Of a stretch of DNA of 38,563 nucleotides, positions 1 through 38,563 are shown one piece after another. Each line of letters starts with the position of its first letter. The first letter of the stretch is position 1. The DNA comes from Candidatus Woykebacteria bacterium RBG_13_40_15 (lineage in GTDB: Bacteria; Patescibacteriota; Microgenomatia; Woykebacterales; RBG-16-39-9b): assembly GCA_001816655.1 (NCBI GenBank), contig MHCP01000011.1:1-38563 (forward strand). Reading direction: 5' to 3'. The translations under genes were made by a program, and so were the position numbers. Below the pieces are notes generated by a model. That model ran no database searches and had not been told where the DNA came from. It worked only from the letters and a program-made list of their open reading frames with translations.

Positions 1-3000
1 CACAGTCTGTCTCGAGAACCTCGCTAACTGCCTAGGCTCTGGTGACATCGAGGCCGTTGGTGATGTAACTAGCGGGGAGGCCTTCACAGATGCAGGCTCA
101 AATGGTACTTCCCTTTGGTTTAACAACTCTGGCTTCCAGGGACAACTAACGGTTGGTACTCTCTCTGACAGCAACAAGACCTACACTCTACCCAATCTTA
201 CTGGAGCAGTTGCACTTAGTGTTGGTTCACTCACAAATGGATCAGTCCTATTTGCAGAAAGTGGTCTGATTTCTCAAGATAACGCAACCTTTTATTGGAA
301 TAACTCAACTGATAGGCTTGGGATTGGGACGGATAACCCTGGGGCTAAACTGGATGTCCGGGGTAATGCGATATTTAATGAGGATAGCGGCGACTACGAT
401 TTCCGAGTCGAAGGTGATAATGAAGCCTATATGATTATGGTTGATGCTGGTACCGACACCTTAGGTCTAGGAGATAATGTACAAGCAGATACTAGATTAT
501 ATATTGGATTTGATACCTTAAGCGTTACTCAAGATGCAAGTAGCGAATTTGTTGATATAAATCCGGCTTTAACCGAAGCCGGTAGCGGCACCCACTCAAT
601 AATGGCGGGACTAAATATCCAAGCTCTCACTTTAAACGATGGTGCTGGAGATACGACTACTGCAACAACTCTTAGGGTAGCGGGCGCACCAAGCGGCGCT
701 ACAAATAATTACGCTCTGTGGATCGATGATGGGACTAGCCGGTTTGATAGCCTAGTACAACTTGGCGTGGATGAACCGGCTCTAACACCGAACATTGCTG
801 GGTCGCTAAGATTAATTTCCGCTGACGATAACGCCTACTCGACAACAATTACCGCAGATACCCAAACTCAAAACATCAATTATACGTTGCCACCAAATGA
901 TGGCAGCCCAAACCAAGTCTTACTCACCGATGGTTTCGGCGACCTTAGTTGGTCTACTGTAACTGGCGCTGGTGGTGTTGATATAAACGGCACTCCTACC
1001 ACGGGGCAGGCAACTTTCTGGTTTGACTCAAATACTATTGAAGGTGAGAATGCCTTCTTTTGGGGTAAGAATAATAATGTCTTAATTATTGGCGCTTCTT
1101 CACCTTCCGATGCAGCCGGCTCACATCTTCAAATCTTTGACAATTCCGGCACAGCGCAGCTTAATCTCCTTTATGACGGATCAAACAGCACTAGTTTCAC
1201 AGTTGATAGTTCTGGTAATTTAACGGTCAACGCTACTGGCACAAAAACAGTGATTTCTGATGACTTGCAAGTTTCGGGTAATGATATTCTAAATTCTGGA
1301 GGAAATTCTGCCATTGATGTCAATTCTCGAACTCTTCAAAACGGGGCTTGGACCGCCAATTCCACCGCCAATCCTGGATTTACCGTCGGCGATGGTTCAA
1401 CCGGCTACCTTAAGGTTGGCGGCTCAACTATATCTGACGCAGCAGGCAATCTCACACTAAACTCTGACACCACTATTTTAGCAATTAGCGACGCTACTAT
1501 TCGAGGGGTGGGAGCTTTGACAATAGAATCAACTACCAGCGACCTCACCCTCGATTCTGGCTCGAATATCGTCAAGATTGCCGATGCCACCTTACTAGGA
1601 AACGGCGCCTTGACGGTCTCTTCTGGAGGGAGTGGAAACCTTACTTTGGATTCTGCTTCAGATACGATAGTTATCGCTGCAACTGACACAACAATTCAAA
1701 GAGTAGCGGCTGGTACATTTACCATAGATCTAAATGACGCTAATACAACCTATTTTGACATTATCAACGGCGGTGCTGGTGTTGCTGATTTGAAAATAAA
1801 CGGCACGCCTCTAAGCGACACCGATGCAACCCCCGGTGCTGCGTTAGTCGGAACTTATGATGAGTTTACCAATTCTAATAGTGCTAATGTTCAAGATGTC
1901 TTGGATGACTTAGATGCCGCGATAACCAGCGGTGGTGGTAGCGCCATTTGGACTGATTCTACCCCAGGTACCGGTGCCGGTGTGATTTACCCAACCTACA
2001 ACACCGATGATCTAGCCATCGGTGGGACTATTGTAAATGCCTCTCCATTCGGCGTTGACGAATCTGAGAACACAATATATATCGGTGAGGGTTCAAATAG
2101 TAATGGAACTATCACTTTCAAAGCTTCCGATGGAGATACTGGTAACTTAGCCTACAACATTGACGATCGGTTTGCTTTTACTGGGGGCGGGGTCCTATTT
2201 GATTTTGGGGCGGCTGAACAATTTATCATTGACGCGACTGACCCGAATAGTAGCTTGGCAGGTGCGATAGTGGACATCGACGTTGATTCTCTCACCGATA
2301 GTGGCATTGGAATCGATCTCAATTATGAATCACTTCTTACTAATAATGCGGGTACAGAAATGCAGTACGCTCTTTCAGTCTCTCCGGTCCAAGGCTCTAC
2401 CGGTGCTAGCGGCACCCATGTACTTTACGGAATATATGTTCAAAACCTAGCCACCTCTGGCGTCCCTTCTGGCACCAACACAGAATATGGTATGCGTATT
2501 GGCACGGGCTACGATTACGGCTTGCAAATTGATGATGGGGTCACTACCGCACTTTTACTCGCTTCCAATGACGGCGACGCGGCTTCTGGGATTACGTTTG
2601 GAACTGGTGCAAACGCTGTCAATCTATATCGAAGTGCAAACAATACTTTACGTACTAATGGTAATTTAATTGTAGATTTGGACTTAACCGTTTCCGGCGG
2701 AGATATTATAGGAGCAAATAAAGCATCGATAGATTTGGGAGAAACAGCTGAGGGCCAAATCAGTTTCTTATCAAACAATGACATAGACAACTACATTTAT
2801 TTATTAACTGAAAGTGACCTTCCCCAGATTTTCTGGGAGGGCTCCGAAACAAATGATCCGGGAGTAAGAGTCAATTCCGACGGAAAACTAGAATACAGAG
2901 ATGACAACGATGCGTCCTGGACTACATTTGAAAGTATCAGCGTTGGTTCTGTCACCTTACAAACAGCCTACAATAATGACGCCGATAGCGCTACTGCTGA

Positions 3001-6000
3001 AATCCTGATGACTGCGAGTGATGGCTCAATCGTCTTTAAAACAATTGGAGGCGCCACCGACACCCAATTCCAAATCGCTGCTGCTTCAGCTCCAGAAATA
3101 GACCTTGTCAACATCACCAACACGGGCTTTGCTACAACGACTAATGGGGTAGATGGCCTGTCCATTGATTTTGTAACTGGCGATGGAGCAAGTGTCACCA
3201 ACAATGCTCTAAATATCGCTGTCACCTCTGGGGGAACAGCTAGCGGTGATATAGTAAACGGCATCAATTTATCACTTTCTGGAGCAGGTGGAACAGAAAC
3301 CGCTATCAATATTGGCTCTGGGTGGGATAAGGTTTTTGTTACAAACGCTGATCCGGTCGCAAGTGCAACAAGCAGCCTGATTGAACTTGGCGCTGCTCTT
3401 GTAGGAGGCTCTGCAAGCGGAACATATCTTGGAATAAACGCGGATGTGGGTTACGCTGGGGATTTCTTGAATTTTCAGGTCAATGGGACAACTAGCGCTA
3501 AATTAACAGCAAGCGGAGACTTGACTCTCGCTGGTGGCGATATCGTAGGAGCAGGCTCAACCGCAATTGATATCGGAGAGGCAACTGGCGGAGACATTAC
3601 TTTTAGCAATTCAGCTGCAGCTACGAACGATACCTTGGCTTTAAGACCTTACGCAGCAGGTGCAGCAACGTTCAAAGGAATTTTAACTTCAAACGACTTA
3701 ACAGCCGATAGAACCTGGGCCTTTCCGGATGCCACCGGGACTGTGGCTCTTAGTACCACTGACAAAAGAGTAGCGACCAAAATTGTCGCTGCGAGTAATT
3801 CCAGTAATCCAGATCAGGCCGATTTTAAAGCCGATGGTGCGGGAGGGACGGACGATGCAGTGACAATTGAAAATGCAATCGCTGCTCTTCCGGCCGGCGG
3901 CGGTGTTGTTTACTTACTTGAGGGAACCTACTATATTGGCGATGTTGCCAGCGATGGTGTAGACATCACCAAATCCAATGTTTCCATCATCGGCGTTGGA
4001 CAAGCCACCATCCTGCAAAGAGGTTGGGATGCCACATCAGACGACGGAGTAATCACCGTTGGTGACGGGGGATCAGCCACGGTTACTGGTGTTACTATCG
4101 CCAACCTTTCTATAAATGGGTGCAGGGCGGTCGCAGGTAGCTGCTCGGTAGCATATACCGGTAGTCAAAATTTTGGTATTTACTTTAATTATAAGGTCAC
4201 TTATTCAACTGTCCGTGAAACCTATCTTTATAGTAGCGACGGCGACACAATTTTCCTCCAAGGTAGTACTACTACCAACAATATTATTCAGGCTAATAGC
4301 TTCAATAGTAATAATGGTGATAATATTGTTTTAATGCTCGCCGTAAAAAACAACGTGCTTGGAAACAACATCTCAAACGGCCCCTGTATATTTCTCTCAA
4401 CCAGCGCGAATAACAACACTATATCGGACAACTACTGCCAATCGGGCTCAAATGGTATCGAAATTTCCGCGAGCAGTAATAATACGATCAGCGGCAATGT
4501 AATCCAATCAACCCTTGCATCTGGAATTGCTAGTATTTACTTATTTGGCGCCAGCAACAATACAGTTACCGCTAACACTATCTCCTCGGCTGGAGACGTT
4601 GGAATTAGTATCGAAGGTTCGAGTAATAACAATATTATTACTGCCAATGTCATAAATGAGGTGGGATCCGATCCTGATGATGGTATATTTATGGTAGATT
4701 CTGACAATAACGTTATTTCGTCCAATCGACTTTTAGACGCAAGTAGCAGCCGCTACGGTATCAACATCTCCAACTCCACCTCTAATTACAATCACCTTAT
4801 AGCCAACGAGATTACTGGATCGGGTTTTGCTTCAGGAAAAATTAACGATGCCGGCACCGGCACCACCATTCAACAACGGGATCAGTTTGAGATTGAATCG
4901 ACAAGGACTTTGGGGACCCTACTTTCCTTCGGCATTCCCCAAAGCACTACTTTGATAGGAGCGCTGACTGGTACCGATATCAACTTGTTCAACAGTCTCA
5001 TAGCCACCAATCAGAGTGTAACCGGCCAATATATTCGTCTCCCCACTGTAACCAATACCGGCACAGGTACTTATAATTATGCGGGTTTGAGTATACCTGA
5101 CATTGTGGGGGGCTTGACCCAAAATAATGCTGCTGGAACAACCAACTTCTACGGCCTTGATCTTGACATCCCGGCTATCACTGAAACAAGTGGTACTATC
5201 AACGCCTATGGGATTGATATCTCAGCTGGGGCGGCGGGAGCGGGAAGCACTTTGCGGGCCTTAAACATTGGCAACGCTAGCGGCGCCAGCACAGATAAAA
5301 CCGCCATCAACATTGGCTCTGGGTGGGATACTGGAGTTTCAATCGCTGAAATAGCAGGAGCTGGCAGTGGTATTGCTATCACCGGCACTGGAGCAAGAAC
5401 CGGTAATTTAATTGATCTTACCACTGACGAGACTGGAGATGGTGATCTAATAGATATTAATGTTAATGGAGCCAAAGCAGCAGGCGGCAACATCATTGAA
5501 ATTGAAACTAATGCTGCTGTTGCCAGTGACATCATCAGCATTACTACTAAAGCAGCCGCTACCTCTGGAAACCTAATCGACCTTAACATAGGTACTGTTG
5601 CTGACAGCGGTGATGCCTTCAATCTAACCATTGGTTCCTTAGCCACCGCCGCCCAAGCATTGGTAGTTTCCAACGCTGCTGCTTCCTCCACAGCAGGATG
5701 GCTCATGGATGTTGACACCTCGGCGGCTTGGACGCAGCCTGCTATTGACGTCGATCTTAACACGGCAATTTCAACAGGTAACTTCCTTGACATAACCTAC
5801 AACAACGTTGCTCACACTGGAAATGCGATTGACCTAAACATGGGAACTAACGTTGCCGGAAATGCGATTGACATATCAATCGCTGGATCCCAAAATGCCA
5901 TCCTGGCCATCTTAGGTGCCATTTCTAGCGGGACTGCCAATGGGCTGAATGTTACTCCCCCAGACATCACCACTGCTGGTGGAACAATCAACGGAATTAA

Positions 6001-9000
6001 TATTGGCAGCATCACCACTTCAGGTGGGGCTGACACGGCTATCAATATTGGCTCTGGGTGGGATGCTTCGATTGGAATTGTTGATAATGTGGCTAACGCA
6101 TTTACCATAAAACAAGGATCAAATTCTTACTTTGACATTAGTACTACTGACCTGACCCCTTCCCTCACCCTAGACGTTCCGGTTCAAGGAGGTACTTCAA
6201 CTAATTTGAATATCGGCAACAATACTGGCAATACTGCGGTAAACCTAAAAGCCGGGACCGGCAACGTAAATGTCACCGGCAACCTCCAAGCCCTGGCTTC
6301 CACAAACTTCAATACTCAATTGGTTGGTGGAGCAGAGTTAGGCGTGTCTGGTGCTAAGGTTTATGTTTCTGGCCGATACGCTTACGAGGTTCAGGATAGT
6401 GATGGTGGTGCCGGATATGAATTCAGAATTTACGATGTTTCCAATCCTGCTTCGCCAACAGCGGTTGGTGGAACCAATTTGGGTTACCTTGCCCAAGGTC
6501 TCCACGTCTCTGGCCGGTATGCTTATGTGACTAATAATTCCGATGACAGTACCGGAAATGAATTTCGCATCTTTGATGTCTCCAATCCCTCTTCTCCTAC
6601 CGAAGTCGGCGGATATAACTTGGGTGCCCACGGCTGGGGAGTATTTGTTTCGGGCCGATACGCTTACGTGGCTAGAGACAGTGCCGCAGGCAATGATCTC
6701 ATTATCTTCGATGTTTCCAACCCAGCTTCTCCAAATCCGGTTGGTGGTGTAGATTTAGGCCAAGGTGCGCCTAAGGTGTATGTTTCTGGGAGATATGCCT
6801 ATGTGGTTAAGGGTTCTAGTGTTGGTACCTGCTCCGGTGCCGATCAAACCGGCTGTGAATTTGTCATTTATGACGTTTCTAATCCCACCTCGCCAACAAC
6901 GGCTGGTTGGTATGATCTTGGAATGACTACGGGGTATGCCTGGGATGTGTATGTTTCTGGGAGATATGCCTATGTGGTTAAGGCAAACAATGGCATTGCC
7001 AACGATTTTCTCATCTTCGATGTCTCCAACCCTACCTCCCCAACAGTAGCTGGTGGAGTAAATCTAGGTTATAACGGCTATGCTGTATATGTGTCAGGCA
7101 GATACGCTTATGTAGTTCAAAGCACCGATAGCGGTACCGGCAATGAACTTCGCGTCTTCGATGTCTCCAATCCAGCCTCCCTTAGCGAAGTCGGGGGGTA
7201 TAATCTAGGTGTTGACGGCTGGGGAGTGTTTGTTTCGGGCCGATACGCTTACGTTTCTAGAGATACTAGCGGTAGCGATGAGTTACTCGTCCTTGACGTT
7301 ACCGGCATTGAAACCACCTCCCTTCTTGCCCATGCTTTTGAGGCCGGGAATGGCCAATTTCGCGATGATCTAATTATCGGCAATCAGCTCCAGGTGACTG
7401 GCGGCGCGGTGATCGGCACCGATGGTCTCCTCTCCAACGGCCCAGTCGGGATAAGCGCTATAAACACCGCTAACTCTGGTTTAGACGCCTTAACTCTCTC
7501 GGGAACTTTGGCAGCCTTTAACGGCTCCGATACCTTCCGCGGTCTTTATCTAAATTACATCAATACTGCCTCTCATACTGGTTCAAATACAATAAACCTT
7601 TTCGATATTGCAAATATTGCTGGCCAGGCTAACGCTACTCTTAACGCAATAAACATTGGGCAGCTCACCTCTAACACCGCCGCTGCCGAAACCGCCATCA
7701 ACATCGGCAGTGGGTGGGACATGGCTATAAATCTGGCGGATAGCTCTTCAATTGGCCTTGGAGCAAGCGCTGGAAGGCTAGCCTTTGCCTTAAATGGGGC
7801 TAGTGCTGACACAGTCACCCTCAATAGCGCCAACTTTGTTGTCCAAAATGATCTTTTGGTTAATCTCTCGGCGATTGACCACGGCGACAGCGCTCCCCAA
7901 GGACTCAAACTTCCTCAAGCAAATACACTTACAGCGATTTCCGGCGGCGGTGAGGGTTACATTGCCTACGACCTTGACGGTAATAATCTCAGTTACTTTG
8001 ATGGTTCAAGTTGGTTAGCCGTAGGCACTTCGAATTGGACCGATGGCGGCACTTATCTTTACCCTAATAATTATGAGTCGGTCCGAGTTGGTAGCGACGC
8101 TACCCATTACATTGACATTGCCCACGACGGAACCGACGCCACCCTCTCTTTTGCCCTTACGAATGCTTTGAATATAAACATTGGGACAATTGATCTTTCC
8201 GCCCAAACAGTTGATGTTACCTTAAACGCGGCCGCTGATGCCCTAAACTTCGACTCTAACACCCTCTCTATAGACGCTTCAAACAACCGAGTTGGAATCG
8301 GACTCAACAATCCAAGTGCTGTTCTAGATGTAACAAACAGCAACACAACTAATCTTTTATCGCTTTCTACCACAGGAGCGGTTACAACTCCTACTGCCCT
8401 TGCAATCTCTGCTACCAGTGGTTCAGGTATAATAACCAACGCGATCGACGTTTCAGATACAGAAATTGTTAACGCTATAAACCTAGGGGAAAATAACATA
8501 TTAATGACCGATTCTGGAACGGTCAATTGGAGAGATGGCACATACAATCTTTTTACCTTTAAGGATTTTTCTACTCAATTTGGTGGGGCTGCTTTGGCAG
8601 GCGCCTGGATAGATAAGAATTCTTATTTTGGTGAAGAGTTTACCAGAGAAAGGGCGCAAGTAAGTATTACAGGTAACTTTACCTTTGGGGATACAACTGC
8701 CTGGGGTTCTTCCGAAGTCGGTGTGTGTACCTGGGACATTCAAGATAATACAGCAAACGGAATTCTCCAGCAGACTTTTAGTGGTGGCACAGCCTGCCTA
8801 CTTTATCTTGGCGATGATGCAGGAACAGCAAGTCTAATCTTTAACGCTAGCAACAGACCTATAATTCAAATGAAGGTAAAGCCTAGTGGGTCGGGCGCTG
8901 CTTATGACTTTTGGGTAGGTCTTGGTGATTCAAATTCAGCCACCACCACTCCGCCGACAAATGGAATATATTTCACGAATAACGATAGCGGTTACTGGAC

Positions 9001-10276
9001 TGGGGTAACCAAAGTCGGAGCCAACTCAACTGTTAAAACTTGTAGCTCAACTATATCCACGACCACATTTGCCTATCTTAGAATCGAAGTAAGAAGTACT
9101 ACTGATGTTCGTTTCTTTGTTGATTCCAATGTTGGTGATGGCATAGTTGAAGAAGAATGTGGAACTAGCACAACCTATATCTATACAGCAGGCGGTTTGG
9201 CAGGAAATATTATGCATGCCTTTGTGGGAAATCTCTATGTTGATTATTTCCGAGTCTGGCAAGATGATTCCATCCCAATAGATTCGGATAGCGAAGAAGG
9301 GCTAGGCTCTAGTGACAGCACCGAAATTATTACTCCAACTTCCGGACATGACATTGCCGGCAGATATTCAGCGGCTGACGCTACAAGTCTATCCGCGGCT
9401 GATTTGGTCAGTTTAGACACAAGCGGAAAGGCTATACTTTCTGGTCAATCGTACGATCCTAATATTCTAGGGGTAATTTCCACTTCGCCGAACCAAATCC
9501 TTGGTTATGATGGCGATTGGACAACCGTAGAAGTATCTCTAACCGGTCACACTCCTATTAAAGTCTCAACGGAAAATGGGGCGATACAGCCTGGAGACCC
9601 ACTCACTAGCTCCTCTACTCCCGGTGTGGCAATGAAAGCCACGCAAAGCGGGCCGATTGTTGGAAAGGCGCTTGAGCCATTTGATGGCTCAGTATCAAGT
9701 ATCACGTATCAAGTATCAGGTGAAGAGTTTGCCGGAGGCAAGATTATGGTGTTTGTGAGCGTGGGATGGTACGTTGCCCCGCTTGGCGATAATCCGCCGG
9801 CTGGCGAAGGTAACTTCACTAGTATCGACGTGGGGACTTTGACGGCTGGAACGATAAATAGCCAAGTGCTTTTTGTCGGCGATCGTAAGCTTAGCATGGC
9901 TGCCACTGGCGCACTAATAGTCGATGGTGAAATGAATATCCTTGGCGACCTCTCGGTTGGAGGCGACCTAAAAGTAGCAGGAGCGATAGATACGAAAGAA
10001 TTGACTACGGAAAAGCTAAATATTGCTACTCCTTCTGCTGAACCTGGCGAAATTTCTAAAGCATCGACTGGAATTGAAATCTTAAAAGCTGGTGAAAATG
10101 TTGTTACTATTAAAACTTCCGCAGTAACAAGCGATTCTTTGATATTTGTCACTCCTACTACTGTGACTGATAAAGTACTTTCTGTAACTAAAAAGATAAC
10201 TGGAGATAGCTTTGAGGTAAAGATATTGAATCCATCGGACCAAGATATACAGTTTAATTGGTGGATTGTGAATTAG
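1..10276 (+). CDS. Giant tail-fibre-like cell-surface protein, 5' truncated by window edge
   Basis: ORF track gives 431..10276, but the same frame is open from base 2 (TVCLENLANCLGSGDIEAVGDV...DRLGIGTDNPGAKLDVRG). Contains tail-fibre-like repeats, beta-helix segment, LVIVD blades and a C-terminal module ending IQFNWWIVN. Confidence 0.93.
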   Translation, partial: TVCLENLANCLGSGDIEAVGDVTSGEAFTDAGSNGTSLWFNNSGFQGQLTVGTLSDSNKTYTLPNLTGAVALSVGSLTNGSVLFAESGLISQDNATFYWNNSTDRLGIGTDNPGAKLDVRGNAIFNEDSGDYDFRVEGDNEAYMIMVDAGTDTLGLGDNVQADTRLYIGFDTLSVTQDASSEFVDINPALTEAGSGTHSIMAGLNIQALTLNDGAGDTTTATTLRVAGAPSGATNNYALWIDDGTSRFDSLVQLGVDEPALTPNIAGSLRLISADDNAYSTTITADTQTQNINYTLPPNDGSPNQVLLTDGFGDLSWSTVTGAGGVDINGTPTTGQATFWFDSNTIEGENAFFWGKNNNVLIIGASSPSDAAGSHLQIFDNSGTAQLNLLYDGSNSTSFTVDSSGNLTVNATGTKTVISDDLQVSGNDILNSGGNSAIDVNSRTLQNGAWTANSTANPGFTVGDGSTGYLKVGGSTISDAAGNLTLNSDTTILAISDATIRGVGALTIESTTSDLTLDSGSNIVKIADATLLGNGALTVSSGGSGNLTLDSASDTIVIAATDTTIQRVAAGTFTIDLNDANTTYFDIINGGAGVADLKINGTPLSDTDATPGAALVGTYDEFTNSNSANVQDVLDDLDAAITSGGGSAIWTDSTPGTGAGVIYPTYNTDDLAIGGTIVNASPFGVDESENTIYIGEGSNSNGTITFKASDGDTGNLAYNIDDRFAFTGGGVLFDFGAAEQFIIDATDPNSSLAGAIVDIDVDSLTDSGIGIDLNYESLLTNNAGTEMQYALSVSPVQGSTGASGTHVLYGIYVQNLATSGVPSGTNTEYGMRIGTGYDYGLQIDDGVTTALLLASNDGDAASGITFGTGANAVNLYRSANNTLRTNGNLIVDLDLTVSGGDIIGANKASIDLGETAEGQISFLSNNDIDNYIYLLTESDLPQIFWEGSETNDPGVRVNSDGKLEYRDDNDASWTTFESISVGSVTLQTAYNNDADSATAEILMTASDGSIVFKTIGGATDTQFQIAAASAPEIDLVNITNTGFATTTNGVDGLSIDFVTGDGASVTNNALNIAVTSGGTASGDIVNGINLSLSGAGGTETAINIGSGWDKVFVTNADPVASATSSLIELGAALVGGSASGTYLGINADVGYAGDFLNFQVNGTTSAKLTASGDLTLAGGDIVGAGSTAIDIGEATGGDITFSNSAAATNDTLALRPYAAGAATFKGILTSNDLTADRTWAFPDATGTVALSTTDKRVATKIVAASNSSNPDQADFKADGAGGTDDAVTIENAIAALPAGGGVVYLLEGTYYIGDVASDGVDITKSNVSIIGVGQATILQRGWDATSDDGVITVGDGGSATVTGVTIANLSINGCRAVAGSCSVAYTGSQNFGIYFNYKVTYSTVRETYLYSSDGDTIFLQGSTTTNNIIQANSFNSNNGDNIVLMLAVKNNVLGNNISNGPCIFLSTSANNNTISDNYCQSGSNGIEISASSNNTISGNVIQSTLASGIASIYLFGASNNTVTANTISSAGDVGISIEGSSNNNIITANVINEVGSDPDDGIFMVDSDNNVISSNRLLDASSSRYGINISNSTSNYNHLIANEITGSGFASGKINDAGTGTTIQQRDQFEIESTRTLGTLLSFGIPQSTTLIGALTGTDINLFNSLIATNQSVTGQYIRLPTVTNTGTGTYNYAGLSIPDIVGGLTQNNAAGTTNFYGLDLDIPAITETSGTINAYGIDISAGAAGAGSTLRALNIGNASGASTDKTAINIGSGWDTGVSIAEIAGAGSGIAITGTGARTGNLIDLTTDETGDGDLIDINVNGAKAAGGNIIEIETNAAVASDIISITTKAAATSGNLIDLNIGTVADSGDAFNLTIGSLATAAQALVVSNAAASSTAGWLMDVDTSAAWTQPAIDVDLNTAISTGNFLDITYNNVAHTGNAIDLNMGTNVAGNAIDISIAGSQNAILAILGAISSGTANGLNVTPPDITTAGGTINGINIGSITTSGGADTAINIGSGWDASIGIVDNVANAFTIKQGSNSYFDISTTDLTPSLTLDVPVQGGTSTNLNIGNNTGNTAVNLKAGTGNVNVTGNLQALASTNFNTQLVGGAELGVSGAKVYVSGRYAYEVQDSDGGAGYEFRIYDVSNPASPTAVGGTNLGYLAQGLHVSGRYAYVTNNSDDSTGNEFRIFDVSNPSSPTEVGGYNLGAHGWGVFVSGRYAYVARDSAAGNDLIIFDVSNPASPNPVGGVDLGQGAPKVYVSGRYAYVVKGSSVGTCSGADQTGCEFVIYDVSNPTSPTTAGWYDLGMTTGYAWDVYVSGRYAYVVKANNGIANDFLIFDVSNPTSPTVAGGVNLGYNGYAVYVSGRYAYVVQSTDSGTGNELRVFDVSNPASLSEVGGYNLGVDGWGVFVSGRYAYVSRDTSGSDELLVLDVTGIETTSLLAHAFEAGNGQFRDDLIIGNQLQVTGGAVIGTDGLLSNGPVGISAINTANSGLDALTLSGTLAAFNGSDTFRGLYLNYINTASHTGSNTINLFDIANIAGQANATLNAINIGQLTSNTAAAETAINIGSGWDMAINLADSSSIGLGASAGRLAFALNGASADTVTLNSANFVVQNDLLVNLSAIDHGDSAPQGLKLPQANTLTAISGGGEGYIAYDLDGNNLSYFDGSSWLAVGTSNWTDGGTYLYPNNYESVRVGSDATHYIDIAHDGTDATLSFALTNALNINIGTIDLSAQTVDVTLNAAADALNFDSNTLSIDASNNRVGIGLNNPSAVLDVTNSNTTNLLSLSTTGAVTTPTALAISATSGSGIITNAIDVSDTEIVNAINLGENNILMTDSGTVNWRDGTYNLFTFKDFSTQFGGAALAGAWIDKNSYFGEEFTRERAQVSITGNFTFGDTTAWGSSEVGVCTWDIQDNTANGILQQTFSGGTACLLYLGDDAGTASLIFNASNRPIIQMKVKPSGSGAAYDFWVGLGDSNSATTTPPTNGIYFTNNDSGYWTGVTKVGANSTVKTCSSTISTTTFAYLRIEVRSTTDVRFFVDSNVGDGIVEEECGTSTTYIYTAGGLAGNIMHAFVGNLYVDYFRVWQDDSIPIDSDSEEGLGSSDSTEIITPTSGHDIAGRYSAADATSLSAADLVSLDTSGKAILSGQSYDPNILGVISTSPNQILGYDGDWTTVEVSLTGHTPIKVSTENGAIQPGDPLTSSSTPGVAMKATQSGPIVGKALEPFDGSVSSITYQVSGEEFAGGKIMVFVSVGWYVAPLGDNPPAGEGNFTSIDVGTLTAGTINSQVLFVGDRKLSMAATGALIVDGEMNILGDLSVGGDLKVAGAIDTKELTTEKLNIATPSAEPGEISKASTGIEILKAGENVVTIKTSAVTSDSLIFVTPTTVTDKVLSVTKKITGDSFEVKILNPSDQDIQFNWWIVN
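3760..4860 (+). other. Right-handed beta-helix (pectate-lyase/NosD-like) segment inside the giant protein
   Basis: ADFKADGAGGTDDAVTIENAIAALPAGGGVVYLLEGTYYI followed by repeated NNTISGN/NNTVTANTI/NNIITANVI/NNVISSNRL coils, as in phage tailspikes. Confidence 0.75.
6330..7310 (+). other. Seven LVIVD-type repeats, probable 7-bladed beta-propeller, inside the giant protein
   Basis: Seven copies of VSGRYAY, each paired with an (F/Y)DVSNPxSPxxxGG-type segment (last blade degenerate: LDVTGIE). Confidence 0.75.
9691..9718. repeat. Heptad tract inside giant CDS 1
   Basis: AGTATCA AGTATCA CGTATCA AGTATCA. Confidence 0.85.
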
Positions 10277-10279
10277 TTA

Positions 10280-10307
10280 AAAGTTCAAAGTGCAAAGTTA
10301 AAAGTCT
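10280..10307. repeat. Heptad tract filling the spacer before four-helix gene 1
   Basis: AAAGTTC AAAGTGC AAAGTTA AAAGTCT, ending at the ATG (10308). Confidence 0.85.
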
Positions 10308-10688
10308 ATGAGAGCTAATAATAATGAAGATTTTAGAAGAAAACTAATAAGTAGGACTTTTGTTTTAGCTAAGAAAGTAATTCACTTAGTAGATAAATCC
10401 CCTAACAAGAGGTCCGCTTGGGTAATTTCCGACCAATTAATAAGGGCCACAACAAGTATTGGAGCAAATATCATCGAGGCGCAAGCGGCAAGCAGCAAAA
10501 AGGATTTTATTAACTTTTTGAATCATGCTCTGAAAAGCGGAAACGAAACAAAATTTTGGTTATCTCTAGCAAAAGAAATCATGCCAGAAACTGCTGATCA
10601 AATCAGCGATCTTCTAAAAGAGGTGGGAGAGTTAACTAAAATTCTCGGATCAAGCATTTCGACACTTAAAGGAAAGAACAAACTTTGA
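10308..10688 (+). CDS. Four-helix bundle protein (23S rRNA IVS / S23 family)
   Basis: 126 aa; AKKVIHLVDKSPNKRSAWVISDQLIRATTSIGANIIEAQAASSKKDFINFLNHALKSGNETKFWL matches the S23 family pattern. Confidence 0.88.
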   Translation: MRANNNEDFRRKLISRTFVLAKKVIHLVDKSPNKRSAWVISDQLIRATTSIGANIIEAQAASSKKDFINFLNHALKSGNETKFWLSLAKEIMPETADQISDLLKEVGELTKILGSSISTLKGKNKL

Positions 10689-10716
10689 ACTCTAAATTGC
10701 AATTTTTAACTTTGAA
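10682..10716. repeat. Heptad tract (opposite orientation) after four-helix gene 1
   Basis: ACTTTGA ACTCTAA ATTGCAA TTTTTAA CTTTGAA; ACTTTGAACT is the exact complement of AGTTCAAAGT at 10282-10291. Confidence 0.75.
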
Positions 10717-10731
10717 TTAAAAATAAGCCAC

Positions 10732-10760
10732 TTGACAGGATTTATTAATATAGTTAGACT
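10732..10760 (+). promoter_or_regulatory. Sigma-70-type promoter for the O-antigen-ligase-like gene
   Basis: TTGACA (10732-10737), 17-nt spacer, TAGACT (10755-10760). Confidence 0.55.
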
Positions 10761-10790
10761 AAAGAGCGATTACTAAAAAGAGGGTAAAAA

Positions 10791-13052
10791 ATGAAAGAAA
10801 CAATTTCAATTTTGGCTACTAAAACGATACAAATCGGGCTTGTACTTTTAGCTTTTTTGATTCCAATTTTTTTCCTACCGACAACTAGCGAATTTTATAA
10901 TTTCAACAAAGTAACGCTTCTCGTAATCGGCACTTTCTTCCTTCTATTTGTATGGGGAATAAAGATGGTGGCAGAACAGCGGGTACGGATAACAACTACC
11001 CCACTTGATATTCCGCTACTTCTTTTCCTTGGAGCATTTGTTTTAGCTACGCTTTTTTCGATTGATCCTGTGGTTTCTTTTATTGGTGCTCACCCGGTGT
11101 TTTTTGGATCGCTGCTCTCAGTAGCAGCTCTTATCATACTTTACTTTTTAGCTGTGGTTCATCTTGATAGCACTTATAGAAGTGCTCTTTTGGTTGCCTT
11201 TGCGGCATCTGCCACGGTTTTAGCTGCCTGCCTAATCGCTTATTACTTTGGGCATCCCCTGCTTTCGCAGTCATGGGCAAAAGCGAGAAACTGGACTCCA
11301 GCTGGCAATCTTGATTCTTTAGCTTTCTTCCTGGCAATCGCTTCGCTTCTAACAGCCTCACTTGCTGTCTTTACAAAACAGCAAATTATGAAGTACATAT
11401 TATTTGTTCTAGTAGCTATACAAATAGTAGCTTTAATTTTGATAAATAGCCTCTTTTCTTATATAGCCATCGCTACAGGAATTGCCTTCATAGTGTTATT
11501 TTTAACCCAAGTTAAACTAAATCAAGACGACAAGATTGGACTCATTATAATTTCGGTTATTGCTGTAGTTTTAGCGGTTTTAGTAAATGTAAGCCCACTT
11601 GGCGATTCAATAATAAAGCCGCTTATTGCGGGCAGTGACAAGAATGTCTCTATTACTAAACCGATACGGCTCCCATTGCAAGCTGCTTGGCAATCAAGCG
11701 CCTCCTCCCTAACAATTAGGCCAATTTTTGGCAGTGGGCCGGGAACTTTTGGGACAATTTTCCCTTCATTCAAACCAATCTCACTGAATGCGGTTAATAC
11801 AAATAATGTTTGGAATATAAGATTTGACCAGCCCAATAGCGGCCTACTTGATATTTTAGCTTCGACAGGAGCGGTAGGAATAATTGCTTTTCTAATTTTG
11901 GCTTTCGTTCTTTTGAGGGTTTTAATTTCATTTTCTAATAAGTCGGAGCTTGTGCGTAGCAATCCCTTTGTAATATTTTTACAAGCATCGCTAGTCGTCT
12001 TCCTTTTCGGTCTTATCTTCTTTGATTTTTCAGTGATTACTGCTTGTGCCTTCTTTTTAATTACAGCTGCTTTCTTTACCCTTGTTCGTGATTGGGGGTC
12101 AAACCTAGCAAGTGAAGTTGATCTTGAGCTGGTAACTTTGAAGGCGGGGGCAATAAGAGCTGTCAGCGCAGACGAAAAAGCTAGGCCAAATTCCTTTGCG
12201 TGGGTTATATTTATTCCCGCAGTGCTTTTATTCGTCGGGGTGATATTTCTTTCCTGGAAAACATATCAAGCTGAATTTTATTACCGAAAGGCAATCGTAG
12301 CATTTAATGACAACAAAGCTGACGAAACCAGGAAGGAATTAATCGCCGCTATAAAGGCAAACACCTACCGGGACACTTATCACCGGGCCCTTCTGGTCAC
12401 CGATCTAGCTATCGCCCAGGCATTAAATAGGAAGGGCGATCTGTCTCAAAACGAGCAAAATACCCTTGCCGCCCTGGTTACTGAAGCAATAGCTCAAGGA
12501 AAGATAATAACAGGTTATGAAGGTAGTGGACTAGGCGTATTTCAAATAAAGAAAGTACCAGGCACCTCTAGTTATAATGTAGCAAATTGGGAAAGTCTAG
12601 CTAATGTTTATGCTAATATTGGGGGAAACTTAAGAAACGACGCCTCTGTCCACGCTATTAATACTTTCTCACAAGCCGTCAGGCTAGACTCAACCAACCC
12701 AAGGCTCTACGAAGCTTTAGGAAATGTTTACTTTAACCTGGGAGACGTAGATAATGCCATAAAAAACTTTGAACTAGCTACCTCAGCAAAAGTTGACTAC
12801 GCGTCAGCCCATTACAACCTGGCACAAAGCTTGAAGAGAAAAGGAGACAATCCAGCTAGGGTTGTAAATGAGCTTTCATATACATTGCAAATCTTAAAGA
12901 ACAACAATGAGAAAAGCAGTGTAATTAATCAAGTACAAAAAGAACTAGATGAAGCACAGAAAGAATTGGAAAAGGCTCAGCAAAAAGCCCAAACCCAAAA
13001 GCCAGCTTCTACAATTACTCCAACTGCTAGCCCAAGTGTAGCTCCTAAATAA
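10791..13052 (+). CDS. O-antigen ligase/polymerase-like multi-pass membrane protein with C-terminal TPR region
   Basis: Many TM helices, large loop with SGPGTFG, then TPR-like repeats (NPRLYEALGNVYFNLGDVDNAIKNFELATSAKVDYASAHYNLAQSLKRKGD). Confidence 0.8.
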   Translation: MKETISILATKTIQIGLVLLAFLIPIFFLPTTSEFYNFNKVTLLVIGTFFLLFVWGIKMVAEQRVRITTTPLDIPLLLFLGAFVLATLFSIDPVVSFIGAHPVFFGSLLSVAALIILYFLAVVHLDSTYRSALLVAFAASATVLAACLIAYYFGHPLLSQSWAKARNWTPAGNLDSLAFFLAIASLLTASLAVFTKQQIMKYILFVLVAIQIVALILINSLFSYIAIATGIAFIVLFLTQVKLNQDDKIGLIIISVIAVVLAVLVNVSPLGDSIIKPLIAGSDKNVSITKPIRLPLQAAWQSSASSLTIRPIFGSGPGTFGTIFPSFKPISLNAVNTNNVWNIRFDQPNSGLLDILASTGAVGIIAFLILAFVLLRVLISFSNKSELVRSNPFVIFLQASLVVFLFGLIFFDFSVITACAFFLITAAFFTLVRDWGSNLASEVDLELVTLKAGAIRAVSADEKARPNSFAWVIFIPAVLLFVGVIFLSWKTYQAEFYYRKAIVAFNDNKADETRKELIAAIKANTYRDTYHRALLVTDLAIAQALNRKGDLSQNEQNTLAALVTEAIAQGKIITGYEGSGLGVFQIKKVPGTSSYNVANWESLANVYANIGGNLRNDASVHAINTFSQAVRLDSTNPRLYEALGNVYFNLGDVDNAIKNFELATSAKVDYASAHYNLAQSLKRKGDNPARVVNELSYTLQILKNNNEKSSVINQVQKELDEAQKELEKAQQKAQTQKPASTITPTASPSVAPK

Positions 13053-13107
13053 TTCACTAGGTAGATTGATTTACAGTTGAATCTTGTGAGGTTACCCACC
13101 GTACAAG

Positions 13108-13184
13108 TGGTGGACCTGGACGGATTTGAACCGTCGACCTCGCCCGTGCGAGGGGCGCGCTCTGGCCAACTGAGCTACAGGCCC
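13108..13184 (-). tRNA. tRNA-Ala(CGC)
   Basis: GGGCCTGTAGCTCAGTTGGCCAGAGCGCGCCCCTCGCACGGGCGAGGTCGACGGTTCAAATCCGTCCAGGTCCACCA; cloverleaf, anticodon loop CTCGCAC, G3:U70, encoded CCA. Confidence 0.93.
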
Positions 13185-13234
13185 GCAGTAGACACTTAAG
13201 GAAAGTTGAACCCTTAACCCTTCCTATACCAATT

Positions 13235-13310
13235 TGGTGGACCCAGCCGGACTTGAACCGGCAACCTCTTCCATGCCATGGAAGCGCTCTACCAATTGAG
13301 CCATGGGCCC
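13235..13310 (-). tRNA. tRNA-Ala(GGC)
   Basis: GGGCCCATGGCTCAATTGGTAGAGCGCTTCCATGGCATGGAAGAGGTTGCCGGTTCAAGTCCGGCTGGGTCCACCA; anticodon loop ATGGCAT, G3:U70, encoded CCA. Confidence 0.94.
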
Positions 13311-13464
13311 AAATTGTTACGGGGCTGCAACTAATACTACCGACAGGCAAATAATTGCGACACAGGCCCACGTTAGTTTATAGTTTAGGACCAAAGAGCA
13401 CAACGAATTTTACCAAGAATTAAACTTAACCTCAAGTGACTATCTTTAACCTTATATCTTAGCC

Positions 13465-14496
13465 TTAAATCTTTCTAATCAGTTCGTCTTGCAAAGTCCT
13501 TATACCCTCCCCACTCATGGCAGAGATAGGTAATACTTTGATCTTCTTATTTTTAAATTGAGATATTTTGTTCTTTAAATCATCATCGGTAAGTAGATCA
13601 ATCTTAGTCAAAATGATAATTTGTGGTTTATCTACTAATTCTTTAGAGTGAGACGACAGTTCATTATTTATAATTGTAAGTTTTAAGGTTGGGTTTTCCT
13701 CTTCGGCCGAGATTAAATGAAGCAGAAGTTTAGTTCTTTCAACATGCCTAAGAAATAGATCACCTAACCCCTTGCCCTTCGAAGCTCCTTCTATCAAACC
13801 AGGAATATCAGCCAAAACTAGCTCTTTTCCGTAGCCTGCCCCCCGAAGCCTTGGCGAAGGGGGGTGGTGCATAACCCCTAAGTTTGGCTCCAGTGTTGTA
13901 AAAGGGTAAGAGGCAATTTTAGGAGTAGCAGAAGTTAATTTTGATAAAAGTGTGCTTTTTCCGGCATTTGGAAGACCTATCAACCCAACATCGGCCAAAA
14001 GTTTCAACTCTAGCACCAATTCAATTTCTTGTCCTTCTTCCCCCGGTTCGTGCCACCGCCATAAATCTTTCTCGCTATATCCTTCTGATATCTTAGATCT
14101 TAGATCTGATTTCTTAATATGGGCATTTCCCCGACCGCCTTTTCCACCTTTGACTATCATTACCTTTTCTCCTACGCGAGTTAAATCTGCAAAAAGATGT
14201 CCTTGGTTGTCAGTTACCTTCGTCCCAGCTGGCACTGATAGAAACAAGGTGCTGCCTGCTGCTCCTTTCTTATGCTTTTCCGCACCTCGAGCGCCGTCAG
14301 TAGCCTTGAAATCCTTCTTATAACGATACGGGAGTAGCGTGGTTAGGTTTTTATCAACCGCTAGATAAACATCACCGCCAGCTCCTCCATCACCACCGTC
14401 CGGTGGTCCAAGGCTTCGTCGCCCTTGCTTCGCGAAGGAGACAGCGCCGCTACCTCCCTTTCCTGCTTTAACTTTTAGCCTAACGTAATCAATCAT
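13465..14496 (-). CDS. obgE: GTPase Obg/CgtA
   Basis: MIDYVRLKVKAGKGGSGAVSFAKQGRRSLGPPDGGDGGAGGDVYL, GLPNAGKSTLLSKLTSA, ADIPGLIEGAS, LTKIDLL. Confidence 0.97.
   Translation of the reverse strand: MIDYVRLKVKAGKGGSGAVSFAKQGRRSLGPPDGGDGGAGGDVYLAVDKNLTTLLPYRYKKDFKATDGARGAEKHKKGAAGSTLFLSVPAGTKVTDNQGHLFADLTRVGEKVMIVKGGKGGRGNAHIKKSDLRSKISEGYSEKDLWRWHEPGEEGQEIELVLELKLLADVGLIGLPNAGKSTLLSKLTSATPKIASYPFTTLEPNLGVMHHPPSPRLRGAGYGKELVLADIPGLIEGASKGKGLGDLFLRHVERTKLLLHLISAEEENPTLKLTIINNELSSHSKELVDKPQIIILTKIDLLTDDDLKNKISQFKNKKIKVLPISAMSGEGIRTLQDELIRKI
13839..13864. repeat. Palindromic (REP-like) element within obgE
   Basis: CCCCCC-GAA-GCC-TT-GGC-GAA-GGGGGG; symmetric palindrome read in frame as part of HHPPSPRLRGAGYGK. 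Confidence 0.7.
14087..14114. repeat. Heptad tract inside obgE
   Basis: GATATCT TAGATCT TAGATCT GATTTCT. Confidence 0.75.
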
Positions 14497-14573
14497 ATTT
14501 ATAAATTTAGAATGCAGAATTAAGAATTTTAAGATTCAGATTAATCTTAACTAAAAGTAACAATAATTGCATT

Positions 14574-15311
14574 ATGTTAAAATTAAGTTGTATGAGAAAA
14601 ACATTTCAAAAAGCTATTCTCATAACAATAGTACTTGTTTTTAGCTTTTTACTTCCTGCCTTGCCGGCAGGCAGGTTTAATTTTTACTTAAACTCTGTTT
14701 ACGCTTTTCAGCAAAGCTCAACTAATTACCAACTAGAAGGTGATTTTAATATCTTTTCTGGTTCAAAAAGCTCTAGTAATTATAGCCTTACCGACACCGG
14801 CGGTGGCTTGGGACCAGGGGCTGGTACTTCTGAAAATTATGGTATAGGCGCTGGTTTTCAATATGTCCTGGCAAAGTCGCCAAATATTGCCTTTACTATC
14901 TCCAAAAATTTAATTGATTTAAACGTACTTTCTGAAGCTTCAATTTCGAAGGATACTTTAGATCTTCTGGTTACAACAAGTCTATCTCGGGGCTACAAAG
15001 TTTATATAAGTGAGGACCATGATCTCCAAAGTGGAAGTAACACAATTGTTGTTTCAGACGGCACTATAAACGCTGGAGAGCAGGAATATGGGGTAGCTAC
15101 TGATAAAACTCTCCAAGATGTAGCTAACAGTGATTGTACTGAAAATGATTCTATTTCTGCAATTACTACCTCAAACCAAAGCGTTGCATCAGCAACTACT
15201 GATGTTACGGGAGATCCAACGCAGCTTTGCTTTGCCGCTTCAAAGACTGGTAGCACGCCGGCCGGAAGTTATAGTCACACAGTAACATTTATAATTGTCG
15301 GTAATTTTTAA
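14574..15311 (+). CDS. Secreted surface protein with signal peptide; true start may be the ATG at 14592 (MRKTFQKAIL)
   Basis: Hydrophobic leader; C-terminal SKTGSTPAGSYSHTVTFIIVGNF resembles that of the next gene. Confidence 0.8.
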   Translation: MLKLSCMRKTFQKAILITIVLVFSFLLPALPAGRFNFYLNSVYAFQQSSTNYQLEGDFNIFSGSKSSSNYSLTDTGGGLGPGAGTSENYGIGAGFQYVLAKSPNIAFTISKNLIDLNVLSEASISKDTLDLLVTTSLSRGYKVYISEDHDLQSGSNTIVVSDGTINAGEQEYGVATDKTLQDVANSDCTENDSISAITTSNQSVASATTDVTGDPTQLCFAASKTGSTPAGSYSHTVTFIIVGNF

Positions 15312-15332
15312 TTGGTGTGTAAAACTAATTGC

Positions 15333-15362
15333 TTGACAGTCACCGTTCAAGTCTGAGATAAT
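15333..15362 (+). promoter_or_regulatory. Sigma-70-type promoter
   Basis: TTGACA (15333-15338), 18-nt spacer, GATAAT (15357-15362). Confidence 0.5.
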
Positions 15363-15371
15363 TTCTTCAAG

Positions 15372-16448
15372 TTGATAAAAATGAAAAAAATAGGAATAAA
15401 AATTGTTCTAGCTGTCTTTGTAGTCTCTCTTATCTTCCCCCTATTTGCCGGCAGGACTGAGAGTGCTAACTTAACCACAATGAGCGACACGATGAGCCGT
15501 CTTAAAATTAGCCAGAATTCAAATCACACAATTGTCTTTACCACCCCAACTGGTGTAGGTGCGGGAGAAAAAATCAAGGTTACTTTTTCCTCAGGTTTTG
15601 CATCGGGTTTAAATGGTGTAGATTTTGCTGACATGGACCTGGCAGATGATGGGAGTGACCTAGCTTTGGACGCCACTCCATCGGGAGCAACTTGGGGAGC
15701 AGCAGTTTCCACCAGAACTGTTACTTTTACATCTGGCACGGGAACCATCGTAGCAAGTTCTGTTATAACAATCGAAATTGGCACAAACGCTACTTACGGA
15801 GTGCCTGGAGACACGCAAATTGCTAACCCAGGAAGCTCTGGGAGTAACACAATAAATCTCGCTATAACAACCGCCGCTGATGCTGATATAGATACAGGAA
15901 GTCTAGCTGTAGCTATCATGGATGAGGATCAGATAACAGTTTCAGCAACAGTCAATCCAACCATTACCTCAGAATTACTTGATAGCGGTAATAATCCGGT
16001 TAGTACATGTGGTTTAGGCACTCTAACAACAGCCTCAGTTAGCGGATGTATATACAAAAATAGAGTTAATACGAATGCTACCAGCGGATACAGTGCAACA
16101 ATAGTTGAAAATGGTAACCTATGCAATCCTTCAGTTGCTGTTTGTACATATAATATAACTGACGTTGCTGATGGAGCCGTAAGCACTGCAGATTCTACTG
16201 ATGAATACGGAGTTTCGACAAGCGACGCGAACGCAACCGGAATAACTGCTGATTACGACGGTACTTGCGGAACCGGGGCGACTGAAGATGCATCTGCTAT
16301 TACTGGATCAGCCCAGATTTACGCAGATGAATCAAGCCCCCAAACAAATGATGACACAACACTCTGCCATTCAGCCGTTATTCTTGGTGCGACAGCTTCT
16401 GGTATTTACAGTCATATCGTAACTCATATTACAACAGGAAATTTTTAA
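15372..16448 (+). CDS. Secreted surface protein, shares C-terminal module with the upstream gene; start may be ATG 15381 (MKKIGIK)
   Basis: Signal peptide MKKIGIKIVLAVFVVSLIFPLFAGRTESA; C-term LGATASGIYSHIVTHITTGNF. Confidence 0.82.
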   Translation: MIKMKKIGIKIVLAVFVVSLIFPLFAGRTESANLTTMSDTMSRLKISQNSNHTIVFTTPTGVGAGEKIKVTFSSGFASGLNGVDFADMDLADDGSDLALDATPSGATWGAAVSTRTVTFTSGTGTIVASSVITIEIGTNATYGVPGDTQIANPGSSGSNTINLAITTAADADIDTGSLAVAIMDEDQITVSATVNPTITSELLDSGNNPVSTCGLGTLTTASVSGCIYKNRVNTNATSGYSATIVENGNLCNPSVAVCTYNITDVADGAVSTADSTDEYGVSTSDANATGITADYDGTCGTGATEDASAITGSAQIYADESSPQTNDDTTLCHSAVILGATASGIYSHIVTHITTGNF

Positions 16449-16451
16449 TAA

Positions 16452-17468
16452 ATGAAAAAACTGCTCTTCGCTGCCATTTTTAATAAAAAAAACCTGCTTC
16501 TCACAATACCTGTTTTTGCTCTCTTTACCACCGCTGCTTTAGTAAAAGCCCAGACTGATCAACCAACTACCGGAGCCTTCGGTTTGGCCGTCTCTCCCCC
16601 AACCCTTTCTCTAACAATGAATCCAGGGGAAGTCAGAACAGAAAAGATTATTATTGAAAATGTAACCAATCAAGCGACTACATATTATCCAGAAAAAGAT
16701 GATTTTGTTGCTCCAAAAGATGAAAGCGGTACACCAACTTTTATCAGCGAGGAAAAAACTTCGAGTACTTACTCCTTATCGAAATGGCTTACTATCTCTA
16801 AGGCTTCAATTACTTTAGCTTCAAAAGAGAAGCAAGTAGTAGATGTGACAATTTCTGTTCCAGCAAACGCTGAACCATCTGGGCACTTTGGAGCGGTTTT
16901 GTTTGGAACCATTGCTCCCAATACAGAAGGGACTGGAACAGGTCTGCAGGGAAAGATAGGAACATTGATCTTGGTCAGAGTCGCGGGAGATGCCAAAGAA
17001 AATGGAGTCGTTGCTAGTTTCACAACTGACAAATCCATCTACCAAAAACCGCCTGTAAATTTTGTAAGTCGAATAAGAAACCTTGGCAACGTCCACTTTG
17101 CACCAAGTGGTGAAATAGTTATCAAGGACATGTTCGGCAGAAAAATTGATTCTCTCAAAGTAAATGATGTCGCTGGTAATGTCTTGCCAGATAGCGTTAG
17201 GAAGTTTGAAAATAAGTGGGAAAAGTCTGTCCTCCCCGGCCTTTATAAAGCCGAACTACTTTTATCTTACGGTACTCCGCAGAAGAGTCTTACGGCAAGC
17301 GTATCCTTTTGGATCCTACCGTGGGTACAAATTTTGATCGGTTTGGCAATCTTGGTGGTAGTAATTCTCCTACTTGTTCTGGGAATGAAGCGCTACAACC
17401 GTTATATCGTCTCAAAAGCGGAAAATAAAGAAACGCCTACCTCCACCCCACCGACTGTTCAATGGTAA
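16452..17468 (+). CDS. DUF916-like secreted protein with C-terminal TM anchor
   Basis: LAVSPPTLSLTMNPGEVRTEKIIIENVTNQATTYYP and VPANAEPSGHFGAVLFGT; C-terminal TM WVQILIGLAILVVVILLLVLGMKRYNRY. Confidence 0.8.
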   Translation: MKKLLFAAIFNKKNLLLTIPVFALFTTAALVKAQTDQPTTGAFGLAVSPPTLSLTMNPGEVRTEKIIIENVTNQATTYYPEKDDFVAPKDESGTPTFISEEKTSSTYSLSKWLTISKASITLASKEKQVVDVTISVPANAEPSGHFGAVLFGTIAPNTEGTGTGLQGKIGTLILVRVAGDAKENGVVASFTTDKSIYQKPPVNFVSRIRNLGNVHFAPSGEIVIKDMFGRKIDSLKVNDVAGNVLPDSVRKFENKWEKSVLPGLYKAELLLSYGTPQKSLTASVSFWILPWVQILIGLAILVVVILLLVLGMKRYNRYIVSKAENKETPTSTPPTVQW

Positions 17469-17584
17469 CAGCGCTCGACTTCAACATCCTATTTTCTCAA
17501 TTTGGTTCACCATAGTTAATTTTGATATAATCCAGCACACGATTCTTGCAGGTTCAGTGGAATCCCGATACACATGGGCACTAT

Positions 17585-17603
17585 GTACACACCTGGTGTG
17601 TAC
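17585..17603. repeat. Palindrome copy left of the transposase remnant
   Basis: GTACACACC-T-GGTGTGTAC. Confidence 0.8.
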
Positions 17604-17636
17604 ATAAACACCAAGAGTGTACATCACACAATCGGG

Positions 17637-18102
17637 TTAGTCGAAGAGATGGTGTTTTAAGATTTCGAGGCTTTTAGCGTAGTCTGCCTGGTCTAAAGTA
17701 AATCTTTCATAATCTGCATTTGTTTTGAAATAAGACATTACGCTCTGCAATTCAATCGGCACCAACTCAGAGCTCTTCCCTGCCTCTAGATTCAAATACC
17801 TTGGGTAAGAAGACCAGGGGTAATTTCTTAAATCAACTACCAAGTTTGACACCAACGGGTTTAAATGTATGATTTGGCATTAGACAGAAGGCAAGGATTT
17901 CTACTAACTGACCTTCGGGAAGCTTGTTAAAATTCTGTTTTGGTCGTGATAATCGATTATTAGTGGGGCGGTAGTAATGTGCTATTGTTTCAAGGAAGTG
18001 AGCGTAATCATGATCGCTTAGAAATATATTCCTTTTCTCAACTCCCCTATTAAACAGGTGATAAATTTCGTTTGTTACAAGCAAGGGCTTTCTTCTCGGC
18101 AT
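17637..18102 (-). pseudogene. IS200-like / REP-associated tyrosine transposase remnant with internal deletion and frame disruption
   Basis: N-part MPRRKPLLVTNEIYHLFNRGVEKRNIFLSDHDYAHFLETIAHYY...CLMPNH, then a different frame reads YIHLNPLVSNLVVDLRNYPWSSYPRYL. The segment normally between PNHFHLL and YIHLNP is missing. Confidence 0.85.
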
Positions 18103-18138
18103 AATAATGCTTATATTATAAACCCTCTACCGCCTCTT

Positions 18139-18157
18139 GTACACACCTGGTGTGTGC
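18139..18157. repeat. Palindrome copy right of the transposase remnant
   Basis: GTACACACCTGGTGTGTGC; shares TGTACACACCTGGTGTGT (18 nt) with the left copy. Confidence 0.8.
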
Positions 18158-18194
18158 AGTGTGTGCATAGTGTACTACTTATCCTTTTTTACTT

Positions 18195-18223
18195 TTGACT
18201 TTTGACTTCAAATATGGTATAAA
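18195..18223 (+). promoter_or_regulatory. Candidate promoter upstream of the leader of the second giant gene
   Basis: TTGACT (18195-18200), 17-nt spacer, TATAAA (18218-18223). Confidence 0.45.
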
Positions 18224-18273
18224 AAAGGTATAATTATACGTTTGTGAGTTTGTTGGAAGCCTAGGACCTACCA

Positions 18274-21200
18274 ATGAACATTCTGCCCAACGACGACCCC
18301 GTTGGCGGGGTCGTTTTTAAATATAAAGAGTACTTAAAACAAAGCGGTTATTCTACTCCAACCGTTAAAAACTACCTCTCAGATTTACGCTATTTTTGTG
18401 ATTGGCTGAAAAACCATCACAAGGATTTGTTTTCACTGACAAAAGGCGATCTTGATAATTATCAATTTCATCTCTCGATAATCTTCAAAAATAAGCCGTC
18501 GATAAACTCCCGCAAGGCTTCATCGCTTCGCGGGTTTCTGTCCTGGGCTACTAAAGAGCAGATACTTTCTATTCAAGAAACAGCATTAATTCAAACTGAA
18601 AGCAAGCTCACCTCAGCAAAAAAATTAACTTGGTTTCTATCCCTCATCAGCTTCAAGCCAGCCCGCGAAAGAATAAGCCATTTTACTAGCTATAGACCAG
18701 ATTGGTATCACCGCTACCATCGCTGGAGTTTTGCAGCCACTCTCCACTATATAGTCTTGATAAGCTTTCTAGTTGTGGCTGGTGGTTCTTTGATATATTT
18801 CTATATATTTAGACCAGAAATGAACCAGACAAAAAAGGAGTTTGTAGCTGAACTTGGAAGCGTCCTAGCAGCTTCCCCACCAAAGATTCTTTCCTTTCAA
18901 GGTAGACTTACTAACCCAACCACAGGACAGCCAATTATTATTGCTACCAATATAGTATTTAGAATTTACACTTCTACCAGCGGGGACACTGGTAGCCCCT
19001 GTGCCAATACTTGCAAGTGGGAATCGAAAACCTGGAGTGTAACCCCAGACGCAAACGGTATTTTCTCGGTCACTCTTGGGGACACAGGAGCTAGTGATAC
19101 AGAGATTCCAGACACCCTTTTTACTGATAACCCAACTCTTTACTTGGGTGTTAAGGTTGGGGCTGACGCTGAGATGGCCCCAAGACAGAGAATTGCTTCT
19201 TCTTCTTACGCTTTGAACTCTGATGCCCTTGAAGGTTTTCACGGATCCCAATCCCCCGGGGCCAATCAAGTACCGATCCTTGATGGAAGCGGCAACTTAA
19301 TGTTCGCCGGGGCCGCGACAATTGGTACTAGCGCAAATGCCCTGACGCTAGATTCAGCTTCGGGAACACTTGCTCTTGGCTCAGGAACAACGACAATATC
19401 TTCGGCTGGAGCTTTGACTCTAAATTCGACTACTAGCAGCGCTGTTACTCTAGATTCTAGTACCACAGGGACAATTAATATTGGAAACAACGCTAATGCC
19501 AAGACAATTAATATCGGCAATGCCACAGATACTACCCTAGTCAATATTGACTCAGGAACCAGCGGGGTAACTATCGATTCTACCGGTACCGGAGACATAC
19601 TGGTTAATTCAACCGATACTCTTCTACTAGATTCGGCTGGGGTCTTAGAGTTGAATTCGTCAGCTGGAGTAATCTCAATCGGCAACGATGCTGTGGCCCA
19701 AAATATCAATATTGGTACTGGAGCCGCTGCACGAACAATTACAATTGGAAATACAACCACCACTACCGGAATAGTCTTAACCAAAGGCGCCTCTGGTGAA
19801 ATTACCCTTACTGGCTACGATGCTACCTGCACTGCTTTGGAAACTGATGCTGATGGGCACCTAAACTGCGGAACTGACGATGGCGGAGGTGGCGCTCTTC
19901 ACCAAATTACTGCCGCCACTGGTGACAACAGCATAAACAATGCCGCATGGAATCAAGTCTGGAACTGGCAGTTGGCAGGAGCAGAATCAGGCTTTAAATT
20001 TGCCGAAAACGCTGCGTCAACGGGAGGCGGAACAAATGATCAATTTATAGTCGATATTGCTACCCTAGCAACCTCTACGGCAGGACCTCTTCGGGTGACC
20101 TCAAATTCGATAGATACTTCCGATATTGTCTTTAATTTAAACAGCCTTGGGGACATAGAAATCCAGGATGCAGGAGCTGCTTTTGCTACTTTTGCTGACG
20201 ATGGGACGATCACCTTAGGCAAATCTGCCGCAGCATCTGCAATCAACATCGGCACTGGAACAGCCGGGAATACAATTTATATCGGAACTGACAATAGCAC
20301 CAAAGACACTATTTCTATTGGCTCGGCTTTAGATGACGTAGCCATTACTGGTGATGATTGGTCAATGACTAATGCGGGCGTGCTGCAATTTGGAGCAACC
20401 GGAAGCTATGATACCAACCTTTACCGCTCCGCAGCTAACACTTTAAAAACTGATGATTCTATTATTTCCGCCGGACTTGCTTCAGTCAGTGGTAGCAATT
20501 CAGTCTCAAATGTTCCCTACAATCTTCTAACCGACAAGGCTACCACTAACCGAGTGGTCAACCCTTCTTTTGAGGTTAATGTTACTGACGGCTGGCAGGC
20601 TTATGGTGGTGCTGTAGCGGGCGATCTTTCCCAAAACGCAACGCCGTATGTGGGAACTTATTCAATGAGAATTTACAAAACAGGGGCTGCTATTAACGAT
20701 GGGGCACAAACCACAACAATGCCAGTAAGTGCTTCAACAAAGTATGTTGCTTCTGTCTTTGTCATAGCAGTTTCAGGCTCGCCAACATTTAAAATCAGCT
20801 TGACTGGTGACAATAGCGGGCAAACTCAAAGCGGCGAATACACTGCTAGAGCAGTAACTAGATGGCAACGCTTCTTTGTTTATAAACAAAGCAATAGTTC
20901 AGACACAACATTTACTTTTGAAATTTATTCCTCGGCTGCTCAAAATTTTTACATTTACGTTGATGCAGTTCAGCTTGAACAAGTTTCCTGCAATAAGTCT
21001 TCTTGTGCCACTTCCTACGCTGATGGCTCTCTCGGACCAGAGTATGCTTGGACAGGCACGGCCCACAATTCAAGTTCGACTAGAACTACCGGTATTAAAT
21101 ATTTGGGTGGGGGCACTAGCGGGCCGGATCTCTACATTGGGGGCGGTGCTTATTTCGAAGGCGGAAGCGGGGATATTGATCTAAATGGTACGATTAACGC

Positions 21201-22896
21201 TACCGATTCTTCGATATTAAGTTTATATTTCTTAGGCACTCAGTACTTAAGCCCCAACCAATTAGCTATAGCCGACGTTAGTGGGGATGGCAAGGTTAGC
21301 CTCGATGATGATATTATACTTTCTTCTCTTATATACGACACCTATCCCAACAAGTACGACCCGAAAAGATTAATCGGTAATTTATACGGTGCCGGAACTA
21401 CGACACGGTTTGATGTCAACGGAGATATGGACGTCACCGGCAGCACGATTACTTTTGGAAGCTTTGCCAGCTGCGGAGCACTTTCTACAAACAGTTCCGG
21501 CGCTCTTGTGTGCAATACCGGTACCGGCGACACGGCAACTTTTACTGACGCCTCTCCAGGTGTCGTAGCAGATTCTGATGCAACAGAAATGTTTAATGAC
21601 GCCACACGGCCAAATATAACTCCAAATTCAGCTACTCAAACTGTTTTAGTTCATGCATCAGTGCGATTGGACGCTTCAGGAATAGCTGATGCAATAGCGG
21701 CTTTCAGAATTGTCCGTGAGGATGATGGCGGTTCGACTACACCTGTCTGTGATGGTACTGACCCTCAAGTAGGAAATACAATGATCGCTGGTGATCTGTT
21801 ACTATCAACCGATTTTAGTCAAGCCCAAGCTACAGTCTTGGACGCCCCGGCCAGCACCGCCGCCGTCTATTACACTGTCTGTACCAGCACAGATACTAAT
21901 ATGGGCGCGAACGTGCCGACTGCAACAAGTGTGACGGTAACATTAATTGAACTTGGGGCCGACCTTGCGGAAAATTACTATACGACTGATGATTCAATAG
22001 CCCCTGGGCAAATAGTTTCGACTGACAACTCAATACCCGCCGGGGCGGAAAAAACCACCAGAGCTTACGACTCGCAAATCCTCGGCGTTGTTTCCACTGC
22101 TCCTGGAAAAATTCTGGATGATGGGCTAGGCCTGAACTTTGGAAGGGCAATTCCTGTCGCTTTGGTCGGTCGAGTGCCGGTAAAAGTGAATGGTGAAAAC
22201 GGACCCATCGCAGTCGGCGACCTGATAACTAGTTCGTCCACTCCCGGAGTGGGCATGAAGGCTACAAAGGCAGGTTACGTGATCGGGCGGGCTTTAACCT
22301 CCTTCAGCGGTCAAGGAGAAGGTGCTGTAGTTGCTTTCGTAAATACCCAGTACGCAGATCCTGCGAATTTAGAAGCCGAGGGAAATTTGTTAGATTTAAC
22401 CGATTCTAGTTCAACTCCTAGTGCAGAGGCAACCAACTCCTCTTCTCTCAAACTTGACACAGAAAATAATATTGTCGCAACACTTTCTAGTGGGACCAGA
22501 TTTGTCTGGGTCAATTCGCTTGGTAAAGCGCTTGCCTGGATTTCTGATACAGGCGAGGCTTTTTTTGAGAAAGTTACTGCCCTGGTTGGTAATTTCCAAA
22601 AATTGATCTTTGGTGAACTGGTCGCTTCCAAAGACTCGCAAAATGCCGGTCAGGCCAGTTTCGAGCCTGATCAAACCGAAGTGGTTATTGAATCAGAAAA
22701 AGTGACCGAAGACTCTCTAATCTACGTTACCGCGGCAACTAAAACTGACGGTATTTCCCTTTACATTAAGGAGCAAAGGCCTGGGGAAGGCTTTACAGTG
22801 GCTCTGGAACGATCTAGCGGTGATCTACCAAACGAGGCAACAGCTTCAGCAACTCAAGCGATCAAGTTCAATTGGCTAATTATTAACCGGGAATAG
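18274..22896 (+). CDS. Second giant surface protein: N-terminal tyrosine-recombinase SAM-like domain, TM helix, tail-fibre-like repeats, CBM-like domain, dockerin-like pair and conserved C-terminal module
   Basis: FKYKEYLKQSGYSTPTVKNYLSDLRYFCDWLKNHHK; TM YIVLISFLVVAGGSLIYFYIF; ILSFQGRLTNPTTGQP; C-term IKFNWLIINRE. Exact start uncertain. Confidence 0.9.
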   Translation: MNILPNDDPVGGVVFKYKEYLKQSGYSTPTVKNYLSDLRYFCDWLKNHHKDLFSLTKGDLDNYQFHLSIIFKNKPSINSRKASSLRGFLSWATKEQILSIQETALIQTESKLTSAKKLTWFLSLISFKPARERISHFTSYRPDWYHRYHRWSFAATLHYIVLISFLVVAGGSLIYFYIFRPEMNQTKKEFVAELGSVLAASPPKILSFQGRLTNPTTGQPIIIATNIVFRIYTSTSGDTGSPCANTCKWESKTWSVTPDANGIFSVTLGDTGASDTEIPDTLFTDNPTLYLGVKVGADAEMAPRQRIASSSYALNSDALEGFHGSQSPGANQVPILDGSGNLMFAGAATIGTSANALTLDSASGTLALGSGTTTISSAGALTLNSTTSSAVTLDSSTTGTINIGNNANAKTINIGNATDTTLVNIDSGTSGVTIDSTGTGDILVNSTDTLLLDSAGVLELNSSAGVISIGNDAVAQNINIGTGAAARTITIGNTTTTTGIVLTKGASGEITLTGYDATCTALETDADGHLNCGTDDGGGGALHQITAATGDNSINNAAWNQVWNWQLAGAESGFKFAENAASTGGGTNDQFIVDIATLATSTAGPLRVTSNSIDTSDIVFNLNSLGDIEIQDAGAAFATFADDGTITLGKSAAASAINIGTGTAGNTIYIGTDNSTKDTISIGSALDDVAITGDDWSMTNAGVLQFGATGSYDTNLYRSAANTLKTDDSIISAGLASVSGSNSVSNVPYNLLTDKATTNRVVNPSFEVNVTDGWQAYGGAVAGDLSQNATPYVGTYSMRIYKTGAAINDGAQTTTMPVSASTKYVASVFVIAVSGSPTFKISLTGDNSGQTQSGEYTARAVTRWQRFFVYKQSNSSDTTFTFEIYSSAAQNFYIYVDAVQLEQVSCNKSSCATSYADGSLGPEYAWTGTAHNSSSTRTTGIKYLGGGTSGPDLYIGGGAYFEGGSGDIDLNGTINATDSSILSLYFLGTQYLSPNQLAIADVSGDGKVSLDDDIILSSLIYDTYPNKYDPKRLIGNLYGAGTTTRFDVNGDMDVTGSTITFGSFASCGALSTNSSGALVCNTGTGDTATFTDASPGVVADSDATEMFNDATRPNITPNSATQTVLVHASVRLDASGIADAIAAFRIVREDDGGSTTPVCDGTDPQVGNTMIAGDLLLSTDFSQAQATVLDAPASTAAVYYTVCTSTDTNMGANVPTATSVTVTLIELGADLAENYYTTDDSIAPGQIVSTDNSIPAGAEKTTRAYDSQILGVVSTAPGKILDDGLGLNFGRAIPVALVGRVPVKVNGENGPIAVGDLITSSSTPGVGMKATKAGYVIGRALTSFSGQGEGAVVAFVNTQYADPANLEAEGNLLDLTDSSSTPSAEATNSSSLKLDTENNIVATLSSGTRFVWVNSLGKALAWISDTGEAFFEKVTALVGNFQKLIFGELVASKDSQNAGQASFEPDQTEVVIESEKVTEDSLIYVTAATKTDGISLYIKEQRPGEGFTVALERSSGDLPNEATASATQAIKFNWLIINRE
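18293..18318 (+). terminator. Intrinsic-terminator-like hairpin overlapping the predicted start of the second giant ORF
   Basis: ACGACCCCG-TTGG-CGGGGTCGT (9 bp, perfect) followed by a T tract ending at 18318. Confidence 0.65.
20545..20995 (+). other. Carbohydrate-binding-module-like (jelly-roll) region in the second giant protein
   Basis: NRVVNPSFEVNVTDGWQAYGG...TRWQRFFVYKQSNSSDTTFTFEIYSSAAQNFYIYVDAVQLEQ. Confidence 0.65.
21171..21345 (+). other. Dockerin-like calcium-binding duplicated motif
   Basis: GDIDLNGTINATDSSILSLYFLG...IADVSGDGKVSLDDDIILSSLIY. Confidence 0.65.
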
Positions 22897-22928
22897 TTGG
22901 TAGTTGGTATTTAGTATTATGTATAAAA
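22894..22928. repeat. Heptad tract filling the spacer before four-helix gene 2
   Basis: TAGTTGG TAGTTGG TATTTAG TATTATG TATAAAA, from the upstream stop codon to the ATG at 22929. Confidence 0.82.
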
Positions 22929-23309
22929 ATGAGAACAGAAAAGATAAAATCTTTTACTGATTTAACAGCATGGAAAGAGGCTCACAAATTAGTACTCGCG
23001 ATTTACAAAGTTGTAAAAACATTTCCAAAAGAAGAAAAATTCTGTTTAATTGATCAGATCAGGAGGGCATCTATTTCTGTTTCCTCCAATATTGCCGAAG
23101 GTTTTTCAAGGAAATCGGATTTGGAAAAGAGCCATTTTTACTATCAGGCGCTTGGTTCTTTAACTGAATTACAAAACCAATTATTAGTCGCAAGAGACGT
23201 TGGTTACATTAAAGAAAAGGCCTTTCTAGAACTAGCTAATCAAACAATAGTAGTCAGCAAATTGATTAATTCTTTAATAAGATATTTGAAGGGGAAAAAT
23301 AATACCTAA
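22929..23309 (+). CDS. Four-helix bundle protein (23S rRNA IVS / S23 family)
   Basis: FTDLTAWKEAHKLVLAIYKVVKTFPKEEKFCLIDQIRRASISVSSNIAEGFSRKSDLEKSHFYYQALGSLTELQNQLLVARDVGYI. Confidence 0.95.
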   Translation: MRTEKIKSFTDLTAWKEAHKLVLAIYKVVKTFPKEEKFCLIDQIRRASISVSSNIAEGFSRKSDLEKSHFYYQALGSLTELQNQLLVARDVGYIKEKAFLELANQTIVVSKLINSLIRYLKGKNNT

Positions 23310-23336
23310 TACTTACTACTCAATACTGAATACTAA
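23302..23336. repeat. Heptad tract (opposite orientation) after four-helix gene 2
   Basis: AATACCT AATACTT ACTACTC AATACTG AATACTA. Confidence 0.82.
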
Positions 23337-23728
23337 CTCCCCGGCACTTCATCTCGGGTATAACCAGCGAGGATTCCTTTAACCATATCGGCGACTTCTT
23401 TTGGTTCGTGTTCACTTTTAACGATGTACTTTACGGCTCCCTTGGAAAGAGCCGTCTCAGCATCCTTCTCACCGGACAAATTGGTCAACATCACTACGGG
23501 AATTCCTTTTGTTTCAGGATCGGCCTTGAGCCGCTCCAGAACCTGCAAACCGTTTAGTTTGGGCATCATAATATCCAAAAGAATCAAGGTTGGCTTTTCC
23601 AACCTGGCTTTATCCAAACCTTCTTGGCCATCTTTGGCCAAAGAAATCTCATACCTCTCAAAGGAAAAAATCTTTTCGTAAAGCCTGGAAATCAACGGAT
23701 CGTCTTCGACTATCAATATTTTAGCCAT
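23333..23728 (-). CDS. Response regulator, stand-alone receiver domain
   Basis: MAKILIVEDDPLISRLYEKIF, LILLDIMMPKLNGLQVLERL, PVVMLTNLS. Confidence 0.95.
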   Translation of the reverse strand: MAKILIVEDDPLISRLYEKIFSFERYEISLAKDGQEGLDKARLEKPTLILLDIMMPKLNGLQVLERLKADPETKGIPVVMLTNLSGEKDAETALSKGAVKYIVKSEHEPKEVADMVKGILAGYTRDEVPGS

Positions 23729-23745
23729 AACAAATACATTATATA

Positions 23746-25326
23746 TCAGCTTTTAGCGTTGGGCAAGGTAAAGAGGAAGATCGATTCCTTGCCAACTTGA
23801 GAGCTTTCCAAATAAATTTTTCCTCCCATTGCCTCGACTAATAATTTAGAGCTGTAAAGCCCAAGGCCTGTACCGGTAATCGTATTACGGGTAAGAATTT
23901 TTTCACCGACTTGCTGGAATCTCCTGAAAAGTAGCCTTTGATCTGGTTTAGAAATTCCAGAACCAGTATCTATCACTCGTACTGCTAGAGAGCCATTCTC
24001 CTTTTTAACTGTAACTTTTACCCCACCTTTTTCAGTAAATTTTATCGCATTGCCGATTAGATTAAAGAGAACCTGACTAGTGCGATTTCTATCAGCTGAA
24101 ACTAACGGTAACTGTATACCCTCTTTTTCTAATCGTAAATAAAGGCCTTTTGAACCGGCAGTATTCTCTAGCTGCCTTATTGTTTCTTTAATTAAATCTA
24201 GCAGATCAAATGTCTCTTTATGCAATTTAGTTTTTTTCTGTTCAAACTTTACAACATCTAAATAGTCGTTTACGAGCCCGATTAGGCGGACGGATGATTC
24301 GTGAATGTCGGAAACCATTTCCCGCAAAGATGGATCTTTCAACTGGAACGGAAAGTATTGCTTAATCATAGCTGCATTGCCTCGTATTGCAGTCAGTGGC
24401 GTTCGCATATCATGGGCAGCTACAGCAAAAAATTCATCTTTTGAACGCTCAAGTAGTTTTGCTTCTGTAATATCCTCAATTAAAACAGCTGTCCCGATAA
24501 ATTCCCTGTGGTCGTGGGGCATAGTTATGGGGTTCAAAAAAATTCGTAAAAATTTACCCTCAAGGAGTACTTCCCCAAATTCATATTGGTGCCTAGTTAG
24601 TTTGGCTTTTTCCAAGGCTTTATGTAAATTTAAGCTGCCTAATAATTTTTTCTCGATCTCACTCACTTTCGAAACCTGCTCTAGATCCAGTATTTCCTTT
24701 ACTTTCTCATTTATAGCTAAAATGCCATCTTTTGGCCCAGTTAAGACAAAACCAATCGGTAGATTGTCTATAGAAACTGCCAACTTTGCTCTTTCCCGCT
24801 GCAGTTGAATATAACCAAGATCCGTCTGTTCTTTTGCCTCTTTCAAGGCTTTTTGTTCTCTTCGTAATTCTTTAGTACGCTCCTCGACCCTACTTTCCAT
24901 AATGGCTTTTTCTTTTCTTAGTAGTTCCTCACTAATTCGTAGGGACTTCTCTGTTTGCTTAGATTTATCTCCCAAATCTTTTAACCGCCCTGTTACAACA
25001 CCAACAAATAACACACCGGCATGCCAAAATAGTCCTCCTCCCCCTATCAAAGAGGCCAAATTTGTCTCGCCAGCTAAAGTAAAAAGGAAAATATTTACAG
25101 GTAGGGAAAGGATACCGATAATTAATCCTCCCCATACCCCAAAGAGCCAACCTGCAGTAGTCACCGGCAATATCATTAAAACGGCTAATGGTAACCCGAT
25201 AATAGGCTCGATGAGCACAATAATTACTCCGTAAAAAATTACAGTAAGAAGAAGGGTAAGCCATTTAACCCAACCCGACCTAATACCCAGAAGTAAATTT
25301 CTATTAAAATCATCCATAAGTGACAT
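23746..25326 (-). CDS. Sensor histidine kinase: N-terminal TM region, coiled coil, PAS, HisKA, HATPase_c
   Basis: AAHDMRTPLTAIRGN (H box), NLIGNAIKFTEKGG, DTGSGISKPDQ, GTGLGLY. Confidence 0.94.
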   Translation of the reverse strand: MSLMDDFNRNLLLGIRSGWVKWLTLLLTVIFYGVIIVLIEPIIGLPLAVLMILPVTTAGWLFGVWGGLIIGILSLPVNIFLFTLAGETNLASLIGGGGLFWHAGVLFVGVVTGRLKDLGDKSKQTEKSLRISEELLRKEKAIMESRVEERTKELRREQKALKEAKEQTDLGYIQLQRERAKLAVSIDNLPIGFVLTGPKDGILAINEKVKEILDLEQVSKVSEIEKKLLGSLNLHKALEKAKLTRHQYEFGEVLLEGKFLRIFLNPITMPHDHREFIGTAVLIEDITEAKLLERSKDEFFAVAAHDMRTPLTAIRGNAAMIKQYFPFQLKDPSLREMVSDIHESSVRLIGLVNDYLDVVKFEQKKTKLHKETFDLLDLIKETIRQLENTAGSKGLYLRLEKEGIQLPLVSADRNRTSQVLFNLIGNAIKFTEKGGVKVTVKKENGSLAVRVIDTGSGISKPDQRLLFRRFQQVGEKILTRNTITGTGLGLYSSKLLVEAMGGKIYLESSQVGKESIFLFTLPNAKS

Positions 25327-25327
25327 G

Positions 25328-26947
25328 TTACTTCAACTGATTAGTTAAATATTTGGCGATAAAATAGGCGGGAATTATCGAAATCACTAAAAGAACCGCC
25401 GCGACTAAAAAGGTCAGCTCAATGCTGCGACCAGCCGTCTGCAATATCGAGGTCAGAGGCTTGCCGATAAACAGCATTCCCACTATGCTGTTGTCAACAT
25501 CCTTCAGCGGCGCATAGACGGCCAGAAGCGGTCGATTTAATACGTTCAAACTACCCTTAAAGGTTTTGCCTTCTTTCAAGACTTCCTGCTTAACCTGTGG
25601 ATTCTCCTCTTTGACACCAATGTAGCGGTGTTTCCCATCCGGCGCAAGAAAAGTGGTGGCGCTTCGGACATTACCGGCATACACAGCGCTGTCTAGGCCG
25701 GTGGCATTTTTTACTCCATCAACAAAGCTATTGTCAATCAAAAGTCCGGCTAAAACCGCGCCAACAATGTTTTTGTTGCTGTCTCGCACCGGAACAGCTG
25801 ATTTTATGAATATTACCGGAGAGAGAACATCCTCGCGGGTTACAACCCCAGTACTCGCCTCACCAATCAAGGCTCTTTTAACTAAAGGGTCGCTCGATAT
25901 TGAATCTCCCCAGCGATCGGTGTCCTCGCCTCGAGCAATCACCTTCCCAAACGGATCGGTAAAAATTAAACTCGGGAGCTTTTTTTCTTCAATAAATTTC
26001 TCTGAAAGTGTGCTCAAGCTTTTATGATCGCCCATCATCAAAGCGCTGGCCGCTGCAGAATTGGCGGCTAAGCTTTCGGCCGTAGCTGAAATTTCTGCTC
26101 TTTTACTGACCAAGGCGTAATCTAGGACGTTTGCTGCAGTTTCTAAATTGGCTAGAGACTCTTGCTCAACATTTCTCATAAGAAGAAAGGTAAAACTAAC
26201 CGTTGTTAAAAGAAAAACCAGTAAAGTAACTGTACTAAAAATCATAAACAGTTGGCTTTGCAGCCGCGTAACAAGATAGGACCAGCCCCATTTGCCAAAA
26301 ATTACAATACTAATAAGCAGCGTTAAATGCTCCACCCCCCACACCGGCCCAAAAGACCGAACCAAATCGAAGATAATTGGGTTGGTGCTATTTTGAAAAA
26401 ATGTAGCTAGGGAAAGGGCTTCAAAAATGGTAAGGAATAAAAACCCAAAGACAACTGGTTTCAAATGCCGTTCCAAGCCAACGATTACCCTACGGGCATA
26501 AAGAAGGCCGCTTAGCAAACTGCCAAAGGGAAGCAAAATTTTCGATAATGGGGAAAATGTTTGAAAATTGGTCAAAACAGCAAGAGCAGCGGGCTTTCCT
26601 TTTTCTTTCTTTAGTTTAAGTCCTTTAGTTTCTGGGACTGGCTGTAGGGGGTCAATAATCTGACCAAAAATTATGCTTAAGTAACCAAAAGCTCTGAAAA
26701 CGATTGTAAAGATTTCTGTTTTATCGCCAAAAATAGAAGGCCCCAAAACTGACTGCTCAATGACAGTAGCGTGAATTACAAAGGAAATAGATAGAAGTAA
26801 AAACCCGCTCCACTTGAAGATTTCTTTTTTCTCGCGGTGCACCAACCAAGCATCAAAGTAAAGCCAGGAAATGGCAAAGAAGACCAAGGCGGCGAAAAGG
26901 TTTAGCGCGAAATGAAAGTTTTGGCCAAAAAATTCTATAGGCAGCAT
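25328..26947 (-). CDS. Multi-TM membrane protein with extracytoplasmic Cache-type sensor domain
   Basis: N-terminal hydrophobic helices; DPFGKVIARGEDTDRWGDSISSDPLVKRAL, VRDSNKNIVGAVLAGLLIDNSFVD, VGMLFIGKPLTSILQTAGRSIELTF; C-terminal TM; no output domain. Confidence 0.8.
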   Translation of the reverse strand: MLPIEFFGQNFHFALNLFAALVFFAISWLYFDAWLVHREKKEIFKWSGFLLLSISFVIHATVIEQSVLGPSIFGDKTEIFTIVFRAFGYLSIIFGQIIDPLQPVPETKGLKLKKEKGKPAALAVLTNFQTFSPLSKILLPFGSLLSGLLYARRVIVGLERHLKPVVFGFLFLTIFEALSLATFFQNSTNPIIFDLVRSFGPVWGVEHLTLLISIVIFGKWGWSYLVTRLQSQLFMIFSTVTLLVFLLTTVSFTFLLMRNVEQESLANLETAANVLDYALVSKRAEISATAESLAANSAAASALMMGDHKSLSTLSEKFIEEKKLPSLIFTDPFGKVIARGEDTDRWGDSISSDPLVKRALIGEASTGVVTREDVLSPVIFIKSAVPVRDSNKNIVGAVLAGLLIDNSFVDGVKNATGLDSAVYAGNVRSATTFLAPDGKHRYIGVKEENPQVKQEVLKEGKTFKGSLNVLNRPLLAVYAPLKDVDNSIVGMLFIGKPLTSILQTAGRSIELTFLVAAVLLVISIIPAYFIAKYLTNQLK

Positions 26948-26954
26948 CTCTTTA

Positions 26955-27020
26955 GATCTAAGTTATATGATGTAAGATTTAAGATATTTTAAATTCCTGC
27001 ATCTTCGATCTTACATCTAT
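26955..27020. repeat. Inverted heptad arms
   Basis: GATCTAA GTTATAT GATGTAA GATTTAA ... CATCTTC GATCTTA CATCTAT; 10-bp perfect pairing GATGTAAGAT/ATCTTACATC. Confidence 0.8.
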
Positions 27021-29251
27021 AATCCTACTAATTTACCGAGTATTTCCTTCTCTGATAATACCCCAACCACTACCCTTTTGATAATCCCCTTTCTATCGAC
27101 AAAGTAGTGCGTTGGCAGATTTTGTAAATTAAAGGCTTCAACTGTTTCCCCATCTTTATCTACAAGTACATTTATCTCATACCCAGATATTTTTGAATAA
27201 ACTCTTATCTTAGCCGCGCTTTCAAACACAGAAATTGGAACCACGTTTATATCTTTATTCTTCTGAAGGGCGGTCAAAGCAGAAAATTGCTCTTTAGCTG
27301 GAGGCGCCCAGGTTGTAACAAAAGTAACGATGGTTGGCCTGCCTCGCAAATTTAATGAACTGGTTTCTCCTCCACCTACAGACGGCAATAAAAACGAGGG
27401 CACTTCTTTTTCGATCAGGCTTTTATTTTCTAAACTCGTCTTTAGCTTTAGATCTGTTTCGATATTAATTTTTTGAACCGATAGACTCGGTAAGGAAACA
27501 GCGATTGGCCCTAATTTTAATTTAAAAGTTTCCGCCAAGTGTAAATCGGTAATAAGTGGGATAGATTGTTTCGTTTCAAAAATATCACTAACCAAGGTTT
27601 GGTAGTCCGCGGCTTGCACTTTTAAGTAGTACTTTCCAACCGGAACAAACAGTTTGAAATTGCCTTCTTTATCGGTTACTTGAGGATTCTCCTGACCGTA
27701 AGGAGCACCGTCCCAAACCACCCAGTTATTCGAATCTGGCTCAAGGTAGTAAAGGGCCACTCTCGCCTTCTCGATTGGCCGATTATTTTTTCCTCCTAGC
27801 ACTCTGGGGCTCTCACTGACAAAAACTGTGTTCAGACTTCGTTGAAGCTTGTTACCGGCACCATCAACGGAATTTGCGGTTAAGTTGTAAGTTCCCGGTT
27901 TTTTGAAGCTTAAAATTCCCGACCAAAGACCGCTGTCAGCAGATTTTGTCAGAGAAAACAGACTACCGGCGCTTTTATCATTATTAATATCCTTAGCAGA
28001 AAGGTTAATACTAGTTGGCCCGCCAACTGCTGATAGAGTAATTTTTTGATCAACTCCGGTCAAGGAAACAAGAACGCACTGCTCACTTGGCTCGAGTACT
28101 TGCGGGCCAATAGAAACTACGTTGCCCCCAACTATCGGAGGCAGCTGATCAATAATTAGAGTAACTTTATTCGAATCCGCCGTGTTACCGGAGGTATCAG
28201 TGGCACGCGCAAGAGTAATATAATTTCCATCCTCTAAATTTTGGGGGGTAAATTCAAAGGAAACTTTCTTCCCACCAAGACCATCAACTTTGTCAGCCGG
28301 CAGCCAATTTCTTCCGTCGTCGGTCGAATATTCAATGCTAAAAATACCAGCATTATCCTCGGCCTCACCTTCTATTTTGGGGGCTTCCTTGAATGGGCCA
28401 TTTGGGACGGTAGAAATTCTAATTGTGGGTGGGGTTTTCTCGGTTTGTTTCAGAGATTTCTTTGTCAGAAAACCTACCGATGGGGCTACTGGACTTCCCA
28501 AAGTCGGGGTAAGAAAAGTGTTGTCTTCAGAGTAGCCGCTGTTACCTGCTACGTCTGTGCTTTCGATAGTAAAATGGTAGGCTGTGTCTACGCTTAAGTT
28601 TGTTAAAACAATGCTGTGGTTTAACGTAGGCGTAGGATTGCTCTTTTCATTTCCATAGTTGTCATCAAGGCCATAGTAAACCGTAGAAGTTGCCGGCTCG
28701 TCAGTCGTCCAGGAAATGGTAATCGAGTTAGAAGTCAAGTTTGATAAACTAATGTTATAAATCGTTGGCGGCGTTGTATCTGGTGCCTCGCCACTAATTT
28801 CTGTACCTAAATCCCCACTGCAACTAAGGGGGTTCGCCCCGTTTGGATCATCAGAAGCTTCTACAGTCCAATTAGCTGCTGGAGCTTGAGAACTACCCGA
28901 TGTGGCTTGGACGATAAAGGAGAGGCTCTCTGATGGGTTTAGGGCCCCTTCCCGTAGTGTTACTGTAATATCAGTGAAGTTAACACTCCACCCATTAACC
29001 TGATAACCTCCAATTCTAAAGTTTAGGGAAGGCCGGGTCACTTTTATCCACCGGATTGTATTTAAATCTGTATTATTTATCTGAAACTGAAAATCGGTTG
29101 TACTTGTTGGGGCTACGCTGTGAGGTAAGACACTAGCTGTACAAGAATAGATATTGGCGTAAGCTTTCGGCCAACTAACCCAATTAAACTGTAACAAAAT
29201 CAATAGGGTTACAAGTAACAGCGTTAGTGTTTGTTTACGTAACTTGGGCAT
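27017..29251 (-). CDS. Secreted multidomain protein: FN3-like domain, Ig-like regions, carboxypeptidase-regulatory-like domain, C-terminal thioredoxin-fold domain without CXXC
   Basis: TSNSITISWTTDEPATSTVYYGLDDNYG; NFKLFVPVGKYYLKVQAADYQT; LRGRPTIVTFVTTWAPPAKEQFSALTAL...LPTHYFVDRKGIIKRVVVG. Confidence 0.85.
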   Translation of the reverse strand: MPKLRKQTLTLLLVTLLILLQFNWVSWPKAYANIYSCTASVLPHSVAPTSTTDFQFQINNTDLNTIRWIKVTRPSLNFRIGGYQVNGWSVNFTDITVTLREGALNPSESLSFIVQATSGSSQAPAANWTVEASDDPNGANPLSCSGDLGTEISGEAPDTTPPTIYNISLSNLTSNSITISWTTDEPATSTVYYGLDDNYGNEKSNPTPTLNHSIVLTNLSVDTAYHFTIESTDVAGNSGYSEDNTFLTPTLGSPVAPSVGFLTKKSLKQTEKTPPTIRISTVPNGPFKEAPKIEGEAEDNAGIFSIEYSTDDGRNWLPADKVDGLGGKKVSFEFTPQNLEDGNYITLARATDTSGNTADSNKVTLIIDQLPPIVGGNVVSIGPQVLEPSEQCVLVSLTGVDQKITLSAVGGPTSINLSAKDINNDKSAGSLFSLTKSADSGLWSGILSFKKPGTYNLTANSVDGAGNKLQRSLNTVFVSESPRVLGGKNNRPIEKARVALYYLEPDSNNWVVWDGAPYGQENPQVTDKEGNFKLFVPVGKYYLKVQAADYQTLVSDIFETKQSIPLITDLHLAETFKLKLGPIAVSLPSLSVQKINIETDLKLKTSLENKSLIEKEVPSFLLPSVGGGETSSLNLRGRPTIVTFVTTWAPPAKEQFSALTALQKNKDINVVPISVFESAAKIRVYSKISGYEINVLVDKDGETVEAFNLQNLPTHYFVDRKGIIKRVVVGVLSEKEILGKLVGL

Positions 29252-29340
29252 TACTTATATTTTATTACAGCTTTGTTTAAAAAACCACTCACAGAGTAGG
29301 CTAGCTTTTATCTATTTATTTTTGGAAAATACAGGTAAGC

Positions 29341-30549
29341 CTAGAAGAGAGATAGTGGATTTATAGCATTTCCACCGCGGCGGACTTCGAAATGAAGGTG
29401 GGGACCGGTACAGCGGCCAGAGCAACCTACCGCACCGATTAATTGCCCCCTGCTTACAGACTGGCCAACTGAAACCTTAATAGCTGATAGATGAGCATAG
29501 GCCACAGTATAACCCTCGCCATGATCAATTAGAATATAGTTACCAAATCCATATCCTTGATAACTAAGCGACGCAACTTTCCCTTCCCTAGCAGCATAAA
29601 CCCCAGTCCCGTATGGAGCGGCAATGTCTACTGCCGGATGCCACCACGATGGGTATTGGCTTATACCTCCACCCGGCACTGGCCAAGAGAAAAAACCACC
29701 CCCAGATGCGTAATAAATCGGGTTGTTTGTAGCTGGGGCATAAGGATAGGTTACTGGTGCGGGCTTTACCCCACCTGGAACTATCAAAGTCTGCCCAGCC
29801 TTTATCGAAAGTGTGTCGTCTATGTAATTAAAGGGGTAGTCAACAATCGTTTGCTGGTCAGCACTATATTCTTTGGCAATAGAGGCTAAAGTATCTCCAC
29901 TTTTTACTTTGTAGACGACCCCAGTAACTGGTGGGACGGAAATTGTATCGCCTGGTTTTATACTATTTTCATCAGAAATATCATTTGCCCATTTGATGGA
30001 AGCTACCGAAACATCGAATTTTTTCGCGATTCCTGATAGGGTTTCACCACTTACAACTTTATAACTTAATACTTCGGAGCGGGGCCTCCCGCTTGGTATT
30101 ATTGTCTCAGGCGTGTTTGTTGCCGCTAAAACCAGATCTCGAGTAAAGTCTTTTGGTGCTACTTTACTACTAAAAAGACTACTAACAATTAAGGCTATAG
30201 AGGCAATACCAATCACACCACCATGGACAGTGGGTCTAAAAAGTAAACCCCTTCTCCACATCAAAACACTTACCAAAGTATCTTTCCCGCCTTCAAGCAG
30301 ATAAACAGAGTCTACTAATTTTTTCCGTATATAACCTAAGTAGCAGAACAGGAAAACTATTGCTTGACAAGAAACGACTAACGTGGAAAATAAGAGATTT
30401 CTGATACTTAAGCTAAAGTTAACTAGACGGCTGAAAAAATTGACGCTAACAGCCGGCTTTGCAATATCGCCATTAATAAAATCATATTCGTAGGTGGTAT
30501 AAGTAGAGTAATATGTAGAGTCGCCTTCCGTTTGACTTGTATTTGTCAT
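29341..30549 (-). CDS. Membrane-anchored M23 peptidase with two LysM domains
   Basis: YKVVSGETLSGIAKKFDVSVASIKWAN, YKVKSGDTLASIAKEYSAD, HPAVDIAAPYGTGVYAAREGKV, GPHLHFEVRRGG. Confidence 0.95.
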   Translation of the reverse strand: MTNTSQTEGDSTYYSTYTTYEYDFINGDIAKPAVSVNFFSRLVNFSLSIRNLLFSTLVVSCQAIVFLFCYLGYIRKKLVDSVYLLEGGKDTLVSVLMWRRGLLFRPTVHGGVIGIASIALIVSSLFSSKVAPKDFTRDLVLAATNTPETIIPSGRPRSEVLSYKVVSGETLSGIAKKFDVSVASIKWANDISDENSIKPGDTISVPPVTGVVYKVKSGDTLASIAKEYSADQQTIVDYPFNYIDDTLSIKAGQTLIVPGGVKPAPVTYPYAPATNNPIYYASGGGFFSWPVPGGGISQYPSWWHPAVDIAAPYGTGVYAAREGKVASLSYQGYGFGNYILIDHGEGYTVAYAHLSAIKVSVGQSVSRGQLIGAVGCSGRCTGPHLHFEVRRGGNAINPLSLF

Positions 30550-30632
30550 TTATCCCCAAGCAACCAAGAGTAGTTAGCTGCCCAATTCTCTTTGTTGTGG
30601 GTACCCTCCTAAAGCCTGTCTAAAAACGCAAA

Positions 30633-30656
30633 AAGCTTAAAGGTGTCTTTAAGCTT
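30633..30656 (-). terminator. Intrinsic terminator downstream of rho
   Basis: Minus strand AAGCTTAAAG-ACAC-CTTTAAGCTT followed by TTTGCGTTTTT. Confidence 0.65.
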
Positions 30657-30775
30657 CGCAGAAAAGTATAGCACAGAGGCGCTCGCTTGTCAAAGGTTAG
30701 GTAGTATTAATTGATTGTTATATCAAACAAAATAAGGGAGTTAAATATTTAAAATTTGTTGCTAGATGTGTGCCT

Positions 30776-30834
30776 GTTCTAGGTTTTAGGTTTCAAATTT
30801 TACGCCCTAGACCTTAGAACTTAGAACTTAGAAC
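30776..30834. repeat. Inverted heptad arms downstream of rho
   Basis: GTTCTAG GTTTTAG GTTTCAA ... CTAGACC TTAGAAC TTAGAAC TTAGAAC. Confidence 0.85.
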
Positions 30835-30842
30835 ATAAACCC

Positions 30843-32078
30843 CTATCCCATTTCTTTGTGCAAACTGTCAAGAAATTCTTCGTTAGAAGCTGTTTTTGCA
30901 AGCCTATCCAAGAAAAGTTCAGTTCTTTCCACCTCATTTAAGGTATCAAGCATCCGCCGCAGCCTCCAAATCTTTTGTAGGTGTGTAGAGTCAATCAAAA
31001 GCTCTTCATTTCGTGTGCCAGAACGTGAGACATCGATTGAAGGAAAGATTCTTCGCTCTGCTAATCCTCTATCGAGGTGAAGCTCCATATTTCCAGTTCC
31101 TTTGAACTCCTCGTAAATCAAATCGTCCATCCGGCTTCCAGTATCAATCAAGGCTGTAGCGAGGATAGTTAGAGAACCACCCTGCTCGAAGTTTCTAGCG
31201 GCGCCAAAAAAGCGCTTTGGGGGATAAAGAGCTGCAGGATCAAAGCCACCACTTAGAGTTCGTCCAGATGGCGGCAGAGCTAAATTGTAAGCACGACCAA
31301 GTCTAGTAATAGAATCAAGCAAAATTACTACATCTTGGCCTGCCTCAACTAACCTTTTCGCCCTCTCTAGGGAAAGTTCGGCAATTCTTGTTTGATGCTC
31401 GGCTGGATCATCGAAATTTGAGGAATGAACCTCACCTTTGATACTTCGAGTTAAATCTGTAACTTCCTCGGGGCGTTCACCAATTAAGACAGCCATAAGA
31501 ACCGCTTTTGGAAAATTAGTAGAAACACCATTTGCCATTTCCTTCAAAATCGTTGTTTTTCCAGCTTTTGGGGGTGAAACAATCATCCCACGCTGGCCAA
31601 AACCGACAGGGACGAGTAAATCAATAACACGTGTAGAAACAGGGGTTTTGCCAGTTTCTAGCTTTAGCAAGCGATTCGGATAAACTGGAGTAAGTTGTTC
31701 GAACCTAGGTCTTTTCGCTGTTTTTTCGACATCAAGGCTATTTACTTTAAGAACCCTTAGCATACCAAAATAGCGTTCTGTTTCTTTTGGAGGGCGCACT
31801 TCGCCTTCTACCTCATCGCCAGGCCTAATATCAAAACGGCGGATTTGAGATTGGGAAATGTAAATATCATCGGTACTTGGATTTAAACCATTAGCTCGCA
31901 AAAAACCATACCCTTCCGGCATTACTTCAAGAACGCCTTTTCGAGTCTCGCTTGATCCAGAAATAGACTCATGAGGTATTTCTATTTCTTTCTCTTCTTC
32001 AAGAACAACTTCAGGGGTTTCTTTTTTTGAATCTTCAGTTTTTTCTTCTTCTTTTGGAGTAGTTTTTGTTCTTGGCAT
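30843..32078 (-). CDS. rho: Transcription termination factor Rho
   Basis: [93 protein letters not shown]. Start set to MPRTKTTPK (track start 32105 adds MAGRLNSTC). Confidence 0.97.
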
Positions 32079-32257
32079 ACAAGTAGAATTTAGCCTGCCT
32101 GCCAACAGGCAGAACTTAATAATTAAGAATTAAGAACGAAAAATTAATTTCTTTATAATCAACGGTCAAAATTTCCATCGCTATTGGGAAAACAAAACTT
32201 GCGAGGTTAAAAATCACCCACATTTAATCACACAAAATAGCATTTGTCAACACTATT

Positions 32258-32333
32258 GATCTAGGTTATATGTTGTAGGTTCTAGGAAAAACCAATTTCA
32301 TACATCCTAGACCCTAGAACCTAAATCAAAATT
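32258..32333. repeat. Inverted heptad arms between rho and the LPNTG gene
   Basis: GATCTAG GTTATAT GTTGTAG GTTCTAG ... CCTAGAC CCTAGAA CCTAAAT; 11-bp perfect pairing TAGGTTCTAGG/CCTAGAACCTA. Confidence 0.85.
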
Positions 32334-33477
32334 AGATCTTTCTCTTCAAAAAGAGAACAGCGTATCCTGCTGGAACACTACCTAAAAGCAATAGTAAACC
32401 TGCTCCAGGACCGGTGTTTGGAAGCTCCGGTGTAGGAGTTGGTAATACTTCAGGTTTAACTACCTTTACTTTGAAGGTAATAAATCTTTCAAATTCGAAG
32501 CAGCCTTTAATATTGCCCAGTGAAACACCGCTGCTTGTAAACAGCTTACTTTGGCCATTTACATCAGCTACAAGTACCCCACCACTAGTATCAGCGTGAA
32601 CAAAGGTTTTAGTTGTACCAGGAATGTATTCTAGACGACCAACAAAAGGTGTATTAACTATAGCTGTATCGCTAAGGGTGCTGAAATTGTCCCCTAAAAC
32701 AAAGGCACGGTTAGTAAAGCTTTGTGCTTCGGCGGTTGGAAGAGCGTCTTTAACAATTACGTTTTCTGCGACACTTCCAACAGGCTTGTTGTGAACCATA
32801 ATTCGATATTCCAAGATATCACCAGCGTTTGCATTCACACTCTCAGAAAAACCAGTGTTTTGAGTAATATTGTTTACCTCTTTCTTGGTTTCCATACTAA
32901 CAGCTGGTCTTGGAGTAGGAACGCTAGCGTCAACAATATCAGCATAGAAAACGTACCAGTGTTTGTGAATGCTTTCTCCACCATCAATTTTATTAATTTT
33001 CATACCTTGAGGGGTAATAAGTGGAGACAAACCATTTACATCTGGAATAGCTACACCAACACTATCTTGATAACCGTAAACTCTAGTACTACCAGCTCTG
33101 TAAATAAGCTTTTTGCCAGCTGGAAGGCTTATGTTTGAATCAGAATACATTGAAACTGTTTGATCAGTATCAAGTATAGCTCTGTTCTTAACGTTGCCAG
33201 TTTGATCAAATGGGAATTCGTCTCTTAAAAGACCATTGATATAAGTTGTCTCTGTTGGATTATATACGTAAATTCTGAAAATAACTGGTTTGGAACTATC
33301 TGAAATTATCAGATCTTGAGTATAAGAACCAATACCTTCTTGCTTAGCTTGCTTTATAAAATCTATTTGGCTATCGGCCCCTGCTTTACCTAAAAAGGGC
33401 ACGCTTACAGACCCAAGCATAAAAGCTAGGGTAAAAGCGACTATTGAACTAACCTTCAGAATCTTTTGATTTAACAT
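32332..33477 (-). CDS. LPXTG-type (LPNTG) anchored surface protein with two DUF11-like repeats
   Basis: Signal peptide MLNQKILKVSSIVAFTLAFMLGS; C-term ELPNTGPGAGLLLLLGSVPAGYAVLFLKRKI. Track start 33495 overlaps the promoter -10, so ATG 33477 is preferred. Confidence 0.83.
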   Translation of the reverse strand: MLNQKILKVSSIVAFTLAFMLGSVSVPFLGKAGADSQIDFIKQAKQEGIGSYTQDLIISDSSKPVIFRIYVYNPTETTYINGLLRDEFPFDQTGNVKNRAILDTDQTVSMYSDSNISLPAGKKLIYRAGSTRVYGYQDSVGVAIPDVNGLSPLITPQGMKINKIDGGESIHKHWYVFYADIVDASVPTPRPAVSMETKKEVNNITQNTGFSESVNANAGDILEYRIMVHNKPVGSVAENVIVKDALPTAEAQSFTNRAFVLGDNFSTLSDTAIVNTPFVGRLEYIPGTTKTFVHADTSGGVLVADVNGQSKLFTSSGVSLGNIKGCFEFERFITFKVKVVKPEVLPTPTPELPNTGPGAGLLLLLGSVPAGYAVLFLKRKI

Positions 33478-33485
33478 ATGGCGGT

Positions 33486-33514
33486 ATTTTAGCATACTCT
33501 ATAGGTCTTGTCAA
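33486..33514 (-). promoter_or_regulatory. Sigma-70-type promoter
   Basis: Minus strand TTGACA (33514-33509), 17-nt spacer, TAAAAT (33491-33486). Confidence 0.65.
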
Positions 33515-33597
33515 GTCCTTAGTAATAAAACAATAAAGATATGCTTAAAACCCTTCTAAAACTAACCGATATTAACCGATTTTCTTTAGAAGGATTA

Positions 33598-33635
33598 GGA
33601 GCGAGGAACACTGGTTGTGTGTTGTTCCTCGCTCC
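33598..33635 (-). other. Strong 12-bp hairpin at the 3' end of the GC-rich operon (terminator-like, no adjacent T tract)
   Basis: GGAGCGAGGAAC (33598-33609) / GTTCCTCGCTCC (33624-33635), perfect. Confidence 0.6.
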
Positions 33636-33656
33636 CTCCCATACATTCTGTCTGTC

Positions 33657-35357
33657 TTACACTGGCCCCCCGTAACCGTCATCCGGATCAGATGTTGGTT
33701 GAGGTGCCGGTATTGGTGTCTCCGTGGGCAGTGGGTTCGTCCCTGGGTCGTCTCCATCTGGAGGTATTGACCCTTCAGAGAACGTCGCCGTGTCCTGACA
33801 GATCACCTGATCGCCGCTCCACACCTTGACAGTTAGGGTGTGGTTGACGTTCAAGGTCGCCATGAACTCGACTTGATCCCCACCTCCAATGAACTCGCCA
33901 TCCAGGTACCATTTAACCTGGCGGCTCCATGAGGGCGGGGGGCCGTCCCATTGCACCGAAGCCTGCATTCGAGCATGTGTGTCCGTATTATCAACCCGGT
34001 GAGGGCCGATGATCGTGACATTACAGCTCAAGCATGGCGTCGGTGTTGCCGTTGGTGGCGGTGGTGTATTGGTCGGCGTCGGACCAGGTGTGCAGGGAGT
34101 CGGCGTCGGCAGCGGCGTTTCCGTTTCATCCTTCACACTCCGGTTCTTCCATTTACCGGCATCAACGAACGTGTCGCCACGTTCCACTGTGAAGGACTTA
34201 CAGCCACCACTTGGATATACAACCTCCCAACCCCCCTTACGCTCCTCGCAGATCTCGACCGATCTTTCCTGATCGTTGTTGCCCCCGAAGAGATTCAACA
34301 CGAACTGGAAATCTCCGTCGTCGTCTGTCCGCGCCGTACCCCATCCTTCAATCTCGAAGGTAAAGCGCTCAGAGGGCACCACTTCATGGGTGCCAATGAG
34401 TTCCACCTTCTTTCCGCGAATTCGTACTCGCGGGACTTCAGGGGTTGGCGTCACGGTAGGCTTAGGCGTCGGCGTGAGCGTCGGACCCGGTGTCGGCGTC
34501 GGTACTGGTACCGAAGGGATCGCAAGGTTGACACAGTTGTCGACCAAGATGAACGTTCCCTTCGTCGTTTCCACCGATTTTGCCGGCGTGTCCAAGTATG
34601 TACGGTCACGAGCCTCAATGCTGCTGCAATCATCTGACCGCAGAAGTATGTTGGTCTTGACGGTCCCGTTGAGGGTGATGTCGTCGATGTCCGTTATGTC
34701 ATCGACGGTCACGTCAATACCTTGACATTGAAGACCTGCAACCACACGCTCTTTCAGATCGTCCAGCGCGGTCAGGTTCTCCCCCGACTGCTCGTTACGA
34801 AATCCTGCTTGGACGACGTTCTGTCCCTTGGCCGGTGGTCCAGGAAGATTTCCTGGAATTGGCGCGAGATCGACACGTCGCGATGCATCAGTCAGGAATA
34901 TGCGAGTGTTCTGGTCGTGATAGCCGTCGACGTGCGACGTCAACACCACCTGCTCGTATTTGTTGCCGTCGACCCTCCAATAACCGTTTTCGTCGGCTTT
35001 GACGACCTCGACCTGGCTTTCGCCAATCGAGGCTGCATCAGCTACCAGATAGGGCGTCCTCCCAGGGATCTGTGCCATCACCGAAAGAGACGGTGGTTGG
35101 TAGTACCGAAGCACCACCACCTCCGCTCCCGGAATAGGCTTGCCGGACTCACGGTCCGTGACGGTACCTTCATAGAAGAAGGTGCCGTCTTGGCCTGGCT
35201 CTGTCTGGAGAACTGTCTCCGTGAACCCCGGAGTCATCATCTGCGTTAGCTGATCTCCCTTTGACAGGAAAGCCGCCAACACAGTGACAATGACGAGCCC
35301 AAGGATTCCGAAGCCAGCCATTCTGAGGCTGACTTTTCCTTCTCTAGTGATATTCAT
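33657..35357 (-). CDS. Membrane-anchored extracytoplasmic protein with carboxypeptidase-regulatory-like domain and Pro/Thr-rich linkers
   Basis: TM MAGFGILGLVIVTVLAAFL; GTVTDRESGKPIPGAEVVVLRYY; PVPTPTPGPTLTPTPKPTVTPTPEVP. SD AGGAGG (35369-35364) lies 6 nt before ATG 35357. Confidence 0.82.
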   Translation of the reverse strand: MNITREGKVSLRMAGFGILGLVIVTVLAAFLSKGDQLTQMMTPGFTETVLQTEPGQDGTFFYEGTVTDRESGKPIPGAEVVVLRYYQPPSLSVMAQIPGRTPYLVADAASIGESQVEVVKADENGYWRVDGNKYEQVVLTSHVDGYHDQNTRIFLTDASRRVDLAPIPGNLPGPPAKGQNVVQAGFRNEQSGENLTALDDLKERVVAGLQCQGIDVTVDDITDIDDITLNGTVKTNILLRSDDCSSIEARDRTYLDTPAKSVETTKGTFILVDNCVNLAIPSVPVPTPTPGPTLTPTPKPTVTPTPEVPRVRIRGKKVELIGTHEVVPSERFTFEIEGWGTARTDDDGDFQFVLNLFGGNNDQERSVEICEERKGGWEVVYPSGGCKSFTVERGDTFVDAGKWKNRSVKDETETPLPTPTPCTPGPTPTNTPPPPTATPTPCLSCNVTIIGPHRVDNTDTHARMQASVQWDGPPPSWSRQVKWYLDGEFIGGGDQVEFMATLNVNHTLTVKVWSGDQVICQDTATFSEGSIPPDGDDPGTNPLPTETPIPAPQPTSDPDDGYGGPV

Positions 35358-35377
35358 TGGGATCCTCCTCTGCATCA

Positions 35378-35503
35378 CTAACCCAGCTCCCGTTCTCTCC
35401 TTGAAGGCTTGTTCGGCCTAAAGGAGATCGCGAAGTTGAGTAATCCATAACCGATGACCAGGAGCATTACGATCCTGGTTGTTTCCAGGATTGCGTCGAT
35501 CAA
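35378..35503 (-). CDS. Small single-pass membrane protein (41 aa, TTG start), not in the ORF track
   Basis: (M)IDAILETTRIVMLLVIGYGLLNFAISFRPNKPSRRERELG*; SD AGGAGGG (35515-35509) 5 nt upstream; immediately precedes the 33657..35357 gene. Confidence 0.6.
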   Translation of the reverse strand: MIDAILETTRIVMLLVIGYGLLNFAISFRPNKPSRRERELG

Positions 35504-35555
35504 GGTCTCCCTCCTTCTGTATTTACCCCGATAAATCGGGGAGAATGTATGGTGC

Positions 35556-35581
35556 AAAAAATTAATCTGCTCTAAGCAGAT
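35556..35581 (-). terminator. Intrinsic terminator/attenuator upstream of the GC-rich operon
   Basis: Minus strand ATCTGCT-TAG-AGCAGAT followed by TAATTTTTT. Confidence 0.65.
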
Positions 35582-35703
35582 CGAATGCCATTTTACTCCT
35601 TATTTTTTGAAATGTCAACTACTATGAGACAATCAAGCCCGAGTAAACTCCCGAAAAAACGGTGTTTGATAAAAAAATTAGCCGAAAAATAGGCAAAAAA
35701 ATA

Positions 35704-35777
35704 GCCGTGAAATATACTCCTCAGCGCCCAGTATGAGTGTTACCCCAAACCAGACGCCGGGGACTAAATTTCACGGC
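35704..35777 (+). ncRNA. Candidate structured RNA, three-way-junction-like fold; strand uncertain
   Basis: 10-bp closing stem GCCGTGAAAT/ATTTCACGGC enclosing ATACTC/GAGTGT and CCCC/GGGG arms. Confidence 0.4.
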
Positions 35778-35889
35778 ATTCTCTGAAGTCTTATTGATAT
35801 ACTTTGTTATAGTGCAAAGGTCCTAAAATCTACCAAACTAAATTCAGACTTGATTTTTTTCCCAAATAACCTTTTAATAGAAACTAGTT

Positions 35890-36132
35890 AGTACACCTGC
35901 TGTCCAGATGTACTTATCGAAACACTGCCATCGGTGTCAAAGGCCTTCCGACCATGGCGGTGTTTCATTTTCACCGCTTTTCGATAATCACTTACGATTA
36001 CACCGTAAGGTATAATTCCTCCCCGCCTCGCCAGCCGGCGGGCCGGGGGCGTCACAGTCCCCTGCCCAAAGACTGTGACCTTAGGACCTACCAATTTCCC
36101 GTTATAGATTCAAAATCTCTTAGCGGGAAATT
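35890..36132 (+). ncRNA. Candidate structured RNA of six consecutive hairpins; strand uncertain, plus favoured
   Basis: Stems at 35890-35914, 35914-35987 (with an alternative), 35997-36016 (GTAA loop), 36022-36042, 36051-36079 (9 bp), 36093-36132 (9 bp plus inner 5 bp). One stem has a T:G wobble on plus but a C:A mismatch on minus. Confidence 0.45.
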
Positions 36133-36431
36133 CTGATCTTAGTCTCTCACAAAGTTTCTTTTTTGTCAAGTTTTTTTAGTCCCATAGAAAAAAATAGTTA
36201 AAACAACTAAAGAGCCCATAGCATAATCAGCTTCAAACTAGTGGTTGCTTGCTGCTTGCGGGAATTAACTAATAGACCTCCATCTAACGTAAGGGGGGAA
36301 TTACTTACTTGGGGCTAGCGGAATCAATTTTTCAGGACTAACCTGAACAAATATAGAAATTCTTCTAATTGTTTAAGAATTCTGTTTTTGTTCAGCTTTA
36401 ACAACCTGAACAAAGATAAAAACTCCTCGTA

Positions 36432-37346
36432 CTACTTAGTAGTTTTGTTCTTGTCCAAGTCGCTTACTTGAACAAAGATCATTCGGCCTGCTACGGTTTG
36501 AAGGACGCGAGATACAGTAGTGGAAATAGTTTCACCAACAAAGCTGGCGCCATTTTCTACAACAATCATAGTACCGTCGGGTAAATACCCCACTCCTTGA
36601 GTCTTTTCCTTGCCTTCTTGTATTACCTTAACCTCCAAGTTCTCTCCAGGCAGAAGTATTGTTTTAAGGGAGTTGGCTAGCTCATTTATATTTAGAATCT
36701 TTATGCCAGAAACTGTAGCTACCTTATTTAGATTAAAATCGGTTGTTAATATTCTAGCTTTAAGCCCCTTCGCTAAACCTAAAATCTTATCATCAATATT
36801 TTTCTCGTCGGGGGGATTGCCGGTATAAATTACTGTCTTTATCCACTTTGATTTCTTTAACTGCTCTAGAACTTCGAGGCCTCTTCTTCCTTTCCCTCGA
36901 CGAAGTGCATCAGAAGCGTCTGCAATATGCTGTAGCTCTGAAAGAATAAAACGAGGTACAATCAAAGTCCCAGATAAAAAACCGCTTTCAGCTACTTCGG
37001 CAATACGACCGTCAATCAGGACACTCGTATCAACAACGATCGGGTTTAAATAAGTTGATTTTTCTTTCTCTTTACCATTGGAAGATCGTCTAATTCTTGG
37101 AATATGCAACTGAGATATAACTTCGTTTGCTACTCTTTGGGAAAAGACTGTACTCCAATTTTTGATCCAACTACTAACAACTGGAACAACGTAAACCCCA
37201 ACAGCTCCTAGAACAATCGCAGCTACAATATTTATCCCCAGCTGAGCACCGCTATTGCCCATTAAGAGGAATCTTGAGGAAATTTGGTAACCTAGAAATC
37301 CAAAAGCTGCAGCTAAAACAATCCTAACGATCAGCTGAACATTCAT
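36432..37346 (-). CDS. PIN and TRAM domain membrane protein (YacL family)
   Basis: N-terminal TM helices; PIVVDTSVLIDGRIAEVAESGFLSGTLIVPRFILSELQHIADASDALRRGKGRRGLEVL; C-terminal TRAM GVGYLPDGTMIVVENGASFVGE. Confidence 0.94.
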   Translation of the reverse strand: MNVQLIVRIVLAAAFGFLGYQISSRFLLMGNSGAQLGINIVAAIVLGAVGVYVVPVVSSWIKNWSTVFSQRVANEVISQLHIPRIRRSSNGKEKEKSTYLNPIVVDTSVLIDGRIAEVAESGFLSGTLIVPRFILSELQHIADASDALRRGKGRRGLEVLEQLKKSKWIKTVIYTGNPPDEKNIDDKILGLAKGLKARILTTDFNLNKVATVSGIKILNINELANSLKTILLPGENLEVKVIQEGKEKTQGVGYLPDGTMIVVENGASFVGETISTTVSRVLQTVAGRMIFVQVSDLDKNKTTK

Positions 37347-37410
37347 TGAAGATAATTCCTTTCTGATTAAGCAACGGCGAAATAAATCCCTTGAATAAAC
37401 CGCTACTAAC

Positions 37411-38563
37411 TTAATTTTTCAAATTTAATGCAAGTCTTACTGCTTCACGTAAAGTTTTAACTTGCTTATTAGTTATAAAATTTTTAAATCCAAGTCTTTT
37501 CGCTTCTTCTATCCTCTTCTCGAGAAACGGTGCACTTCTTACTTCACCAAGCAACCCTACCTCGCCTATTGCCACGCTGTCTTTAGATATTACCTCATCA
37601 TGGGCACTACTTGCAATAGCTAAACAAACTCCAAGATCAACGCTTCGTTCTCGGATTGAAAGTCCTCCAGCCACATTGACAAATACGTCTTGATTGCCTA
37701 GAAAAATTCCAGCGCGTTTAGACAGGGTGGCGATTAAAAGCTGGAGTCTAGTTTGATCGATTCCAAGGGAGCGGCGGATCGGCATCGCGAGATTAGTTTG
37801 ATTTGTTAAAGCCTGAATTTCGGTCAAAATTGAGCGGCTTCCTTCCATTACAGGCACGACAATTGAGCCTGGTGCGGAAATTCGATTAGAGAGAAATTTC
37901 TCAGAGGGATTTTTTACTTCCTTCATACCAGCCTCACTCATTTCAAATACACCAACTTCGTCCACCGGGCCAAATCTATTTTTTGAAGTCGTTAAGATCC
38001 TAAAGAAACCATCTTGCTCACCCTGCAAATATAAAACGGTGTCAACCAAATGTTCCAAGACTTTTGGACCAGCGATCGAGCCTTCTTTATTAATATGTCC
38101 TATCAAAAATACAGCCAGCTTTTCGTCTTTTGCCAATCGATGTAGTCTGTAAGCTGTTTCGCGAACTTGAGCAATGCTGCCCGCTGCTGACTCCAGGTCG
38201 TCTGTTGTAACTGACTGAATTGAGTCAACAACTAGGATTTGATAATCGCCTTCCCTTGCTGACTGCAAAATATTTTCAATATCAGTTTCAGCTAAGATGT
38301 AGAGATCGTCTTTTTTGTTTTTTAGAAGGCCAAGCCTACCTGCTCGCAAATGCACCTGAGCAACACTTTCTTCACCAGCGACATACAGTGATTTGAAAAG
38401 AGCCGCAATTTCCAGTAGCAGTGTGGATTTTCCGATTCCCGGATCGCCAGCCAGAAGAACTACACTGCCAGGCACGATTCCACCACCCAAAACTCTATCT
38501 ACCTCTTCTAAGCCTACCTTAAGCCTCTGTAGAGGCTTAGAGGAGCTACTAGAAAGCTTGGTG
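37411..38563 (-). CDS. radA: DNA repair protein RadA/Sms, 5' end beyond window
   Basis: LEEVDRVLGGGIVPGSVVLLAGDPGIGKSTLLLEIA, SKNRFGPVDEVGVFEM, Lon-like C-terminal domain. Frame open to the right edge (TKLSSSSSKPLQRLKVGLEEVDRVL). Confidence 0.96.
   Translation of the reverse strand, partial: TKLSSSSSKPLQRLKVGLEEVDRVLGGGIVPGSVVLLAGDPGIGKSTLLLEIAALFKSLYVAGEESVAQVHLRAGRLGLLKNKKDDLYILAETDIENILQSAREGDYQILVVDSIQSVTTDDLESAAGSIAQVRETAYRLHRLAKDEKLAVFLIGHINKEGSIAGPKVLEHLVDTVLYLQGEQDGFFRILTTSKNRFGPVDEVGVFEMSEAGMKEVKNPSEKFLSNRISAPGSIVVPVMEGSRSILTEIQALTNQTNLAMPIRRSLGIDQTRLQLLIATLSKRAGIFLGNQDVFVNVAGGLSIRERSVDLGVCLAIASSAHDEVISKDSVAIGEVGLLGEVRSAPFLEKRIEEAKRLGFKNFITNKQVKTLREAVRLALNLKN

What the first reader, a model, noticed from the sequence alone, without database searches (positions are those of the whole stretch)
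10274..10716. Four-helix-bundle gene 1 exactly bracketed by inverted heptad arms
The arm of AAAGTNN words fills the gap between the giant gene's stop codon and the ATG of the S23-type gene, and the opposite-orientation arm overlaps its stop codon. A 10-bp exact complement (AGTTCAAAGT/ACTTTGAACT) joins the arms. The 23S rRNA intervening sequences that encode S23 proteins also have complementary ends, so this may be an IVS-like unit moved out of rRNA.
Basis: partly seen in the sequence, partly recalled or inferred. Interest (0 to 1): 0.7.

Follow-up and report, generated by a model that had tools for sequence, protein, structure and literature searches.

The report
S23 gene with inverted heptad arms
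A small gene of unknown function, found in many bacterial phyla, sits between two mirror-image arrays of a roughly 7-letter DNA word, and relatives that lack the whole unit at the same spot show that it behaves like an inserted element, which may also explain long-puzzling 7-letter repeats in other bacteria.

Summary
An S23/PF05635 gene (10308-10688) lies between a 5' heptad array (10275-10305, sharing the giant gene's TAG stop) and an inverted array (10681-10720). The rule is general: all five S23 genes of this genome, and about 78-80% of 169 S23 loci sampled from its class and other phyla, have inverted tandem arms (period 7, less often 8-10). Each element has its own word around a shared (A/T)AGT core. 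Control genes: 4.5%.
The unit inserts. The same gene pair is adjacent, without S23 or arms, in two genomes of the same family. Cyanobacterial plasmids give empty sites at about 85-92% identity. At one pilC/pilD site three relatives show empty, geneless-palindrome and full states.
The unit resembles an IVS outside rRNA, but the 23S gene has no S23 insert. Unit order is not matched between arms, so a fixed paired stem is not what selection keeps.
Best reading: a mobile-element-like unit whose S23 ring (Avd-like fold) probably binds its own arm word. Binding and the joining enzyme are inferred. Published heptamer arrays (Xanthomonas, Nostoc, Beggiatoaceae) are probably geneless relatives.

The parts
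10275..10305 (+). 5' arm of element 1: tandem 7-nt units around an AGT core (AGTTAAA AGTTCAA AGTGCAA AGTTAAA AGT); contains the last two bases of the upstream gene's TAG stop
10308..10688 (+). S23 / 23S_rRNA_IVP four-helix-bundle gene, 126 aa, fold of 2RLD/2GSC and of DGR Avd
10681..10720 (-). 3' arm of element 1: the same word in opposite orientation, overlapping the S23 stop codon; weaker, with one break of register
22894..22924 (+). 5' arm of element 2 (TAGTTGG TAGTTGG TATTTAG TATTATG TAT); its first TAG is the stop codon of the upstream 1540-aa gene
22929..23309 (+). S23 / 23S_rRNA_IVP gene of element 2, 126 aa
23300..23334 (-). 3' arm of element 2, inverted (rc AGTATTC AGTATTG AGTAGTA AGTATTA), overlapping the S23 stop
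30776..30837 (.). Geneless inverted heptad array (palindrome, unit TTCTAGG type): possible non-autonomous copy or remnant
32258..32325 (.). Second geneless inverted heptad array (TCTAGGT...CCTAGACCCTAGAACCTA), read by eye
9691..9721 (+). Geneless heptad array (AGTATCA) lying in frame inside the giant ORF
18186..18208 (-). Geneless heptad array (rc AGTCAAA) between genes
14084..14114 (-). Geneless heptad array inside the ORF 13465-14496 (-)
32116..32143 (+). Weak geneless heptad array

Best explanation
The unit is a small mobile-element-like cassette: an S23 gene between two inverted arrays (about 4-5 units each) of an element-specific 7-nt (6-10 nt) word with a shared (A/T)AGT core. It enters spacers between a stop codon and the next start, often with its first TAG serving as the upstream stop. 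Proposed working: S23 forms a ring (solved S23 relatives have 5 chains; fold like the Avd ring of diversity-generating retroelements) that binds the tandem words of its own two arms, perhaps one repeat per subunit, on single-stranded or melted nucleic acid. Both ends are thereby held for copying or insertion by other enzymes of the cell or another element. Arrays without a gene are non-autonomous copies or remnants. Shown: architecture, generality, arm word specific to each element, convergent polarity, insertion, geneless state. Inferred: S23 binding its arms, ring-repeat matching, the joining chemistry.
For: Arms specific to S23 genes: inverted-arm score >=12 in 77.5% of 89 class-level loci and 80% of 80 loci from many other phyla, against 0% of distant flanks, 4.7% of arms swapped between elements, and 4.5% of 66 control small genes. 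Lag 7 is the best lag in 72% (up) and 63% (down), against 11-12% in control flanks. Shared AGT core far above a column-permuted null for periods 7 and 8. Polarity toward the gene in 87% (up) and 77% (down). Protein similarity predicts word similarity after GC control (partial rho 0.25-0.31, permutation sd 0.05, p=0.003), and period follows the S23 tree (21 changes vs mean 30.3, minimum 25 shuffled). Insertion: empty sites G001/G003 for this element; empty/geneless/full at pilC-pilD; plasmid empty sites. Upstream stop TAG 44/91 vs 60/270 in controls (p=3e-6). Avd/S23 fold; 5-chain S23 structures. Median units per arm 5.0 (period 7), 5.1 (period 8).
Against: No nuclease or transposase in the unit; no target duplication seen in the two best-resolved sites; no near-identical copies found at two sites in one genome, so no direct sight of movement. 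Geneless arrays are not on average closer to resident S23 arms than to foreign ones (22 arrays, p=0.40). About 20% of S23 loci lack detectable arms. The unit count is biased by the detection threshold, and published Xanthomonas arrays prefer four units (PMC4692102). Word-protein correlation could partly be shared descent.
Confidence: 0.55

Rival explanations
1. Autogenous RNA regulation: the 5' array in the mRNA is a landing strip for S23, in the manner of TRAP, which represses its own translation; the inverted 3' array masks or terminates. The unit is a self-regulated gene cassette and its spread is ordinary horizontal transfer.
For: The 5' array lies close upstream of the S23 start (median 19 nt to the domain start). 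Avd, of the same fold, works in an RNA-RT complex (8UB7). In Xanthomonas most such arrays are transcribed (PMC4692102).
Against: It does not explain why the 3' arm carries the same word inverted, the geneless palindromes, insertion antisense to host operons (L244), or replacement at one site between sister species.
Confidence: 0.2
2. Arrays first: short-period arrays arise by slippage or as structural elements at gene ends, and S23 genes insert into or next to existing inverted arrays.
For: Geneless arrays exist (8 lag-7 arrays in the window, 3 of them S23 arms). At pilC-pilD a relative has a geneless palindrome. A sister plasmid of L245 has a geneless array with another word between cas6 and cas4.
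Against: The word follows S23 protein similarity and period follows the S23 tree. Several empty sites have no array at all (G001, G003, G006, L246-L248, L250, L251). Heptad arrays were far rarer in stretches from genomes without S23 (3 per 196 kb vs 27 per 200 kb, of which about half in one genome).
Confidence: 0.13
3. An rRNA intervening sequence moved out of 23S rRNA: the arms form a paired stem cut by RNase III.
For: Same protein family. The Coxiella IVS has heptamers upstream of S23 and complementary ends (PMC4990558).
Against: No IVS in the host 23S; no listed S23 gene inside 23S in relatives; no order matching between arms.
Confidence: 0.06

Closest known systems
[quoted passage not shown]
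   Same: S23 ORF, about 430 bp, complementary ends, tandem heptamers (GACAGAT) directly upstream of the ORF, sporadic distribution
   Different: Sits in helix 45 of 23S rRNA and is cut out by RNase III; here the unit lies between protein genes and the arms are not matched in order
GGGAATC / GGGGA(C/T)T heptamer arrays of Xanthomonas and Nostoc (PMC4692102)
   Same: Heptamer arrays of a few units, 70-75 convergent inverted pairs per Xanthomonas genome, between aligned ORFs, near stop codons; the genome studied is also the source of the S23 structure 2GSC
   Different: Described as G-quadruplex repeats; the text has no mention of S23, and association with mobile elements was generally not found; one G-rich word per species, whereas here each element has its own word
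TAACTGA direct repeats of Beggiatoaceae, Cyanobacteria and Bacteroidetes (PMC4679880)
   Same: Heptamer arrays of 2-6 units at gene starts, patchy spread across phyla; the complement TCAGTTA holds AGT
   Different: One fixed word, mostly a single orientation, no link to S23 made; no TAACTGA array was found in the loci held here
REP/BIME palindromes with RAYT (Y1) transposases
   Same: Geneless extragenic palindromes plus rarer copies with a gene, between genes (general knowledge)
   Different: The gene is a four-helix bundle, not a Y1 transposase; this genome has no Y1 hit; arms are tandem words
Avd accessory protein of diversity-generating retroelements
   Same: Same fold (4DWL, 8UB7; TM about 0.7-0.8)
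   Different: No reverse transcriptase or template repeat in the unit; S23 copy number does not follow RT presence (rho 0.09)

Membership tests
PF05635 / S23 (23S_rRNA_IVP) protein family | Profile match above curated cut-off | tested here: met
   77.9 and 125.5 bits against 33.8
PF05635 / S23 (23S_rRNA_IVP) protein family | Four-helix bundle fold of 2GSC/2RLD | tested here: met
   pLDDT 91, TM 0.73-0.88
PF05635 / S23 (23S_rRNA_IVP) protein family | Ring of five subunits | not testable with these tools
   Relatives 2GSC and 2RLD each have 5 chains; not tested for this protein
23S rRNA intervening sequence | Lies inside the 23S rRNA gene | tested here: not met
23S rRNA intervening sequence | Ends form one paired stem in fixed register | tested here: not met
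   Unit order not matched, 67 elements
23S rRNA intervening sequence | Excision by RNase III | not testable with these tools
   needs RNA work
Insertion sequence / transposon | Encodes a transposase or recombinase | tested here: not met
   Only an S23 ORF between the arms
Insertion sequence / transposon | Empty sites in relatives | tested here: met
Insertion sequence / transposon | Target site duplication | tested here: inconclusive
   None seen; about 10-14 nt of spacer appear replaced at two sites
REP/RAYT element | Y1 transposase partner | tested here: not met
   0 hits in own genome; copy number rho 0.23, p=0.08
Diversity-generating retroelement (Avd) | Neighbouring reverse transcriptase | tested here: not met
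   The only RT lies on another contig
Heptamer arrays of Xanthomonas/Nostoc | Convergent heptamer arrays between aligned genes near stop codons | tested here: met
   PMC4692102
Heptamer arrays of Xanthomonas/Nostoc | G-rich unit able to form a quadruplex | tested here: not met
   Unit AGTTCAA

The most novel reading that the evidence does not exclude
A previously undescribed class of bacterial mobile element, spread over many phyla, whose only gene is an Avd-like ring protein and whose ends are inverted tandem arrays of an element-specific short word read one repeat per subunit. Long-known heptamer repeats (Xanthomonas, Nostoc, Beggiatoaceae) and S23 rRNA IVSs would be its geneless copies and its rRNA landings.
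Probability: 0.4. Interest if true: 0.92.

Novelty: new variant of a known kind. Interest (0 to 1): 0.77.

Why it matters
S23/four-helix-bundle genes are widespread in bacterial genomes and have no known function; a partner DNA word adjacent to each gene gives a direct binding test. If the link holds, it joins three observations reported separately (S23 IVSs in rRNA, heptamer arrays in Xanthomonas/Nostoc/Beggiatoaceae, Avd-like rings) and points to an element that may recognise its ends by repeat rather than by fixed sequence. The published heptamer papers did not connect the arrays with S23.

Tried and rejected
(1) Stem kept by base pairing: rejected by the unit-order test. (2) Reverse transcriptase as required mobiliser: RT in 10 of 59 relatives, absent from several S23-rich genomes, rho 0.09. 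(3) Y1/RAYT transposase as required mobiliser: none in own genome, rho 0.23, p=0.08. (4) Geneless arrays as copies of resident S23 arms: no overall excess, although some, such as 9691-9721, match resident arms well. (5) rRNA origin: no S23 in the host 23S. (6) TAACTGA arrays next to S23: none in the loci held. (7) Phage carriage: no hit in phages with the window's second S23. (10) Two structure alignments failed on loci with in-frame stops before A2 worked.
Full report
Observation. The 5' array AGTTAAAAGTTCAAAGTGCAAAGTTAAAAGT (10275-10305) shares the TAG stop of the giant ORF and ends 2 bases before the ATG of a 126-aa ORF (10308-10688); an opposite-facing array overlaps that ORF's TGA stop. 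In simulated sequence of the window's dinucleotide make-up the 5' array score was never reached in 20,000 draws. The 3' array is weaker (P=0.0034) and the arm-to-arm match has P=0.0006. The second S23 element of the window (arms 22894-22924 and 23300-23334, gene 22929-23309) is cleaner. The protein is PF05635, 23S_rRNA_IVP; its model (pLDDT 91) matches the S23 structures 2RLD and 2GSC and the Avd protein of diversity-generating retroelements.

Generality. The genome has five S23 genes, and all five have such arms, each with its own word: AGTTCAA, AGTTGGT/AGTATTN, AGTGTCA, AGTAAGC and a looser AGTNNNT. Among 89 loci from relatives, lag 7 is the strongest lag in 72% of upstream and 63% of downstream flanks, against 11-12% in flanks 320 nt away. 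The upstream arm matches the reverse complement of its own downstream arm (score >=12) in 77.5%, against 4.7% for arms swapped between elements and 0% for control flanks. Small control genes give 4.5%. In 80 further loci named across many phyla (Bacteroidota, Omnitrophota, Acidobacteria, Atribacterota, Deltaproteobacteria and others) the figure is 80%. Some elements have period 8, 9 or 10, and the two arms of an element usually share the period.

The word. Aligning the arrays blindly gives one shared core: A-G-T in period-7 arrays (0.74, 0.80, 0.61) and A-A-G-T in period-8 arrays, far above a null with columns permuted. The core points toward the gene from both sides in 87% (up) and 77% (down) of arrays. 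The remaining letters are element-specific. Related S23 proteins have more similar words even below 50% identity and after allowing for GC content (partial rho 0.25, permutation sd 0.05), and the period follows the S23 tree better than any of 200 shuffles (21 changes against a minimum of 25). This is what recognition of the word by the protein would give; shared descent can explain part of it.

Pairing or array? If the arms were kept as a stem, the order of the slightly different units in one arm should mirror the other. Shuffling whole units within one arm does not lower the match: of 67 elements with two good arrays only 3% have p<=0.05, and the median is 0.64. So the complementarity follows from two inverted arrays of one word. 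This is the main reason for not accepting the IVS-stem interpretation.

Insertion. For this element, the same neighbours (giant surface-protein gene, TPR gene) are adjacent without S23 or arms in G003 and G001, genomes of the same family. At the pilC-pilD junction, G006 is empty, G002 has only a palindrome of AGTATCA-type units, and G000 has the full S23 element with a closely similar 3' terminus (TGATACATGATACAA). G015 and G019 have S23 at the same place with unrelated arms. Two genomes of one genus hold clearly different S23 genes with different arms between flanks that are 72-74% identical. In cyanobacterial plasmids a 507-nt unit in Calothrix is absent from sites about 90-92% identical, with about 10-13 nt of spacer replaced and no target duplication; a Nostoc unit lies antisense between nrdA and nrdB, with an empty relative; a Pseudanabaena unit lies between cas6 and cas4, where a sister plasmid has a geneless array of another word. 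The upstream gene's stop codon lies at or near the array edge in 91 elements and is TAG in 44 of them, against 60 of 270 control genes (p=3e-6). The control mixes genomes, so this figure is approximate.

Geneless arrays. The window has five lag-7 arrays away from the S23 genes, including the inverted pair at 30776-30837 and one in frame within the giant ORF; a further inverted pair at 32258-32325 was read by eye. In sampled stretches, genomes with S23 gave 27 such arrays per 200 kb (about half in one genome, G046, which has long mosaic islands) and genomes without S23 gave 3 per 196 kb, while most other lags did not differ much. As a group they are not closer to resident S23 arms than to foreign ones, so that they are copies made by a resident element is not shown.

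Mechanism. The unit holds no enzyme that could cut or join DNA. Reverse transcriptases and Y1 transposases are not needed by co-occurrence. The proposal is that S23, a five-subunit ring in its solved relatives (5 chains per entry), binds the tandem words of both arms and brings the ends together, the chemistry being supplied from outside. Arrays have a median of 5.0 units at period 7 and 5.1 at period 8, which would suit one word per subunit, but the measure is biased by the detection limit and published Xanthomonas arrays peak at four (PMC4692102). This part is inference.

Known relatives. The Coxiella 23S IVS has tandem heptamers directly before its S23 ORF (PMC4990558). Xanthomonas and Nostoc have hundreds of heptamer arrays, in Xanthomonas often in convergent pairs near stop codons, described as G-quadruplex repeats and generally not tied to mobile elements (PMC4692102). 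Beggiatoaceae have TAACTGA arrays for whose spread 'no mechanism is evident' (PMC4679880). In the text searches made here none of these is linked to S23 genes outside rRNA; subscription papers and preprints could not be searched.

Verdict. A real and general feature: an S23 cassette with inverted element-specific word arrays that inserts between genes. The rRNA-IVS reading is partly right as a relationship and wrong as an origin or stem mechanism on present evidence.

Noticed in passing
window 2-10276 and 18274-22896; L032, L227, L228, L229: The giant genes upstream of both window S23 elements end in a similar motif (FNWWIVN, FNWLIINRE); the same kind of ending (FNWW/FNWL/FDW/FDY) closes the gene upstream of the S23 in L032 and the giant genes in G003, G001 and G011. 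In G011 another four-helix-type gene with heptad-like words inside its coding region sits at the homologous site.
   Followed up: partly
L200 (G046:C1:100000-119999), e.g. 7744-8169, 19334-19914: Long mosaic islands (up to 580 bp) made of many different heptad words joined in phase, recurring about eight times in 20 kb in both orientations; they may be nested heptad elements.
   Followed up: partly
window 9691-9721: A heptad array lies in frame inside the giant surface-protein gene and adds a repetitive peptide, as described for TAACTGA arrays inside ORFs (PMC4679880).
   Followed up: no
L245 (NZ_CP112875.1): An S23 element with very long AAAAGCT arrays sits between cas6 and cas4 of a type I-D CRISPR locus on a plasmid.
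   Followed up: partly
G046:C1:780497-784643, G016:C1:391605-395777, G024:C8:31404-35500: 23S rRNA genes of some relatives span about 4.1 kb, more than 1 kb over the model length, so they carry inserts that are not S23; not identified.
   Followed up: no
window 13108-13310: Two tRNA-Ala genes (CGC and GGC anticodons) lie side by side on the minus strand.
   Followed up: no
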